From positions 1 through 64,000 of the forward strand of contig JAPLDJ010000020.1 in assembly GCA_026391805.1 (NCBI GenBank): a DNA stretch of 64,000 nucleotides, in the 5' to 3' direction. This document shows positions 1 through 64,000 of the stretch, piece by piece. Made by a program: the position numbers and the translations under genes. Under the pieces are notes generated by a model, which searched no databases, had not been told where the DNA came from, and saw only the letters and a list, made by a program, of their open reading frames with translations. Position 1 is the stretch's first letter; the number at the start of each line of letters is the position of its first letter. The DNA comes from Bacteroidota bacterium (lineage in GTDB: Bacteria; Bacteroidota; Bacteroidia; Bacteroidales; FEN-979).

Positions 1-60
1 GAATATCAGTTATAAATTCAAATAAATCCGTTATATACGATTAATAATAAGGGAGGATTT

Positions 61-903
61 ATGAAAACGTTATTAAGATGTCTGGTGATCGGCTTGTTTA
101 TCATGCTTGCCGCCAGCTCATATTCCCAGGTTCTCGATACAGGACCCAGGGATGGGATCTATGACAAAACTGCGATTCTGCAGATGGTTCCGATCCCTTA
201 TGTGCCACTTCGTGAAGCCGATGTCATCTGGTCAAGAAGGATCTGGCGCGAAATCAACATGAAGGAGAAACTGAACCAGCCGTTCTATTATCCTGAAACA
301 CCGCAGGGTTCATGGAAGAGTTTCATGCAGATCGTGCTCGACAACCTGAAGGAAGGTACGATCACCGCCTATGAAGATGATAAATTCATTCTTCCCAGGA
401 ATTACAATGAGATCATGAAATCATCCGAGAAAACGATCAAGAAGACCCTGATACGTCCCGGAACGGAAATCGAATACGATACCTCTTATGTGGAAACTTT
501 CCAGTCCACTGCAGTGACGAAGCTAAAGCTGAAGGAACAGTGGGTTTTTGACCGCCAGCGGTCCGTGCTTGAAGTCCGGATCCTGGGAATCTGCCCGGTG
601 AAGGAAAGCTATACCGATCAGGGTGAATACAGGGGCGACATGGACATGTTCTGGATCTATTTCCCCGAATGCCGGAACATCTTCGCCAAGATGGAACAGT
701 TCAACCTGAAGAACGGCGATGCCGGAAGGTTATCCTACGATGATGTTTTCATGAAAAGGATGTTCGCCAGTTTCATTTATAAGGAAGAAAACGTATATGA
801 CCGCCGGATCTCCGATTATGCAATCGGTGTTGACGCATTGCTGGAGGCCGAACGGGCAAAGACAACTTTGCATGAATTTGAAATGAGCCTCTGGGAATAC
901 TAA
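61..903 (+). CDS. gldN: GldN-type gliding motility / type IX secretion protein
   Basis: 280 residues with an N-terminal signal peptide (hydrophobic stretch about 8-22, ending SYSQ). The body matches the GldN/PorN family: a DVIWSRRIWREI segment near residue 55, a YEDDKF segment, and a late DMFWIYFPECR segment. In this family the protein is periplasmic and works with GldK, GldL and GldM in the ring and motor of the type IX secretion system. gldKLM would be expected just upstream, outside the window. The start ATG follows a purine-rich GGGAGGA, one of the few clear ribosome binding sites here. A strong hairpin terminator follows. Confident of family; role is from family knowledge. Confidence 0.9.
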   Translation: MKTLLRCLVIGLFIMLAASSYSQVLDTGPRDGIYDKTAILQMVPIPYVPLREADVIWSRRIWREINMKEKLNQPFYYPETPQGSWKSFMQIVLDNLKEGTITAYEDDKFILPRNYNEIMKSSEKTIKKTLIRPGTEIEYDTSYVETFQSTAVTKLKLKEQWVFDRQRSVLEVRILGICPVKESYTDQGEYRGDMDMFWIYFPECRNIFAKMEQFNLKNGDAGRLSYDDVFMKRMFASFIYKEENVYDRRISDYAIGVDALLEAERAKTTLHEFEMSLWEY

Positions 904-923
904 AAGAACCGGATGCTGTTTTC

Positions 924-955
924 AAAAACCCTCCCCCTCAAAGGAGGGTTTTTTT
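924..955 (+). terminator. Rho-independent terminator after gldN
   Basis: A-tract, CCCTCC stem, 7-nt loop, GGAGGG stem and a run of seven T. It lies about 20 nt after the gldN stop and closes the upstream operon. Confidence 0.8.
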
Positions 956-977
956 ATGGATGATCCTGTAAATTCCA

Positions 978-985
978 TAACTTTG
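978..985 (+). promoter_or_regulatory. Candidate -7 box (TAACTTTG) for recG
   Basis: Fits the Bacteroidota -7 consensus TAnnTTTG and sits 20 nt before the recG ATG, downstream of the gldN terminator. No clear TTTG box is seen at the -33 position, so support is the -7 element and location only. Confidence 0.35.
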
Positions 986-1004
986 TTCTGGTTCAAACAG
1001 GGGA

Positions 1005-3113
1005 ATGATGCAGGCAACCTTTCTTGAAACACCCATCGAATACCTCAAAGGAGTTGGCCCGGCCAGGGCGGAAATCCTGGGGAAAGAGCTGCAGATCCGG
1101 ACCTTCGGTGAGCTGTTGTCACTTTTCCCTTTCAGGTACATCGACAGGAGCAAGATCTTTCCGGTTGCGGAAGTGAAAGATGATACCGCATATGTGCAGA
1201 TCAGGGGGAAGATCACTTCTGTTGAAACGCTGGGGAAACTCCATGCAAAACGACTGGTGGCGACCCTGGCGGATGATACCGGCGAAATTGAACTGGTATG
1301 GTTCGCAGGGATCAAATGGGTGGAAAGTAAAATTAAGATCGGGGCGGAATTCATTGTTTTCGGGAAACCTTCCTGGTTCAACGGTCATCTTAACATCGCC
1401 CATCCCGAGCTTGAGATACCCGGAGAGCAGCCGGTCCTCGTGAGTGACACGTTCCGCCCGCTTTACAGTTCCACCGAAAAGCTGAAATCAAAAGGACTCG
1501 ACAGCAGGGGCCTGTCAAGGCTGATGCGGACACTGGTCCAGTCAGACCGGTTCTTTGTTCCGGAAACACTCACTCCTTCAATTCTCGACAACCTGAGGCT
1601 GATGAACCGGCAGGAGGCCTTCCTCAACATCCATTTTCCTTCCAGCCATGAGATGTTGCAGAAAGCCCAGGCCCGGCTGAAATTCGAAGAGCTTTTTTAC
1701 ATCCAGCTGCGCCTCCTGAAACAGAAATTCAACAGGACACGGAAACAGAGCGGGCATACGTTCTCGAAAGTAGGTCATTACCTGAATGATTTCTACCATC
1801 ATTACCTTTCCTTCGAACTTACCAATGCACAGAAAAGGGTCATCAAAGAGATCCGGGGCGACCTGGGCTCGGGGAAACAGATGAACCGATTGCTGCAGGG
1901 CGACGTCGGCAGCGGGAAGACCCTTGTGGCCCTGATGACCATGCTCATCGCCCTCGACAACAATTTCCAGGCTTGCATGATGGCCCCGACGGAGATCCTG
2001 GCCTTTCAGCATTACTCAACCATCACGAAGATGCTCTCAGGGCTTGATGTGAAAGTAGAATTACTGACCGGATCGACCAAACCCGCAAAACGGAAAGAGA
2101 TTGCCGGGGGATTGACCGACGGCACCCTTCATATCCTGATCGGGACCCACGCCCTGATCGAGGAAAATGTTCAGTTCAGGAACCTTGGTTTTGTTGTGAT
2201 CGACGAGCAGCACCGGTTCGGAGTGGCCCAGCGGGCGAGGCTGTGGGAGAAAAATCCCGTTACGCCGCACGTGCTCGTCATGACTGCGACACCCATTCCG
2301 CGCACCCTGGCCATGACGCTGTACGGCGACCTCGACAATTCCGTCATCGATGAGATGCCGCCCGGCAGGAAACCCGTCATCACGAAACATGTTTTTGACG
2401 CGAAGATCGATCCGGTTTTTGAATTTATCAGAAAACAGGTCGGTCTTGGCACACAGGTTTACATTGTTTTTCCGCTGATCCAGGAATCTGAAACCCTTGA
2501 TCTGAAGAACCTGATGGAAGGATATGAGTCTGTCAAGACTATTTTTCCTTCCCCGCAATACCACATCGGAATGGTCCACGGGAAAATGAAACAGCAGGAA
2601 AAGGACAAAGCCATGGAGCGGTTCCTTAAAAAAGAGACCCAGATCCTTGTTGCCACGACGGTCATTGAAGTCGGCGTTGACATTCCCAATGCTTCGGTGA
2701 TGGTGATCGAGAATGCCGAACGTTTCGGACTTTCGCAGCTTCACCAGCTGAGGGGAAGGGTGGGGCGCGGAGCCGACCAGTCCTATTGCATCCTGGTGAC
2801 CGGTTATAAGCTGACAACCGAAGCAAAAAAGCGCATTGAAACGATGGTGGCAACCAATGACGGCTTCATCATCGCCGAAACCGACCTGCGCCTGCGGGGG
2901 CCCGGAGATGTGGAAGGAACGCAGCAATCAGGGATCCTGAACCTGAAGATCGCCGATATCATCCGGGATGAGAAGATCCTGAAATATGCCCGCAACCTGG
3001 CTACAGATATTATCCATGACGACCCCGATCTTATCAGTGAAAACAATGCTGTTCTCTCCCGTCACCTCAAAATCATGAATAAATACAGTGAAAATTGGGG
3101 GCTGATCAGCTAA
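1005..3113 (+). CDS. recG: ATP-dependent DNA helicase RecG
   Basis: 702 residues, normal length for RecG. The N-terminal wedge domain begins with the typical YLKGVGPARAEIL helix-hairpin segment. The helicase core has Walker A GDVGSGKT (about 299-306) and a DEQH box (about 400-403), then the conserved TATPIPRTLA and QLRGRVGRG motifs. RecG remodels stalled replication forks and branch-migrates Holliday junctions. Two ATG codons lie in tandem at the start; the first was taken. It is probably transcribed from its own promoter after the gldN terminator, with pheT 48 nt downstream. Confidence 0.97.
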   Translation: MMQATFLETPIEYLKGVGPARAEILGKELQIRTFGELLSLFPFRYIDRSKIFPVAEVKDDTAYVQIRGKITSVETLGKLHAKRLVATLADDTGEIELVWFAGIKWVESKIKIGAEFIVFGKPSWFNGHLNIAHPELEIPGEQPVLVSDTFRPLYSSTEKLKSKGLDSRGLSRLMRTLVQSDRFFVPETLTPSILDNLRLMNRQEAFLNIHFPSSHEMLQKAQARLKFEELFYIQLRLLKQKFNRTRKQSGHTFSKVGHYLNDFYHHYLSFELTNAQKRVIKEIRGDLGSGKQMNRLLQGDVGSGKTLVALMTMLIALDNNFQACMMAPTEILAFQHYSTITKMLSGLDVKVELLTGSTKPAKRKEIAGGLTDGTLHILIGTHALIEENVQFRNLGFVVIDEQHRFGVAQRARLWEKNPVTPHVLVMTATPIPRTLAMTLYGDLDNSVIDEMPPGRKPVITKHVFDAKIDPVFEFIRKQVGLGTQVYIVFPLIQESETLDLKNLMEGYESVKTIFPSPQYHIGMVHGKMKQQEKDKAMERFLKKETQILVATTVIEVGVDIPNASVMVIENAERFGLSQLHQLRGRVGRGADQSYCILVTGYKLTTEAKKRIETMVATNDGFIIAETDLRLRGPGDVEGTQQSGILNLKIADIIRDEKILKYARNLATDIIHDDPDLISENNAVLSRHLKIMNKYSENWGLIS

Positions 3114-3161
3114 GATTCAGGAAATTCTCAATACTTTTACACCCCGTTAATTTTTGTCAGT

Positions 3162-5630
3162 ATGAAGATCTCCTACAATTGGTTAAAGGAATATGTTTCG
3201 GATATTCCACGACCGGAAAAAGTGGCTGAGCTGCTTACCGGTTGTGGTCTGGAAGTAGAGGGCTTGGAGGTTTACCACTCTGTGAAAGGAGGACTTCAGG
3301 GCGTGGTTATCGGGGAAGTGCTGACCTGTGTGAAGCATCCCGGCTCGGATCACCTGAGCCTGACCACGGTTAATACCTGCCAGGGCGAGCCGTTGAAGAT
3401 CGTTTGCGGTGCTCCCAATGTGGCGGCCGGACAAAAAGTAGCTGTTGCCGTTGTCGGAACGACACTTTATTTTAATGATAAGGAGATCACACTGCAAAAG
3501 ACAAAGATCCGCGGAGAAGTTTCGGAAGGGATGATCTGTGCGGAAGATGAACTCGGCCTCGGAACCTCCCACGCGGGGATCATGGTGCTGGATCCCTCCG
3601 CTGTTCCCGGGACGCCTGCAAAGGATTATTTTAATGTTGAAGAGGATTTTATTTTCGAGATCGGGCTTACACCAAACCGGTCGGATGCAGCTTCCCACAT
3701 CGGCGTTGCCAGGGATCTGTCATCTGTTCTGAATTATCAACCGGGTGGCGATGTGACTGCAGCATCAAAGCTTCTGGTTCCTGATGTTTCTGATTTCAAG
3801 GTTGAAAAACAGGGTCGCAGGATCGATGTGGTAATTGAAGATATAAAAGGATGCCCGCGGTACTCGGGGCTTACCATGACCGGGATTACAGTGCGGGAAT
3901 CGCCGGCCTGGCTGAAGAACAGGCTCAGCGCAGTCGGGCTTCGTCCCATCAACAACATCGTGGACATTACAAATTTCATCCTGCTCGAACTGGGTCAGCC
4001 TCTGCACGCCTTCGATGCCGACCGGATCAAAGGGGAGAAAGTGGTCATCAAACGGCTTCCGGATTTAACCCCTTTTAAAACCCTGGATGAGGTCGACCGT
4101 AAACTCACCGGCCAGGACCTGATGATCTGCAACACCGAAGAACCGATGTGTATCGCCGGTGTTTTCGGCGGAATTGAATCGGGTGTAATGGAAAAAACAA
4201 CAACAGTATTTCTTGAAAGCGCCTGTTTTGATCCGCGCAGCATAAGAAAAACTGCCCGTTACCATGGACTTCAGACCGATGCATCCTTCCGGTTCGAACG
4301 CGGTGCGGATATCAACATCACGGTCTATGCCCTGAAAAGAGCAGCGTTGATGATCCATGAGATCGCCGGGGGCGAGATTGCATCCGGCATCGTGGATGTT
4401 TACCCGCAGCCTTTTGAACCTGCCTTAGTTTCATTGTCCTATGCCCACCTTGACCGGCTGATCGGTAAAGTGCTTGACCGGGAAATGGTCAGCGGAATCC
4501 TTGTTTCCCTTGGCATTAAGATCCTCAGCTCTTCACAAGAAGGCCTGGAGTTGGAGATACCATCCTATAAGGTCGATGTAACAAGAGAAGCCGATGTGAT
4601 CGAGGAGATCCTTCGCATATACGGATACAATAACATTGAATTCTCTGAGGCGATCCGGTCAGCCATATTCACTTCTCCAAAACCTGATCCGGAAAAAGTG
4701 AAGAATGCTGTTTCCGATTACCTCTGTGCGAACGGTTTCGCCGAGATCATGAACAATTCACTTACCCGGTCATCCTATTATGAAAATAATCCTGAATACC
4801 CTTCGGAAAAAAATGTCCGGATCCTGAATCCACTGAGCCGGGAGCTGGATGTGCTGCGGCAGACACTTCTGTATGGCGGACTGGAAACCATCGTCTACAA
4901 CCAGAACCGGAAAATTACCGATTGCAGCCTGTTTGAATTCGGAAACTGTTATTCACTGGTTCCGGGGGAAAAGAAGGGGAACGATCTTGAGAAATACAGG
5001 GAAGAATATCATCTTGCACTATTTATGACAGGAAGGCAGCAGAAGGAGAACTGGAATGCCTCCGACCGGAAAATTGACCTGTATGACCTGAAAGGATTTG
5101 TGAACATGGTTCTCGTTCGTGCAGGAATGGACCTTTCTTCACTGGAAACAAAAAATGAATCTTCGGCAATTTTAAGGGAAGGCCTTGCCTGTTTTTCAGG
5201 AAATGAAAGGATCGTCACGCTGGGTATTCTTTCGAGAAACCTCCTGAAGCAATTCGACAGCCGCCAGGATATTTTTTATTCGGATTTTAACTGGAACTAC
5301 CTGTTCAGTAAGCTCAAAGGCAGTGATAAACAGGTGGCCGAGCTTCCGAAATTCCCCGAGGTCCGCCGCGATCTTGCCCTGCTGCTTGACCGTTCCGTTT
5401 CCTTCGCCGAGCTGGAAAAACTGGCCTTTGACACCGACAAGAAGCTGCTGAAGGAGGTCGGACTATTTGATGTGTATGAAGGCGAAAAGATCGGGGAAGG
5501 AAAGAAGTCCTATGCCCTGTGGTTCATCCTTCAGGACGACCAGGGAACCCTTACCGATGAGCAGATCGACAAGGTCATGAACCGTCTGATAAAAGTGTAT
5601 GCCGAAAAATTGAATGCCATTATCCGGTAA
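3162..5630 (+). CDS. pheT: Phenylalanyl-tRNA synthetase beta subunit
   Basis: 822 residues, full length for the bacterial beta chain. Order of domains: N-terminal MKISYNWLKEYV start typical of PheT, the EMAP-II-like tRNA-binding domain (about 40-150), B3/B4 editing domain, B5 domain, catalytic-like core, and a C-terminal ferredoxin-fold anticodon-binding domain (starting near the PKFPEVRRDLALL segment). It forms the alpha2-beta2 enzyme that charges tRNA-Phe and hydrolyses mischarged Tyr-tRNA. The alpha subunit gene pheS is not adjacent, so the two chains are encoded apart in this genome. Confidence 0.97.
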   Translation: MKISYNWLKEYVSDIPRPEKVAELLTGCGLEVEGLEVYHSVKGGLQGVVIGEVLTCVKHPGSDHLSLTTVNTCQGEPLKIVCGAPNVAAGQKVAVAVVGTTLYFNDKEITLQKTKIRGEVSEGMICAEDELGLGTSHAGIMVLDPSAVPGTPAKDYFNVEEDFIFEIGLTPNRSDAASHIGVARDLSSVLNYQPGGDVTAASKLLVPDVSDFKVEKQGRRIDVVIEDIKGCPRYSGLTMTGITVRESPAWLKNRLSAVGLRPINNIVDITNFILLELGQPLHAFDADRIKGEKVVIKRLPDLTPFKTLDEVDRKLTGQDLMICNTEEPMCIAGVFGGIESGVMEKTTTVFLESACFDPRSIRKTARYHGLQTDASFRFERGADINITVYALKRAALMIHEIAGGEIASGIVDVYPQPFEPALVSLSYAHLDRLIGKVLDREMVSGILVSLGIKILSSSQEGLELEIPSYKVDVTREADVIEEILRIYGYNNIEFSEAIRSAIFTSPKPDPEKVKNAVSDYLCANGFAEIMNNSLTRSSYYENNPEYPSEKNVRILNPLSRELDVLRQTLLYGGLETIVYNQNRKITDCSLFEFGNCYSLVPGEKKGNDLEKYREEYHLALFMTGRQQKENWNASDRKIDLYDLKGFVNMVLVRAGMDLSSLETKNESSAILREGLACFSGNERIVTLGILSRNLLKQFDSRQDIFYSDFNWNYLFSKLKGSDKQVAELPKFPEVRRDLALLLDRSVSFAELEKLAFDTDKKLLKEVGLFDVYEGEKIGEGKKSYALWFILQDDQGTLTDEQIDKVMNRLIKVYAEKLNAIIR

Positions 5631-5662
5631 CTAAATAATAACAACTCATAAATTTCAAAAGG

Positions 5663-7318
5663 ATGGAAAAAGAAGCTATTCGTTATTCGCTGAGTCCCTC
5701 AGGGGAAAAATATGCATTACCACAGAAAGGTGAATATGACAAGGAACTGAAACGGATCAAAGATCTTGTCGGCAAAGCCCGTAAAGAGAAAAAAGAGATC
5801 GTCGTCGTGATGGGGCTTGGCTTTGTGGGAGCCGTGATGGCTGCCATTGTTGCAGATACCAAAGACAAAAAGGGCAACCATTCGAAACTCGTGATCGGCT
5901 GCCAGCGGCCAAGTGCGCGCAGCTACTGGAAGATCCCGATGATCAACGAGGGGATCAGCCCTGTCAAAGCCGAAGACCCGGAAGTGGACAGTCTCATCAA
6001 GAATTGCGTGAAGAAATCAAAAACGCTGGTTGCCACTTATAACAGCGATGTTCTGCAGTTTGCCGATTGTGTTGTGGTGGATGTTCAGTGTGATTTTTCC
6101 AAGAAGGATCTGGGCAATATGAAGACCGGCACGGCCGATATGGCTGCACTGGAAGATACAATGAGAACCATCGGTGACAAGATCCCGCCTGAGTGCCTTG
6201 TCCTTATTGAAACCACTGTTGCCCCCGGAACCACCGAATTCGTTGCCTGGCCGATCCTGAAAAAGGCGTTTGTCAAGAGAGGAATCAGGCAGGTACCATT
6301 GCTCGCACATAGTTTTGAACGGGTCATGCCGGGAAAGCAATATGTTGCTTCCATCCGTGATTTCTGGCGTGTCTGTTCAGGGTGTGAAGAGATCGCCCGG
6401 AAAAGGGTGGAGAAATTCCTTCACGAAGTCCTTAATACAAAAGATTTCCCCCTAACAGTAATGGATCGCCCGATCGAATCGGAAACAACAAAAATTGTCG
6501 AGAATTCCTACCGTGCAACGATCCTGGCCTTCCTGAACGAATGGAGCCTCTTCTCGGAACGGAACGGAATAGACCTGATCAAGGTGATCAATGCGATTAA
6601 AATGCGCCCGACGCACAGCAACATGATCTTTCCCGGACCGGGGATCGGTGGCTATTGCCTGCCCAAGGACGGCGGACTCGGTTACTGGGCCTACAAACAC
6701 ATTCTCGGTTTTGAGGATGGCGACAAGATCTTCCAGCTTACCCCGGTGGCCATCGACATCAACGATACACGCGCACTCCACGTTGCAGAGCTCACACGCG
6801 ATGCCCTGCGCAACATGGGACGCTACATTGCAGGCGCAGAGGTGCTCCTGTGCGGCGCCAGCTACCGGCAGGATGTGGGCGATACCCGTTACAGCGGAAG
6901 CGAAATGGTGGTGCGCAAACTGACGGAAATGAACGCCGAAATCCGGATCCATGATCCCTATGTGGATCACTGGTACGAACTAGAAGACCAGGATGAATAT
7001 CCTGCTCCGGGACATTCCTGGAAGCGCTTTTTCAGGAACCAGGAACTCCTGAAGAACAGCGTTGTTCAGAAAGACCTGAAGAAAGCGATCAAAGGCGTTG
7101 AAGCGCTGATCCTGGCGGTTCCTCACGCACCGTACCTGAAGTTGAAGCCTGAAGATATCGTGAAATGGGCCGGAGGTCCGATTGCCGTCATCGACGCCTT
7201 CGGCATCCTGACAGACGATCAGATCAGGACCTATTTCCGCCTGGGCTGCGAAGTCAAGGCCCTCGGACGGGGACATCTTGCAAGGTTAAAGCGGGAAGTG
7301 AAAGAAAAGAAGCGCTAA
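5663..7318 (+). CDS. Nucleotide-sugar dehydrogenase (UDP-glucose/GDP-mannose dehydrogenase family)
   Basis: 551 residues, clearly longer than the roughly 430 usual for this family. A Rossmann NAD motif GLGFVG lies at 51-56 after a charged 45-residue N-terminal extension. The catalytic cysteine motif GGYCLPKDGG places Cys at about 332, and the C-terminal UDP-binding domain follows. Such enzymes oxidise a UDP- or GDP-sugar at C6 to the uronic acid in two NAD-dependent steps, supplying surface polysaccharide. Substrate cannot be told from sequence. No glycan genes surround it. Extra length is spread over the N-terminus and an insert around residues 425-460. Confidence 0.88.
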   Translation: MEKEAIRYSLSPSGEKYALPQKGEYDKELKRIKDLVGKARKEKKEIVVVMGLGFVGAVMAAIVADTKDKKGNHSKLVIGCQRPSARSYWKIPMINEGISPVKAEDPEVDSLIKNCVKKSKTLVATYNSDVLQFADCVVVDVQCDFSKKDLGNMKTGTADMAALEDTMRTIGDKIPPECLVLIETTVAPGTTEFVAWPILKKAFVKRGIRQVPLLAHSFERVMPGKQYVASIRDFWRVCSGCEEIARKRVEKFLHEVLNTKDFPLTVMDRPIESETTKIVENSYRATILAFLNEWSLFSERNGIDLIKVINAIKMRPTHSNMIFPGPGIGGYCLPKDGGLGYWAYKHILGFEDGDKIFQLTPVAIDINDTRALHVAELTRDALRNMGRYIAGAEVLLCGASYRQDVGDTRYSGSEMVVRKLTEMNAEIRIHDPYVDHWYELEDQDEYPAPGHSWKRFFRNQELLKNSVVQKDLKKAIKGVEALILAVPHAPYLKLKPEDIVKWAGGPIAVIDAFGILTDDQIRTYFRLGCEVKALGRGHLARLKREVKEKKR

Positions 7319-7325
7319 AATTTCG

Positions 7326-7333
7326 TATTTTTG
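7326..7333 (+). promoter_or_regulatory. Candidate -7 box (TATTTTTG) for the sigma-54 activator gene
   Basis: Matches TAnnTTTG, lies 21 nt before the ATG at 7354 and 8 nt after the preceding stop codon. No -33 partner was recognised. Confidence 0.35.
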
Positions 7334-7353
7334 CACCGGCGAAAATCTTTTCA

Positions 7354-8574
7354 ATGGACGTTCTGGCAATAAAACAACGGTTCGGGATCAACGGAAATTC
7401 GGTACTGCTCGACAGGGCCATCGATATTGCGCGCCAGGTTGCTGCAACAGATATCACTGTGCTGGTGTCGGGCGAAAGCGGCACCGGTAAGGAGTTTTTT
7501 CCGAAAATCATCCACCAGCTCAGTTCCCGGAAACACGGGCCATACATTGCCGTGAATTGCGGTGCCATCCCGGAAGGGACCATCGATTCGGAACTTTTCG
7601 GGCATGAAAAAGGATCCTTCACCGGTGCACATGAGGCGAGAAAAGGCTATTTCGAAGTGGTCAACGGCGGAACGATCTTCCTGGATGAAGTTGCAGAATT
7701 GCCGCTTTCCACCCAGGTGAGGTTGCTGCGCGTGCTTGAATCGGGAGAATTCATGCGTGTGGGTTCATCCAAAGTGCTGAAAACAAATGTGCGCGTTGTT
7801 GGTGCAACGAACATTAACATCCCGGATGCAATCAATACCGGCAAATTCAGGCAGGATCTTTATTACCGGCTGAATACCGTCCCCATTTTCGTACCTGCTT
7901 TGAGGGAGAGGAAGGAAGATATATACCTGCTCTTCCGGAAATTTGCATCCGATGCGGCAGAGAAGTACCGGATGCCGGCCATTTCAATGGACGAGGAAGC
8001 ACAGCGACTGCTGGTCAATTACCGCTGGCCCGGAAACATCCGGCAGCTGAAGAACATTACCGAACAGATCTCCATCATCGAGAAGAACCGGAATATTACC
8101 GCAGAAACACTCACAAAGTACCTTCCGCAGAATACGGTCAGTGAATTGCCGATTCTTTACAAAGGTCAGGAATCTACGCATTTCTCCGAGCGGGAACTGC
8201 TTTACAAGGTGTTGTTCGACATGCGGAAGGATGTTAACGATCTGAAGCAGCTTGTCGGCAACCTGATGCAGAATGAATCCGGAACTCCTGCAACGGCAGA
8301 GAATTCTCCCATCATACAGCGCCTCTACCAAGAGTTCCCCGGAAGCTATCCGCAGGAACATCCGATCATTGTTCAGCCGCATGACAAAATGCCGGAAGAA
8401 CCCATCCAGGAACCGGAAGAGGTGGAAGAATCCTTTTCGCTGATCAAAAAAGAGATGGACTATATCCGGAAAGCCCTACAGAAACATGAAGGAAAACGGA
8501 AAGATGCGGCAAAGGAACTGGGGATCTCCGAACGGACCTTGTACCGGAAGATCAAGGAATACAACATCGAATAG
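7354..8574 (+). CDS. Sigma-54-dependent Fis-family transcriptional activator without receiver domain
   Basis: 406 residues from the ATG at 7354; a longer open frame reaches back to 7165 but that part overlaps the preceding gene and lies before the candidate promoter. The AAA+ domain starts almost at once: Walker A GESGTGKE (40-47), sigma-54 contact loop GSFTGA (87-92, Ser for the usual Ala), Walker B with LDEVAEL, and a YRWPGNIRQL segment. The C-terminus is a Fis-type helix-turn-helix (about 365-406). There is no N-terminal receiver or GAF domain, so activity is probably controlled by level or by a partner. It heads a tight series with lptE and secG. Confidence 0.93.
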   Translation: MDVLAIKQRFGINGNSVLLDRAIDIARQVAATDITVLVSGESGTGKEFFPKIIHQLSSRKHGPYIAVNCGAIPEGTIDSELFGHEKGSFTGAHEARKGYFEVVNGGTIFLDEVAELPLSTQVRLLRVLESGEFMRVGSSKVLKTNVRVVGATNINIPDAINTGKFRQDLYYRLNTVPIFVPALRERKEDIYLLFRKFASDAAEKYRMPAISMDEEAQRLLVNYRWPGNIRQLKNITEQISIIEKNRNITAETLTKYLPQNTVSELPILYKGQESTHFSERELLYKVLFDMRKDVNDLKQLVGNLMQNESGTPATAENSPIIQRLYQEFPGSYPQEHPIIVQPHDKMPEEPIQEPEEVEESFSLIKKEMDYIRKALQKHEGKRKDAAKELGISERTLYRKIKEYNIE

Positions 8575-8614
8575 CTGATCTTTTCTGATTTTCCAAACAA
8601 TCAAAAAACAACCG

Positions 8615-9160
8615 GTGAAAATTCTGCCGAAAACAGTGCTCAGAAAAAAGACTACCCTCACGGGATGGTTCCTGCTTTTATTTCTGGTGGTGCTGCAGAG
8701 CAGCTGCCGGACGAGCTATTCGTTCACGGGAGCCTCCATCTCCCCGGATGTAAAAACGGTCTCCATCGAATATTTTTCAACTACGGCAACGATGGTGATG
8801 CCCTCGCTCACCCGGCTGCTGACAGATGCAATGAAGGATTATTTTACATCGCAGTCCAATCTCATTCTTGTTGACCGCAACGGTGACCTGAACATCAAGG
8901 GAACGGTAACGGGGTTTACAAACACACCTGTGGCGATCCAGGGAAACGAAACCGCCGCGATGAACCGGATTACGATCACCATCAGCGTCACGTTCACCAA
9001 TAAAAAGAACGAAAAACAGAACTTCGAGAACAAGACCTTTGCACGGTACCAGGATTATTCAAGTCAGCTCAACCTTGCATCAGTGCAGGACGGCCTTGTC
9101 AAACAGATCAACGACCAGCTGGTCCAGGATGTTTTCAACCAGGCTGTTGTTAATTGGTAA
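8615..9160 (+). CDS. lptE: LptE-family outer-membrane lipoprotein for LPS assembly
   Basis: 181 residues from a GTG start. An N-terminal hydrophobic segment ends in SSC (Cys31), a plausible though not canonical lipobox. The following YSFTGASI and VSIEYFSTTATMVMPSLT segments are typical of the Bacteroidota LptE family. LptE plugs the LptD barrel and delivers lipopolysaccharide to the outer leaflet. It lies 40 nt after the sigma-54 activator and 3 nt before the next gene, so it is probably cotranscribed with both. Confidence 0.85.
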   Translation: MKILPKTVLRKKTTLTGWFLLLFLVVLQSSCRTSYSFTGASISPDVKTVSIEYFSTTATMVMPSLTRLLTDAMKDYFTSQSNLILVDRNGDLNIKGTVTGFTNTPVAIQGNETAAMNRITITISVTFTNKKNEKQNFENKTFARYQDYSSQLNLASVQDGLVKQINDQLVQDVFNQAVVNW

Positions 9161-9163
9161 GCC

Positions 9164-9844
9164 ATGAACCGCCAGGATTTTACAAATTATATCCATGACC
9201 CCCGGATGCTTGACCGCGGACTGAAAGAAGATCTCCGCGACCTGGCCGGGCGCTATCCCTACAGTTCTTCCGTACAGGTTCTCTATGCCCTTCTGTTGTA
9301 TTCGGGCAATGACCATGAATTCGCGCAGCAGCTGAAAAAATCCGCCGCCTACGCCACCAGCCGGAAGAAACTTAAAGAGCTGATCGATGCTTTCCAGGTT
9401 CCTTCATTGACAGTACCGGCGGAATCAGAAATGGTTACTGGATCAGCTTCTGAACCTGTTCCTGAAACTACTGATCCGACCTCCGGCCTCCGACCTCCGG
9501 CCTCCATCCTCCATCCTCCATCCTCGGTTCCCGAAGAACCAGTTCCGACTGCTCACATGACTGGTGAGGAGGAGCAGGAAACTTCTCTTTCCAGGGAAGA
9601 AATCATCGAAAAATTCATCCGTGAAGAACCCCGCATCTCAGCACCCAGGGTAACCTTCTTCACGCCTTCCGAATCGGCTCACAGGAGCAGTACGGATGAA
9701 GCCGAAATTGTCAGCGAAACACTGGCACGTTTGTACTTTGAACAGGGAAATGTCGCCAAGGCCATCCTTATTTACGAGAAATTAAGTTTGCTTTTTCCGG
9801 AAAAAAGCAGATACTTTGCAGCCCAAATTCAAAAATTGGGGTAA
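9164..9844 (+). CDS. Helical-repeat (TPR-like) protein of the lptE-secG neighbourhood
   Basis: 226 residues, no signal peptide. The N-terminal third is helical (YPYSSSVQVLYALLLY). The C-terminus has one TPR-like unit (ETLARLYFEQGNVAKAILIYEKLSLLFPEKS). Between them lies a Pro/Ser-rich stretch, about residues 104-122, encoded by a 7-nt tandem repeat, which looks like an insertion into a linker. Function unknown. Position between lptE and secG suggests an envelope-related role, but this is inference from location only. Confidence 0.75.
   Translation: MNRQDFTNYIHDPRMLDRGLKEDLRDLAGRYPYSSSVQVLYALLLYSGNDHEFAQQLKKSAAYATSRKKLKELIDAFQVPSLTVPAESEMVTGSASEPVPETTDPTSGLRPPASILHPPSSVPEEPVPTAHMTGEEEQETSLSREEIIEKFIREEPRISAPRVTFFTPSESAHRSSTDEAEIVSETLARLYFEQGNVAKAILIYEKLSLLFPEKSRYFAAQIQKLG
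9474..9529 (+). repeat. Degenerate heptanucleotide array, in frame inside a CDS
   Basis: Eight consecutive 7-nt units of the form MTCCRNC (three CTCCATC, two CTCCGGC, plus variants). Because 7 is not a multiple of 3, the coded peptide cycles every three units and reads as a Pro/Ser/Leu-rich linker. Confidence 0.85.
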
Positions 9845-9901
9845 AAGCCAATCCCGCTGAGAGGAAAGGCATTATAATTCATTGAAAACAGCAATATTTT
9901 T

Positions 9902-10231
9902 ATGGGCATTTACATTTTAATTTCCGTTCTCATCCTGATCACCTGTGTTCTCCTGGTCCTGATCGTTCTGGTACAGAATTCAAAAGGAGGAGGCCTTGCA
10001 TCCAATTTCCAGTCTTCCAACCAATTCATGGGTGTAAGGAAGACCGCCGATTTCCTTGAAAAAACAACCTGGACGCTGGCAGTTATTCTTCTGGTCCTCA
10101 GTCTTTTTTCCATCCTGATTATCCCGAAGAACACCGGGACGGTCAAAACTCAGGAAAGCGAAATCCAGAAGCAGATCAACAATACAAAAGCTCCTGCAAA
10201 AGATTTTCCGGTTCCTCCTGCAAAGAAATAA
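9902..10231 (+). CDS. secG: Preprotein translocase subunit SecG
   Basis: 109 residues. The N-terminal transmembrane helix (about 4-25) is followed by the conserved NSKGGGLASNFQ loop and a second helix (about 53-73), then a polar tail rich in Lys and Pro. SecG is the small inner-membrane subunit of SecYEG that assists SecA-driven export. It ends the sigma-54 activator / lptE series, and a long hairpin terminator follows 28 nt downstream. Confidence 0.93.
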   Translation: MGIYILISVLILITCVLLVLIVLVQNSKGGGLASNFQSSNQFMGVRKTADFLEKTTWTLAVILLVLSLFSILIIPKNTGTVKTQESEIQKQINNTKAPAKDFPVPPAKK

Positions 10232-10259
10232 GGACGGTACCGTCAAAAACCAATCGGGA

Positions 10260-10296
10260 AATGTCAGAATGTCATATAATTCTGACATTTTTTTTT
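10260..10296 (+). terminator. Rho-independent terminator after secG
   Basis: Perfect 11-bp inverted repeat (arms AATGTCAGAAT and ATTCTGACATT) around an 8-nt loop, followed by a T run. It isolates secG from groES. Confidence 0.85.
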
Positions 10297-10427
10297 GTAT
10301 AGATCGAAATCCTGAAAAATTGTCCAAAAAAACCCCTTCTATTCCATTTGGCATAATATCTGACTATACACTGCATTCTATTTCATCAGAAACTTTTCTT
10401 TCATGTTAAACCTTAAAATAATTATGT

Positions 10428-10706
10428 ATGGCAAAATTGAAGATTAAACCTTTGGCCGACCGCGTATTAGTTGAACCAGACGCCGCCGAGGAAAAAACCG
10501 CCGCCGGTATCATTATTCCCGATACCGCCAAGGAAAAACCGCAAAGAGGAACCGTTGTAGCAGTGGGGAATGGTAAAAAAGATGAACCGATGACCGTAAA
10601 GGTCGGAGACGTTGTTCTTTATGGTAAATATGCCGGTACTGAAATCACCGTTGAAGGAACAAATTATCTGATCATGCGCGAATCCGATATCGTGGCGATC
10701 ATTTGA
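10428..10706 (+). CDS. groES: Co-chaperonin GroES
   Basis: 92 residues, normal length. Starts with [13 protein letters not shown], contains the mobile loop ([18 protein letters not shown]) and ends in the usual ESDIVAII. It caps the GroEL ring during protein folding. groEL follows after 45 nt. No CIRCE-type inverted repeat is visible in the 130 nt upstream, so heat control is probably not by HrcA. Confidence 0.97.
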
Positions 10707-10751
10707 TTTTTAACGAACCATCATTAAATCATAATTAAAACTTCAAAGACT

Positions 10752-12392
10752 ATGGCAAAAGATATTTTATTCAATATTAAAGCAAGAGATGCACTAAGAA
10801 AAGGTGTTGATGAGCTCTCAAATGCTGTCAAGGTGACATTGGGCCCGAGCGGTCGCAATGTGATCATTGACAAATCCTACGGAGCACCTGTCATCACAAA
10901 GGACGGCGTGACCGTTGCAAAGGAAATCGAACTGAAAGACACGGTTGAGAACATGGGCGCACAGATGGTGAAGGAAGTTGCTTCCAAGACCAGCGACCTG
11001 GCCGGCGACGGAACCACCACCGCTACTGTTTTGGCACAGTCAATTTTTGTGACCGGATTAAAAAATGTGACCGCAGGCGCCAACCCGATGGACCTGAAAA
11101 GGGGTATCGACAAGGCAGTGGCCGAAGTGATCACTTCCCTGAAGAAACAGACAAAACAGGTTGGCGACAGCCTCGAAAAAATCGAACAGGTTGCTTCCGT
11201 ATCAGCAAACAACGATCTGACCATTGGAAAGATGATCGCTGAAGCAATGACCAAGGTTAAGAAAGAAGGCGTCATCACGATCGAAGAGGCCAAAGGCATC
11301 GAAACTACGGTTAAGGTTGTTGAAGGCATGCAGTTCGACCGCGGTTATATCTCTCCCTATTTCATTACGGATACGGAAAAGATGGAAGCCGTTTACGAGA
11401 ATCCTTTCATCCTCATCTACGACAAGAAGATCTCCATCATGAAAGACCTTCTTCCGTTACTGGAAAAGGTTGTTCAGACCGGACGTCCGATGATCATTAT
11501 TTCGGAAGATATTGAAGGCGAAGCACTGGCTACCCTTGTTGTGAACAAGATCAGGGGATCCCTGAAAGTTGTTGCCATCAAGGCTCCGGGGTTTGGTGAC
11601 CGCAGAAAAGAGATGCTCGAGGATATCGCTGTTCTCACAGGCGGTACCGTGATCTCCGAAGAAAAAGGATACAAACTCGAAGATGCAACCCTGCAGTACC
11701 TTGGCCAGGCCGAGAAAGTAACCGTTGATAAAGACAATACCACGATCGTCAGCGGAAAAGGAAATAAATCTGACATCGATGCAAGGGTCAACCAGATCAA
11801 AGCACAGATTGGCACTACCACTTCTGATTATGACAAGGAAAAGCTGCAGGAGCGGCTGGCTAAATTAGCCGGTGGCGTTGCCGTGATCTACGTCGGAGCA
11901 GCCAGTGAAGTCGAGATGAAGGAGAAGAAGGACCGCTTTGATGATGCACTGCACGCAACCCGTGCTGCCATTGAAGAAGGTATCGTTCCCGGCGGAGGCG
12001 TTGCGCTGATCCGTGCCATTCCTGTCCTTGAGAAAATGAAGGGAGCCAACGACGACGAAACAACCGGTATCATGATCGTAAAGCGCGCACTCGAAGAGCC
12101 GCTGCGCCAGATCATGGAGAATGCCGGTCTTGACGGCTCCGTTGTAGCCCAGAAAGTAAAAGAAGGCAAAGATGATTTCGGTTACAACGTACGCGCAGAA
12201 GCTTACGAGAACCTGTTCAAATCAGGTGTGATCGATCCGACCAAGGTGACAAGGATTGCACTCGAGAATGCAGCTTCCATCGCTGCCATGCTGCTGTCGA
12301 CCGAATGTGTCATCGCTACCCATAAAGAAGAAAAAGAACCCAAAATGCTGATGAACCCCGGTGGTTACGGCGGAATGGGTGACATGTACTAA
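10752..12392 (+). CDS. groEL: Chaperonin GroEL
   Basis: 546 residues with all landmarks: [18 protein letters not shown] near 34, the [15 protein letters not shown] loop near 86, [14 protein letters not shown], and a C-terminal [10 protein letters not shown] tail. The 14-mer forms the folding chamber capped by GroES. It is the last gene of the groESL operon and is followed by a terminator. Confidence 0.98.
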
Positions 12393-12420
12393 TCGTTTTT
12401 ATTTTGCTTTACCTGAAAAG

Positions 12421-12453
12421 ACCCCTCCCGGATTTCCGGGAAGGGGTTTTTTA
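12421..12453 (+). terminator. Terminator after groEL
   Basis: Hairpin with arms ACCCCTCCCGG and CCGGGAAGGGGT (one bulged base) and an ATTT loop, followed by a T run. Confidence 0.8.
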
Positions 12454-12512
12454 TTTGATGATTTTCCGGATTATTTCGCTACTTAATCCCAGGCCTTGAA
12501 CGGTTTCTTTCG

Positions 12513-12557
12513 TTCTCGCAGATTTCCGCAGATTTAACCGCAGATTCACGCGGATTT
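12513..12557 (+). repeat. Left 45-bp terminal inverted repeat of the GxxExxY cassette
   Basis: Inverted copy of 12944-12988, identical at 43 of 45 positions. The arm is itself built from a CGCAGATT-like motif at roughly 11-nt spacing. The stop codon of the enclosed pseudogene overlaps its inner edge. Confidence 0.85.
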
Positions 12558-12936
12558 ATAAGTTGTTTACAATTCTGATGATCGAGTTTTTACCCAGAGA
12601 GGTCGTATTGAAGTTGATCAGCAATCCAAGTTTCTTACCGGTAAGTTTCAGATAGGTCAGAAGTTGTTTATAATGAATGTCGATTAGTGATTCCACTGAT
12701 TTCACCTCGATGATCACCTGATCATTTACAAGAATATCAAGACGGAAACCAATGTCGAATGATAGATCATAATATGACATTGGGATCCCGACCTGATTGA
12801 TGACAATCAGTCCTTCTGCTTTTTATTCATGGGACAATGCTCTTTCATAAACCGATTCCAGAAGCCCTGGTCCCAGTTTGTTGTAAACCCTGAAGGCACA
12901 TCCCCGGATAATAAACGAAATTTCATTCTCTGTCAT
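12556..12936 (-). pseudogene. GxxExxY family gene with an internal stop codon
   Basis: Reading the minus strand from the ATG at 12936 gives MTENEISFIIRGCAF, a KLGPGLLESVYE segment that matches the family signature GxxExxY (Gly-Leu-Leu-Glu-Ser-Val-Tyr), and then TAA at codon 38 (12823-12825). The frame stays open beyond it, through QVGIP, a VIIEVKSVE segment resembling a PDDEXK-type nuclease core, and on to the natural stop: 126 codons in all. A single substitution explains the break. The family is thought to be nuclease-like, with unknown role. The gene is exactly bracketed by inverted repeats. A sequencing error could also create the stop. Confidence 0.8.
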
Positions 12937-12943
12937 AATATAA

Positions 12944-12988
12944 AAATCTGCGTGAATCTGCGGTTAAATCTGCGAAAATCTGCGAGAA
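12944..12988 (+). repeat. Right 45-bp terminal inverted repeat of the GxxExxY cassette
   Basis: Partner of 12513-12557. It lies 7 nt before the pseudogene start codon, so both ends of the gene sit directly against the repeats. No target-site duplication is evident outside the pair. Confidence 0.85.
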
Positions 12989-13051
12989 AAATATTAATCG
13001 GCTGAACAGGTAAAAGGTAATACATCATTCAAAGAAAAATGTGAGTTTTTC

Positions 13052-13085
13052 TCATTGTGAGGCACGAAGTGCCGAAGCAACCCCC
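13052..13085 (+). repeat. Small dispersed hairpin repeat (TCATTGTGAGGCAC type)
   Basis: Contains GGCAC-GAA-GTGCC followed by GAAGCAAC. It resembles a repeat (TCATTGCGAGG...GAAGCAATC) that I recall from many bacterial genomes. Only one copy is seen here, so identification rests on memory. Confidence 0.4.
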
Positions 13086-13176
13086 ATCTGTATGGTAATT
13101 TCTCAGTTGAAAAAATCCTGCAATAAAGACTGGAAATGAACGTATTTTAATATAATATTGCGACGATTTCTTCAAT

Positions 13177-13731
13177 ATGAATTCTATGAAACGAATTTTC
13201 AGCAGTGTACTGTTATTCCTGATAACGGGGACCGGGTTTGCGCAAACCACCCAGCCGTCACCACAGATGCCGGTTGATCCGGAGTCGAAAATGATTATGT
13301 ACCGGGATGTGGTAAGCCAGGAGGGAAACAAGGATGTGCTCTACGACCGCGGAGCCGAATGGGTCAGGGCATATTACCTGAACCCCGGCAGTGTGACAAA
13401 GGTCCAGGATAGGGTGAACGGGAAGATCGAAGGAACCGGGCGGATGCGGCTTTTTTTCGATAATACTGAAAACGTACGGACCGATGCCGGGATGATTTAC
13501 TATGATTTCCGCCTGGAATTCAAACCGGACAAATTCCGGTACACCCTCACCAACTTTTCACTGAAAGGCGCTTCCCGTGTTCCCCTTGAAAAATGGATGA
13601 ATAAAAATGATCCCTCCTATAATCCCCAGATGGAAAATTACCTTTACCAGGTGGATACCACCATGCAACACCTCATTGTAACGTTGAAAGAGGGGATGAA
13701 ACCCAAGGTGATAAAAAAGGATGAATGGTAG
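13177..13731 (+). CDS. Secreted DUF4468-type protein
   Basis: 184 residues with a signal peptide (about 1-23, ending GFAQ). The mature part begins with a Pro-rich segment and then MIMYRDVVSQEG, LYDRGAEWVRAYY and a GKIEGTGRMRLFF stretch, the pattern of DUF4468 proteins with a TBP-like fold, common in Bacteroidota. Function unknown. A second ATG at 13186 could be the start. The end overlaps the start of rlmN by 7 nt, suggesting translational coupling, though the two share no obvious role. Confidence 0.75.
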   Translation: MNSMKRIFSSVLLFLITGTGFAQTTQPSPQMPVDPESKMIMYRDVVSQEGNKDVLYDRGAEWVRAYYLNPGSVTKVQDRVNGKIEGTGRMRLFFDNTENVRTDAGMIYYDFRLEFKPDKFRYTLTNFSLKGASRVPLEKWMNKNDPSYNPQMENYLYQVDTTMQHLIVTLKEGMKPKVIKKDEW

Positions 13732-14792
13732 AAAAAAAAGATATCCGGGATTTGTCCCTGCCGGAAATTGAAGAATTTTTTCGTTCAACGAATGAAAAAC
13801 CGTTCCGGGCGAAACAGGTGTACGAATGGATCTGGAAAAAAAACTGCCGTTCTTTCAGTGAGATGACCAGCCTCTCCAGGGAAACCCGCACGTTACTGGA
13901 GGAAAATTTCCATTTTTCTGTTTTACAACCGGCAGGGGAATCCGTCAGCAGCGACGGAACTGTAAAATCCATCTTTAAACTGCCGGACGGTGCGCTTGTA
14001 GAAAGTGTGCTGATCCCTGCCGACAGCCGCACCACCGCATGCATCTCCTCACAGGCCGGGTGTGCCCTGGCATGCCGCTTTTGCGCCACTGGCATGCTCG
14101 GTTTTACACGGAATTTAACCTTCACCGAGATCTTTGACCAGGTGGTCATACTGAATCAGCAGTCGGAAAGATTCCATGGAAAGCCGCTCTCGAACATCGT
14201 TTACATGGGCATGGGCGAGCCGCTGATGAACTACGAGGCCGTGATACGGTCCATCGAAAAGATCACTTCGGCCAAAGCCCTGGGAATGTCGCCCCAGCGG
14301 ATCACGGTTTCCAGCGTGGGGATACCGAAGATGATCCGGAAAATGGCAGATGATAATGTAAAATTCCATTTCGCCTTGTCGCTGCATGCAGCAACCAATG
14401 AAAAACGGGATCAGATCATCCCCCTCAACAAAAAACATCCCTTGCAGGAACTTACGGAAGCACTGAAATATTATCATGAAAAGACCGGGAAGCGTTTTAC
14501 CATTGAATACATCCTGTTCAGGAATTTCAACGACAGCCTTGAGGATGCAAAAAGCCTGGCGCTCTTCTGTAAAAGCTTTCCGGTAAAGATCAACCTGATC
14601 GGATACAACCCGGTTGAAAATTCGGGGTTCGGGCAAAGCGACCCGGAAAAGGTGAGGACGTTCAAGGAATTCCTTGAAAGCAGGAACATGATTGTAAACA
14701 CGCGAAAGAGCAGGGGCAAGGATATCGATGCTGCATGCGGGCAGCTGGCACTTAGAAATAGCGAAAAGCGAAAAGGGAAAAGCGAAAAGTAA
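13725..14792 (+). CDS. rlmN: 23S rRNA (adenine2503-C2) methyltransferase RlmN
   Basis: 355 residues. Radical SAM motif CxxxCxxC at Cys113, Cys117 and Cys120; the mechanistic cysteine is in the ACGQLA segment at about 338. The MGMGEPLMN segment is also typical. RlmN methylates A2503 of 23S rRNA and A37 of some tRNAs. The family usually ends soon after CGQL. Here the last dozen residues (Ser/Glu/Lys/Arg-rich) and the stop codon are supplied by a 7-nt tandem repeat, so the tail is probably an accidental extension. ade starts 5 nt downstream. Confidence 0.95.
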   Translation: MVEKKDIRDLSLPEIEEFFRSTNEKPFRAKQVYEWIWKKNCRSFSEMTSLSRETRTLLEENFHFSVLQPAGESVSSDGTVKSIFKLPDGALVESVLIPADSRTTACISSQAGCALACRFCATGMLGFTRNLTFTEIFDQVVILNQQSERFHGKPLSNIVYMGMGEPLMNYEAVIRSIEKITSAKALGMSPQRITVSSVGIPKMIRKMADDNVKFHFALSLHAATNEKRDQIIPLNKKHPLQELTEALKYYHEKTGKRFTIEYILFRNFNDSLEDAKSLALFCKSFPVKINLIGYNPVENSGFGQSDPEKVRTFKEFLESRNMIVNTRKSRGKDIDAACGQLALRNSEKRKGKSEK

Positions 14793-14795
14793 GGA
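14754..14795 (+). repeat. Heptanucleotide array at the 3' end of rlmN
   Basis: Six 7-nt units around the consensus GCGAAAA (three exact copies, plus AGAAATA, GGGAAAA and GTAAGGA). It covers the last codons and the stop of rlmN and ends 2 nt before the ade start codon. Confidence 0.85.
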
Positions 14796-14797
14796 AT

Positions 14798-16432
14798 ATG
14801 AAATCAGAATCATTCGAGGTTTCAGGAAGCATTGTCGATGTTGTCGGGAAGCGGGTATTCAAAGGAAGGATAATCGTAATAAACGGCAGGATTGATAAAA
14901 TCCTTGAAGAAGAAAACAATGAAACGAGGTATATCCTGCCGGGGCTGATCGATGCCCATATCCACATCGAGAGTTCGATGCTGGTGCCATCGGAATTTGC
15001 CAGGCTGGCAGTGGTTCACGGAACGGTTGCCACGGTGTCGGATCCGCACGAGATTGCCAATGTGCTTGGCATGGAAGGCGTGCGTTTCATGATCGAAAAC
15101 GGGAAACAGGTCCCGTTCAGGTTTTATTTCGGAGCCTCTTCCTGTGTGCCCGCCACCGGATTTGAAACGGCCGGCGCGAGCCTTGGAGTTGAAGAACTGG
15201 AGGAGATGCTGAAGTCGGATGACATCTGGTACCTTTCCGAGATGATGAATTTTCCCGGTGTGATTTACGGGGATTCAGACGTATTGAAAAAACTTGAACT
15301 GGCGAAAAAATACAGGAAACCTGTAGATGGTCATGCTCCGGGTCTGACGGGCGAGCTCGCAAAAAAATACATTGAAGCCGGTATTTCCACCGACCATGAA
15401 TGCTATTCGCTGGAGGAAGCCGTTGAGAAGATCCGGTACGGGATGAAAGTCCTGATCCGGGAAGGAAGCGCTGCCAAGAACTTTGACGCGCTGGCGGAAC
15501 TGATCAGGGAATACCCGGCCGAGGTCATGTTCTGTTCGGATGATAAACATCCCGACGACCTCGTTTCAGGACACATCAACCAGCTTGTAAAAAGGGCGTT
15601 CAGCATGGGATTCGACCGGATGGACGTGATCCGCTGCTGCACCGTCAACCCGGTGCGGCATTACGGGCTGGATGCAGGGTTGCTGCAGCAGGGTGATGCG
15701 GCTGATTTTATTCTTGTTGATGACCTTGATCGTTTTAACATCCTGACAACTTATATCAGAGGTCAAAAGGTGGCTGAGAACGGACAGACATTGATTCACT
15801 CTGTTCCGGTAACTCCCGTAAACAGGTTCAATACAGATAAAATTTCCAGGGAAGAGATCATAATTCATCATGGCGGCGGGAAGATCAGAGTGCTTCAGGC
15901 CCTCGACGGGCAGCTGATAACGCCTGAACGGTCTTTTGACGCGCGGATCGAAAACGGCGAGGTCATTCCGGATCCCGAAAATGACATTCTGAAGATTGTC
16001 GTTAAAAACAGGTACTTCAATGCTCCTGCTGCAGTGGCATTCGTGCAGGGGTTCGGACTGAATTCGGGCGCGATTGCTTCCTGCGTGGCGCACGACAGTC
16101 ACAACATCATTGCCGTAGGAGCCGACGATGAATCGATCATCCGGGCCATCAATGCCATTGTTGAGTCAAAGGGAGGTGTGTCGGTGTGCGATGGAAACGA
16201 TGTCCACCTTCTGCCTCTTCCTGTGGCCGGGATCATGTCGAAGGAAGATGGCTATGAGGTTGCGAAACAGTACAAGCTTCTTGATGCCCGTGCAAAAGAG
16301 CTGAAAAGCACGCTCAAGGCGCCATTCATGACATTATCGTTCATGGCGCTCCTGGTGATCCCGGAGCTGAAGGTGAGTGATAAAGGCTTATTTGACGGAA
16401 AAAAGTTTTCCTTTACCGGACTTTTTGAATAA
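14798..16432 (+). CDS. ade: Adenine deaminase
   Basis: 544 residues, amidohydrolase superfamily. The metal-binding segment DAHIHIESSML lies near residue 50. VDGHAPGLTG, a STDHECYSLEEA segment and a late CVAHDSHNIIAVG segment follow, all characteristic of Ade. It converts adenine to hypoxanthine and ammonia for purine salvage. The product feeds hypoxanthine phosphoribosyltransferase, encoded about 20 kb away (36442). The gene follows rlmN by 5 nt and is probably cotranscribed. Confidence 0.95.
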   Translation: MKSESFEVSGSIVDVVGKRVFKGRIIVINGRIDKILEEENNETRYILPGLIDAHIHIESSMLVPSEFARLAVVHGTVATVSDPHEIANVLGMEGVRFMIENGKQVPFRFYFGASSCVPATGFETAGASLGVEELEEMLKSDDIWYLSEMMNFPGVIYGDSDVLKKLELAKKYRKPVDGHAPGLTGELAKKYIEAGISTDHECYSLEEAVEKIRYGMKVLIREGSAAKNFDALAELIREYPAEVMFCSDDKHPDDLVSGHINQLVKRAFSMGFDRMDVIRCCTVNPVRHYGLDAGLLQQGDAADFILVDDLDRFNILTTYIRGQKVAENGQTLIHSVPVTPVNRFNTDKISREEIIIHHGGGKIRVLQALDGQLITPERSFDARIENGEVIPDPENDILKIVVKNRYFNAPAAVAFVQGFGLNSGAIASCVAHDSHNIIAVGADDESIIRAINAIVESKGGVSVCDGNDVHLLPLPVAGIMSKEDGYEVAKQYKLLDARAKELKSTLKAPFMTLSFMALLVIPELKVSDKGLFDGKKFSFTGLFE

Positions 16433-16434
16433 CA

Positions 16435-16458
16435 AAATAAATATTTACATATTTATTT
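16435..16458. promoter_or_regulatory. Perfect inverted repeat, candidate ArsR operator
   Basis: Arms AAATAAATAT and ATATTTATTT separated by TTAC, starting 3 nt after the ade stop. The right arm covers the first three bases of the -33 box of the arsR promoter. An imperfect dyad of this size is what ArsR/SmtB dimers bind, so autorepression is likely. It is AT-only in the arms, so chance formation is easier than for a mixed sequence. Confidence 0.55.
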
Positions 16459-16486
16459 GTGTTTAATGTTTTTTTATATAAATTTG
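16456..16486 (+). promoter_or_regulatory. Bacteroidota-type promoter of the arsR-like gene
   Basis: TTTG (16456-16459), 19-nt spacer and TAAATTTG (16479-16486), matching both boxes of the Bacteroidota primary sigma factor consensus at the right spacing. The start codon is 55 nt downstream. Confidence 0.65.
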
Positions 16487-16540
16487 TACATTAACTATTC
16501 AACCTTAAACTACTGACGACCACTATTAAAAAATCTGCCC

Positions 16541-16840
16541 ATGAAAAAAGTAACATTAGACGTCGAAAAATTAGAAATGGCTGCCAGCAAATTAAGAGCA
16601 ATTGCACATCCGATGCGTATTGCCATCATTGATTTGCTTACTGTGAATCCGAAAATGACGGTCACGGAAATCTATGAATATCTGAATCTCGAGCAGGCGT
16701 CTGCTTCTCATCACCTGAATATTCTGAAGAATAAAGGGTTGCTTGACTCGAAGCGTGACGGAAAGATGATCTATTATTCCCTGAAATTCGAACACCTTAC
16801 GGAGGTGATCGATTGCATTAACCGCTGCACCGTAAGCTAA
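16541..16840 (+). CDS. ArsR-family winged-helix transcriptional regulator
   Basis: 99 residues. The winged-helix core has LRAIAHPMRIAIIDLL, the recognition-helix segment LEQASASHHLNILKNKGLL, and a wing with KRDGKMIYYSL, all typical of ArsR/SmtB proteins. The alpha-3 ELCVCD metal site is absent. Two cysteines near the end (92 and 96, DCINRC) could form a C-terminal metal or redox site. It stands alone: the next gene is convergent and no metal pump is adjacent, so its target other than itself is unknown. A perfect inverted repeat overlaps its own promoter. Confidence 0.88.
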   Translation: MKKVTLDVEKLEMAASKLRAIAHPMRIAIIDLLTVNPKMTVTEIYEYLNLEQASASHHLNILKNKGLLDSKRDGKMIYYSLKFEHLTEVIDCINRCTVS

Positions 16841-16850
16841 CAGATCCCGG

Positions 16851-18638
16851 TTACAACTCCCAGTTCTCGTCAACGTCCCAGTTGGCGCGGATTTCAATTG
16901 TCTTCGGGAAATACCTTACCTCTTCAGGCTGAAGCCGGACCGAATATTTTCCGGTGTCCCAGCGCCCGTTCCTGTTCAGGTCAAAGACAACCTTGATCTT
17001 GTATTTTCCGGGTAAAATGTAATCAAACTTTACTGTTCCGCCGGCAGGAAGGATCTTCTGCAGATAATTTTTTTCCTTCTCATCCATTAACTGGACAAGA
17101 TAATTGCAGGACGAATCTTTTGTGGCAATGGTGATCCGGAAGGAACCGAAATCCCTTAATGAATTTGTTCTGAAGGCGGTTATAATGGTATCATTGGAGC
17201 GGCCGTTCATCGAATGGAAGATCGAATCCGGGAAGATCAGGCTGTATGGCTTGTCTTCCTTCCACTTATAATTTATCTGCAACTTTCTTTTAACCGAATC
17301 GGCAAATGTGACTTTTGGCTTCACCGTGTCCTTGCCGTCCACAAGTAAGATCCGTGAAAAATTATATCCTGACAAGGGATAGGAAAAAGTGAAGACCGGG
17401 TTCTGGGTGAACGGATTGAGCTTGTTATTGATAAGATTATTGGACAGGTTCAGTCTCAGTACCACCGGTGCTCCCTGTTCGTTCTTCTTCTTTTTCGAAT
17501 CCTTTTTCCTCAGGTTGATATTGGCGGTATCAAGGGTCTTGTCATTGTCAAGGATCCGCAGGTAAAGGGAATCGGTTCCGGTTTTATTCATCCAGAGATA
17601 AACGGTATCCCGGGTAGCATTTATTTCCGGCGCCATCCAGCCGGGTTGGAGCGCAAAATTTAACGGTATGTATTCAGGCTTTGATGCAGGAAACCTGAAA
17701 ACGATGCCAACCTGGTCTTCATTGACCATGTCGGCTTTGAGAATCTTCTGAATTGAATCTGATTCCTCGAACAGTTTGAGTGTATACGAAGGGAGGGCCG
17801 GTTTTTTCACCAGCGAGGAATCCTTCTGCCTGACCGTGTCATGAGGAACCACGGTCTCTTTTGCCAGTGTATCCCGGTTCAGGGTGTCGCTAAGGAGTGT
17901 GTCTTCCTTCAGTGTGTCCGTACCGGCAGGTTTAACATAAATTCCCCTGACCAGGCTGTCGTAAAATGCAATCTTTTCAACCGGCGGGTTGGCAAAATAG
18001 TCTCCGTTCAGATCCTTCAGTCCGAACAGCAGATAAGGAACATCCCTGAGGTTCCTGAAAGAAAATTCACCATTCTCCCTGGTCTTCGCCATGTAATATG
18101 GTGCAACATGAAGCGGCAGTGAATCCAGCGGCAGGGTATCGTTCTCATTGACGTAAAGCATGGCATAGACATCCTTCTGAGGGGTAAGATCGAAAGCACT
18201 GATGATCTTACCGGTGAGGCTGAGCGAATCGATATAATTACCCGTCGAAAAGGTATAGGAGTAATCATGCAGAATGTTGCTTTCCGTCAGGTCGGCAATG
18301 GCCTCCCCGAAATTAACGGAGTATGTCGTGTTTGGCTGCAGGCTGTCGTTGAGGCTGATGAGGATGGATTTCCCGCGAAGCTTGATTTCAGTGCGGGGAA
18401 GCAGCGGCGGGGATACGGTGACCTGGGTGTTCTGGTCTTTCAGCTGGATGAATTCATCAAATGTGATCCTGATCTCCTTTTGATTAAAATTAAGGGTCAG
18501 TGCAGGAGGAATACATTCAACCACTTTCGGGGGCGTGAGATCTTTCCTGCCCCCTTCCGGCGCGATAGGATTGGCGCACCGGTTCATGAAGAGCATGACA
18601 AACAGGCCGCAAAGAAAAAAACTGGTTGAACGGATCAC
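16851..18638 (-). CDS. Big_5 (Ig-like) domain lipoprotein
   Basis: 595 residues from a GTG start. The hydrophobic N-terminus leads to Cys21, followed by ANPIAPEGGRKDLTPPKV, the usual opening of Bacteroidota surface lipoproteins that carry a Big_5 Ig-like domain (about 35-130, IRITFDEFIQL). A central Thr/Asp/Ser-rich stretch (about 240-275) may be a flexible linker, and the C-terminus has further beta-rich segments. Role unknown; such proteins are near-universal in the phylum. Convergent with the arsR-like gene, 10 nt apart. Confidence 0.8.
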   Translation of the reverse strand: MIRSTSFFLCGLFVMLFMNRCANPIAPEGGRKDLTPPKVVECIPPALTLNFNQKEIRITFDEFIQLKDQNTQVTVSPPLLPRTEIKLRGKSILISLNDSLQPNTTYSVNFGEAIADLTESNILHDYSYTFSTGNYIDSLSLTGKIISAFDLTPQKDVYAMLYVNENDTLPLDSLPLHVAPYYMAKTRENGEFSFRNLRDVPYLLFGLKDLNGDYFANPPVEKIAFYDSLVRGIYVKPAGTDTLKEDTLLSDTLNRDTLAKETVVPHDTVRQKDSSLVKKPALPSYTLKLFEESDSIQKILKADMVNEDQVGIVFRFPASKPEYIPLNFALQPGWMAPEINATRDTVYLWMNKTGTDSLYLRILDNDKTLDTANINLRKKDSKKKKNEQGAPVVLRLNLSNNLINNKLNPFTQNPVFTFSYPLSGYNFSRILLVDGKDTVKPKVTFADSVKRKLQINYKWKEDKPYSLIFPDSIFHSMNGRSNDTIITAFRTNSLRDFGSFRITIATKDSSCNYLVQLMDEKEKNYLQKILPAGGTVKFDYILPGKYKIKVVFDLNRNGRWDTGKYSVRLQPEEVRYFPKTIEIRANWDVDENWEL

Positions 18639-18672
18639 CTTGATTGTGATTGATTTTCGAATTACTGCGCAC

Positions 18673-18680
18673 CAAATTTA
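18673..18680 (-). promoter_or_regulatory. Candidate -7 box for the Big_5 lipoprotein gene
   Basis: TAAATTTG on the minus strand, 35 nt before the GTG start. No well-spaced -33 box. Confidence 0.3.
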
Positions 18681-18779
18681 CCAAGGGTTTTTGTATAAAT
18701 AACCCAATTTTTACTATTTTTACACGGAAAAACCAGAATAACCAGAAGAATATAGTATCACCTCCAATCATAACAGTTT

Positions 18780-19520
18780 ATGTCAGGGCACAATAAATGG
18801 TCAACCATTAAACGGAAAAAAGGAGCTTTGGATGCGAAACGTTCAAAGATCTTTTCTAAAATCATTAAGGATATTACCATTTCGGTCAAGGAAAGCGGTC
18901 CCGACCCGGAACACAATCCGCGGCTGAGGCTTGCCATTGCGAATGCCAAAGGGGCCAGCATGCTGAAGGAAACCATCCAGCGGGCCATCAACAAGGGTTC
19001 CGATAAAGATTCGGCCGCCCTGATGGAAACGACCTATGAAGGGAAAGGACCGCACGGGATTGCCATCTTTGTGGATGCCACCACGGATAACATCCAGCGG
19101 ACCGTCAGCAACGTCCGGGCCTATTTCAACAAACACGGCGGCGAACTGGGAAAGAACGGGTCGCTGAACTACCTCTTCGACCGTAAGGGTATCTTCGTCA
19201 TTCCGAAAGGCGATCTGAACCTGGATGAATTCGAAATGGAGGTCATTGACGCCGGCGCCGAAGATATTATCCTGGAGGATGAGATGTTCACGATCACTAC
19301 GGCCATGGAAGATTTCGGCAACATGATGAAAAAGCTGGAACAGTTAAACATTGAGCCGGAAAGCGCTTCCCTGCAGCGGGTCCCGAAAACAACAGAAACG
19401 CTGGACATCGACTCTGCCAGGAAAGTCCTGAAACTGATTGATATCATCGAGGAAGATGACGATGTGCAGAATGTATACCACAACCTCACCCTCACCGATG
19501 AGCTGATGGAAGAAATGTAG
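18780..19520 (+). CDS. YebC/PmpR-family protein
   Basis: 246 residues, full length. Begins SGHNKWSTIKRKKGALDAKRSKIFSK without long gaps, the hallmark of the family, and includes MTTYEGKGPHGIAIFVD-like and GGELGKNGSLNYLFDRKG segments. Members were first described as DNA-binding regulators. More recent work links some to relief of ribosome stalling at poly-proline; which applies here is not visible. Preceded by a TATTTTTA near-match to the -7 box about 65 nt upstream. Confidence 0.93.
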   Translation: MSGHNKWSTIKRKKGALDAKRSKIFSKIIKDITISVKESGPDPEHNPRLRLAIANAKGASMLKETIQRAINKGSDKDSAALMETTYEGKGPHGIAIFVDATTDNIQRTVSNVRAYFNKHGGELGKNGSLNYLFDRKGIFVIPKGDLNLDEFEMEVIDAGAEDIILEDEMFTITTAMEDFGNMMKKLEQLNIEPESASLQRVPKTTETLDIDSARKVLKLIDIIEEDDDVQNVYHNLTLTDELMEEM

Positions 19521-19527
19521 GCACGTG

Positions 19528-20499
19528 TCAGACCCTGCAGATAAACTGGACAAGGTTCACATTTTTCGGAAGCACAAGCTTCTTGCGCAAACGGATGCGC
19601 GAGATCTCCGTGCTTGGCGCCGTGATCTTCAGGATCTGTGAGATCTCCTTTGTGCTGAGGTTCATGCGCAGCAGCGCGCAGAGTTTATGATCGTTGGGTG
19701 TAAGCTGCGGGAATTGTTCACGCAACCGGTCGAAAAAGCCCGGGTGGATCTTTTCGAAATGAGCCTTAATCCTGTACCAGTCGTTCTCGAATTTCACATT
19801 CTCATCGATGGTCTTCAGCACTTTTGAGAAATCGCTTTTGGTGATGGCTTTTCCCTTTCTCAGCTGACGGTTCACGTCTTTCCGGATCAGTCCGATGATC
19901 TTGTTCTTCTGTGAAATGAAAATGGAGGAGGTTGCAAGTTCCCGGTTGATGAGGTCCATCTCCATCTGGTTTTTACTCTTCAGCAACTGGTTCACCTTCT
20001 GCTCGGCCTTGATCTTCTCATGGAGCCTTTGTTCTGTCTCTTTTTCAGCTTTCCTGCGCTTTTCGACTTCGCTCTTCAGTTCATCGATGGCTTTTGTATA
20101 ACCGATTTCCAGGTTACGCTGGTAATTGGCCACTTCTATCAACATTCTTAACTGGTCTACATCGACCGGTTTGAAAAGGTAACCATAAGGCTTGAGGAAA
20201 AACGACCGGTCGAACACTTCGTTTTTGTTCAGCGAGGTAAAGAAAATAATGCCGCAGCTGTATTTGTCGGTGATCTGTTTCGCTGTTTCAATTCCATCAA
20301 TGGTTCCTGCCAGTTTGATATCCATCAGAATGATATCGGGGAGTTTATTTTTTGCTGCCAGCGCCGAAACGGAATCTACAGCCTTTTCACCTTTCGCATC
20401 GATTCCCAGCACTTCGTAGCCGAAACCATTAAGTTTGTTTTTCAGATCATTGGCGATGATGTTCTCATCTTCGACAATATAAAGACTGATTTTTGTCAT
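19528..20499 (-). CDS. Response regulator with coiled coil and LuxR-like HTH
   Basis: 323 residues. Receiver domain 1-125: acidic pair at 10-11 (VEDE), phospho-acceptor Asp60 (LMDIKLAG), FFTSL and LFKPVD. A charged coiled coil (about 135-190, rich in Glu, Lys and Gln) links to a C-terminal helix-turn-helix (about 260-323) with LTPNDHKLCALLRMNLSTKEI, LuxR-like in layout. No histidine kinase is adjacent, so it is an orphan. The architecture, with a long coiled coil before the HTH, recalls Bacteroidota regulators fed by TPR-type kinases elsewhere in the genome. Confidence 0.85.
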   Translation of the reverse strand: MTKISLYIVEDENIIANDLKNKLNGFGYEVLGIDAKGEKAVDSVSALAAKNKLPDIILMDIKLAGTIDGIETAKQITDKYSCGIIFFTSLNKNEVFDRSFFLKPYGYLFKPVDVDQLRMLIEVANYQRNLEIGYTKAIDELKSEVEKRRKAEKETEQRLHEKIKAEQKVNQLLKSKNQMEMDLINRELATSSIFISQKNKIIGLIRKDVNRQLRKGKAITKSDFSKVLKTIDENVKFENDWYRIKAHFEKIHPGFFDRLREQFPQLTPNDHKLCALLRMNLSTKEISQILKITAPSTEISRIRLRKKLVLPKNVNLVQFICRV

Positions 20500-20555
20500 A
20501 GTTTACTGGTTAGAGGTTGATTCATCATAAATAATATCCTGGTATGATAGAGGCA

Positions 20556-21773
20556 TTAAAATTTAAGATCCGAATTTGTAACGATGTTGAATGTATCGAT
20601 CGCAATGACCAGCTCTTCATTGGTCGGCATTACCATGGCCGTCACCCTCGATCCGGGGCGTGTAACGATGAGTTCCTTGCCCTTGGTCAGGGAATTCCGC
20701 TCGTTATCGTATTCGATGCCGAGGAATTCCAGCCCTTCAAGGATTTTTCTGCGGGTTTCGGTATCATTTTCCCCGATCCCGCCTGTAAATACGATCAGGT
20801 CAACGCCTCCCATGGCTGCAGCATACGCACCGATGTATTTTTTCACACGGTAGGCAAACATTTCAAGTGCAAGACGGGCGCGGGCATTCCCTTTTTCCGC
20901 AGCCGTTTCAACGTCGCGCATGTCGTAGGATATGCCGGAAACCCCGAGCACACCGCTCTTCTTGTTGAAGAGGTTGTTGGTATCCTTCATGCTCAGGTTA
21001 TCCTTTTCCGCCAGGTAAAGAAGGACGCCGAGATCGAGATCGCCGCTGCGCGTTCCCATCATCAGTCCTTCCACCGGTGTAAATCCCATGGAGGTATCGA
21101 TCGATTGCCCTTTTTTTATGGCTGCAACCGAAGAACCATTCCCGAGATGGCAGGTGATGATGTTGATGTTATAGAAATCCCTTCCCAGGTACCTGCAGGC
21201 TTTCTGGCTGACAAATTTGTGCGATGTGCCGTGGAAACCGTACCTCCTTACCTTGTATTTTTCATAAAGCTCGTAGGGAATAGCGTAGAGGTATGAATGG
21301 GGTGGCATGGTCTGATGGAAAGATGTGTCGAAAACCGCAACCTGTGGAACGTGCGGCAGGATTGCTTCTATCGAAAGGATGCCCTTCAGGTTGTGAGGGT
21401 TGTGAAGGGGCGCCATCTCAATGCATTTTTCAATGTCCTTTTTTACTATAGGATCAATTCTTACGCTGGTTTTGAAATTTTCACCTCCGTGGGCAACCCT
21501 GTGGCCTACTGCAGCGATTTCGCTTTCATCCTGGATCACGCCATAATCAGGATCTTTCATGGTCCTGAGGATCAGGTTGATTCCAACCTGGTGATCAGGG
21601 ACGAACTGGGTCATCTGGTATTTGTCTTTTCCGGGAACCTGGTGTGTAAGCAGGCTGCTCTCCAGGCCGATCCTGTCGAGCAACCCTTTGGCAATCAATT
21701 CATACTCTTTGCTCATGTCGATGAGCTGGTACTTAATGGATGAACTTCCGCAGTTCAATACGAGAATTTTCAT
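20556..21773 (-). CDS. ackA: Acetate kinase
   Basis: 405 residues. Starts MKILVLNCGSSSIKYQL and contains AHRVAHGGENF-type and RYGFHGTSHKFVS motifs, plus CHLGNGSSVAAI and TGGIGENDTETR. It interconverts acetyl phosphate plus ADP with acetate plus ATP, the energy-yielding step of acetate fermentation. The partner pta is usually next to it but is absent here: the gene on its 5' side is divergent GH3, and the one on its 3' side is the response regulator. A two-box promoter lies 77 nt upstream. Confidence 0.97.
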   Translation of the reverse strand: MKILVLNCGSSSIKYQLIDMSKEYELIAKGLLDRIGLESSLLTHQVPGKDKYQMTQFVPDHQVGINLILRTMKDPDYGVIQDESEIAAVGHRVAHGGENFKTSVRIDPIVKKDIEKCIEMAPLHNPHNLKGILSIEAILPHVPQVAVFDTSFHQTMPPHSYLYAIPYELYEKYKVRRYGFHGTSHKFVSQKACRYLGRDFYNINIITCHLGNGSSVAAIKKGQSIDTSMGFTPVEGLMMGTRSGDLDLGVLLYLAEKDNLSMKDTNNLFNKKSGVLGVSGISYDMRDVETAAEKGNARARLALEMFAYRVKKYIGAYAAAMGGVDLIVFTGGIGENDTETRRKILEGLEFLGIEYDNERNSLTKGKELIVTRPGSRVTAMVMPTNEELVIAIDTFNIVTNSDLKF

Positions 21774-21849
21774 GACTTCTACCTTATCAGTTAGTTAATA
21801 TTTGAGTTCAGGAACGGGTTCACAGCAGAGACCCCAATGTTAGGGCGGT

Positions 21850-21881
21850 CAAAGGTAGAAATAACAGGTACTATTTCCAAA
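21850..21881 (-). promoter_or_regulatory. Bacteroidota-type promoter of ackA
   Basis: On the minus strand: TTTG (21881-21878), 20-nt spacer, TACCTTTG (21857-21850). Both boxes and spacing fit the consensus; predicted leader about 70 nt. The rest of the 294-nt interval between ackA and the GH3 gene shows only the GH3 -7 box. Confidence 0.6.
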
Positions 21882-22037
21882 TCTGCCATTAAAAATAATT
21901 TACTTTATCACGTGTGAATAGCATTATCGCTGGTTACATTCAAGATCATGGCGATAACCTCAGTTAGGGTATCAGGATCCGGTTATTTGGAATGAATTAA
22001 AATATAACCGGGATGGGTCGCGAGCCATCCTATGTTG

Positions 22038-22045
22038 TATTTTTG
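22038..22045 (+). promoter_or_regulatory. Candidate -7 box (TATTTTTG) for the GH3 gene
   Basis: 23 nt before the ATG at 22068. No -33 match recognised. Confidence 0.35.
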
Positions 22046-22067
22046 ACATCTGTTCAATGTTATCCTC

Positions 22068-23585
22068 ATGGCGCTGATAAATTCTGTTCTTTCCTGGCTG
22101 ATGAAGCAAAGAATCCACCAGATGGAGCTTTTCATGAAATACCCTCATGAGGTACAACTCGATTGGTTTACCAATCTGCTGAGCCAGGCAAAAAATACAG
22201 AATGGGGCCGGACATATGATTACAAATCAATAACACGGCCGGAGGAATTCAAATCGAGGGTGCCCGTCAGCGATTATGAAAGCATTAAGCCATATATTGA
22301 CCGGTTGCGGCAAGGTGAGCAAAACATATTATGGCCATCGGAGATCAAATGGTTTGCAAAATCCTCCGGAACGACCAATGAAAAAAGCAAATTCATCCCG
22401 GTCAGCGAGGAATCGCTCGAAGAATGTCATTACAAGGGAGGTAAGGATCTGTTATCGATCTATTGCAACAATCACCCGGAGACGCTTTTGTTTGATGGAA
22501 AAAGCATTGCCATGGGCGGCAGCCACCAGGTTATGGAAGTCAGCAATGACTGGTCCTATAACGAAGGCGACCTGTCGGCCATCATCATCCAGAACCTCCC
22601 GTTCTGGGCTGAATTCAGGCGCACGCCAAACCTTTCCATCGCCCTGATGAATGAATGGGAAAGCAAGATCGAACGCATGGCTGCCGAAACCATCAACCAC
22701 AATGTTACAAGTGCATCCGGTGTTCCGTCATGGACCTTATTGCTTTTCAAGCGGGTGCTGGAGATGACGGGGAAATCTGACATTCTCCAGGTATGGCCGA
22801 AGTTTGAACTCTTCATTCACGGAGGGGTAAATTTTATTCCTTACCAGGAACAGTTCAAAAAACTCCTGCCTTCCCCGAAGATGACATACCTTGAAACGTA
22901 CAATGCCTCCGAGGGATTTTTCGGCATCCAGGACCGGGATCGGGCTGATGATATGTTGCTGATGCTGGATTACGGCATCTATTATGAATTCCTCCCCGTT
23001 GACCGGCTGGATTCGCCGGGAACAGCAACAAAGACGCTGGACCAGGTGGAAATGGATGTAAACTATGCGATGATCATCTCAACGAATGCAGGTCTGTGGC
23101 GTTATATGATCGGGGACACCGTGACCTTCACCACACTGAGTCCTTACAGGATCAAGATCACCGGAAGAACGAAGAATTTTATCAATGCATTCGGGGAAGA
23201 GGTGATCATCGACAATGCAGAAAAAGCACTGGCCATTGCCTGTGAAAAATGCAAGGCGGTCGTTTCAGAATATACGGCCGGCCCGGTCTATTTTAATAAA
23301 GAAGAACGCGGCGCACATGAATGGCTGATCGAGTTTGAACAGCCTCCTGATGACGTCGGGTACTTTACCGTTGCACTCGACAATGCCTTGAAATCGCTGA
23401 ATTCGGATTACGAGGCGAAACGGTACCGCGACATGATCCTGGGCGAACCCATTATCCGGGTAATGCCGGCGGGAACCTTCTATTCCTGGCTCAAGATGAA
23501 GGGGAAACTGGGCGGCCAGAATAAGGTTCCGCGTCTTTCCAACGACCGGAAATACATCGGGGAGATCCTGGATATTCTGAAATGA
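22068..23585 (+). CDS. GH3-family acyl-adenylating protein
   Basis: 505 residues matching the GH3 (plant auxin-responsive promoter) family: WFAKSSGTTNEKSKFIPVS is the ATP-binding signature near 100-118, with TYNASEGFFGIQD later and ITGRTKNFINAFGEEV towards the end. Plant members join amino acids to jasmonate or auxin through an acyl-adenylate. Bacteroidota carry homologues whose substrates are mostly unknown. No signal peptide. A separate promoter box precedes the downstream kinase gene, so it may be its own transcript. Confidence 0.88.
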   Translation: MALINSVLSWLMKQRIHQMELFMKYPHEVQLDWFTNLLSQAKNTEWGRTYDYKSITRPEEFKSRVPVSDYESIKPYIDRLRQGEQNILWPSEIKWFAKSSGTTNEKSKFIPVSEESLEECHYKGGKDLLSIYCNNHPETLLFDGKSIAMGGSHQVMEVSNDWSYNEGDLSAIIIQNLPFWAEFRRTPNLSIALMNEWESKIERMAAETINHNVTSASGVPSWTLLLFKRVLEMTGKSDILQVWPKFELFIHGGVNFIPYQEQFKKLLPSPKMTYLETYNASEGFFGIQDRDRADDMLLMLDYGIYYEFLPVDRLDSPGTATKTLDQVEMDVNYAMIISTNAGLWRYMIGDTVTFTTLSPYRIKITGRTKNFINAFGEEVIIDNAEKALAIACEKCKAVVSEYTAGPVYFNKEERGAHEWLIEFEQPPDDVGYFTVALDNALKSLNSDYEAKRYRDMILGEPIIRVMPAGTFYSWLKMKGKLGGQNKVPRLSNDRKYIGEILDILK

Positions 23586-23610
23586 ACCCGAAGGAGTTTT
23601 CAACATTTCC

Positions 23611-23640
23611 TTTGATGTGTGACTTTTTTCTGTAGATTTG
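23611..23640 (+). promoter_or_regulatory. Promoter of the deoxynucleoside kinase gene
   Basis: TTTG (23611-23614), 18-nt spacer, TAGATTTG (23633-23640), 20 nt before the ATG. Spacing is one short of the usual 19-21. Confidence 0.5.
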
Positions 23641-23660
23641 ACTTTAATTAAAATCGGAAT

Positions 23661-24275
23661 ATGCACATTGCAATTGCAGGAAATATCGGATCCGGAAAAA
23701 CGACGCTGACCGGATTGCTCGCCAAACATTTCGGGTGGGAACCACATTATGAAGATGTCGACACGAATCCTTACCTGAACAGTTTCTATGAGGATATGCA
23801 GCGCTGGTCGTTCAACCTCCAGATCTACTTTCTGAATTCACGTTTCCGCCAGGTCGTCGAGATCCGCCGGTCGGGGAAAACGGTGGTACAGGACCGCACC
23901 ATCTATGAAGATGCGCACATCTTTGCGCCCAATCTGCATTCGATGAACCTCATGAGTACCCGGGATTTTGATAATTATTCATCCCTCTTTACCCTGATGA
24001 GCTCTTTCATCCAGGCACCTGACCTGCTCATATACCTGCGTGCGAGTGTTCCCACGCTGGTCAACCAGATCCAGAAGCGGGGCCGCGATTATGAAAATGC
24101 CATCCGGCTGGATTACCTGAAAGGGCTGAATGAACGTTATGAAGACTGGATCTCCGGGTATGACCTGGGCAAACTGATGATCGTGGAGGTCGACAACCTG
24201 AACATTGCGGAAAATCCGGAGCACCTTGGCAATGTCATCGACCGGATCAATGCTGAACTTCACGGGCTTTTTTAG
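23661..24275 (+). CDS. Deoxynucleoside kinase
   Basis: 204 residues. P-loop GNIGSGKTT at 7-15, then YEDVDTNPYLNSFYED, the QDRTIYED motif typical of the dCK/dGK family, and a late KRGRDYE lid segment. It phosphorylates deoxynucleosides with ATP for dNTP salvage; base specificity cannot be read from sequence. Only 3 nt separate it from kdsB, so the two are cotranscribed. Confidence 0.92.
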   Translation: MHIAIAGNIGSGKTTLTGLLAKHFGWEPHYEDVDTNPYLNSFYEDMQRWSFNLQIYFLNSRFRQVVEIRRSGKTVVQDRTIYEDAHIFAPNLHSMNLMSTRDFDNYSSLFTLMSSFIQAPDLLIYLRASVPTLVNQIQKRGRDYENAIRLDYLKGLNERYEDWISGYDLGKLMIVEVDNLNIAENPEHLGNVIDRINAELHGLF

Positions 24276-24278
24276 CGG

Positions 24279-25022
24279 ATGAAAATTTTAGGGATCATAC
24301 CGGCACGGTACAGTTCAAGCCGCTTTCCGGGAAAACCACTGGCTGAGATCAAGGGGAAACCCATGATCCGGAGGGTTTATGAGCAGGCGTTGCAATGCCC
24401 CGAACTGGATGAACTTATCATTGCCACCGACGACAAGCGGATCGCCGATTGCGTTCGTACCTTCAACGGGAACGTGATGATGACTTCGGAAGATCTGGGC
24501 AGCGGCACTGAGCGGTGCAATGCAGTGGTTGAAACAATGACCGGGGGAAACGAGTTTGATGTGGTGATCAACATCCAGGGGGATGAACCCTTCATCGACC
24601 CGCAGCAGATATCAGAACTGGCCGGATTGTTCATTGAAAAGGAGGTGTTCATCGGGACATTGGTAAAAAAAATAACCCGGAACGAAGAGCTGACCGACCC
24701 CAATGTCGTAAAGGTAGTATTTGACAAGGATTTCCGGGCACTCTATTTCAGCCGGCATGCCATACCTTTTCTTCGCGGAACGGAGATCGGCAAATGGCAT
24801 AAGGAGAGGAATTATTATAAGCATGTTGGGATTTATGGATACCAGGCACAAACGCTCAGCAGGATCACCCGCCTGCCACTGTCCCCGCTTGAAAAAGCCG
24901 AATCACTCGAACAACTCCGCTGGCTGGAAAACGGTTACTCTATCCATGTCAGGGAGACTGAGTATGAGAATATTGCCATCGACACGCCGGGAGATTTATT
25001 AAAAATTACGAACATAACCTGA
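24279..25022 (+). CDS. kdsB: CMP-KDO synthetase (3-deoxy-manno-octulosonate cytidylyltransferase)
   Basis: 247 residues. The N-terminal nucleotide-binding motif IPARYSSSRFPGKPLAEI, the NIQGDEPFIDP segment and the YKHVGIYGYQ segment are all KdsB landmarks. It activates KDO with CTP for the inner core of lipopolysaccharide, consistent with the LptE gene at 8.6 kb and hence an LPS-bearing outer membrane. Confidence 0.96.
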   Translation: MKILGIIPARYSSSRFPGKPLAEIKGKPMIRRVYEQALQCPELDELIIATDDKRIADCVRTFNGNVMMTSEDLGSGTERCNAVVETMTGGNEFDVVINIQGDEPFIDPQQISELAGLFIEKEVFIGTLVKKITRNEELTDPNVVKVVFDKDFRALYFSRHAIPFLRGTEIGKWHKERNYYKHVGIYGYQAQTLSRITRLPLSPLEKAESLEQLRWLENGYSIHVRETEYENIAIDTPGDLLKITNIT

Positions 25023-25097
25023 AAGGCTGTCCGGGTTTTTCATATCTTAGCACCTTCCGGGAATACGATATTTTGTATCCGGCATTATTTTTTCACA

Positions 25098-26120
25098 ATG
25101 AAACACGCCATTGAAAAATACATACCCGAGCTTTTATCGCAATACGATTGCGTGATCATTCCGGGGTTCGGCGGATTTATCGGGAATTATTCTCCGGCGG
25201 TGATCAACCCGGTACACCATACATTCTATCCGCCGTATAAATCGCTGCTCTTCAACATCCACCTGAAACAGAACGACGGCCTGCTGGCTGCAAGGATTGC
25301 GCACGGGGAAAAGATCCTGTACGAAGAAGCGCTGGAGCGGATCAGCATGATGGTGGTTGACTGGTATGATCTGCTGGAAAAGGGCGAAGATCTGCTCATC
25401 GACAAGGTCGGACGGATCGTAAGAGAAACCGATGGCATCCTCCAGTTTGAACAGGATCATTCGGTGAATTACCTGCCGGAAGCTTTCGGACTGAGTTCGT
25501 TCGTTTCACCGGCAATCCGCCGTCCGGGAATGCAGGACAAGATCGAGAAAAAGATCAACCGTTACATCAATGCGCCTGACGGAAGGCAGCGGAAATTGTC
25601 AAGGAGCCTGAAATGGGCTGCCATCATGGCCCTGCCGGTTGGCATAGCCGTATACCTGAGCGTGACCAACATGGACCAGATCCGGGATCTCAGTGAAAGT
25701 TACTCCACCTTCCTCTTTCCGAAATCTGCACCTGTAACAAAGAAGGCAGAAAGTGCAAAGAAGACATACGTCATACGACATACGGCAAAAGCAGTCAAGC
25801 CTGTTGCAAAGATTACGAATCCTGTTCCGCAAACAAAAACAGAACCTTCTCCCGTTGCAACAACAATGAAGGAGACACCGGAACCTGCCGCCAACAAACC
25901 GTTCGCCATCATCGTAGGGGCATTCCGGTTTAAGGAAAATGCCGTGAACCTCGTTGAGAAACTGAAACAGGAGGGTTATGAAGCGGGGATCTTTGATGTG
26001 ACAAAAACAGGTTTGTTCAGGGTGACGGTCGGAACCTTCGAGAGCAAAGAAGAGGCCCTCGGTCAACTTACAGCAGTCCGCAACCAGAACTATTCTGCTG
26101 CCTGGCTGCTGTCAAAATAA
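25098..26120 (+). CDS. HU-CCDC81-like and SPOR domain inner-membrane protein
   Basis: 340 residues. Residues 1-130 match the bacterial HU-CCDC81 pair (DCVIIPGFGGFIGNYSPA, NPVHHTFYPPYK). A single transmembrane helix lies near 170-187 (AIMALPVGIAVYLSV). A Lys/Pro/Thr-rich linker leads to a C-terminal SPOR domain (about 262-340, FAIIVGAFRFKENA). SPOR domains bind denuded septal peptidoglycan, so the protein probably spans the inner membrane at the division site, with the HU-like part in the cytoplasm. Starts 75 nt after kdsB. Confidence 0.87.
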   Translation: MKHAIEKYIPELLSQYDCVIIPGFGGFIGNYSPAVINPVHHTFYPPYKSLLFNIHLKQNDGLLAARIAHGEKILYEEALERISMMVVDWYDLLEKGEDLLIDKVGRIVRETDGILQFEQDHSVNYLPEAFGLSSFVSPAIRRPGMQDKIEKKINRYINAPDGRQRKLSRSLKWAAIMALPVGIAVYLSVTNMDQIRDLSESYSTFLFPKSAPVTKKAESAKKTYVIRHTAKAVKPVAKITNPVPQTKTEPSPVATTMKETPEPAANKPFAIIVGAFRFKENAVNLVEKLKQEGYEAGIFDVTKTGLFRVTVGTFESKEEALGQLTAVRNQNYSAAWLLSK

Positions 26121-26129
26121 CTTGTTTCC

Positions 26130-26798
26130 GTGCCCAAGAAGAAGCTGATCCACTTCGAGGAAAATCTTACATTTCCGCATCTCTTCCAGCCCAATTACCG
26201 CGATCTTGAAAATGGATTCCCTTTGCGCACGCACTGGGCGGAGGAATTTTTCAAAAACTCCCATCCCATTATTACTGAGCTCGGATGCGGGAAAGGAGAA
26301 TACACCGTAGGACTGGCTTATAAATATCCTGAGAAAAATTTCATCGGCATCGACCTTAAAGGCGCCCGGTTATGGAGAGGTTCAAAAACCGTACAGGATA
26401 AGGCAATGAATAATGTGGCCTTTATCCGCAGCCGGGTGGATCACATATTAAAATTCTTCGGCCCCGGGGAGGTCTCCGGGATCTGGATCACCTTTCCTGA
26501 TCCACAGCCGGGAAAAGAACGCAAACGGTTAACGGCACCCGTTTTCCTGGACCGTTACAAGATCATCACCACGCCCGATGCCATCATACATCTTAAAACA
26601 GATAATCCGGATTTTTTTCAGTACACACTTAAAATCATTGAACAGCATCAGCATATTCTTCTTTACTCAACAGATGATCTTTACCATTGTGATCTTGCGG
26701 AGGATGTCATCACGATCCGGACCTATTATGAGAGAATGTGGCTGGAGAAGGGAAAGAAGATCTGCTATGTGAAGTTCAGACTAAACCGAAAAATATAG
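26130..26798 (+). CDS. trmB: tRNA (guanine46-N7)-methyltransferase
   Basis: 222 residues from a GTG start 9 nt after the SPOR gene. SAM-binding motif ELGCGKGEYTVGLA, then FIGIDLKGARLWRG, and the substrate segment TFPDPQPGKERKRL. It forms m7G46 in the variable loop of tRNAs. The following peptidase gene begins 4 nt after its stop, giving a kdsB to peptidase run of close spacing. Confidence 0.95.
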   Translation: MPKKKLIHFEENLTFPHLFQPNYRDLENGFPLRTHWAEEFFKNSHPIITELGCGKGEYTVGLAYKYPEKNFIGIDLKGARLWRGSKTVQDKAMNNVAFIRSRVDHILKFFGPGEVSGIWITFPDPQPGKERKRLTAPVFLDRYKIITTPDAIIHLKTDNPDFFQYTLKIIEQHQHILLYSTDDLYHCDLAEDVITIRTYYERMWLEKGKKICYVKFRLNRKI

Positions 26799-26802
26799 TA
26801 CT

Positions 26803-28977
26803 ATGAAAAAATTATCATTCCTGTTTCTTTTTATCCTCGCTCTCCGTGTTCCTGTTATCGCTGATGAAGGCATGTGGATACCCATGTTGCTTGAGAAACT
26901 GAACATCAAACAGATGCAGGACCTGGGGCTGAAGCTTTCCGCGGAAGATATCTACAGCATCAATCATGCTTCGCTGAAAGATGCCATCGTACAGTTCGGC
27001 GGGGGATGCACAGCGGAATTTGTTTCCGGCGAAGGACTTCTTTTTACTAACCATCATTGCGGCCTTGGTACGATCCAGCGCCTGAGCAGCCCGGACCATG
27101 ATTACCTTACAGATGGTTTCTGGGCAAAATCAAAGGAAGAAGAACTTCCGTGTCCCGGGCTGACTGTAACAATGCTTGTAAGCATGGAAGATGTGACTGA
27201 CAAGGTTCTTCAGAATGTCACCGATGCAATGCCTGAGTACCAGCGTTCCGAGATCATCCGGAAGAACATGGCGGAGGTTGAGAAAAATGTTGCTCTGGAA
27301 CCTTTATGCGAAGCGAAGATCAGGCCCTTCTATTACGGGAACCAGTATTATCTTTTTATTACGAAAACGTTCAGGGACGTCAGGCTGGTGGGAGCGCCGC
27401 CTTCGGGAATCGGCCAGTTTGGCGGTGATACCGATAACTGGATGTGGCCGCGGCATGGCGGGGACTTTTCGATTTTCCGCGTCTATGTCAATAAAGACAA
27501 TCAGCCAGTGGAATTTTCAAAAGATAACATTGCTTACAAGCCGAAGAAGTTTCTTCCGGTTTCCCTGAAAGGATACAAGGAGGGTGATTTTACATTTGTC
27601 TTTGGCTACCCGGGATCCACGCGTGAATACCTGACCTCCTGGGGCGTCGACCTGATCGCTGATTGTGAAAATCCCATCCGGATCAACCTTCGCCAGGAGC
27701 GGCTCGACATCTTCAATGAAGCGATGAATCAAAGCAAACTGGTCAGAATACAGTATACTTCAAAGCACCAGGGAATCGCAAACGGATGGAAGAAAATGAT
27801 GGGAGAGACAAAGGGAATAAAACGAATGGATGCCGTTAAAATCAAACAGGATTACGAGAAGAAATTTCAGGCATGGGCCGATTCCGTTGGAAGTAAAAAC
27901 ATGAACATCGCTAAGAATCCTGTGTCCGGGCTTCTTCCTTCATTCGAAAAAACATACCGTGATTACAAGCCCTTTGACATTGCTGCCACCTATCTGACCG
28001 AAGCCGGGATGGGGATTGAGATCGTCAGGTTCGCAGATGGTTTTGCAGATCTTGTAAAGAAATCCAAAAACAGGGCTTCTACAAAAGAGGATATCGATAA
28101 GGCCGTTCAGAAATTAAAAGGTGCAGCCAGGACATTCTATAAAGATTATCAGCCGGCCATCGACAAAAAGGTCTTTGCGATCATGATAAAGGAGATGAAG
28201 GAGAAGATGGACCCTAAATTTCTTCCTTCAGAAATTGCAACGCTCGGTGAAAAATACAAGAACGATTATTCTGCATGTGCAGAAAATTACTTCAGCCTTT
28301 CAGTCTTCCCGGATTCTGCCCGTCTGAATAAATTTCTCAGGGTATTCGAGTCGCCTGATTATAAAAAGCTTGAAAAGGATCCGCTGTATATTCTCAGCGA
28401 AAGCATCTATGGACGCTACCTGAAAGATGTCATTCCGCAAACCAAAAAATACACTGCAGCCATCGACAGTCTCCAGCGGTTCTATATGGCAGCACAAATG
28501 GCCATGGGCCGGTGGATATTTTATCCTGATGCAAATTCAACCTTAAGGATCACCTATGGAAAAGTGCAGGGATTTAAACCTGCCGATGCCGTGAAGTACA
28601 ATTACTTTACCACCAGCACCGGGATCCTCCAGAAAGAAGATTCCTCCATTTATGATTATGCGATCCATCCGAAGTTGAAAAAGCTTTTCCTGGATAAAGA
28701 TTTTGGTCCCTATGCCGATCGTGACGGAACACTGCATGTTGCATTCATCGGGACCAACCACACGTCGGGCGGAAATTCAGGCAGCCCGGTGCTGGATGCG
28801 ACAGGCAACCTGATCGGGCTGAATTTCGACCGCAATTGGGAAGGCACCATGAGCGACCTGATGTACGACCCGGATCAGTGCCGGAACATCACGCTTGATA
28901 TCCGTTACTGCCTCTTTGTGATCGATAAGTTTGCAGGATCGAAGAGACTGATCGATGAACTGAACATCATCCGGTAA
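26803..28977 (+). CDS. S46 dipeptidyl-peptidase, DPP11-like (Asp/Glu specificity predicted)
   Basis: 724 residues with a signal peptide (about 1-20). Catalytic His85 in FTNHHCG, an Asp in the GGDTDNWMWPRHGGDFS region (about 209-221), and Ser659 in TSGGNSGSPV. In this family the residue 18 positions after the serine sets P1 choice: Arg in DPP11 (acidic P1), Gly in DPP7 (hydrophobic P1). Here it is Arg677 (FDRNWEG), so an acidic preference is predicted. It is periplasmic and trims dipeptides from peptides taken up as nutrients. Ends exactly against the convergent next gene. Confidence 0.93.
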   Translation: MKKLSFLFLFILALRVPVIADEGMWIPMLLEKLNIKQMQDLGLKLSAEDIYSINHASLKDAIVQFGGGCTAEFVSGEGLLFTNHHCGLGTIQRLSSPDHDYLTDGFWAKSKEEELPCPGLTVTMLVSMEDVTDKVLQNVTDAMPEYQRSEIIRKNMAEVEKNVALEPLCEAKIRPFYYGNQYYLFITKTFRDVRLVGAPPSGIGQFGGDTDNWMWPRHGGDFSIFRVYVNKDNQPVEFSKDNIAYKPKKFLPVSLKGYKEGDFTFVFGYPGSTREYLTSWGVDLIADCENPIRINLRQERLDIFNEAMNQSKLVRIQYTSKHQGIANGWKKMMGETKGIKRMDAVKIKQDYEKKFQAWADSVGSKNMNIAKNPVSGLLPSFEKTYRDYKPFDIAATYLTEAGMGIEIVRFADGFADLVKKSKNRASTKEDIDKAVQKLKGAARTFYKDYQPAIDKKVFAIMIKEMKEKMDPKFLPSEIATLGEKYKNDYSACAENYFSLSVFPDSARLNKFLRVFESPDYKKLEKDPLYILSESIYGRYLKDVIPQTKKYTAAIDSLQRFYMAAQMAMGRWIFYPDANSTLRITYGKVQGFKPADAVKYNYFTTSTGILQKEDSSIYDYAIHPKLKKLFLDKDFGPYADRDGTLHVAFIGTNHTSGGNSGSPVLDATGNLIGLNFDRNWEGTMSDLMYDPDQCRNITLDIRYCLFVIDKFAGSKRLIDELNIIR

Positions 28978-29838
28978 TCAGACCCGGTAAATGTTCAGCA
29001 GCGCCTTTTCGATGGTCGGGAATTCAAACTGAAACCCGTTCTTCATGAGCTTTGCAGGTACCACTTTCTGTCCCTCCGTGAGCGTAACGGCAGCATCTCC
29101 ATATATCAGCCTTAAAGCGGATTCGGGAATTTTAAAGATCGTCATCTGGTTCAGCACTTTTCCCAGTGTCTTTGTAAAATGATAGTTATTTGTAGATTCA
29201 GGCGCAACCGCATTGACAACGCCGGTGATGTTTTTGTTTTCCAGGATGGCCTGGTAGATCTTTATCAGGTCGCGGATATGGATAAATGAAAAGGCCTGCT
29301 GCCCGCTGCCGATAACGCCTCCCAGGCCGAAGCTGAAAGGACCGTGTGCTTTCTTCAGGGCGCCACCCTTTGAACTCAGAACAACCCCGAGCCGGATTAT
29401 GACAACACGTGTCAGGTCACTCACAGCCATTGCTTCCGCTTCCCATTCGCTGCAAACCTTTCCAAGGAAATCATCAGCCAGTGATGTGCTCTCTTCATCA
29501 TGCGTGTTAACACTGTCATAGATGCCAATCGCCGAAGCGGAAATAAAAACCGGGGGTTTGACTTTTGCATTTCGGATGGCTGTGGCAATTTTCCGTGTCG
29601 TGCTGATCCGGCTGTCGAGAATTTCTTTCTTATACGCCTCTGTCCAGTGCTTAATAATCGGCGCCCCGGCCAGGTTGATCACGGCATCTGCCCCTTCAAT
29701 CTTTTTTTCCAGGAATTCCTCATCGGGCATTTTTATAGAGTCCCTGCTGATGATCCTGAAAGTCCACTCATCGCCAGTCAGTTTATTGATCAGTTCGCGT
29801 CCTACAAGTCCTGTAGAACCACTAATGCTGAGCTGCAT
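28978..29838 (-). CDS. TIGR01777-family NAD(P)-binding epimerase-like oxidoreductase
   Basis: 286 residues. Rossmann motif ISGSTGLVGRELI at the N-terminus, DAVINLAGAPI, FISASAIGIY, and a C-terminal DUF1731-like segment (KIPESALRLIYGDAAVTL). This is the extended-SDR family TIGR01777, of unknown substrate, widely kept in bacteria. Its stop codon abuts that of the dipeptidyl-peptidase with no spacer, so the two converge. Confidence 0.9.
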   Translation of the reverse strand: MQLSISGSTGLVGRELINKLTGDEWTFRIISRDSIKMPDEEFLEKKIEGADAVINLAGAPIIKHWTEAYKKEILDSRISTTRKIATAIRNAKVKPPVFISASAIGIYDSVNTHDEESTSLADDFLGKVCSEWEAEAMAVSDLTRVVIIRLGVVLSSKGGALKKAHGPFSFGLGGVIGSGQQAFSFIHIRDLIKIYQAILENKNITGVVNAVAPESTNNYHFTKTLGKVLNQMTIFKIPESALRLIYGDAAVTLTEGQKVVPAKLMKNGFQFEFPTIEKALLNIYRV

Positions 29839-29877
29839 AAATCATAGTATTTACACGTAAATATACGAACAATTGAT

Positions 29878-29885
29878 TAATTTTG
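29878..29885 (+). promoter_or_regulatory. Candidate -7 box (TAATTTTG) for the methylmalonyl-CoA mutase operon
   Basis: Lies 43 nt before the ATG at 29928. It argues against a longer open frame beginning at 29883, which would start inside the box. Confidence 0.4.
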
Positions 29886-29927
29886 TCGTCCTGTAAACCT
29901 ACACTCAATCCCTACTCAACCTCGATC

Positions 29928-31814
29928 ATGGAAAAGAAAGATCAAAATGACAAACTGTTTACGGAATTCCCGCCGGTATCGACCAGTCAGTGGGAAGAAA
30001 AGATCATCACCGACCTGAAAGGAGCCGATTACGAAAAGAAACTGATCTGGAAGACCGATGAAGGGATCAATGTAAGGCCCTATTACCGTGCGGAAGACCT
30101 TGAAGGACTTGAATACCTGTCGGCCCTGCCGGGTGATAAACCCTTTGTCCGCGGCGTTAAAAAAGAGAAGAACGACTGGATCATCCGCCAGGATATCTAT
30201 ACCACTGACATAACCGAAGCCAACCGGATCGCGCTTGACGCCATCAGCAGGGGTGCCGGCGCCATCGGGTTCAATGCAAAGGAGATCACATCACACAAGC
30301 AGATGCAGCAACTTTTGCAGGGCATCGATCTCCTGAAAACCGGCATTAACTTCATTGGTTCACGGTCGTACCCGCTGACGCTCGAACTCTTTATCTATGA
30401 GATTACCGGCCGCGGCATTGACGGAACAACAATCTGTGGCTCCCTTAACTTTGATTCCATTGCCTGGCTGCTGCTTCACGGCGACTTTTATCAATCGAAA
30501 GAGAGCAACATGGATGAAGCCGAATACCTGCTTCAGACGATCCGGAAGCACATCCCCGGATTCCGTGCAATTACCGTGAACGGGCACCTCTTTCAAAATG
30601 CCGGCGCTACAATTGTCCAGGAACTGGCGTTCAGCCTTGCATCTGCCAATGAATACCTGAGTGCCCTGTCGTCAAAAGGAATATCCGTCGACACCGTTTC
30701 CTCCTCAATTCAGTTTTCCTTCGGCATCGGTTCCAATTACTTTATGGAAATTGCGAAATTACGGGCTGCACGGTTGCTGTGGGCTTCGATTGTTGAACAA
30801 TACCATCCTGAAAAACAGGAGTGCTGCAGGATGTTCATCCATTCCACCACCTCGTTGTGGAACAAAACCATTTTTGATCCCTATGTAAATCTCCTGAGGA
30901 CAACCACGGAAGGAATGTCTGCCGCGATCGGGAACACTGATTCGATGTCGATCCTTCCTTTTGATTTTCCCTATAAGGAAGAGGATGAAATTTCAAGACG
31001 CATTGCCCGGAACCAGCAGCTGATCCTGAAGGAAGAATCTTATCTCGACAAGATCGTTGATCCCGCAGCTGGTTCTTACTATATCGAAAACCTGACGGCT
31101 TCCATCGCATCACATGCATGGGACCTTTTCTGTACCGTTGAAGAAAAAGGCGGAATGACCGGGTGCATCAAATCAGGATTTATCCAGGATGAGATCGAAC
31201 GGTCCAGTGCCAAAAAAGACATGGACATTGCCCAGCGGAAAACCTTGATCCTTGGGACCAACCAGTATGCCAACCCGCTGGAGTCGATGACCGGTTCCAT
31301 TGAAAAGCCATTCAGGAAAACTGGTACGGAAGCCACGAAATACAAGAAACTGAAAATTTACCGCGGCGCAATGGCTTTTGAAGAGCTCCGGCTGGCGACC
31401 GAAAACTTTGCCGCCACTGGCGGAAAAAAACCATCAGTATTCCTTCTGCCCATCGGAAACCCCGGTATGCGGAGGGCAAGAGCGTCATTTTCCACTAATT
31501 TCTTCGGTTGTGCCGGTTATGAGATCATCGATAATTCCGGATTCGGGAATGTTGAAGAAGGTGTGAAGGCAGCGCTTGAGTCCAAAGCTGAGATCATTGT
31601 TATCTGCAGTTCGGACGATGAATATGCAGCACTTGTTCCGGAGATCTGTTCCGGGATCAAAACAGAAAACAAAGAAGTTCAGATCATCGTTGCAGGGTAT
31701 CCGAAGGAGGTCGTTGATGCGCTGAAAGCCACGGGCACGGATGATTTTATCCACGTCAGGACAAACATTTTGGAATTCCTGGTAAACCTTCAGAAGAAAT
31801 ACGGGATCTTATAG
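29928..31814 (+). CDS. mutA: Methylmalonyl-CoA mutase small subunit
   Basis: 628 residues from the ATG at 29928. Same fold as the large subunit: an N-terminal TIM barrel with INFIGSRSYPLTLE and the [26 protein letters not shown] segment split across the barrel, and a C-terminal B12-like domain. The cobalamin-binding DxHxxG motif is absent (the region reads LPIGNPGMRRARASF), as expected for the inactive subunit. With MutB it interconverts methylmalonyl-CoA and succinyl-CoA for propionate production. MutB follows after 47 nt. No meaB G-protein chaperone gene is adjacent. Confidence 0.93.
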   Translation: MEKKDQNDKLFTEFPPVSTSQWEEKIITDLKGADYEKKLIWKTDEGINVRPYYRAEDLEGLEYLSALPGDKPFVRGVKKEKNDWIIRQDIYTTDITEANRIALDAISRGAGAIGFNAKEITSHKQMQQLLQGIDLLKTGINFIGSRSYPLTLELFIYEITGRGIDGTTICGSLNFDSIAWLLLHGDFYQSKESNMDEAEYLLQTIRKHIPGFRAITVNGHLFQNAGATIVQELAFSLASANEYLSALSSKGISVDTVSSSIQFSFGIGSNYFMEIAKLRAARLLWASIVEQYHPEKQECCRMFIHSTTSLWNKTIFDPYVNLLRTTTEGMSAAIGNTDSMSILPFDFPYKEEDEISRRIARNQQLILKEESYLDKIVDPAAGSYYIENLTASIASHAWDLFCTVEEKGGMTGCIKSGFIQDEIERSSAKKDMDIAQRKTLILGTNQYANPLESMTGSIEKPFRKTGTEATKYKKLKIYRGAMAFEELRLATENFAATGGKKPSVFLLPIGNPGMRRARASFSTNFFGCAGYEIIDNSGFGNVEEGVKAALESKAEIIVICSSDDEYAALVPEICSGIKTENKEVQIIVAGYPKEVVDALKATGTDDFIHVRTNILEFLVNLQKKYGIL

Positions 31815-31861
31815 TAGCAGAATTTTCAATTTACTACAACCGCTAACGAGTTTACAATACT

Positions 31862-34015
31862 ATGCGACCAGATTTTAAAGATGTAGATTTTCGCAAGAAC
31901 AGGCAGACAAGCCTCTCTTTCGGGGAATGGGAAAAACTGAACGGGAACCGGAAAACATGGATCACCCCGGAGCAAATCCCGGTAAAACCGGTTTACGGGC
32001 CGGAGGACCTTGCAGAAATGGAGCACCTGGATTATGCAGCAGGTCTGCCCCCGTTTCTCCGCGGACCCTATTCGACGATGTATGTGATGAGTCCCTGGAC
32101 CGTCCGCCAGTATGCTGGTTTTTCAACGGCCGAGGAATCCAATGCCTTTTACCGCCGCAACCTGGCTGCAGGTCAGAAGGGCCTCTCCGTGGCATTCGAC
32201 CTTGCCACACACCGGGGTTATGATTCGGATCATGAACGGGTGGAAGGTGATGTCGGGAAAGCGGGCGTAGCCATTGATTCCATTCTCGACATGAAGATCC
32301 TGTTTGATCACATTCCGCTCGACAGGATGTCGGTTTCGATGACGATGAACGGGGCTGTTCTTCCTGTCCTGGCATTTTACATCATTGCTGCCGAAGAACA
32401 GGGGGTACCGATGGCATCGCTCACCGGAACCATCCAGAACGATATCCTGAAGGAGTTCATGGTGAGGAATACATACATCTATCCGCCTTCGCCTTCGATG
32501 AGGATCATCGCGGATATTTTTGAATATACCGCGAAGAACATGCCCAAATTCAATTCCATCAGCATCAGCGGGTATCACATGCAGGAGGCCGGCGCCACAG
32601 CCGACCTTGAACTGGCCTACACCCTGGCCGATGGACTCGAGTACCTACGTGCCGGCATCAATGCAGGAATGGACATCGATTCCTTCGCTCCGCGGTTATC
32701 CTTTTTCTGGGGCGTTGGCATGAACCATTTCATGGAAATCGCAAAACTCCGTGCAGCCCGGCTGCTCTGGGCGAAGATCGTAAAGCAGTTTAACCCGAAG
32801 AACCCTAAATCGATGGCCTTGCGAACGCACTGCCAGACTTCCGGATGGAGCTTAACAGAGCAGGATCCGTACAACAATGTTACGCGTACCTGCGTCGAAG
32901 CGCTGGCGGCCGCGCTCGGGCATACGCAATCGCTGCACACGAATTCGCTCGATGAGGCGATCGCGCTGCCGACCGATTTTTCCGCACGCATTGCCCGCAA
33001 CACTCAGATCTACCTGCAGGAGGAGACCAGCATCACGAAATCTGTGGATCCCTGGGCCGGCTCCTATTACCTTGAATCGCTGACCCATGAGCTTGCGCAC
33101 AAGGCCTGGGACCTGATCTGTGAAGTGGAAGAGCTGGGCGGTATGGCCAAAGCCATCGAGACCGGCGTTCCCAAGATGAGGATCGAAGAGGCTTCGGCAA
33201 GGAAACAGGCCCGAATTGATTCAGGTAAGGACAAGATCATCGGGGTGAATGTTTTCCGCCTGGAGAAAGAAGATCCCATCGAGATCCTTGAAGTAGATAA
33301 TACCGCGGTGAGGGACTCCCAGATCCGGCGCCTTAATGAACTGAAGAAAGAGAGAAACGCTGAAGCGGTTGAAAAATCGCTGAATGCACTGACAAAGGCG
33401 GCAGAAACCGGCGAAGGCAACCTGCTGGCACTGTCCATCGAAGCAGCCCGCAACCGGGCGACCCTGGGTGAAATTTCCTTCGCCCTTGAAAAAATTTACG
33501 GGAGGTACAAGGCTGTGATACGTTCAATTTCCGGAATCTATTCCTCGGAGTCGAGGGATGATGATAATTTTATAAAGGCCCGCGAAATGGCTGATAAGTT
33601 TGCCGAGCTCGAGGGACGCCGTCCCCGCATCATGATTGCAAAGATGGGCCAGGACGGGCATGACCGCGGGGCCAAAGTGGTGGCCACCGGCTATGCCGAT
33701 ATCGGGTTCGACGTCGACATCGGCCCGCTCTTCCAGACACCGGCGGAAGCAGCAAAGCAAGCTGTTGAAAACGATGTCCACATCCTTGGCGTTTCAAGCC
33801 TTGCGGCCGGCCATAAAACCCTTGTTCCCCAGGTGATCGGGGAACTGAAGAAACTGGGACGTGAGGATATCATGGTGATCGTCGGAGGCGTGATTCCCCC
33901 GCAGGATTACGACTTCCTTTACCAGGCAGGAGCCGTTGCCATTTTCGGCCCGGGAACAGTGATCCCCGATGCCGCCATCAAACTCCTGGAGATCCTTATC
34001 GAAAGCAGGAAATAG
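31862..34015 (+). CDS. mutB: Methylmalonyl-CoA mutase large (catalytic) subunit
   Basis: 717 residues. Barrel segments [20 protein letters not shown] and [20 protein letters not shown], then the C-terminal cobalamin domain with [18 protein letters not shown] (DxHxxG base-off motif) and [16 protein letters not shown]. This is the B12-binding, catalytic chain. No cobalamin riboswitch is visible in the short leader. The M16 peptidase gene starts 3 nt after the stop, so it shares the transcript. Confidence 0.97.
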
Positions 34016-34018
34016 CCG

Positions 34019-35242
34019 ATGGAATTACAGGTTCATACCTTGCCGAACGGGATCCGCCTCGTGCATTCCTTCGTTGCGGCGAAAGTTGCTCATTGCGGCG
34101 TCTTCATCAATGCAGGAACGCGCGATGAAACGCCTTCCCAGCACGGCATCGCCCATTTCATCGAGCATGTCATCTTTAAAGGAACCGAAACACGGAATGT
34201 ATTCCAGGTGCTGAACCGGCTGGAAAATGTCGGCGCCGACCTCAATGCCTATACGACAAAAGAGGAGACGTGCATCTACGCCACTTTTCTTCCCGTCTAT
34301 TACCAGCGCACCCTCGAACTGATTAGCGACATCCTGTTTCATTCCACTTTTCCCGAAAAGGAGATCAACAAGGAAAAGGATGTCGTGATCGATGAGATCA
34401 AGTCGTACCAGGATACGCCCGGCGACCAGATCTTTGATGATTTTGAGGACCTTGTTTTCGAAGGGCATCCGCTCGGAAAAAACATTCTCGGAACCCCGAA
34501 GAATGTAAAACGGTTTACCGGTGAAGATCTCCGTAAATTCATCCTGGAAAATTATCATTCCGACCAGATCGTGATCAGTTCCGTCGGGAACATCACCATG
34601 AAAAAGATGGTTGCACTGGTTGAACGGTATTTTACGGAAGTCCCGGTAAACAGGAGGAAATCTGAACGGCAACCATTTTCGGTATATCATCCTTTAAACA
34701 AACTTCAGAAACGGAAGATCTTCCAGTCGCACTGCATCGTCGGCGCCCCGGCTTATTCCATGACCGACCCGAAACGCTACGTGCTGGCATTCCTGAACAA
34801 CATCCTGGGCGGACCGATCCTGAATTCGAGACTTTCCATCGCACTTCGTGAAAGGAACGGAATCACTTACCATATCGAATCGAATTTCATTCCCTATTCC
34901 GACAGCGGGATCTTCTCCGTTTATTTCGGAACCAACCGCGAGATGGTGGAGAAGGCCTTTATGCTTGTCAGGAAAGAGATCGATAAACTCCGGCAGCAAC
35001 CATTAGGCACGCATCAGTTGAAAATCGCCAAGCAGCAGCTGGTCGGGCAGGTTACCATTGCTCAGGAATCAAAACTTAACCAGATGCTGGCCATCGGGAA
35101 AAGTTACCTGGTTATGGATCAATACACAGGTCTTGATGAAACCATCCGGATCATTGAAGACATCACTTCAGGACAGTTAATGGAAGCAGCGAACGAGATC
35201 CTCGCTCCTGAACGGCTGAGCAGCCTGATCTTTCAATCCTAA
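34019..35242 (+). CDS. M16-family zinc metallopeptidase
   Basis: 407 residues. Zinc motif HxxEH at 46-50 (HFIEH) with the downstream glutamate expected in ETCIYATFLP or the KEINKEKDVVIDEIKSY segment. A second, non-catalytic half follows (residues about 220-407). No signal peptide. Family members cleave small peptides or presequence-like peptides in a clamshell chamber. Its 3-nt spacing from mutB is likely operon packing rather than a shared pathway. Confidence 0.9.
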   Translation: MELQVHTLPNGIRLVHSFVAAKVAHCGVFINAGTRDETPSQHGIAHFIEHVIFKGTETRNVFQVLNRLENVGADLNAYTTKEETCIYATFLPVYYQRTLELISDILFHSTFPEKEINKEKDVVIDEIKSYQDTPGDQIFDDFEDLVFEGHPLGKNILGTPKNVKRFTGEDLRKFILENYHSDQIVISSVGNITMKKMVALVERYFTEVPVNRRKSERQPFSVYHPLNKLQKRKIFQSHCIVGAPAYSMTDPKRYVLAFLNNILGGPILNSRLSIALRERNGITYHIESNFIPYSDSGIFSVYFGTNREMVEKAFMLVRKEIDKLRQQPLGTHQLKIAKQQLVGQVTIAQESKLNQMLAIGKSYLVMDQYTGLDETIRIIEDITSGQLMEAANEILAPERLSSLIFQS

Positions 35243-35253
35243 CATCAAAAAAG

Positions 35254-35886
35254 ATGACACCTGAACTGGAAAAATATGCGGATGAGCATACCACGCCGGA
35301 ATACCCGGTCCTGGCAAAACTTTATCGCGAGACCCATCTTTCGCAGGTTTATCCGCGGATGTTGTCAGGACATTTACAGGGAACACTGTTAAGGATGTTC
35401 AGCGCCATGGTACAGCCCATGAGGATCCTGGAAATCGGAACGTTTACCGGCTATTCGGCGATCTGCCTGGCCGGCGGGATGCCGGAGAACGCGATCCTTC
35501 ATACGATTGAAGCTGATCCTGAACTGGAAGAGATCATCACGCGGTACGTTGACGAAGCGGGTTTAAAAGAAAAGGTGATCCTGCATATCGGGCAGGGAAT
35601 GGATGTTATTCCGAAACTTAATGAGACCTGGGACCTTGTTTTTATTGATGCCGACAAACCCAATTACCTGAATTATTACAACCTGGTTTTTGACAATGTC
35701 AGGAAAGGTGGAATTATCCTGGCCGACAATGTTCTTTGGGACGGCAAGGTCCTCAAACCCGAAACCCGGAGCCGTGATACGAGAGGGATCATTGAATTCA
35801 ACGAGTTCGTTCAGCAGGATGAAAGGGTGGAGAATCTAATCCTTCCTGTGCGGGATGGATTAATGGTTATTCGGAAGATTGCTTAG
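35254..35886 (+). CDS. Class I SAM-dependent O-methyltransferase (COMT-like)
   Basis: 210 residues. SAM-binding ILEIGTFTGYSAICLA, then LVFIDADKPNYLNYY with the metal-binding Asp, and GGIILADNVLWDGKV, typical of the cation-dependent O-methyltransferase family related to caffeoyl-CoA methyltransferases. Substrate unknown. It begins 11 nt after the M16 gene and its stop overlaps the convergent purE stop by 4 nt. Confidence 0.9.
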   Translation: MTPELEKYADEHTTPEYPVLAKLYRETHLSQVYPRMLSGHLQGTLLRMFSAMVQPMRILEIGTFTGYSAICLAGGMPENAILHTIEADPELEEIITRYVDEAGLKEKVILHIGQGMDVIPKLNETWDLVFIDADKPNYLNYYNLVFDNVRKGGIILADNVLWDGKVLKPETRSRDTRGIIEFNEFVQQDERVENLILPVRDGLMVIRKIA

Positions 35887-36389
35887 CCAACCTTGTAGTC
35901 GAACTTAACAGCAGAAAGTTCTTCATTTGCCTTGATGATCTTCTTTTTCAGATCTTCCTTGAAAGCGATCATCTTCTGATGCAATTCAGGGTCTGATGTT
36001 GCCAGGATCTCAGTTGCCAGGATTGCCGCATTCTGCGCACCATTGATTGCTACTGTGGCGACTGGTATCCCCGGGGGCATCTGGATGATTGCAAGCATGG
36101 CGTCAAGTCCTTCCAGGGATGATTTAATGGGAACGCCGATCACCGGCAGTGTCGTCATGGCTGCGATCACACCGGGAAGATGGGCTGCCATTCCTGCTGC
36201 CGCAATAATGACACGGATTCCCCGTGCATGTGCATTCCGTGCAAATTCTTCAACTTTTTCCGGCGTCCGGTGGGCAGAGAGCGCGTTCATCTCGAACGGG
36301 ATCTTCATCTCATTGAGGAATTTTGCTGCTGCTTCCATCACCGGAAGGTCGGAGGTGCTGCCCATGATAATGCTGACTTTTGGTTCCAT
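35883..36389 (-). CDS. purE: N5-carboxyaminoimidazole ribonucleotide mutase
   Basis: 168 residues from the ATG at 36389; the longer open frame upstream would run through the divergent hpt promoter region and was rejected. SIIMGSTSDLPVM binds the phosphate, SAHRTPEK carries the catalytic His, and AAAGMAAHLPGVIAAMTTLPVIGVP follows. It moves the carboxyl group of N5-CAIR to C4 in de novo purine synthesis. Divergent from hpt. Confidence 0.95.
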   Translation of the reverse strand: MEPKVSIIMGSTSDLPVMEAAAKFLNEMKIPFEMNALSAHRTPEKVEEFARNAHARGIRVIIAAAGMAAHLPGVIAAMTTLPVIGVPIKSSLEGLDAMLAIIQMPPGIPVATVAINGAQNAAILATEILATSDPELHQKMIAFKEDLKKKIIKANEELSAVKFDYKVG

Positions 36390-36394
36390 TTGCG

Positions 36395-36421
36395 TATCTT
36401 TGCTGGTTCCTGACAAAATTA
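36395..36421. promoter_or_regulatory. Divergent promoter region between purE and hpt
   Basis: Plus strand TATCTTTG at 36395-36402 serves hpt; minus strand TAATTTTG at 36421-36414 serves purE. Both match TAnnTTTG. The whole intergenic space is 52 nt, so the two transcripts overlap at their 5' ends. -33 boxes are weak. Confidence 0.45.
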
Positions 36422-36441
36422 GTGATATTTCTGAATCTGTT

Positions 36442-36981
36442 ATGTCAACAATACAAGTAAAAGACAAGGTATTTGAGATCTCCATTACGGCTTCTGACAT
36501 TGCAGAGACCGTTCAGAAGATGGCGGAAGAGATCAGCCGCGATTATGAAGGAAAGAACCCGTTGTTCCTTGCAATCCTGAACGGCTCGTTCGTCTTTGCC
36601 GCCGACCTGATCCGCAAGGTCACCATTCCCTGCCAGATCTCCTTCGTTAAACTTTCATCTTATAGCGGAACAGCTACCACGGAGAATGTCACCGAACTGA
36701 TCGGCCTGAATGAAGATATAAAAGGACGGCATGTGATCATCGTCGAAGACATCGTCGATACCGGCATCACCCTTGACGGGTTTCTCAACAGCCTTGAAAA
36801 AGCCGGGCCGGCAAGTGTAAAACTGGCCTGCTTTACTTTTAAGAAAGATGCATTCAAAAAATCATTCCGGATCGATTACCTCGGGATGACCATTCCCAAC
36901 GAGTTCATTGTGGGGTACGGGCTGGATTATGACGGGTATGGGAGGAATCTTCCGGACATCTATAAAATAGTGAAATCGTGA
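36442..36981 (+). CDS. hpt: Hypoxanthine phosphoribosyltransferase
   Basis: 179 residues from the ATG at 36442. The PRPP-binding motif VEDIVDTGITL and the SFVKLSSYSGT loop identify the family; the end reads YGLDYDGYGRNLPDIY, typical of Hpt. It makes IMP (and usually GMP) from the free base and PRPP. Upstream open frame to 36043 is antisense to purE and was not used. Its final codons run into an 8-nt then a 7-nt tandem array. Confidence 0.94.
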   Translation: MSTIQVKDKVFEISITASDIAETVQKMAEEISRDYEGKNPLFLAILNGSFVFAADLIRKVTIPCQISFVKLSSYSGTATTENVTELIGLNEDIKGRHVIIVEDIVDTGITLDGFLNSLEKAGPASVKLACFTFKKDAFKKSFRIDYLGMTIPNEFIVGYGLDYDGYGRNLPDIYKIVKS

Positions 36982-37034
36982 AACAGCGAAATGGCGAAAA
37001 TCCATTATCCAGCATCCAGTATCTAGCATCTGAT
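36971..37034 (+). repeat. Octanucleotide then heptanucleotide tandem arrays after hpt
   Basis: Units YGAAANNG with an 8-nt period (36971-37002, four units, covering the hpt stop codon), then five 7-nt units ATCCATT, ATCCAGC, ATCCAGT, ATCTAGC and ATCTGAT (37000-37034). Confidence 0.75.
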
Positions 37035-37067
37035 AATTAACAACACCAACATAATAATTAACACCGG

Positions 37068-37643
37068 ATGTTCAACCTAATTCTCTTTGGTCCCCCGGGC
37101 GCTGGCAAAGGGACGCAGGCGATAAAGATCGCAGAAAAATTCGGATGGATCCATGTCTCTACCGGAGATATCCTACGAGCAGAAGTAAACCAGGGAACTC
37201 CCCTCGGGCTGAAGGTAAAAGCAGTGATGGAAGCCGGCGTTCTGGTCTCCGATGAACTACTGATCGAGATCATGGAGTCGGTCTTCCGGAAACACGGCAG
37301 TGCCGGTGGTTTCGTTCTTGACGGATTCCCCCGGACATTGAAACAGGCACAGGAACTCGACCAGATGCTGACGAAACTCAATACTAACGTTTCACTGGTT
37401 CTCTCCCTTGAAGTGAACGAGGAAGAACTGGTAAAGCGTCTTCTCAAGCGTGCTCAGGAGCAGGGACGGAAAGACGATACCGAGGAGGTGATCAAGAACC
37501 GTCTGGTGCAGTATCACCAGCATACCAAGCCGCTTGTGGATTATTACAGGGAGAAAAACCTTTTGAAAGAAGTCTTCGGCGTCGGAAGCATCGATGATAT
37601 CTTCAATGAGCTTTGCAATGCCATTAAAGTATCTAAAGGTTAA
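37068..37643 (+). CDS. adk: Adenylate kinase
   Basis: 191 residues, short form without the extended zinc lid. P-loop [11 protein letters not shown] near 7-17, [10 protein letters not shown], and [15 protein letters not shown] follow. The lid is reduced to the [13 protein letters not shown] segment. It equilibrates 2 ADP with ATP and AMP. Close to hpt and obg, as purine and GTPase housekeeping genes often are in this phylum. Confidence 0.96.
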
Positions 37644-37675
37644 AATTCTGCTGTTTCATTTTTCAATTTACACCA

Positions 37676-38683
37676 GTGGCTGAATCCAACTTTGTCGATT
37701 ATGTCAAGATATTCTGTGCTTCCGGTCACGGGGGCCCAGGTTCTGCGCATTTCCTGCGCACGCGCGGCGTTCCGCACGGAGGGCCGGATGGCGGCGACGG
37801 CGGCAGGGGAGGTCACATCATCCTGAAAGGGAACAAGCAGCTCTGGACGCTGATCCATCTTAAATATACACGTCACCTCAGGGCAGAACATGGCGAAAAT
37901 GGTGCTAAGCAGCTCCGGCATGGCGCCAACGGCGATGACGTGATCATTGAAGTTCCTCTTGGAACGGTCGCAAAGGATGCAGAAACCGGCCAGTATGAAT
38001 GTGAGATTACAGAGGACGGCCAGACGGTTATCCTTGTCCCCGGCGGCAGGGGCGGGCTCGGGAACGATCATTTCAAATCCGCTACCTTTCAGTCGCCGAA
38101 GTTTGCCCAGCCGGGCGAAGAGGGGATCGAAACCTGGAAGATCCTGGAATTAAAGCTGCTCGCCGATGTCGGGCTGGTGGGATTTCCCAATGCGGGTAAA
38201 TCAACTTTGCTGTCTGTCATATCAGCCGCCAAACCGCAGATTGCCGATTATCCCTTCACCACGCTGGTACCGAACCTTGGAATTGTTCCCTTCACCGGAA
38301 AGCGGTCGTTCGTTATGGCCGATATCCCGGGGATCATTGAAGGTGCGCATGAAGGAAGAGGCCTCGGGCTCAGGTTTTTACGGCACATTGAACGGAATTC
38401 CCTCCTGCTGTTCATGATCCCGGTCGACAGCAACGATATCCAGAAGGAATACCAGGTCCTGCTGAATGAACTGAAGCAGTTTAATCCCGAACTCCTTGAT
38501 AAGACAAGGGTTCTTGCAATAACCAAAGCTGATCTGGCCGATGCCGAGCTGACGCAGGAATTAAAAAAGGAGCTTCCGGATGTTCCGTCGATCTTTATCT
38601 CTTCCCACAAGAAACTCGGGCTGAACAAGCTGAAGAGCATGCTCTGGGATGAACTAAACCGAATCAATTCCGACTTCAGTTGA
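37676..38683 (+). CDS. obg: Obg-family GTPase
   Basis: 335 residues from a GTG start. Glycine-rich Obg domain 1-158 ([16 protein letters not shown]), then the GTPase domain: G1 [10 protein letters not shown]3 [10 protein letters not shown]4 TKAD. Obg acts in 50S ribosome maturation and stringent-response signalling. No C-terminal OCT domain. The next gene's TTG start overlaps its stop codon. Confidence 0.95.
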
Positions 38684-39243
38684 TTTCCTTTCTTGATCAT
38701 ATCGACCGGACCTTTTTTCTTTTCCTGAACGGGTTTCACAATCCCTTTTTCGACCGGATCATGTATGATGGAACAAAATCCCTGATCTGGCTCCCGTTAT
38801 ACTTGTTTTTTCTTTTCCTGGTGATCCGGAAATACAAATGGAATACGTTTCTGATCATTGTCCTCACGGCACTGATGATCCTCGTCAGCGATCAGCTTTC
38901 AAATGTGGTAAAGGATTCGGTCCAGCGGCTGCGCCCGTCACACCAGCCCGGAATGCTTATTCATATCGTTGATGCATACAAAGGCGGAATGTTTGGTTTC
39001 TATTCAGCCCATGCCTCCAATACATTTTCGGTCGCCATTTTCGTGATCCTTCTTCTTGGAAGAAAATGGTATGTGATCCTGCCGGTCCTTCTCTGGTCGG
39101 TCTTTATGTCCTATACACGGATCTACCTCGGGGTTCATTATCCGGGGGATATTCTCTGCGGATGGATTGCGGGAGGAATAATTGGTTTTCTTTTCTGGAA
39201 AGGGGCAGCAGTATCAATAAATTTAATAAGAAAGAAAAGCTGA
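38680..39243 (+). CDS. PAP2-family membrane phosphatase
   Basis: 187 residues from a TTG that overlaps the obg stop (TTGA), which suggests coupled translation. Five or six membrane helices. The three PAP2 motifs are present in variant form: [11 protein letters not shown] (KxxxxxxRP), SAHAS (for PSGH), and [12 protein letters not shown] (SRxxxxxHxxxD). Members dephosphorylate undecaprenyl diphosphate or lipid A; which one cannot be told. Confidence 0.87.
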
Positions 39244-39248
39244 TTTCC

Positions 39249-39414
39249 TTTTTCCTGTACTTTTCTTTTGCGTATCTAAAAAGGCATCGATTTCCTTTTG
39301 AATTTTTACAAAAAATTTCTCTGTGTAACTCTGTGTCTTCTCAGTGAACCTCCGTGTAATAAATTATTTGTTTCACAGAGAACCACAGAGTCGACACGGA
39401 GGCTCACAGAGAAA
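39249..39414 (+). repeat. Composite palindromic repeat, copy A
   Basis: Homologous to 44117-44287. It opens with TCCTGTACTTTTCTTTTGC, shared exactly with copy B, and continues to a long imperfect palindrome built from CTCTGTGT motifs on the left and CACAGAG motifs on the right, around an AT-rich loop. Directly downstream (3') of the minus-strand gene 39692-40750. The interval 39244-39691 contains no gene: only this repeat, a nested hairpin and a G-rich repeat. Confidence 0.85.
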
Positions 39415-39484
39415 GAATTTCGTTATCTGGCGCGTGCCAACCTTCAACGTTTTTATTGATCTGCCTTCAGGCCGGGCGGGCCTC

Positions 39485-39560
39485 GTCGCCGCAACGCAGC
39501 TGCGCCTGGGATAATCTCACTCCGTTCGATTACCCCAGCCAAGGTTGCTTATGCGGCGAC
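39485..39560. other. Nested double hairpin of unknown function
   Basis: Outer perfect 9-bp stem GTCGCCGCA/TGCGGCGAC encloses an inner stem CTGGGATAATC/GATTACCCCAG (10 of 11 paired) with an 11-nt loop, plus a GCAGCTGC palindrome on the left side. GC-rich compared with flanks. No ORF. Could be a small structured RNA or a remnant mobile-element end. Confidence 0.55.
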
Positions 39561-39640
39561 TGTAATTGTACTATTCGTTGCTGACCACAGCCGGTTTTCC
39601 AAGAACAAAAACCGTCTCTTGAATTTTATGGGAGAAAATC

Positions 39641-39680
39641 GAAACCTCTCCCCGGGTGGGGAGGGGCCGGGGGTGGGGCT
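39641..39680 (+). repeat. G-rich dispersed repeat, copy A
   Basis: CTCCCCGGGTGGGGAGGGG followed by a GGGGGTGGGG run. Homologous to 44343-44380 and, more loosely, 57094-57130. The first part can fold as a hairpin. It ends 11 nt before the stop of the minus-strand gene at 39692. Confidence 0.75.
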
Positions 39681-39691
39681 GTTGATGGGGA

Positions 39692-40750
39692 TCAAAATGA
39701 AACCCCTAAAACCAATCCTAAAGTAAGAAAGGTAAGAGATGGAGGATAGTCACTGTAAATAGATCCATTATTATAATATATTAATCGTTTATATGAAAAT
39801 TCAATTGCAGGAAGGATAGCCAGGCCATTGTGTATATATATTTTTGTTCCGAAACCGGTTGAAAGATAAGGACCGATTTTAGAAGGTATTTCGATCGGAA
39901 CAGTCACATATTGCTGAGTATACGACGCGTAATACTCAATTTGCGCAATATCTTGATGATACACCAGGATTAGTCCAAGATCCAGATAATAAAACGGAGA
40001 AACTTTTTTCAAAGCCCAGTCAGACCTGAAATCTAAGAAAACCGGGAAAAATCCGACCGTTCCTCCATAATTATAAGTTGAGGGTCCAAAATTATCGTAA
40101 CCATTACCGCCGTAATATACGAACGAAATTCTTCCGGATTTCATCTGACAGAATCCCGCTCCGAGCCCCATACTGAACCGGGGTGAAAACCGGTATCCGC
40201 AAATTGTACTGATGGAATTTAACGGGTAATAACCATCTGCATTAATAAGGTCTTTTTTATCCGTTGAACTAAATGAAGTATAGTTAGTTGCAATCATTCC
40301 GACACTGATCAGCCCAACCTGTGTAACGTTATAGAAACCTCTTATTTTTGGCACATAACTGTATAGCTTCGTATGTACTTTCTTGGTAAGAAGAGGGTCT
40401 GTTGACGATCTTTCTTTTACAATCATACTATCAGCATTTATCTTGCCGGTATATTTCCATCTTTTTTTTACAGTAATTTCTTTACGGATGGAGTCGGAAT
40501 CGGTTTTCATGGCAATTGAATGAACACCGGGTTTGATGCCCCAAATCTTAATTAAATTGAACTTTTTGATGCTGAATATGTATTTGTCATCATAATAAAG
40601 CTTCCCCGAATTTTGTGTTATAACCATAATTGTTCCTGACCTATACAAGTGTTGATTAGGAGCTTTATGGGTTTTGGCCGTATCTGTTTGCGCAGCTATG
40701 GAAAGAACATTTACAAACAGAAGAAATATGATAAAAAGAATGCGTTTCAT
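39692..40750 (-). CDS. Secreted beta-barrel-like protein, unknown
   Basis: 352 residues with a signal peptide (about 1-20, ending AAQ). The N-terminal 130 residues resemble a small beta-sandwich (SGTIMVITQNSGKLYYDD, GIKPGVHSIAM), then an aromatic-rich region of alternating strands ends LGLVLGVSF with a C-terminal Phe, the usual outer-membrane barrel ending. Not clearly related to the two neighbouring barrels. Separate from gene 40836-42098 by 85 nt, so one transcript is possible. Function unknown. Confidence 0.65.
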   Translation of the reverse strand: MKRILFIIFLLFVNVLSIAAQTDTAKTHKAPNQHLYRSGTIMVITQNSGKLYYDDKYIFSIKKFNLIKIWGIKPGVHSIAMKTDSDSIRKEITVKKRWKYTGKINADSMIVKERSSTDPLLTKKVHTKLYSYVPKIRGFYNVTQVGLISVGMIATNYTSFSSTDKKDLINADGYYPLNSISTICGYRFSPRFSMGLGAGFCQMKSGRISFVYYGGNGYDNFGPSTYNYGGTVGFFPVFLDFRSDWALKKVSPFYYLDLGLILVYHQDIAQIEYYASYTQQYVTVPIEIPSKIGPYLSTGFGTKIYIHNGLAILPAIEFSYKRLIYYNNGSIYSDYPPSLTFLTLGLVLGVSF

Positions 40751-40835
40751 TTTCGACAGGTCTTTAGGGTGAAAATGTTTAATGTTTGTTTACGGCTTTT
40801 TAGCTTATATTCGTAAATCAATTTCTACAGCAAGG

Positions 40836-42098
40836 TTATTCATGTTTCTTTTTACCCGCGAACCTATAGCTTAAGCCGGCACTCACTATTCCGGTGAATC
40901 CGTATCCGAATTCAGCAAACCCTCCGAAAGCACGACCGACCCGCAATCCTATCAATGTGACCTGGAATGCAGGTCTTTTAAGGATCTCTGTGGATTTATA
41001 TATCGGACTGACCCCTGTGTATGCATCAATGCTAATTCCTACGCCAAGCCTGGAGTATAGGCGGATAAAGGGTTTATTGATATAGGTGAGTTGAACTGTG
41101 GCAATTCCTGTGAACAGCTGATCTTCTGAATTGACTGCCCAGATCGTATCCTGATGATTATAGTTAATACTTTCTGTTCCTCCATAGTGAAAATCCTCAT
41201 ATCCTAAATCACATCCCACTGAAAACACATTATTAAGTGTCCGTAAATAACCTAAGTGGAAGGAGCCGGAGGATTGAGGATTGTCAAAATTATATCTGGA
41301 TCCAGCACCACTTTTACCTACATCGTGATAGACCGAGAGAATCCCGTAACCGGCATAGAGATCATTGTATTTCACTGCCGGGGAGTGAACTGAGAAGACT
41401 TTCACCGTTGTATCGGCCCGATGTTTTCTTTCTTTTTGCTGCGTGAACTTATAGCTTAACCCGGCATTGACAATCCCCAGAGTCCCCGCCCCCAGTTCCA
41501 GGAATCCTCCGAAATCCCGGCCGAAGCGAAATCCAACAAAAGTTAGCTGACAGGCCGGATATCCGACGTTTTTAACGGAATGTTCACCATTGTAAGTTAA
41601 CGTGCCCAGGTCCAAAGTAACACCTAACCAGATTGCGGAATAGATTGAAAATTTCGGCTTATTATGGTAATGAAAAGTAACCTTGGTTATTCCAGTGATC
41701 AATCTGTCGTCAAAATTTCCGGAATAGGTTGTCCATTTATAGTCGGAATATGTGAATCTGGCAACATTCCCTGTATAGCTGAACTTTTGATAACCAATCA
41801 CGATGCCCATAGAAACCACCTTGCTGAATTTCCTTGAATAACCAATATAAATGGTTCCAAGTGACTCTGGATTTGAATAGGGATTTCCAATCAGCCATAA
41901 TTGAGATGATTGATAAGGATGGGATAACCTTCCAAGAAAATAATAAACTGATGCTGCCCCGTAACCGCCGTAGATTTCATTTTTCAGCATTGACTGGTTT
42001 GGCTTGGTGCTCGTCGTTACAGTGCTATCGATCTTCTGAGAAAAGGAGAATGTATGAGCCAGCATGAAAATAAAAAGAAGGACGAACAGCTTTTTCAT
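40836..42098 (-). CDS. Tandem-duplicated outer-membrane beta-barrel-like protein
   Basis: 420 residues with a signal peptide (about 1-20, FSFSQ). Two homologous halves: NEIYGGYGAASVYYF to GIVNAGLSYKF (about 40-215), and NDLYAGYGILSVYHD to GIVSAGLSYRF (about 235-413). Each half matches the whole of the 225-residue protein at 44392-45069. Each repeat holds glycine- and aromatic-rich strands plus an FGRDFGGF/VGRAFGGF motif. Probably two small barrels or one double-size barrel. Function unknown. Confidence 0.7.
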   Translation of the reverse strand: MKKLFVLLFIFMLAHTFSFSQKIDSTVTTSTKPNQSMLKNEIYGGYGAASVYYFLGRLSHPYQSSQLWLIGNPYSNPESLGTIYIGYSRKFSKVVSMGIVIGYQKFSYTGNVARFTYSDYKWTTYSGNFDDRLITGITKVTFHYHNKPKFSIYSAIWLGVTLDLGTLTYNGEHSVKNVGYPACQLTFVGFRFGRDFGGFLELGAGTLGIVNAGLSYKFTQQKERKHRADTTVKVFSVHSPAVKYNDLYAGYGILSVYHDVGKSGAGSRYNFDNPQSSGSFHLGYLRTLNNVFSVGCDLGYEDFHYGGTESINYNHQDTIWAVNSEDQLFTGIATVQLTYINKPFIRLYSRLGVGISIDAYTGVSPIYKSTEILKRPAFQVTLIGLRVGRAFGGFAEFGYGFTGIVSAGLSYRFAGKKKHE

Positions 42099-42147
42099 AG
42101 TACCAGCTTAATATGCAAAAAAGGGAGATGTTGAACAATAATGCCAA

Positions 42148-42963
42148 TTACTCAGAAATGATAAAATCATTCCGTAACTTTTTATTATTAAAATACAGAA
42201 GATATAGGAATTTTGTTAATGTCATCCAGGTATATACGCCAGATTCTCTGCTCCCTTTTTCAATGGGTTCAAAGTTTCCGTTTTTTTCTAGATTTTTTAA
42301 CGACCTTTTTATATTATCCAATCCTTCAATGAGTGCATTATGACTTATCCAACTCCACGTTCTGTAATCTTCTCCGTATTTTCGTGTATAGGTTTCCTGA
42401 ACCAAAATTTCACCTCCGTCGATATCATTATTCGCCTTGAATAATGTGTAGCCGACAGATTTATAATCTTTTTTCAATAAAGCCCATAAAGTGGTGTGCA
42501 GTCCTTTGTATTCCGGAGTTAATCCTTCGTGGAGAATGAAGGTCCCGTATTTCGGGATGCTTGTCAGATCAGGTTTGAATATTACACTGCAACACAAACT
42601 GAAAATAATATCCGGAGAAGATTGTTTAATGAAATTTATCCACCCGGCATCATGAATATTTTCAACCGTATAGGAAGGGAAAGGTAATTCGACCTTGGTA
42701 TTGAAATATTCTGGTTGGGAATTTTTAAATGTTATTTCAGGTTTTCTGAGAAAAAGTCTGTCGAAAAGATGAAAAGCAAGCTCATCTATAACCTTCAGTA
42801 ACCCATATTTTCTTAACCTTTTTCCTATTCTTTTGCACTTATCTTTTGCGTTTTTTCTGCCGGGTTCCAGAAAGAGACAGTACAATACTTCATGATCCTC
42901 CGAAATTTCCGTGAAAAATTTCCTGTTAAAACTGTTATCCCTCCCTGCAAATACTATCCTCAT
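42148..42963 (-). CDS. Formyltransferase-like protein lacking the catalytic Asn
   Basis: 271 residues. The N-terminus (MRIVFAGRDN) and the LHEGLTPEYKGLHTTLWALL segment match the formyl-transferase fold of methionyl-tRNA and sugar N-formyltransferases. Family catalysis uses Asn, His and Asp in an NxH...D arrangement. Here His145 and Asp182 (DIDGGEI) remain, but the Asn position is Ile143. The C-terminus is unlike Fmt. It lies 24 nt after a radical SAM gene on the same strand. A different acyl donor, altered chemistry or loss of activity are all possible. Confidence 0.75.
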   Translation of the reverse strand: MRIVFAGRDNSFNRKFFTEISEDHEVLYCLFLEPGRKNAKDKCKRIGKRLRKYGLLKVIDELAFHLFDRLFLRKPEITFKNSQPEYFNTKVELPFPSYTVENIHDAGWINFIKQSSPDIIFSLCCSVIFKPDLTSIPKYGTFILHEGLTPEYKGLHTTLWALLKKDYKSVGYTLFKANNDIDGGEILVQETYTRKYGEDYRTWSWISHNALIEGLDNIKRSLKNLEKNGNFEPIEKGSRESGVYTWMTLTKFLYLLYFNNKKLRNDFIISE

Positions 42964-42987
42964 TGGGAATTATTTGTGAGTCGTCAT

Positions 42988-44043
42988 TTAACAACCTTTA
43001 CATCCCTTACATGTTGGTAATAATTCTGTTTTCCTATACCTGTGTCCTGTGCGATATTGTCGGAAAAGTGATCCCTGCCAGATTTCATTGATGGAATTGT
43101 CATTGATATTTCCTGCGATCAATTTCTTTTCAACATTGAGCGAACTTCCTGATACCTGACATATGGGTACATCTCCATTGCTTCTTATCTGAATATTCCG
43201 GAAAGGCATTGAGCATTCAGGGTATTCTCCCGTGCTCATGGGCTTTGGAAGAAAAACATCTGAAGAATTATTTACCCCTTCTGTTTTCAAAACATATTGA
43301 GGCATAATTGTGTTCCCAAATTGTTTCCAGAACCGGATGCTTTCCCTTTCTGTCTTCCCCTTTTGTGATGGCCTTACCATCAAGCGTAGATTGATGTGAG
43401 ACGTTGATTTTAATTCCCTTTTAACCCGGTTTAATTCCGTCAGATTATGAATGATCAGGTCATAATCGCTGCCAACTCTGGTTTTTTCGAAGTCTTCCCT
43501 TGTTCCCGCCTCAACCGAAAACTCAATAAAATCAACTGGTGCACTTAGCAAGGAGTAGGAAATTTCCTGACCCTTCCAATGTCCGTTGGTTACAATGGTC
43601 AGGATCTTCGACACTTTGGCGAGCCTTGTAACATATTCATTAAACCGGGGATGAATTGTTGCTTCTCCGCCTCCGATACAAATCCTGTCGATTTTCGAAT
43701 TTTTTATTTGGGTAATCAGATTATTAAATGTTTCATCATCCATCATTTTACGGGGGAAAGGAAAATGCGGATTGTTGCAGTAGATGCATTTGAGGTTGCA
43801 GGCATCGGTGAATTCGATGTGCATGCTGGGCGGATAAAGGCTATCGTGGAACCGGAAAGGAAACCGCGTGATCAGAAGTCTTTTTAATGAGACATTTTTC
43901 CGGAGAGCTTTACTGAACAAGGCTCCATGCGATTTCCACCGGTACAGAATTTTGGACAATTGGTTTGTATTGTCCCAATAAGGGTTTTCGGGATTTTGGG
44001 CGTTGGGACTATCAGGAGTAAATCTCATAAATCCGGGTTTCAT
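42988..44043 (-). CDS. Radical SAM protein with SPASM-like C-terminus
   Basis: 351 residues. Radical SAM CxxxCxxC at Cys82, Cys86 and Cys89 (ACNLKCIYC), with GGGEATIHP nearby for SAM binding. Five further cysteines in the C-terminus (about 277, 295, 345, 348 and 351), the last three in TCKGCKGC at the very end, indicate an auxiliary iron-sulfur cluster of SPASM/twitch type. Such enzymes modify peptides or carry out sugar and nucleoside chemistry. No precursor peptide is evident nearby. Shares a transcript with the formyltransferase-like gene. Confidence 0.85.
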   Translation of the reverse strand: MKPGFMRFTPDSPNAQNPENPYWDNTNQLSKILYRWKSHGALFSKALRKNVSLKRLLITRFPFRFHDSLYPPSMHIEFTDACNLKCIYCNNPHFPFPRKMMDDETFNNLITQIKNSKIDRICIGGGEATIHPRFNEYVTRLAKVSKILTIVTNGHWKGQEISYSLLSAPVDFIEFSVEAGTREDFEKTRVGSDYDLIIHNLTELNRVKRELKSTSHINLRLMVRPSQKGKTERESIRFWKQFGNTIMPQYVLKTEGVNNSSDVFLPKPMSTGEYPECSMPFRNIQIRSNGDVPICQVSGSSLNVEKKLIAGNINDNSINEIWQGSLFRQYRTGHRYRKTELLPTCKGCKGC

Positions 44044-44116
44044 TATCTAATACACCTGAATATGATCTTACCCTTATGTGGTTTGCGGAAATAATTTGAC
44101 GGGCGATATGTTTTAT

Positions 44117-44287
44117 TTTTTCCTGTACTTTTCTTTTGCTTGTCTGGAAGGGTATCGTAGTCCCTTCCCTGTCTGAATTTTTCAAAAAAATATCTCTGTG
44201 TAACTCTGTGTCTTCTCAGTGAACCTCTGTGAAACAATTTTTTATTACACAGAGAACCACAGAGTAGACACAGAGGCTCACAGAGAA
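44117..44287 (+). repeat. Composite palindromic repeat, copy B
   Basis: Second copy of 39249-39414: same opening and same CTCTGTGT/CACAGAG palindrome, with a slightly longer centre. It lies downstream of the minus-strand gene at 44392. The whole 44044-44391 gap has no gene; an 89-codon frame across the palindrome is repeat-derived. Confidence 0.85.
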
Positions 44288-44342
44288 AAAATATCTTTTG
44301 GCTTGACCCCACTAAACTTTAATCCTGACTTCACGGAACCAA

Positions 44343-44380
44343 GACCCCTTCCCTGGGTGGGGAGGGGCAGGGGTGGGGCT
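44343..44380 (+). repeat. G-rich dispersed repeat, copy B
   Basis: CCTTCCCTGGGTGGGGAGGGG then a GGGTGGGG run; same order relative to the palindromic repeat as copy A, and 12 nt before the stop of the adjacent gene. Confidence 0.75.
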
Positions 44381-44391
44381 AAATGGGAGAT

Positions 44392-45069
44392 TTAATCCGC
44401 AAACTTGTAGCTTAGCCCGGCATTTACGATCCCGTAGGAACCGAAGCCGAATTCAATAAATCCTCCGAAAGCCCGTCCAAAACGCAGTCCCATTAAGGTA
44501 AGCTGGCCGCCCGGCCAGAGCCGGCGTTCGGTTTTGGTATCAATGTCACCGGAGGCTTTTCCGAAATCAATCGTGACCCCGATCCCGATCCCCGAGTACA
44601 TCCTGATGGTCGGCTTGTTCAGATAGGTGAAGGTGACGCGTGCAATGCCTGTCAGGAGCTGGTCGTCGGCATTGATTTTATACTCCGTAGTATCATAGGT
44701 GTTCAATTTGTAGGTCTCGGTGTACTTAATGTCCTGGTAACCGAACATGAATCCGACGGAAACCACCTTGTTCAGCGACCGGCCGAAACCCACGTAAAAA
44801 GTTCCCGGCGATTTTGTATCGGTGTAATCCGTATTATGATAGTAATTGCCATTGTAATATGTGGTCTCGGTCGGATAATCGGAACTGTGCCTCATCCTTC
44901 CTGTGAAATAAAAGATTGATAGCGCTCCGTAACCGCCATAAAATTCATTAGGCATATTCGATTGTGATTTCTTGGCGGGTGGTTTTGTTTCAGTGGTTAC
45001 GGCATTCTGCGCCTTTAAGCAGGGAAATGAAACCAGCAGAGCCAGCAGGATAATGAATGTCTTTTTCAT
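44392..45069 (-). CDS. Small outer-membrane beta-barrel-like protein
   Basis: 225 residues with a signal peptide (about 1-20, LKAQ). One repeat of the same barrel unit found twice in the 420-residue neighbour: NEFYGGYGALSIFYF at the start, FGRAFGGFIEFGFG and GIVNAGLSYKF at the end. The C-terminal aromatic pattern suits an outer-membrane strand. Function unknown. It is followed 3' by the composite repeat and preceded 5' by the RND permease gene's 3' end. Confidence 0.7.
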   Translation of the reverse strand: MKKTFIILLALLVSFPCLKAQNAVTTETKPPAKKSQSNMPNEFYGGYGALSIFYFTGRMRHSSDYPTETTYYNGNYYHNTDYTDTKSPGTFYVGFGRSLNKVVSVGFMFGYQDIKYTETYKLNTYDTTEYKINADDQLLTGIARVTFTYLNKPTIRMYSGIGIGVTIDFGKASGDIDTKTERRLWPGGQLTLMGLRFGRAFGGFIEFGFGSYGIVNAGLSYKFAD

Positions 45070-45133
45070 GGTTGTATTTTTAAATGGCTGATCTGTTTAT
45101 GTCTTTGTAAAGATAATGTTTTTCAAAAAAGGA

Positions 45134-48100
45134 TCAATACACGGATGATTTTTTAAACAAAAAGCGCAGAAAAGATGGAAATACGAAAAGGAGAAGCGGC
45201 ATTGCAATAATGAACCCGCCGATGACGGCAATGGCCAGCGGCTGCTGCATCTGGGCGCCAACGCCGAAGCCCAGCGCGAGCGGAGAGAGCGCAAGTATGG
45301 CCCCTATGGCCGTCATCAGCTTGGGCCGGATCCGGAGCGAAATGGCATACCGGATCGATGCATCAACATCGCCGGTTTGTTTCAGTGTAACCAGGAACTG
45401 GTTGACTGTGAAAATGGCATTCTCGGCAATGATCCCGACGATCATGATGATGCCGGTATAGCTGGCCACATTCAGCTGGATCCCGGTCAGGTAGATCGCC
45501 CAGACACTGCCGCCGATGCCGGCAATGGAGATGAAAATGACCAGCAACGAGATCCGGAGGTTCCTGAAGAGGAAAAGCAGGACAGCAAACACCAGCAGGA
45601 TGGCTGTAATGAGGATCAGGAGCAATTCGCTGAAGGAAGACTGCTGCTGGGCATAGGTCCCGCCTAAGACGATGTAGGAACCCTGCGGCAGGTGAACATT
45701 TTTCCGGATCATTTCCTTTATCTCCGAAATCGCGCCGCCCAGGTCCCGGTTCTCCAGCCGGGCCGTTACAACGACATTGGATTTCAGGTCTTCGCGGGTA
45801 ATGTCCGGATCGCCGGCCGATACTTCGGCCTTCGCAAACCAGGAAAGCGGTCTGTACCTTCCGTCCGGCGAAAAGATCATCTGCCGTTTGATCCTTTCAA
45901 GGTCATTCTCTTTGAAATTCGTGAAGCGCATCAGGATCCTCAGCATCTGCTCTCCTTCCTGGACCTGGCCAACCTCGACGCCTTCATTGCAGGCTTTGAT
46001 CTGTTCCTGGAAATCTGCCGGCGACAAGCCGAATTGCGCCAGCAGGGAAGGATTCGGCACGATGGTGATGGTGGGGCCGTCGACGATGATCCCGCTCTGG
46101 ACGTCTGCAACGCCCGGGATCTTTTGCAGAACGGCCTTTGTCTGGTAAGCTACCGTTCTAAGTTTTTCAAGATCATCCCCGAATATTTTCACCTCCACCG
46201 GTTCGGGCCTGCCGATCAGGTCGCCGAGGAGATCTGCAATTCGTTGTCCGAATTCAATATTGAGGGCCGGCTCTTTTGATCCGACCTGATCCCTCAGTTC
46301 GGAGATCACCTCTTCGGTTTTCTTTTTTGTGCCGGGCTTCAGCTGGATCAGGTAATCGCCTTCGTTCGGGGGGATGACGCCGGATGCCATGCTGATGCTG
46401 GAGGCCATGTTGGTTCCCGTGCGCCGCATGTAGGTAGTCACATCGGGATGTTTCATCACGATGGTGTCCACCTGCCGGAGGATGGCTTCGGAAGCATTCA
46501 GGGATGTCCCGGGAGGTGAAAGATAGTCCAGCACGATCGTGCCTTCATCGAGAACCGGAAGGAACCCGGTCTTCAGCTGGTTGATCATGAAGGCGGAAGA
46601 AATAATCAGAGCCACAACGAAACCCAGCGCATAGAAGGGTTTGTCGAAGAACCAGACCAGCCATGACAGGCGGTGACTTTTCCCGGTCACGGTCTCCCGG
46701 GTCAGGAATGCAAGCTTGCGGTGCGGCTTGTAACCGAACAGGAGGTGCAGCGCAGGCATGCCGATCCAGGTGGCAAGAAAAGAGCAGACAAGCGTGATCT
46801 CCATCGTCAGCGTCAGCTCTCTGAAAAAGCTTCCGGCCACACCGCTCATCATGACGAACGGAAAGAAAATGACGATGGTGCTTAACGAAGAACCGATCAT
46901 GGCCGGGAACAGCATTTTTATGGTTCCTTTTACCACCGCATGTTTATCCTGTTCAGGGTTTTCCTCATGGCTCCGGTGGATCTGTTCGATGACAACGATG
47001 GCATCGTCGATAATCAGCCCGATGGCTGCTGCGATAGCTCCAAGCGACATGATGTTCAGCGTAATCCCGAACAGGTAAAGAACGGTAAAGGTGAGCGCCA
47101 GCGTGACCGGGATGATCAGGATCACGTTCAGGCTGGCCCGGAAGGAGCGGAGAAACAGGATCACCACGAAGATCGCAAGGATCAGCCCGATGTAAATGCA
47201 TTCAAGCACGCTGCCGATCGACCTCGAAACAAAGGCCGACTGGTCATAATAGGGCCTCAGGTGAACCCCCTGCGGCAACTGACGCTGGATCTCCTTGGCC
47301 TTTTGCTTTACATTTTCAGCGAAATCGATGAGGTTGATTCCCTGTTGTTTCACAAGGTCGATGATGACCGCATCGCGGCCGTTGGCGTTGATCCGTATGA
47401 ACTCCTGCTGCTCCTCCAGCGTCACTTTGGAAATGTCCGATATCCGGATGATCCGGTGCCCGTCGTTACGGATCACCACATTTTTCACTTCGTCAAGTGT
47501 CTTTATCCTCGAATCCGTAAGGGAAAGATAAAGCCGGCGGTAATCCGACAACAACCCGTTCGACTCGACGAAATTGGTGCTTCCCATGGCAGCCATCACC
47601 TGCTGTGGTGTTACCGAAAGACGGATCATCTGCTGCGGATCGGGGGTGATCACAAATTCCTTCGTTCTTCCGCCCCTCACAACGACATTGGAAACTCCCG
47701 GAACCATTGAAAAGAGAGGCCGGATCAGGTAAAGAGCGCTCTTTTTCAGCTCCACCTGGCCGAGATTTTCGCTTTCCACCGTGTACCCGATCACCGGGTA
47801 GATGTTCTGTCCCATGGCCTCCACCACGATATTGACAGAAGGAGGAAGCGTGTTCTTGATCTCTGCGATGCGTGATTCGAGCAGAATTTTTGCCTGCTGA
47901 ATGTCAAGGTCCCACTTGAAAAAAGCTTCGATGGTGCAGCTCCCGCGGTTCGTGCTGCTTCTGACCATTTCAATTCCGTTCACACGCTTGATCGCAATCT
48001 CGAGCGGCTTCGTCACCGTGATCATCATTTTATCTACCGGTTGTTCCCCGTTATCGGCAATCACAGTTATTTTAGGAAATACCACATCCGGGAAAAGCGA

Positions 48101-48202
48101 GGTCTGCATCCTCCGGTAAGAAAAAATCCCGAACAACAGTATCACCAGCAGGATGAACAGTATGGGCTTATGGAAGATCCGATAGTAGTGCTTTTCGGAC
48201 AT
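45134..48202 (-). CDS. RND-family efflux permease
   Basis: 1022 residues from the ATG at 48202 (a TTG two codons upstream is possible). Twelve membrane helices with two large periplasmic loops; helix 4 has IGLIIDDAIVVIEQ, where the DD pair drives proton coupling as in drug-type RND pumps. Transports drugs or other toxic compounds out of the cell, or metal ions; the substrate is not readable. It follows the adaptor gene 6 nt after its stop. The TolC gene is further upstream on the same strand. Confidence 0.93.
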   Translation of the reverse strand: MSEKHYYRIFHKPILFILLVILLFGIFSYRRMQTSLFPDVVFPKITVIADNGEQPVDKMMITVTKPLEIAIKRVNGIEMVRSSTNRGSCTIEAFFKWDLDIQQAKILLESRIAEIKNTLPPSVNIVVEAMGQNIYPVIGYTVESENLGQVELKKSALYLIRPLFSMVPGVSNVVVRGGRTKEFVITPDPQQMIRLSVTPQQVMAAMGSTNFVESNGLLSDYRRLYLSLTDSRIKTLDEVKNVVIRNDGHRIIRISDISKVTLEEQQEFIRINANGRDAVIIDLVKQQGINLIDFAENVKQKAKEIQRQLPQGVHLRPYYDQSAFVSRSIGSVLECIYIGLILAIFVVILFLRSFRASLNVILIIPVTLALTFTVLYLFGITLNIMSLGAIAAAIGLIIDDAIVVIEQIHRSHEENPEQDKHAVVKGTIKMLFPAMIGSSLSTIVIFFPFVMMSGVAGSFFRELTLTMEITLVCSFLATWIGMPALHLLFGYKPHRKLAFLTRETVTGKSHRLSWLVWFFDKPFYALGFVVALIISSAFMINQLKTGFLPVLDEGTIVLDYLSPPGTSLNASEAILRQVDTIVMKHPDVTTYMRRTGTNMASSISMASGVIPPNEGDYLIQLKPGTKKKTEEVISELRDQVGSKEPALNIEFGQRIADLLGDLIGRPEPVEVKIFGDDLEKLRTVAYQTKAVLQKIPGVADVQSGIIVDGPTITIVPNPSLLAQFGLSPADFQEQIKACNEGVEVGQVQEGEQMLRILMRFTNFKENDLERIKRQMIFSPDGRYRPLSWFAKAEVSAGDPDITREDLKSNVVVTARLENRDLGGAISEIKEMIRKNVHLPQGSYIVLGGTYAQQQSSFSELLLILITAILLVFAVLLFLFRNLRISLLVIFISIAGIGGSVWAIYLTGIQLNVASYTGIIMIVGIIAENAIFTVNQFLVTLKQTGDVDASIRYAISLRIRPKLMTAIGAILALSPLALGFGVGAQMQQPLAIAVIGGFIIAMPLLLFVFPSFLRFLFKKSSVY

Positions 48203-48208
48203 TGTCAA

Positions 48209-49132
48209 TTATTTCACTGTTTTAACCACACTTACAATCGCCGTATCTCCCAGCCCGAAATTTCCTGAGTTGAGAAACCGGTCGGTTGCTGAAAACACCG
48301 GTGTAGTGATCTCAACATCATCCCCGCTGGTCAGACCTGTGATTACAGGAACCTTTACGGCCATTGAATCGTTCACCAGCTTCATCACCCAGAAGTTTTT
48401 CATCACTTCATCGGCAAGAATGCAGGATTTGCTTAGCAGGGTCGCATGCGGGATGATCTTTTTCACAATCCGGATGTTTGCAATCAGGTTTTCGGGGAGA
48501 TTCCGGTTTTCGGCCGGCCGGATGATGAACCGCTGTGTCTGTGCCCCCGGTGTCATCGAAGGCAACCGCGACTGGATCGTGCCCCTGATCGAATGTCCGT
48601 CGGGCAGAACGATCTCGCAGGAAGACGAGATCTTTATCAGTGGTATGTTTTCATACGGCACATCCAGTAAAAAAACAAAGCTGGAAGGTACTGCAATCGT
48701 TGCCAGTTGCTCGCCTTCCTGGAGATAATCGCCGCGCGGATGATCAACGGTAAGGATGATCCCGTCGATGTTGGCTTTGATCGTTATCAGTCCGGAAAAG
48801 GAATAGGGATTCAATGAGTCATGCTGTAGGGCCGTGGATTCCTTTGTGCGGAGTTTGAACAGCACCTGGTTCCGGGTCGCCGCATCGCCGGGGTTAACAG
48901 AGATTTCCTCAACGTAAGCCGATACGGGTGACTTGATCAGCGATTTTGTCAGGAACGAGGAGGTTGCCGTCAGTTCCAGGTAATCCGACACATCGGCGGC
49001 ATGAATGCTTTCAACCGTCACCGGCACCTTGGGCCGGAGCTCCTTTTCCACCGGATCTTCCCCCGCCCCGCATCCTGAAAGCAGGAACAGAACCGGCAAT
49101 AATTTTAAAATACCAGATCGTCTGATCATCAT
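48209..49132 (-). CDS. RND periplasmic adaptor lipoprotein (membrane fusion protein)
   Basis: 307 residues. Lipobox LLSGC places acylated Cys21. Barrel-sandwich segments and a short helical hairpin follow, with EEISVNPGDAATRNQVLFKL and DHPRGDYLQEGEQLATI marking the biotinyl-lipoyl-like domain. It links the inner-membrane pump with TolC. 9 codons of Glu/Asp-rich sequence follow the lipobox. Starts 115 nt after the TolC gene's stop, across a 7-nt repeat array. Confidence 0.9.
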   Translation of the reverse strand: MMIRRSGILKLLPVLFLLSGCGAGEDPVEKELRPKVPVTVESIHAADVSDYLELTATSSFLTKSLIKSPVSAYVEEISVNPGDAATRNQVLFKLRTKESTALQHDSLNPYSFSGLITIKANIDGIILTVDHPRGDYLQEGEQLATIAVPSSFVFLLDVPYENIPLIKISSSCEIVLPDGHSIRGTIQSRLPSMTPGAQTQRFIIRPAENRNLPENLIANIRIVKKIIPHATLLSKSCILADEVMKNFWVMKLVNDSMAVKVPVITGLTSGDDVEITTPVFSATDRFLNSGNFGLGDTAIVSVVKTVK

Positions 49133-49162
49133 ACTTTATTTTTCAAAACTTATTTAGCCCAC

Positions 49163-49230
49163 ATCCCATATCCCATATCCCATATCCCATATCCCATATC
49201 CCAAATCCCATATCCCAAATCCCAAATCCC
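49163..49230 (+). repeat. Heptanucleotide array between TolC and adaptor genes
   Basis: Nine full 7-nt units (six ATCCCAT, three ATCCCAA) plus a partial tenth. The most regular of the 7-nt arrays in the window. It lies in the gap between two genes of one operon. Confidence 0.95.
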
Positions 49231-49247
49231 TCATAATTCCTGATTCA

Positions 49248-50492
49248 TCATTCATAATTCTTCCAGTAGCTGATCTCATTCCTTATCTGCAGTAACCTTA
49301 GCTCGTGCTGGTTCATAGTACGGCGTACGGAAAGATAATTCTTAACGACGAGAAGGTAATCGATGATGGTTCCTGCCCCTTGTCTCACCAACTCCCGCTG
49401 CTGGCTGACCAGCAGTTTTGAATTCCTGGTTAGCGACTGATCCAGCGGAAGAAGGGCGGAGGTCTCATCCAGTTCCCTGAGCAATTGCTGAATCCTCTGG
49501 TTATATTCCAGGTTAAATGCTGAAGCATAACCTGCCCTGCTCTCTTCTTCCGATTTCAGCTTCCGGAAGTTCAGTTTCCGCTGACTTCCGTCATACACCG
49601 GAACCGTAAAATTCAGCCCGATGCTGAATCCGAAATTCTGATAAATGACTGTCGGATCATTGTTGATAAGTCCGGCATCGGCGAACCAGTTGGTTGCGGG
49701 TTTATAGTTGCGGTTGATCAGGATCTGTTCATTCGCAATGCGGAGGCTGTCGATCCTGAACCGTTCGAAGAACGGGGAATGCCCCGGTTTGACAAGGGGT
49801 ATGTCCCCCAGGTCCGGCTTGACAGGAGTGATCGTGACGGTATCCGCGATCCCGCAAAGGAGGTTCAGTTCGGAGATCTTTCTCCTGTAAAGGATCTGCT
49901 GCTCGCGGAGCGACATCTCCTGGTCCTGCAAAACGATCATGAACAATAGGTAATCGGTTTGCCTGCAGAGGCCCTCTTCAGTCAGGGATTTCAGGATCTT
50001 TCCCTCTTCTTTTGCAAATGATATAAGTTCCCGGTCAAGCGTGATCTCCGTAAATGTTGAGTAGACCTCCAGGTAACTATCGGTGATTGACTTTTTCAGC
50101 TCCTTTTCTGCAAGACGCAGGGTGTTCGAGAGGGATTCGCTCTGAATGCCGGCTTTCAGCAGGTTGGCCTCCACCGTTCTTTTGTTGAAGATCGGCTGCG
50201 AAACGTTCATAACGGTAGTCAGGTTTGCAATGTTGGTGAGGATATCGCTGTAACCGTAATGGTTGACCACCGGTGCATAATATGCATATCCCCTGAACCC
50301 GACCTGGGGCTTGTTCAGCGCTTTGATCAGCAGGCTGTCAACCGAAGCCGAACGGACCTGGTTATGATAATCCCGGACCACCGGGCTGTTTTTCAGTCCC
50401 TGCTGAACATAATAATCCAGTTTCTTTTCCTGTGCTGTTCCGCAAAGGAAAGCAAATGAAAAAGAAAGGATCAGAATTATTCTACAGACCAT
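49248..50492 (-). CDS. TolC-family outer-membrane efflux protein
   Basis: 414 residues from the ATG at 50492; a TTG start three codons upstream is less likely. Signal peptide about 1-20 (GTAQ). Two repeats of paired long helices and barrel strands, the TolC pattern; helical segments are rich in Gln, Glu and Arg. It forms the exit duct for the pump encoded downstream on the same strand. Confidence 0.9.
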   Translation of the reverse strand: MVCRIILILSFSFAFLCGTAQEKKLDYYVQQGLKNSPVVRDYHNQVRSASVDSLLIKALNKPQVGFRGYAYYAPVVNHYGYSDILTNIANLTTVMNVSQPIFNKRTVEANLLKAGIQSESLSNTLRLAEKELKKSITDSYLEVYSTFTEITLDRELISFAKEEGKILKSLTEEGLCRQTDYLLFMIVLQDQEMSLREQQILYRRKISELNLLCGIADTVTITPVKPDLGDIPLVKPGHSPFFERFRIDSLRIANEQILINRNYKPATNWFADAGLINNDPTVIYQNFGFSIGLNFTVPVYDGSQRKLNFRKLKSEEESRAGYASAFNLEYNQRIQQLLRELDETSALLPLDQSLTRNSKLLVSQQRELVRQGAGTIIDYLLVVKNYLSVRRTMNQHELRLLQIRNEISYWKNYE

Positions 50493-50564
50493 ATGAATCA
50501 ATCATTCGATTAAAAGCAACCAGGAAAACCAACGAATAATTCACCAGGATTTTCTTGTATCCTA

Positions 50565-50572
50565 CAAAAATA
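50565..50572 (-). promoter_or_regulatory. Candidate -7 box for the RND operon
   Basis: TATTTTTG on the minus strand, 73 nt before the TolC ATG. No -33 partner. The interval 50493-50848 otherwise holds only the gntR promoter candidate. Confidence 0.3.
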
Positions 50573-50728
50573 CAAGATCAGACCTGATATTAACATGATT
50601 TTTATGTAAAAGTTTCCGGGCTATGGATGATAACAATAAATCCGGCCATTTAATAGTATGAAGGCAAGGGGCGCACAAAAAAATCAAAAAATATTTTGTC
50701 TTGGGAAATAATATATGAGTTTATGCCT

Positions 50729-50736
50729 TATCTTTG
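50729..50736 (+). promoter_or_regulatory. Candidate -7 box (TATCTTTG) for the first gntR gene
   Basis: Lies inside a longer open frame that starts at 50696, which supports the downstream start codon for the regulator. No -33 box at standard spacing. Confidence 0.35.
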
Positions 50737-50848
50737 TGTGTCGGAATTTGACAATATAGCTGCTAAGGTTAATACTATTTCTTTCACTCCACCCCCTGGG
50801 AACAGCAAGTTCGTGGGTTACTTTTTATTTATGAATAAAGGCAGAGAC

Positions 50849-51508
50849 ATGGGATCCAAAGAAAAAAAATCAGTTACGCTTACAAACCAGATTGCAGAGA
50901 TCCTGAAGGACGAAATCAACTACGGAAAGATCAAACCCGGTGAAGCACTTATAGAACGTCAGTTAGCAGAACGTTTTAGTGCCAGTAATATCCCTGTCAG
51001 GGAAGCCCTACGCATCCTCGAAGGGAAAGGATTTATCGTTCACAGGAAATTTTCAGGATATACAGTGCGGGAAATCAATCCGGAAGAAATGGTTGAATTG
51101 TATGACATCAGCCAGTTCCTTTCATCACAGCTTCTTTCGAAGGGAATCCCCCGTTATACAGAACTGACCTATCATCGTTTCCGGAGCCTGATCGAAGCAA
51201 TGACAAAATCAACCGATACCGATAAAAGTGTATCACTGCTGATTGATTTTGCTGAAACAGCCTATGCCCCGGCCGGCCTGGACTATTCCATGGAACTTGC
51301 AAAACAGCTCCTGCACCGGAATATCCCGATCATCCAGGGAATGGTGGAAAGAATATACGGAGGAAAGATTCCCACCGATTTTCATAGAAAGTTTATGGAA
51401 CTATGCCAGAAAAAAGAGACTCAAAAAGCAACTCAGTGCTGGTTAGAAGAATTTGAAAAAATGACAAAGTCCTTCGTTACCATCATCAACCAATTAAAAA
51501 ATGAATAA
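50849..51508 (+). CDS. GntR-family regulator, first of a tandem pair
   Basis: 219 residues from the ATG at 50849, chosen because it aligns with the paralogue start, has AAAGG upstream, and follows a -7 box; ATG at 50831 is the alternative. Winged helix: LTNQIAEILKDEINYGKIKPG, then SNIPVREALRILEGKGFIVHRKFSGYTV. The C-terminal helical domain is FadR/FCD-like (about 90-219). No metabolic gene is adjacent, so the ligand and targets are unknown. Its paralogue follows after 124 nt. Confidence 0.85.
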   Translation: MGSKEKKSVTLTNQIAEILKDEINYGKIKPGEALIERQLAERFSASNIPVREALRILEGKGFIVHRKFSGYTVREINPEEMVELYDISQFLSSQLLSKGIPRYTELTYHRFRSLIEAMTKSTDTDKSVSLLIDFAETAYAPAGLDYSMELAKQLLHRNIPIIQGMVERIYGGKIPTDFHRKFMELCQKKETQKATQCWLEEFEKMTKSFVTIINQLKNE

Positions 51509-51632
51509 CAGACAAACCTCAGATCCCGGATGAAGAACCTGCTAAAAAGCCTCTTCTTCGCAGTGTGAGACATCATCGCGGATCTTCCATACATGATACA
51601 GGCAGATTATCGTAAAACCAAAAAACGAGGCC

Positions 51633-52289
51633 ATGAAAAAGAAAAAAGAATCCACAACATCGAACAAGATTGCAGATTCCCTGCGCGAGGAGATCAATTT
51701 TGGCAGGCTAAAACCCAGCGACAAGATCATTGAACGGGAGATTGCGGAAAAGTACAAGGCAAGCCATATTCCCGTAAGGGAAGCGCTGAGAATCCTTGAA
51801 GGGGAAGGATTCGTCATTCACCGGAAATTCGCGGGCTATACGGTCCGCGAGGTGAACCCGGAAGAGATGATCGAACTTTACAACATCATGAGGTTCCTGT
51901 GTGTTCAGTTGCTGACAAGGGCCATCCCGCGATATACGGAGATCACCTATTATCAGCTTAAATCAATTACGGCTGAAATGGAAAAAACCACCGATGCTGA
52001 AAAAAGCATCGATCTGCTGATGCAGTTTGCAGAAGTGATCTTTTTCCCGGCCGGGTTGAATTATACCTTCAACCTTGCAAAACAGTTTCTGAAAAGGAAC
52101 ATCCCCGTTTTACAAGGTGTCATCACAAAACCTTACAAAGGGACCATCCCGGTGACCCATTTCAATCATTTTATCGAATTGTGCCAGAAGCATGAGATTG
52201 AAAATGCCGTGAAATTCACGACGGAACAGTACGATAAGGTTACAAAGATGTTTGTCGCCTACATGAGTGAACTCAGGAAAGCATCCTGA
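51633..52289 (+). CDS. GntR-family regulator, second of a tandem pair
   Basis: 218 residues. Very similar to the preceding gene throughout: SHIPVREALRILEGEGFVIHRKF and the helical ligand domain PRYTEITYYQLKSI both match position by position. A local duplication that has since diverged, so the two may bind overlapping sites and answer to different ligands. It is followed by a convergent gene. Confidence 0.87.
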   Translation: MKKKKESTTSNKIADSLREEINFGRLKPSDKIIEREIAEKYKASHIPVREALRILEGEGFVIHRKFAGYTVREVNPEEMIELYNIMRFLCVQLLTRAIPRYTEITYYQLKSITAEMEKTTDAEKSIDLLMQFAEVIFFPAGLNYTFNLAKQFLKRNIPVLQGVITKPYKGTIPVTHFNHFIELCQKHEIENAVKFTTEQYDKVTKMFVAYMSELRKAS

Positions 52290-52360
52290 ATAAAAACGGG
52301 GAATCCTGTTTGAAGAGCCCTTCTGATCAGAGAAGGTAATGAAAAACAAATGGCCGGGTG

Positions 52361-52822
52361 TTAATAGCCATTTATCTTGCCTTCCATCCGTTCGGGCTTT
52401 ACGGTAAAGCAGCAAACCTCTTTTATGGAAGGGGGACTGAAAGTAAAATCACCGGAAGTATAATTCTGCATAATCAATTTCATGATCCTGATTTTCTCTT
52501 CCGGATCTTCGGTAAATTCGACTCTCCCGTAAGCAAGCACGCTCCTGTACTTCATCGTGTAACTGCAACCCACTTCCTGGTCGTGGAAACGAAGAAGGTA
52601 GTCAGTGCTGAATTCGATGCAGACATTGGGATTATTTTCAAGGATCGCAATCTTTTTGCCCATCCGCGATGAATGAAGATAGATCACGCCATCGTCAAAG
52701 CCGAAATTAAACGGAAGCAGGTAGGGAAGTCCTTCCGTATCAACCATGGCAATATGGCAGACCTGGCATTTGCGGATGATTGCCCCCATCTCGGAGCGGT
52801 CGGTCAGAAAACGGTGTCTCAT
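52361..52822 (-). CDS. Pyridoxamine 5'-phosphate oxidase-like flavin-binding protein
   Basis: 153 residues. The split-barrel fold is indicated by CQVCHIAMVDTEGLPYLLP, FGFDDGVIYLHSS and the GKKIAILENNPNVCIEF segment, as in NimA-type FMN proteins. These often reduce nitro compounds or haem precursors with FMN; the actual role is unknown. It begins 2 nt after radA ends, at the tail of a six-gene run. Confidence 0.85.
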   Translation of the reverse strand: MRHRFLTDRSEMGAIIRKCQVCHIAMVDTEGLPYLLPFNFGFDDGVIYLHSSRMGKKIAILENNPNVCIEFSTDYLLRFHDQEVGCSYTMKYRSVLAYGRVEFTEDPEEKIRIMKLIMQNYTSGDFTFSPPSIKEVCCFTVKPERMEGKINGY

Positions 52823-52824
52823 GG

Positions 52825-54195
52825 TCAGCTGAATAATTGGGCATAGAGATCACTGATCCTCCTGAGCGGGATGATCTTTATCGAAAACCGCTTCGTATCG
52901 ATGCCTTTAAGGTTGTATTTCGAGATGAAGATCCGCTCAAATCCCAGTTTCTCGGCCTCGGTGATCCGCTGGTCGATGCGGTTGATGGCCCGGATCTCAC
53001 CCGAAAGACCAACTTCGGCCGCGAAACAACTTTTCGAATCGACCGGCAGATCCTGGTTTGACGAAAGCACAGCGGCCACCACGGCCAGGTCGATGGCAGG
53101 GTCGTCGACCCTGATGCCGCCGGCAATGTTCAGGAAAACATCCTTGGATGCAAGCCGGAACCCGCTTCTCTTTTCCAGGACGGCCAGCAGCATGTTCAGC
53201 CGCTTGGTGTCGAAGCCGGTCGAGGAACGCTGCGGGGTTCCGTAGGCAGCAGAACTAACCAGTGCCTGGGTTTCAATGAGCATGGGCCGCAATCCTTCGA
53301 TGGTTGCTGCAATTGCGATCCCGCTTACATCTTCATCCCGCTGTGATAAAAGGATCTCGGAAGGATTGGAAACTTCACGCAAACCGGTATCCTGCATTTC
53401 ATAGATCCCGAGTTCCGAAGTTGAACCGAAACGGTTTTTAGCCGCCCTCAGGATGCGGTAGCCGTAATTACGGTCGCCTTCAAAATTCAGGACCGTATCC
53501 ACCATGTGTTCAAGGATCTTCGGCCCGGCGAGGCTACCGTCTTTTGTGATGTGACCGATCAGGAAGACCGGTGTATTGGTGATCTTTGAAAACCGCTGCA
53601 TCTCTGCTGCCGTTTCCTTGATCTGTGAAATGCTGCCGGACGAGGAGTCAATGCTGTCGGTATGAAGGGTTTGAATGGAATCGATGATCACCATCCCGGG
53701 TTTGAGCTCTTCAAGGTGCTGGAAGATGCTCTGGGTGGAAGTTTCCGTTAAAATAAAGCAATCGGTGTTCCGGATGCCGATCCGTTCGGCCCGCATCCGG
53801 ATCTGCTGTTCGCTCTCTTCCCCGCTTATGTAAAGGACTTTTATACCTTTGCAGTTCAGGGCAACCTGGAGCATCAGGGTTGATTTCCCGATCCCGGGTT
53901 CACCGCCGATCAGGACGACAGATCCGGGGACAAGTCCGCCGCCGAGGACACGGTTCAGTTCGGCATTGTGCACATTGATCCGCTGGTCGGTATCAAAGGA
54001 AATCTCACTTACCGGTTGCGGTTTCCGCTCCCTTCCTGCCGTTCCCATGGAACTCCACCGGGTGCCTTTTTCTTCCCGCTGAACAACCTCTTCCACGAAT
54101 GTATTCCATTCGCCGCAGGAAGGACACTTCCCCAGCCACTTTGGTGACTGTGCCCCGCAATTCTGGCAGAAAAAAGTTGTCCTGGTCTTTGCCAT
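52825..54195 (-). CDS. radA: DNA repair protein RadA
   Basis: 456 residues. N-terminal zinc finger with Cys10, Cys13, Cys24 and Cys27; Walker A GGEPGIGKST near 97-106; the RadA-specific KNRFG motif; and a C-terminal Lon-like domain. RadA promotes branch migration in homologous recombination. Cotranscribed with rfaE2 upstream (20 nt) and the PPOX-like gene downstream. Confidence 0.96.
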   Translation of the reverse strand: MAKTRTTFFCQNCGAQSPKWLGKCPSCGEWNTFVEEVVQREEKGTRWSSMGTAGRERKPQPVSEISFDTDQRINVHNAELNRVLGGGLVPGSVVLIGGEPGIGKSTLMLQVALNCKGIKVLYISGEESEQQIRMRAERIGIRNTDCFILTETSTQSIFQHLEELKPGMVIIDSIQTLHTDSIDSSSGSISQIKETAAEMQRFSKITNTPVFLIGHITKDGSLAGPKILEHMVDTVLNFEGDRNYGYRILRAAKNRFGSTSELGIYEMQDTGLREVSNPSEILLSQRDEDVSGIAIAATIEGLRPMLIETQALVSSAAYGTPQRSSTGFDTKRLNMLLAVLEKRSGFRLASKDVFLNIAGGIRVDDPAIDLAVVAAVLSSNQDLPVDSKSCFAAEVGLSGEIRAINRIDQRITEAEKLGFERIFISKYNLKGIDTKRFSIKIIPLRRISDLYAQLFS

Positions 54196-54215
54196 GGAGT
54201 TGGATAAATCAGATA

Positions 54216-54716
54216 TTATTTATGATGAAGCTTCAGGATCTTCTCTTCGATCCCGGTTGTGCTGTAGCCCGGGGTCAGTTCAATGGTCACCACCTTTCCG
54301 CCTTTTGCCTTCACAATGTCATAACCGACAATATCTTCCTCTTTATAATCTTTTCCTTTGACAAGAATATCAGGCTGAACAACTTTGATCAGCTCATAAG
54401 GCGTGGGCTCATCGAAAATGACAACTGCGGTAACGAACCGCAGCGAAGCAAGCACGATCGACCTTGAATGTTCATCGTTGATGGGCCGGTTCTTTCCTTT
54501 CAGGCCATGCGTGGAGTGGTCGGAATTCATACCGACAATAAGGACATCACCGAGGTCTGCGGCTTTGGTAAGGTATTCAATGTGCCCGAGGTGAAGGATG
54601 TCGAAGCAGCCGTTGGTAAAAACAATTTTTTTATTTTTGAAATTCCAGGTGGCAAGGGCCCGTCCCAGTTGCCCCGGGTCGAAGATCTTTGATGAAAGAA
54701 TTTCAAGCTTGTTCAT
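54216..54716 (-). CDS. rfaE2: D-glycero-beta-D-manno-heptose 1-phosphate adenylyltransferase
   Basis: 166 residues. Nucleotidyltransferase motif NGCFDILHLGHIEYL and a late TPGYSTTGIEEKI segment match the C-terminal half of HldE; the kinase half is not fused here. It makes ADP-heptose for the LPS core. Start overlaps the preceding flippase-like gene by 14 nt, indicating a tight operon. Confidence 0.92.
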   Translation of the reverse strand: MNKLEILSSKIFDPGQLGRALATWNFKNKKIVFTNGCFDILHLGHIEYLTKAADLGDVLIVGMNSDHSTHGLKGKNRPINDEHSRSIVLASLRFVTAVVIFDEPTPYELIKVVQPDILVKGKDYKEEDIVGYDIVKAKGGKVVTIELTPGYSTTGIEEKILKLHHK

Positions 54717-55746
54717 TCAGATTCTTGTTAAAGGACAACATGATCAGTGATAAACTTCCGACAATAAAAATCATGACCGTCTGCGCGGTCCAGGCAATCC
54801 AGCCCATGGCCAGGCCCGTTGTCCTGGCAATGCCATACAGTATCAGTGTTTCCTGGATGATGGCAGGGTAAAGTCCGATCCCCCCCGGGGTGATCATAAT
54901 CCCGATGCTTCCGAGCACAAGCGATGACAACCCGGCTCCCGGCGACAATGAACTTGTGGAAGCAAAACAGAAAAAGCAGACATACACCATCAGGAAATAG
55001 AGAAACCAGATAAGCAGGGAATACAGGATGAAAAGAACCGGTTTGCGGATCAGTCCAAGGGATTTAAAACCCTCCCAGAATCCAAGGATCAGGTGGATGA
55101 TCTTCTGGTAGATCTTGCTTTTACCGATCTTCTTACGGAACAGAATGAAAAACAGTACAAGAATAACAACGACCAATACAAGACCTGCAATAATTAGCGG
55201 ATTGGAAAGTGGATTGATGAATTTCCCATGAAGCCCGGGATAGACATTTTTATCAAGGTAATCATGGATGGTTCCGATCTGCGTTGCAATGGTGAGAAGG
55301 AACAGGAGGAAGAAAATGATCAGATCCAGCGCCCGTTCGGTGACCACGGTCCCGAACGATTTGTTGAACGGGATCTTCTCATACCGTGCAAGGATGCCGC
55401 AACGGGTCACCTCTCCGAGACGCGGGAATGCCATGTTGGCGAAATAGCCGACCATCACGGCATAGAACGTATTCTTAAATGAGGGCGCGTAGCCCATGGG
55501 TTCGAAGAACATCATCCAGCGCAGGGTTCTCAGGATATGGCTTGTGATCCCCAGGATGATGGCTAGAATAACCCAGTTGTAATTGGCGATCCGGAATGAA
55601 TGAATGATCTCATGACGTTCATCCGCTGAAAGGTTTCTTACCGAAAGCCAGATAATAAGAATTCCCAGCCCCAGGAAGAAAATGAATTTGACAGTGGTGA
55701 GGAATTTATTCCTGAGGGGGGTGGATTCAGCGCTGAAGAATGCCAT
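54703..55746 (-). CDS. Lysylphosphatidylglycerol synthase / UPF0104 transmembrane protein
   Basis: 347 residues with about eight membrane helices and the GEVTRCGILARYEKIP segment typical of the flippase-like TM domain family (AglD, YbhN). Without the catalytic aminoacyl-transfer domain, members are thought to move lipids or lipid-linked sugars; the cargo is unknown. Its start overlaps the panD stop by 1 nt (TAATG). Confidence 0.88.
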   Translation of the reverse strand: MAFFSAESTPLRNKFLTTVKFIFFLGLGILIIWLSVRNLSADERHEIIHSFRIANYNWVILAIILGITSHILRTLRWMMFFEPMGYAPSFKNTFYAVMVGYFANMAFPRLGEVTRCGILARYEKIPFNKSFGTVVTERALDLIIFFLLFLLTIATQIGTIHDYLDKNVYPGLHGKFINPLSNPLIIAGLVLVVVILVLFFILFRKKIGKSKIYQKIIHLILGFWEGFKSLGLIRKPVLFILYSLLIWFLYFLMVYVCFFCFASTSSLSPGAGLSSLVLGSIGIMITPGGIGLYPAIIQETLILYGIARTTGLAMGWIAWTAQTVMIFIVGSLSLIMLSFNKNLNEQA

Positions 55747-56114
55747 TATCTGCGTTTTTTACCCTTCGGTATCCGGTTGTTCTTGTCGGGAAATACCAGC
55801 TGAGGCTTGAATTTTTTCGCTTCTTCAAAATCCATCATGGCATAGGAGGCAATAATGGTGATATCGCCGGCAACAAACTTCCGCGCCGCGGCGCCATTGA
55901 GACAAATGATCCCGCTTCCCTTCTTCCCTTTGATCACATAGGTCTCGATCCGCTCGCCATTATTGATGTTCAACACATGAACCTTCTCGAATTCGATCAG
56001 GTTGGCAGCCTTCATCAGATCCTCGTCGATCGTGATGCTGCCGATATAATTGATATCCGCCTGGGTCACTGTGGCCCTGTGGATCTTGGATTTCAAAATT
56101 TCAATCTGCATCAT
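55746..56114 (-). CDS. panD: Aspartate 1-decarboxylase proenzyme
   Basis: 122 residues starting [20 protein letters not shown]. Self-cleavage is at Gly-Ser in YIGSITID; if the second Met is used, it is Gly24-Ser25, as in the well-studied enzyme, which makes the second ATG (56111) as likely. Cleavage creates the pyruvoyl cofactor. It forms beta-alanine for pantothenate, and panC is adjacent upstream. Confidence 0.95.
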
Positions 56115-56123
56115 GCGGCAAAA

Positions 56124-56972
56124 TTACGAAAAAAGTTCAATATTGTCGATCAGTCTCACATCTCCAAGAAAAACGGCTGTACAGGTGATGGCATTGTTTT
56201 TTTCTTTCCAGCTGCCGATCGGATGCAGATCATCCTTATCCACAATCTCAAGATATTCAACCTGGAAAAGGGAATTTGAATTGATCTTCCGTATGGCCCA
56301 TTGTTTCAGCTCCTTCACCGGCATTTCTCCTGCTTTATCCCTCACTTTGCAGAGGGTTTCGTAAATCATTGGTGCCACCTCCCGTTCGCCGATGGTCAGG
56401 CGGAGGTTGCGTGAGCTCATGGCCAGCCCGTCATGCTCCCGGAGGGTTGGGCCGGGAATGATCTGAATGCGAAGGTTAAGTTCAGAGACCATGTGTTGGA
56501 TGATCAGCAACTGCTGGTAATCCTTCTTTCCGAAGTAGGCTTTGTCTGGATTTACGATATCGAACAGCTGCTTTACAACGATGGCGACTCCTTTGAAATG
56601 CCCGGGTCGGAATTTCCCTTCCAGCACCCGGTCGAGCCGGCCGAGATTAAGGTTCAGTTCAGGGATGCCACCAGGGTAAACTTCCTCTTCTGTCGGCACG
56701 AAAACATAATTGCAGTCGACCGATAGAAGAAGGCGCAGGTCCTCATTAAGGTTGCGCGGGTATTTCTCAAGGTCCTGTTTCTGGTTGAACTGGATGGGGT
56801 TGACAAAGATGCTGCAAACGGTAATGTCGTTGTGCTTTTTGGATTCTTCCAACAGGGAGAGATGTCCTTCATGCAATGCCCCCATGGTAGGAACAAACCC
56901 GACCGATCTGCCGGTGTCACGTTCCTTTTTAAGTACCCTGACCAGCTCTTTTGTAATGGAAAATGTTTTCAT
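56124..56972 (-). CDS. panC: Pantothenate synthetase
   Basis: 282 residues. GFVPTMGALHEGHLSLL holds the nucleotide-binding HxGH motif, and SIFVNPIQFN, EGKFRPGHFKGVAIVV and FGKKDYQQL follow. It joins pantoate and beta-alanine with ATP. First gene of the minus-strand panC-panD-flippase-rfaE2-radA-PPOX run; panD begins 9 nt after it. Confidence 0.96.
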   Translation of the reverse strand: MKTFSITKELVRVLKKERDTGRSVGFVPTMGALHEGHLSLLEESKKHNDITVCSIFVNPIQFNQKQDLEKYPRNLNEDLRLLLSVDCNYVFVPTEEEVYPGGIPELNLNLGRLDRVLEGKFRPGHFKGVAIVVKQLFDIVNPDKAYFGKKDYQQLLIIQHMVSELNLRIQIIPGPTLREHDGLAMSSRNLRLTIGEREVAPMIYETLCKVRDKAGEMPVKELKQWAIRKINSNSLFQVEYLEIVDKDDLHPIGSWKEKNNAITCTAVFLGDVRLIDNIELFS

Positions 56973-57047
56973 TTACACCTGGGTCAATGTATGGGGCCTT
57001 CAAAATGCGCAGTCAAAAGTAGCACTATTTATAGGAATCCTCCAAAT

Positions 57048-57078
57048 AAAAAGGTTCCGGGATACCCGGAACCTTTTT
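57048..57078 (-). terminator. Bidirectional hairpin terminator after amt
   Basis: Perfect 14-bp stem (arms AAAAAGGTTCCGGG and CCCGGAACCTTTTT) with a 3-nt loop and T/A runs at both ends. Placed to stop amt transcription before panC. Confidence 0.85.
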
Positions 57079-57093
57079 ATGGTAAATCTTTTT

Positions 57094-57130
57094 CAGCCCC
57101 TCCCATCTAAGGGAAGGGGTGATGTGGTGG
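57094..57130 (+). repeat. C/G-rich dispersed repeat, diverged third copy
   Basis: CCCCTCCC, 6-nt loop, GGGAAGGGG, then GATGTGGTGG. It resembles the reverse complement of the G-rich repeats at 39641 and 44343. It lies just after the amt stop codon, between amt and its terminator. Confidence 0.45.
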
Positions 57131-57140
57131 ATCATTAAGA

Positions 57141-58370
57141 TCAGAGACTTCCTTCGTCGTAAGCCTTTTCACCATGAAGCGCAATATCAAGCCCCAGTTT
57201 TTCATCCTGCTCTGTGACCCTCACGCGTACAACCAGGTTTATCAGCGCGAGCATAATGTATGTGAACACGAATGCGTAGGCGCTTGCAGCCACCACGGTG
57301 ATCAGCTGCTTCAGGAAAAATGAGGATTCTCCGAAGGCAAGCCCGTTAACCGTAACTGCGGGATTGATCAGCTTGCTTGCAAATACACCGAGGAGGATCG
57401 TTCCGAGGAGACCTCCCACACCGTGAACGCCCCAGACATCCAGGGCATCATCCCATTTCATTCGGTTTTTCCACTGCACGGCGAAGTAACACATTAAACC
57501 TGCTGCAATACCAATGATCGGCGAGGCCCAGAGGGGAACGAACCCGGCACAGGGGGTGATGGTTGCCAGTCCGGCGATCGACCCGGTAAGCAGGCCAAGC
57601 AGTTTCGGCCTCCCTTCACGGATCCATTCAATAACGACCCATGCAACCGTGGCAAAAGAAGCGGCAATGTCCGTGTTCAGGAAGGCAATGGCCGTGATAT
57701 TGTCGACCTGCAATTCGCTTCCGGCATTGAATCCATACCATCCGAACCACAGCAAACCCGATCCTATGGCAACGAGCGGGATGCTGTTCGGGGTGGAATT
57801 TTTATCGACGCGTGCACCGATGTAAAATACCGATGCCAGGGCTGCGAAACCGGCTGTAGCATGAACAACAATACCGCCTGCAAAATCGAGAACCCCCCAC
57901 TCAGCAAGAAGTCCGCCACCCCAGATCATATGAACGAACGGGTAATAGACCAGGATCTGCCAGGCCGTGAGAAAGATCATGTAAGCCTTGAAGGTGACCC
58001 GGTTCGTGAAAGCCCCGGTGATCAAGGCAGGAGTGATGATGGCGAACATCATCTGGTAGGCAATAAAAACAATTTCAGGGATCTTACCGTTCCCGGCATA
58101 AGCAGAATTAAGTGTAATCCCGTGCAGAAAGGCTTTTTCAAAATTTCCGAAAAAACCTCCGGCGCCGCCACTGAAGCACAACGAATACCCGAATGCGAAC
58201 CACAAAACCGTGGTCCAGCCGAGTGAAGCAAAACTCTGGATCATGATCCCCAGGATGTTTCGTTTGGTCGCGAGGCCTCCGTAGAAGAAGGCCAGCGCTG
58301 GTGTCATAAGCATTACAAGGCTTGCCGATAATAGCATAAACCCTGTGGAGCCGGTATCAAATTGTCCCAT
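57141..58370 (-). CDS. amt: Ammonium transporter
   Basis: 409 residues, about eleven membrane helices, no signal peptide cleavage apparent. Segments WFAFGYSLCFSGG, FAGGIVVHATAGFAAL and WGVHGVGGLLGTILLG match the Amt/MEP family, including the twin-His positions. It takes up ammonium when scarce. No glnK/PII gene is next to it; a porin-like gene lies 56 nt upstream on the same strand. Confidence 0.96.
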   Translation of the reverse strand: MGQFDTGSTGFMLLSASLVMLMTPALAFFYGGLATKRNILGIMIQSFASLGWTTVLWFAFGYSLCFSGGAGGFFGNFEKAFLHGITLNSAYAGNGKIPEIVFIAYQMMFAIITPALITGAFTNRVTFKAYMIFLTAWQILVYYPFVHMIWGGGLLAEWGVLDFAGGIVVHATAGFAALASVFYIGARVDKNSTPNSIPLVAIGSGLLWFGWYGFNAGSELQVDNITAIAFLNTDIAASFATVAWVVIEWIREGRPKLLGLLTGSIAGLATITPCAGFVPLWASPIIGIAAGLMCYFAVQWKNRMKWDDALDVWGVHGVGGLLGTILLGVFASKLINPAVTVNGLAFGESSFFLKQLITVVAASAYAFVFTYIMLALINLVVRVRVTEQDEKLGLDIALHGEKAYDEGSL

Positions 58371-58426
58371 AAGAATTGAATTAAAAGTGATTGAAAATTG
58401 AAAGAGTTGTTATAATGGAATGTTGA

Positions 58427-59227
58427 TTAAAGCGTGATCCCGAAAACAAAAAATATGTTCTCAAGCTGTGGATTGGCAATGATGGAAGTATAAACCGGCA
58501 GTCCGAACTTCTCTGTGATCCGGATCGTTTTTGAAACGGTAATCCCTGCATTTACAACTCCTCCGTAAGGGCCATAAATGGCCGAACCGAAAGGAATCCC
58601 CCCAACGAAGGGTTTCACACCGATCCCTTTTACCGTAAACGGATAGGAAAGCTCGAAATAGGTCGAATAGTTGTTTTTTGTTCCCAGTCCGTATATTCCG
58701 GTGCTGTCTTTTCCTTTGTCAGCCCCGTAAACCATTGTTCCGGCAAAGAACTGAAGCGGAAATTTTTCAGGGCCGTTGAATGTGAGCGAAGCTTCAAAAA
58801 CATGACCGGTCTTGTTATTTTCGTAATTGAAGTAATGGTTAAACTCATTCGGGGTGACCCCGTTCGGGAAGAAATAATCGGTGATGCCGACCGTAAACCA
58901 TTTGAACGTATAGGAAACAGAGGGATCAAATTCCGCATAGTTCCCGTTATTGGGGTTGTAAATGAAACCATAGGATCCCCAGGCACCGATTTTAAAACCT
59001 GCCACAGAAAAGGAAACATTGGGCTGGATGGCGGGGGAGTTCCCGTAATCCTTGCCACGCCAGATGTACCTGCTGACCAGATCAGCACCAAGGCTGAATT
59101 GAGGAGGGTTGTCGGAATTTTTAGCGTTCACCCCGGTACTGTCGGTCTGGGAAAACGCAGGACTGACCAGAAGGGAAACAAAAAACATGGTCAGCGTCAA
59201 CAGGTAAGCCTTAAGTCGTCTGCTCAT
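58427..59227 (-). CDS. TorF/Gcw_chp-type putative outer-membrane protein
   Basis: 266 residues with a signal peptide (about 1-26, PAFSQ). The mature part opens with FSLGADLVSRYIWRGKDYGNSPAIQP, the sequence signature of the Gcw_chp family of putative porins, and ends FFVFGITL. Located 56 nt upstream of amt on the same strand, so likely cotranscribed with it; a role in ammonium or nitrogen-limited growth is inference. A perfect palindrome precedes the gene. Confidence 0.8.
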   Translation of the reverse strand: MSRRLKAYLLTLTMFFVSLLVSPAFSQTDSTGVNAKNSDNPPQFSLGADLVSRYIWRGKDYGNSPAIQPNVSFSVAGFKIGAWGSYGFIYNPNNGNYAEFDPSVSYTFKWFTVGITDYFFPNGVTPNEFNHYFNYENNKTGHVFEASLTFNGPEKFPLQFFAGTMVYGADKGKDSTGIYGLGTKNNYSTYFELSYPFTVKGIGVKPFVGGIPFGSAIYGPYGGVVNAGITVSKTIRITEKFGLPVYTSIIANPQLENIFFVFGITL

Positions 59228-59243
59228 AGAAGTAACACTAGAT

Positions 59244-59261
59244 CTGTTAAAATTTTAACAG
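59244..59261. promoter_or_regulatory. Perfect 18-bp palindrome upstream of the porin-amt operon
   Basis: CTGTTAAAATTTTAACAG, 16 nt before the start codon on the minus strand. Its size and position suit a dimeric regulator operator. No promoter box was recognised beside it. Confidence 0.5.
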
Positions 59262-59353
59262 GGCAATGTTACCGCCAATAAAAATCTTGTACAATCCCGT
59301 AAAGTACTGATATTGAAATAAGAGAAACACGTATGTTTAGAAGGAGGGCCGAT

Positions 59354-59438
59354 GTCAGAAGTCTGAGGACTGAGATCTGAAAAATCTGTGTAACCTGTGT
59401 AATCTGTGGTGAAATTTGAGGATAGAGAATAGAGGATG
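59354..59438 (+). repeat. Cluster of short-period arrays between response regulator and porin genes
   Basis: Four 7-nt units (GTCAGAA, GTCTGAG, GACTGAG, ATCTGAA; 59354-59381), three 9-nt units (ATCTGTGTA and variants; 59384-59410), then three 7-nt units (GAGGATA, GAGAATA, GAGGATG; 59418-59438). Confidence 0.7.
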
Positions 59439-59479
59439 GAAAAAGTTGCAGGGATGGGTCTCTGAGGCGTGGGCGATAT

Positions 59480-60139
59480 TTAAATTTCCACAATTTTATT
59501 GCGGATGGCGAATTTAACCATCTCAACGGTCGATTTCAGCCCGAGTTTCCGCATGATGTGGTTCTTGTGGGTTTCAACCGTCCGGATGCTGATGCCAAGT
59601 TTATCGCCGATCTCCTTGTTGATGAATCCCTCAGCGTAAAGTTTGAGGATCTCAATTTCCCGGCAGGTCAGAAGCTCTTCGGGTTTTACCGCGGGCTTCT
59701 CTTCATCACTGGCCCGCTTGACATAGCTTTTCAACATGATCTTCGAGATGGAATCCCCGTAATATTCCCCGCCATTCCGGATGGCGATGATGGCTTCCAC
59801 GAGTTCATCCCGCGTGGTGTTCTTTGGCAGGTATCCTTTGGCTCCGGCTTTCAGAGCATTAAAAATGAATTCCTCATTGTTGTACATGGAAAGGATCAGG
59901 ACCCTTATCCCTGGGTGCGAGCAGCAGATCTTCTTCGTTAGTTCGATCCCTGAAACGCCGGGCAGCGAAATGTCCATGATCAGCAAGTCCGGCTTAAGGG
60001 TATCCAGTTTTGAGAACAATTCCTCACCGTCGGCAGCTTCGCCAATGATGGAAATTTCCGGGATGCCCCCGAGCAGGGCCTTGATCCCGTCCCTGACCAG
60101 CTGATGATCATCTACTAGAATGATTTTGATCTTTTCCAT
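59480..60139 (-). CDS. NarL/FixJ-type response regulator
   Basis: 219 residues. Receiver 1-120 with VDDH (9-12) and phospho-acceptor Asp56 (IMDISLPG), then a LuxR HTH (about 150-215, LTCREIEILKLYAEGFINKEIGDKLGIS). Follows the histidine kinase gene by a single nucleotide, so the two are a pair. Targets are unknown; the porin-amt operon lies next downstream on the same strand. Confidence 0.92.
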   Translation of the reverse strand: MEKIKIILVDDHQLVRDGIKALLGGIPEISIIGEAADGEELFSKLDTLKPDLLIMDISLPGVSGIELTKKICCSHPGIRVLILSMYNNEEFIFNALKAGAKGYLPKNTTRDELVEAIIAIRNGGEYYGDSISKIMLKSYVKRASDEEKPAVKPEELLTCREIEILKLYAEGFINKEIGDKLGISIRTVETHKNHIMRKLGLKSTVEMVKFAIRNKIVEI

Positions 60140-60140
60140 A

Positions 60141-61985
60141 TTAAAAGGCAGGTATGTTGATCTCTATGGTGGTTCCTTTTTCGGCTGCAGAAGCGATGTC
60201 GATGGTTCCCTGCAAAAGGGCGACGCGGTTGCGCATGTTGTGGAGGCCGTTCCCTTTTTCAAAGGCTTTATCTTCCCTGTCAAACCCTTTGCCGTCATCC
60301 CGGATGATAAAGGTAACATTATCTTCCTTTCTTGCCAGGATCAGTTCGACTTCTTTTGCAGCGGAATGCCGGATGATGTTGTTCAGCGCCTCCTGGGCGA
60401 TCCGGTAAAGGTAGGTTGTGATCCTGGTGCTGATCTGTTCAGGTTGCCCGTCGGCTCTGAAACGGATCACAATTCCGGTATGCTCTTCGGTTTCTTCGCA
60501 AAGATTTTTTAGTGCGATGACGATGCCGAACACTTCAAGAACGGAAGGCATCAGGTTGTTGGAAATTCTGCGGATCTCGTCGATGGTCCGGTCAGACTGG
60601 TCTTTCAGAACGTTTATCTGTTCCTTGATTTCCTTGTCATCCAGGTAAAGAAGGCTTTCCATCCGGAGTTTCTGGGCGACCAGGGATTGCCCGATCCCGT
60701 CATGGAGCTCACGCGAAAGCCTTTGGCGTTCCTGTTCTTCAGCATCGATCACGGATCTGATCCTGCCCATCCGCTCGGATTGCAGCTCGGTGGTTTTTTC
60801 TTCGATCTGACGCGACATGGAATTGAATGCACGCGTCAGCGATCCGATCTCATCGTTCGACCTGACCGGTATTTCGATGTTGTACTCGCCCTTTCCGACC
60901 TTCAGCACGGCTTCTTTCAGCTGATCAATGGGACGCGTGATCCGTTTGGAAATGATAAAGACAAAAAAGAAAAAGATGACCGAGATCAGGGTGCTCAGGA
61001 GCACCAGGCTGTTACGCATCCGGGAGATCGGGATCATGGCTTCCTTCAGGTCGATCTCCGCCAGGATGAACCACTTCAGGCCCGGGATGGCAATGCTGCT
61101 GTAGGATGAAAGCACGGGGATAAAACGATAATCAACGGTTTCGCTCTGTCCTTCTTCGCCATGGATCGCACTGATCACAGGCTTTGTCATGACGCGTGTC
61201 CGGAGGATGGAATTATGGATAAAACGGGAATCAGATCTCATCCTGTAATCGATCCCGACCAGGTAGGTTTCGCCCGTCCGGCCCAGGCCGTTCCCAGGAT
61301 CCTTGTTCAGCATGATCCGGTTGATGGCGTCGGGCGGCAGTTCCAGGATGATCCAACCAGCCATATGTCCATTTCTGGAGAAAACAGGTGCCTCCATGAA
61401 CATCTTCACTTTGCCTGAAACAGGATCAAGGCTTTCATCAAGGATCGTGACACTACCTGCAGTGTCGCTTCCCGAAAGCCCCGGACCGTTATATTCCCTG
61501 CCGTTCCTGATCCCGCTGCCTGCGGTATGACCGGAGATAAAATTTTTGCTGATCCCGGTAATGGTCAGGCTTGTAAAATACCCGGTCAACGACTTATATT
61601 TATCAAGAAATTCCGAAAAGCCCTGTTGAAATTCCGGTTTGGAGAATTTATCGCATTGCTCCGCCAGAACCCGCGTATCATCGGATCCCGCCAGCAGCAA
61701 CACGTCCTTTATCCGGTCCTTGAAGAAGATCTCAACCTGGCTTTTTTTTGCAATCCGCAGTGACGTCAGCTGGTCGAAGGTGCGGCTCATCAAAGCCTGC
61801 TGGGTGCTTTTATAGGAATAGATGCTGATAAGGAAGATGGTGCCGAGGCCGAGGCACAGAAAATAGAGGATAAGTTTCTCGCTGAGGGTGACGCTTTTCA
61901 ACTGAAAATTGCTACTTTTGGTTTGTGGCTTCCGGATAACCGGGAGCAGAAGGGATTTCAAATACGGTAATGACCTGAAAAACAT
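60141..61985 (-). CDS. Sensor histidine kinase, cache-type periplasmic domain, HisKA_3
   Basis: 614 residues from ATG 61985. Membrane helix near 38-57, a periplasmic Cache-like sensor region to about 315, second helix (about 320-345), HAMP (SKRITRPIDQLKEAV), a coiled coil, then HisKA_3 with phospho-acceptor His in EEQERQRLSRELHDGIGQSL and an ATPase domain (DDGKGFDRE). The kinase for the adjacent regulator. The ATG overlaps the flavodoxin start by 2 nt; TTG at 61901 is an alternative start that removes 28 residues before the first helix. Confidence 0.88.
   Translation of the reverse strand: MFFRSLPYLKSLLLPVIRKPQTKSSNFQLKSVTLSEKLILYFLCLGLGTIFLISIYSYKSTQQALMSRTFDQLTSLRIAKKSQVEIFFKDRIKDVLLLAGSDDTRVLAEQCDKFSKPEFQQGFSEFLDKYKSLTGYFTSLTITGISKNFISGHTAGSGIRNGREYNGPGLSGSDTAGSVTILDESLDPVSGKVKMFMEAPVFSRNGHMAGWIILELPPDAINRIMLNKDPGNGLGRTGETYLVGIDYRMRSDSRFIHNSILRTRVMTKPVISAIHGEEGQSETVDYRFIPVLSSYSSIAIPGLKWFILAEIDLKEAMIPISRMRNSLVLLSTLISVIFFFFVFIISKRITRPIDQLKEAVLKVGKGEYNIEIPVRSNDEIGSLTRAFNSMSRQIEEKTTELQSERMGRIRSVIDAEEQERQRLSRELHDGIGQSLVAQKLRMESLLYLDDKEIKEQINVLKDQSDRTIDEIRRISNNLMPSVLEVFGIVIALKNLCEETEEHTGIVIRFRADGQPEQISTRITTYLYRIAQEALNNIIRHSAAKEVELILARKEDNVTFIIRDDGKGFDREDKAFEKGNGLHNMRNRVALLQGTIDIASAAEKGTTIEINIPAF
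61913..61920 (+). promoter_or_regulatory. Candidate -7 box (TACTTTTG) for flavodoxin
   Basis: 64 nt before the flavodoxin ATG, inside the 5' end of the divergent kinase gene if that starts at 61985. No -33 match. Confidence 0.35.
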
Positions 61986-62490
61986 GGCAAATATCGGGAT
62001 ATTTTACGGCTCCACCACCGGCAACACGGAAAAAGTTGCGAACCTCATTCAGCAGGCTTTCGGTGAAGACAATGCCGGCATTTATAATGTGGATATTACG
62101 GAACCGGAGGATATTCAGAAATATCCCTGGATCATTTTCGGGGTTTCGACCTGGGGTGTGAGTGATCTGCAGGATGATTTTGAGGATTTTCTCGAGGTCC
62201 TTGAAAAAGTTGATTTTTCAGGAAAGAAAGTGGCCCTTTTCGGGCTTGGAGACCAGAGTACTTATACCGATTCCTTCGTCGATGCAATGGGCATTCTTTA
62301 CGAATGGCTGAAGAAAAGAGGGGTGAAAATTGTGGGATTCGTTTCCCGCAAAGGTTACAGCTTCACAGGCTCCATGGCCCTGGTCAAAGGAAATCTTGTC
62401 GGACTTGCCATCGACGAGGAATTTGAAAGCGATCTCACAGGCGAACGGGTAAAATTCTGGGTAGAAGAGTTAAAGAAAGAGTTTGTCTAG
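61984..62490 (+). CDS. Flavodoxin
   Basis: 168 residues from the ATG at 61984; a longer upstream frame lacks flavodoxin sequence. FMN phosphate loop GIFYGSTTGNTEKVA, then IFGVSTWGVSDLQDDFEDF and FGLGDQSTYTDSFVDAMG, the long-chain flavodoxin pattern. A soluble electron carrier that often replaces ferredoxin under iron limitation. Divergent from the kinase gene. Confidence 0.93.
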   Translation: MANIGIFYGSTTGNTEKVANLIQQAFGEDNAGIYNVDITEPEDIQKYPWIIFGVSTWGVSDLQDDFEDFLEVLEKVDFSGKKVALFGLGDQSTYTDSFVDAMGILYEWLKKRGVKIVGFVSRKGYSFTGSMALVKGNLVGLAIDEEFESDLTGERVKFWVEELKKEFV

Positions 62491-62539
62491 GCGCTTTGCG
62501 CCTAGCGCTAAGCGCAAAGCGCTATGCATTAAGCGATAC
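62491..62539 (+). repeat. GCGCNNN heptanucleotide array after flavodoxin
   Basis: Begins on the base after the TAG stop. Five exact GCGCNNN units (TTT, CTA, TAA, AAA, TAT), then two GCATTAA/GCGATAC variants. Units 1-2 and 4-5 also form a perfect inverted repeat, arms GCGCTTTGCGC and GCGCAAAGCGC around a 10-nt loop, which may act as a terminator hairpin although no T run follows. Confidence 0.85.
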
Positions 62540-62564
62540 GTGTAACTGCTAAAACTAAAACGAA

Positions 62565-64000
62565 ATGAAACAATACGTACTCACTTTATTAGCACTCGTC
62601 ACCATCCTGACTTCCCGCGCGCAGGATAAAACGACCACTTACCTGACCGACCCTTCTTCCGATCCGCCCGACCTGGCGATAACACTCAAACACATCAGGG
62701 CCAATGTCAGTTTCAAGCCGGAAGAAACCCTGGTTCTGGCAAAAACAGAATTTTCATTCTTCCCGAACCGCTACCGGACCGACTCCATCGTATTCTATAC
62801 TCCTGAATTCACGATAAAGTCAATCCGGATATCAGGCAAAGATTTTTCAGTTGATCTGACATCCGACCAATGGATTCTTAGGGGATCAAACCTGGTGCTT
62901 TATCCGCCCTCCGCTCTTTTAAAAATTCATACAGAATATGAGCTGATCATTGACTACACCGCCCACCCAGGAAGAGGAGCGGTTTACTTCGTCGGATGGA
63001 GACCGGAAGAGAAAGGCAAACGCAAAGAGATCTGGGCGCACCGTCCGCATGGATGGCTTCCATACATGGATGCGCGTATCACGATGGACATGTACTTTAC
63101 CTTCGACCGGAATTACAAGGTGTTTGCGAATGGCGAACGAATGGAAGTGAAAGACAATCCCGACAGCACACGGACCTGGCATTACCGGATGGCAAAAGAC
63201 CATCCTTATTTCTCCACGGCCCTGGTCATCGGCGATTATGATTATAAAACTTCCAAATCCGGGAATGGCGTTCCGCTCGAATTCTGGTACTACAAAGGCC
63301 AGGAAGACAAAGTACAGCCTACCTACCAGTATACTGGCGCCATGATGGATTTTCTTGAAAAGGAAACCGGTTTGAAATACCCTTATCCTGTTTACCGGCA
63401 GGCACCCGTGATCGACTACATGTACGGCGCCATGGAAACCACGACATCGACGGTTTTCGGCGATTTTATCTTCATCGATCCGCATGCCTTTTGGCAGCGG
63501 AATTACATCAATACCAACGTGCATGAGATGGCGCATCAGTGGTTCGGGAATTATATCGCTCACTTTGTGAATAAGGACGTTTGGCTTACCGAAAGTTTTG
63601 CAACTTTTTATGCCAAGATCTTTGAACGTTCAGTCTTTGGTGAGGATTATTACGAAAACGTCATGAACGATGAACGGAACCTTGCGCTGAATGCGGCAAA
63701 ACAGAATAATTACCCGGTTGGCGGTTCGATGGGCGGGAATCCAAGGATCTACCAGAAAGGATCGCTGGTGCTGGCCATGCTCCGGAAGGTAATGGGCGAC
63801 AGGGAATTTCAGGATGCCGTCCGGTTGTACCTCGACAGGTATGGATTTAAATATGCGCAAACCGCCGACCTGTTGCGCTGCATTTACGACGCCACCGGTA
63901 AATCATACAACTGGTTCTTTGAAGAATGGGTCCTGCATGGCGGAGAACCTGATTATAAAGTTTCCTATACGGTACTTGACGATACCACCGGGCGCCGGTC
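62565..64000 (+). CDS. M1-family metallo-aminopeptidase, cut by the window end
   Basis: 478 codons visible from ATG 62565, frame open to the last base. Signal peptide about 1-20 (TSRAQ). Zinc motif HEMAH at 320-324 and the third ligand Glu343 (HExxH-18-E). The substrate-binding GAMEN loop reads GAMET (288-292). M1 enzymes remove N-terminal residues from peptides; the signal peptide suggests the periplasm, complementing the dipeptidyl-peptidase at 26.8 kb. The C-terminal part is outside the window. Confidence 0.92.
   Translation, partial: MKQYVLTLLALVTILTSRAQDKTTTYLTDPSSDPPDLAITLKHIRANVSFKPEETLVLAKTEFSFFPNRYRTDSIVFYTPEFTIKSIRISGKDFSVDLTSDQWILRGSNLVLYPPSALLKIHTEYELIIDYTAHPGRGAVYFVGWRPEEKGKRKEIWAHRPHGWLPYMDARITMDMYFTFDRNYKVFANGERMEVKDNPDSTRTWHYRMAKDHPYFSTALVIGDYDYKTSKSGNGVPLEFWYYKGQEDKVQPTYQYTGAMMDFLEKETGLKYPYPVYRQAPVIDYMYGAMETTTSTVFGDFIFIDPHAFWQRNYINTNVHEMAHQWFGNYIAHFVNKDVWLTESFATFYAKIFERSVFGEDYYENVMNDERNLALNAAKQNNYPVGGSMGGNPRIYQKGSLVLAMLRKVMGDREFQDAVRLYLDRYGFKYAQTADLLRCIYDATGKSYNWFFEEWVLHGGEPDYKVSYTVLDDTTGRR

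Follow-up and report, generated by a model that had tools for sequence, protein, structure and literature searches.

In the hydrolase domain of 10-formyl-THF dehydrogenase (FDH), an Ile stands at the Asn position of the active site and the His and Asp are kept, according to PMC4388273. The repeats discussed here resemble mosaic intergenic repeats of the REP/BIME type in that their palindromic copies are scattered over the genome and are assembled from modules that recur. The present locus, which contains an FDH-like substitution and these repeats, lies in a window of 64,000 nucleotides (the whole stretch of DNA analysed). A block of ~5.1 kb (~39.25-44.38 kb) with four same-strand genes was delimited by two composite repeats. 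On the minus strand these genes encode a 352-aa protein (39692..40750), a 420-aa protein (40836..42098), a formyltransferase-like enzyme (42148..42963) and a radical SAM/SPASM enzyme (42988..44043), with intergenic gaps of 24, 49 and 85 bp from the gene coordinates. With a probability of about 0.55, the block is an acquired islet, in which stray glycan-type enzymes and outer-membrane proteins would have been placed by recombination at mosaic repeats.

Native neighbours and the locus in same-genus genomes

To the left of the block lies a PAP2-type phosphatase gene (38680..39243, plus strand; PF01569, 2.3e-19), copies of which were 58-73% identical in four same-genus genomes. To the right, a 225-aa barrel gene (44392..45069, minus strand; codon z = -0.98) was matched in 35/43 family genomes, own genome counted, and is followed by a native RND efflux operon of pump, membrane-fusion and outer-membrane factors (45134..50501, minus strand; PF00873, PF13437, PF02321), the gene order of which is the same in G001, G003 and G004. 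In these three same-genus genomes the PAP2 and 225-aa barrel genes are adjacent, with distances between match ends of 27 bp (G003), 62 bp (G001) and 130 bp (G004), and none of the four block genes lies between them. As the flanking genes are adjacent and gene order outside the spacer is conserved, the block was taken as an insertion in the source genome, with shared loss in the relatives as the less likely alternative. The formyltransferase-like gene was unmatched at 1e-10 in 4/4 same-genus and 38/38 further family genomes, and the 352-aa protein at 1e-5 in 4/4 same-genus genomes; for the radical SAM gene, the genome-wide search among same-genus genomes covers one that is named, G002.

An earlier note on this DNA had described the block as AT-richer than its neighbours and possibly acquired. 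The first statement held, with GC of 0.36-0.46 (1-kb windows) vs. ~0.47-0.55 over the greater part of 30-38.5 kb and of 45-50 kb; the stretch at 50-52.5 kb, however, has similarly low values (0.40-0.46). Codon usage was compared with the flanks, and all four block genes were atypical (GC3 0.34-0.44, codon z -5.8 to -9.8, the last value being that of the 352-aa gene) relative to 37 comparison ORFs (mean GC3 = 0.59, sd = 0.045, minimum = 0.435), which were picked by hand and also form the codon background. The two neighbours were not atypical, and both look native. Acquisition is thus well supported, by the syntenic locus without the block in three same-genus genomes and by the atypical codon usage, and the conserved presence in all close relatives that the note had set against it was not found.

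An alternative, an ancestral family cassette lost from the sampled relatives and made AT-rich by relaxed selection, is unlikely. It would agree with the grouping of the doubled barrel with the genus lineage, and with the distant 352-type proteins in another genus of the family, one of which (in G019) adjoins the orthologous RND operon. It would require the block to have been cleanly deleted from no fewer than three same-genus genomes, and is opposed by the match of the formyltransferase-like gene in 0/42 genus and family genomes at 1e-10, and by codon usage that is atypical in the four genes but not in either neighbour.

Composite repeats at the block flanks

Both composite repeats have the same order of leader, CTCTGTGT palindrome and G-rich tail. 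Leader and palindrome were placed at 39246..39424 on the left and 44105..44298 on the right (39241-39424 and 44109-44298 in the mutual alignment), and the G-rich tails, matched to each other, at 39637..39680 and 44337..44380 (all plus strand). The earlier description of two same-order repeats bounding the block was borne out, the copies being 82% identical over 191 aligned columns and the tails matching at 29/32. The left copy has in addition a mosaic segment (39425..39636, strand undefined), absent from the right copy, which contains the GGCCGGGCGGGCC module and matches other leader sites of its own genome (45 bp at 91%, 40 bp at 92.5%).

The CTCTGTGT palindrome is common, with 58 matches on both strands of the 3.89-Mb genome (40/53 candidates scored), merging to 38 places. 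Four pairs of places within 4875 bp were observed, the flanking pair included, vs. ~1.8 expected under simple random placement, and spacing alone therefore means little. The comparison with other palindrome loci took in 28, which fall on 21 distinct places among the 36 others; none had the leader beyond a 13-base match. The leader core stands unchanged at both block flanks and at one other place (3 in all), and with ≤2 mismatches at 8 places; the strict G-rich string (≤1 mismatch) occurs at the two block flanks only. Looser G-rich and GGCCGGGCGGGCC modules are present at other leader sites too. The ordered composite at both flanks exceeds chance. The flanking repeats could have gathered independently, since they are only 82% identical and are built of common modules. 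The CTCTGTGT repeats would belong to the class named REP/BIME-type (PMC2817692). Rfam gave sub-threshold microRNA-like matches only, caused by the palindrome. Promoter-like sites (23 vs. 14.9, sd = 4.7) and terminator-like sites (9 vs. 5.9, sd = 2.5) were also counted, and these scans were set aside.

In the favoured reading, ~5.1 kb with four genes would have been placed in the short spacer between the PAP2 gene and the native barrel gene. As none of the four block genes belongs to an integrase or transposase family in the family profile searches, we infer that entry was probably by recombination between related mosaic repeats.

The two enzymes and the outer-membrane-type proteins

The radical SAM/SPASM identity proposed from the sequence was confirmed by PF04055 (2.1e-17) and PF13186 (1.1e-13), both above cut-offs, and the CxxxCxxC motif is present in the alignment with relatives. 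The enzyme is of the polysaccharide-cluster type, its two closest relatives and one distant relative lying in polysaccharide clusters; the clusters of the two closest hold neither the formyltransferase-like gene nor these barrels. Occurrence of the enzyme pair in O-antigen clusters lacking barrels, which the earlier note had counted against its proposal, was accordingly seen in part, for the radical SAM gene alone. Of the five radical SAM relatives, two distant ones (in G091 and G592) adjoin AI-2E-type transporters, which speaks against the favoured reading. An assignment to prokaryotic viperin (PADLOC) was rejected, as the match covers the radical SAM core only (1.2e-12) and the NCBIfam viperin score was 36.9 vs. 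a cut-off of 180. Literature searches on radical SAM/SPASM enzymes in O-antigen and polysaccharide biosynthesis and on sugar N-formyltransferases gave nothing pertinent. Phage and plasmid tblastn returned distant members of both enzyme superfamilies only, with an uninformative context in Azospirillum, and in the viral contig stretches matching peptide patterns neither enzyme had a confirmed relative.

The formyltransferase-like identity was likewise upheld (PF00551, 8.8e-10, 39.1 bits vs. a curated cut-off of 26.1). Alignments with ArnA and relatives place Ile143 in the catalytic Asn position, and His145 and Asp182 are retained; the Asn-x-His and Asp set of sugar N-formyltransferases is thus incomplete by its Asn. 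The missing Asn noticed earlier is real and common to close relatives: the position holds Ile, Val or Thr across the three intact members, and Val in the broken G786 copy. Fold matches were obtained to Fmt (1fmt, Z = 16.8, rmsd = 4.2, 215 aligned) and ArnA (4wkg, Z = 16.7, rmsd = 4.0, 211 aligned), and the sequence match is weaker to FDH (1e-6) than to ArnA (2e-9). The ArnA-like fold would accommodate 10-formyl-THF, from which the enzyme may release the formyl group by hydrolysis or transfer it to an acceptor that is not a sugar amine. Its three closest relatives stand alone, outside polysaccharide clusters (contexts read by eye), and two distant Asn-containing relatives lie near glycosyltransferases in polysaccharide clusters. 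The same-genus and family genome search gave six weak matches (26-33%), five with frames of 320-342 aa, as is typical of Fmt. One weak match, in G046, lies a few kb from the PAP2-Obg-Adk-HPRT genes of that genome.

As its internal repeats show, the 420-aa protein joins two barrel units of the 225-aa family in one chain; its first half is 31-49% identical to 13 single barrels. Neither it nor the 352-aa protein has a Pfam match. The predicted model of the 420-aa protein shows two runs of 8 strands (pTM = 0.51), with pLDDT of 82-90 for residues 81-220 and a poor second half; long Foldseek alignments of this model were ignored (rmsd ~20). Both halves cluster with the barrel lineage of the genus itself plus G012 (99/98, long branches), and the gene may for this reason come from a close relative or a local duplication. 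The 352-aa protein has a signal-like start and is a suspected outer-membrane barrel. By BLASTP it is not of the same family, so that the single barrel family proposed earlier holds for the 420-aa and 225-aa proteins and not for this one. Weak matches to it (26-32%) were found in 4/38 non-genus family genomes, in another genus of the family; for one of these, L125, a match to OMP_b-brl fell below threshold. At two of the four distant 352-type loci (G030, G033), radical SAM genes lie one or two genes away, which makes some link between 352-type proteins and radical SAM enzymes possible.

Alternative roles and comparison with known systems

The earlier note had suggested a surface-modification module, in which the enzyme pair makes a group placed on a barrel protein or a glycan. 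The glycan is plausible, given the polysaccharide-cluster context of the radical SAM relatives and of the Asn-containing formyltransferase relatives. Both enzymes are kin to enzymes of O-antigen or exopolysaccharide clusters, and their probable role would be the modification of a sugar or of a glycan at the cell surface. For the two outer-membrane-type proteins, a role as accessory barrels is more likely than one as targets of the enzymes.

A barrel-linked module, in which the enzymes modify the adjoining outer-membrane proteins or make a product that these bind or export, is improbable. The close packing of the genes on one strand and the atypical codon usage common to all four favour it, as does the proximity of radical SAM genes to 352-type genes in G030 and G033. 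An association of barrel and radical SAM gene finds some echo in these two genomes, but their radical SAM proteins are of other families and match the one here over part of the core only (21-24%). The pair did not hold up as a recurrent unit, since in the stretches compared by tblastn neither enzyme's relatives had the other enzyme or these barrels; the glycan clusters of the radical SAM relatives also argue against the module. It is a long shot that the 352-type family repeatedly partners diverse radical SAM enzymes, and is here joined to an Asn-less formyltransferase subfamily in undescribed, islet-borne formyl chemistry, whose acceptor would be a surface glycan or another molecule.

Maturation of a short peptide by the radical SAM/SPASM enzyme (a RiPP system) is very improbable: the SPASM domain is present and similarity to many NCBIfam peptide maturases was seen, but this is weak and 0/25 families listed reached the curated cut-off, the precursor search run on 44044-44391 gave no convincing small frame (eight overlap it, none precursor-like, several inside repeats), the remaining block gaps are only 24-85 bp, and the N-terminal region of the enzyme is common to its glycan-cluster relatives.

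As an acquired islet, the block illustrates clearly how individual enzymes of polysaccharide type can come away from their clusters and settle in an intergenic spacer full of repeats. Two further leads from it are a small subfamily of formyltransferases whose active site is altered, and a family of outer-membrane-type proteins found near radical SAM enzymes more than once.

The islet looks to be mostly of known kind, and the formyltransferase-like enzyme is an unusual variant. The radical SAM/SPASM gene shares its N-terminal region and CxxxCxxC core with the polysaccharide-cluster genes G908/L116 (42%) and G573/L099 (35%); unlike these, it lies outside a polysaccharide cluster, beside formyltransferase-like and outer-membrane-type genes. 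Part of the 420-aa model matches 8-stranded OmpA/Ail barrels (Foldseek probability 1.00 over 178-212 columns), but the gene, unlike theirs, fuses two barrel repeats. The formyltransferase-like enzyme shares with the FDH hydrolase domain (PMC4388273) an Ile that precedes the catalytic His by two residues, and differs from FDH in having neither the Ser of the HxS motif nor the dehydrogenase domain. It differs from the ArnA transformylase domain and the sugar N-formyltransferases by this Ile in place of Asn and by ~40 additional, mostly helical residues preceding the matched region, and from ArnA by a Gly at the Ser of the HxSLLP motif (HEGLTP).

Gene layout and probable insertion

The block (about 39.25-44.38 kb) holds four genes on the minus strand: a radical SAM/SPASM gene (44043-42988), a formyltransferase-like gene (42963-42148) and genes for proteins of 420 aa (42098-40836) and 352 aa (40750-39692), with intergenic gaps of 24, 49 and 85 bp. 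The block is flanked on the left by a PAP2 phosphatase gene, which ends at 39243, and on the right by a 225-aa barrel gene with a stop codon at 44392, beyond which lies an RND efflux operon.

The order HPRT-Adk-Obg-PAP2-barrel-RND pump-fusion protein-outer-membrane factor was conserved, to contig limits, in three genomes of the same genus (G003, G001 and G004). PAP2 and barrel matches ended 27, 62 and 130 bp apart, respectively, and none of the four block genes lay between them. In the fourth, G002, PAP2 was on a 3.5-kb contig and a barrel relative was not found at 1e-5; PAP2 is bordered there by unrelated sequence (L092, 1-1660), which includes a frame that we take to resemble an AbiEii-type nucleotidyltransferase. 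The formyltransferase-like gene was unmatched at 1e-10 in all 4 same-genus and all 38 further family genomes. The 352-aa protein was unmatched at 1e-5 in the same 4 and matched weakly in 4 of the 38. A search of G002 with the radical SAM gene gave no match at 1e-16, and in G001, G003 and G004 this gene was compared over the syntenic stretches only.

Codon usage was compared with the flanks, as the earlier note had proposed, against 37 hand-picked ORFs outside the block (GC3 mean 0.59, sd 0.045). All block genes were atypical (352-aa gene, GC3 0.34, z -9.8; formyltransferase-like, 0.36, -9.1; 420-aa, 0.43, -6.4; radical SAM, 0.44, -5.8) versus 0.588 and -0.98 for the 225-aa barrel gene, which is native. 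One other gene, a GntR regulator outside the block (50696-51508), was also low (GC3 0.435, z -3.35); this AT-rich gene is adjacent and similar to a second GntR regulator (51633-52289).

The block had been suggested to be acquired, and this is well supported by its atypical codon usage and by the syntenic locus of G001, G003 and G004, where PAP2 and barrel are adjacent and the block has no counterpart; conservation with normal synteny in close relatives was not observed. Insertion is well supported, and its route and donor are matters of inference. The PAP2-side spacer may be an insertion hotspot. Spacers of G004 and of G012 hold other palindromic repeats, judged by eye.

Flanking repeats

The two composite repeats reported to bound the block were confirmed; both run in the order leader, CTCTGTGT palindrome, G-rich tail, with 82% identity over 191 alignment columns and 29 of 32 positions matching in the G-rich tails. 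The left copy carries ~210 bp missing from the right. The palindrome is dispersed genome-wide, with at least 58 matches on both strands merged into 38 places (a lower bound, 40 of 53 candidates being scored), and 4 pairs ≤4875 bp apart, the block's included, were observed versus ~1.8 expected under random placement. Leader sequence longer than a 13-base match was absent from 28 other palindrome loci, which fall at 21 distinct places. The leader core was exact at 3 places genome-wide, two being the block flanks, and the strict G-rich string occurred at these flanks only; other leader sites carried related GGCCGGGCGGGCC modules and looser G-rich modules. The combination of modules is rarer than the palindrome alone. 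On these data both flanks are intergenic repeats of mosaic build, a pair whose relatedness exceeds chance, yet not a fresh duplication. The palindrome copies (39316-39414 and 44193-44287) gave sub-threshold microRNA matches in Rfam.

Outer-membrane-type proteins and radical SAM relatives

The barrels had been assigned to one family, which held for the 420-aa and 225-aa proteins and failed for the 352-aa protein, unrelated to either by BLASTP. The 420-aa protein consists of two 225-aa-family units, and both halves shared a clade (99/98) with the genus barrels and G012, the second on a long branch. Its gene (40836-42098) is an in-frame fusion of a duplicated barrel gene. The model predicted two eight-strand runs, confidently in the first only, and the product would form two tandem barrels or possibly a single larger one. 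Directly upstream of an RND operon in G034 was a barrel relative (pump 75% identical to the window's), and directly downstream of the G019 operon was a gene distantly related to that of the 352-aa protein ('352-type'; pump 70% identical; L125, 1261-2241 and 2463-3683).

Among 395 phylum-level genomes, its own one of them, the radical SAM gene matched only itself at 1e-25; it had 4 matches besides itself in 295 order-level genomes at 1e-16, and as a two-row profile had 1 besides itself in 395 class-level genomes at 1e-25. The close relatives were in G908 (42%), beside a Polysacc_synt flippase, Wzy_C, glycosyltransferase, DegT and initiating sugar transferase, and in G573 (35%), beside a flippase, glycosyltransferase and WbuX-type N-acetyl sugar amidotransferase (exceeding cut-off), this relative ending at the contig edge with downstream neighbours outside the data. 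A distant match in G606 adjoined MBOAT, GDSL and Polysacc_synt genes, so 3 of 5 relatives are in polysaccharide clusters; the distant ones in G091 and G592 adjoined AI-2E-type transporters instead.

For the function of the block, which we infer, stray polysaccharide-type enzymes decorating a glycan are likelier than the main rival, a barrel-linked module. The latter draws on radical SAM genes near 352-type genes at 2 of 4 loci: downstream of the 352-type gene, G033 and G030 both have a gene for a ~567-aa protein (no Pfam match) and then a radical SAM gene, and G033 has a second radical SAM/SPASM gene just upstream. The two downstream proteins are 46% identical to one another, but their families differ from the window's (G033 downstream, weak, 21% over 117 residues; G030 downstream, none among the matches listed; G033 upstream, 24%), and the neighbourhood may therefore be coincidence. 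These loci nevertheless make a barrel and radical SAM link possible, which counts against glycan decoration. A search had been proposed for co-occurrence of the radical SAM and formyltransferase-like pair with barrels; none was seen in the stretches compared, where formyltransferase-like relatives and other loci were without a radical SAM or barrel relative; among these loci, the enzyme pair is no recurrent unit.

Stretches L138 (7529-13181) and L137 (9651-13578), from two genomes of another genus in the family, share one order of 352-type, 567/568-aa and radical SAM genes (one or more of the last). The end of the radical SAM gene in L137 is overlapped by a 1510-aa frame that by eye resembles a biosynthetic multidomain protein. 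In G025 a 352-type gene truncated by the contig edge adjoins a 571-aa gene resembling the 567-aa one.

The formyltransferase-like gene and known enzymes

A scan of genome contigs gave a relative at 57% (L038, counted with G1023 as one since the two contigs are equally long), and a two-row profile in 395 class-level genomes matched G1023, G769, G786 and distant G233 and G887 besides self. The G786 relative has a broken frame (L118, 4278-4960, two frames) and adjoins a hisS-like gene. The sole other order-search match (G616) was an ordinary Fmt (271 bits versus a cut-off of 201.5). The absence of the Asn noted earlier was upheld: Ile, Val or Thr stands at the ArnA Asn position in close members, with His and Asp kept. 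In distant G233 and G887 the Asn is present and glycosyltransferases lie nearby; the G233 gene also neighbours Polysacc_deac_1, and the G887 gene, judged by eye, something similar.

The predicted model (mean pLDDT 80.7) aligned with Fmt over 215 residues (Z 16.8, rmsd 4.2) and with ArnA over 211 (Z 16.7, rmsd 4.0), and a fold common to all three is no proof of function. FDH likewise has Ile at the catalytic Asn position of ArnA, and its change to Asn lowers hydrolase activity to <10%, as described in PMC4388273. HypX, too, is functional with a modified triad, according to PMC6802093.
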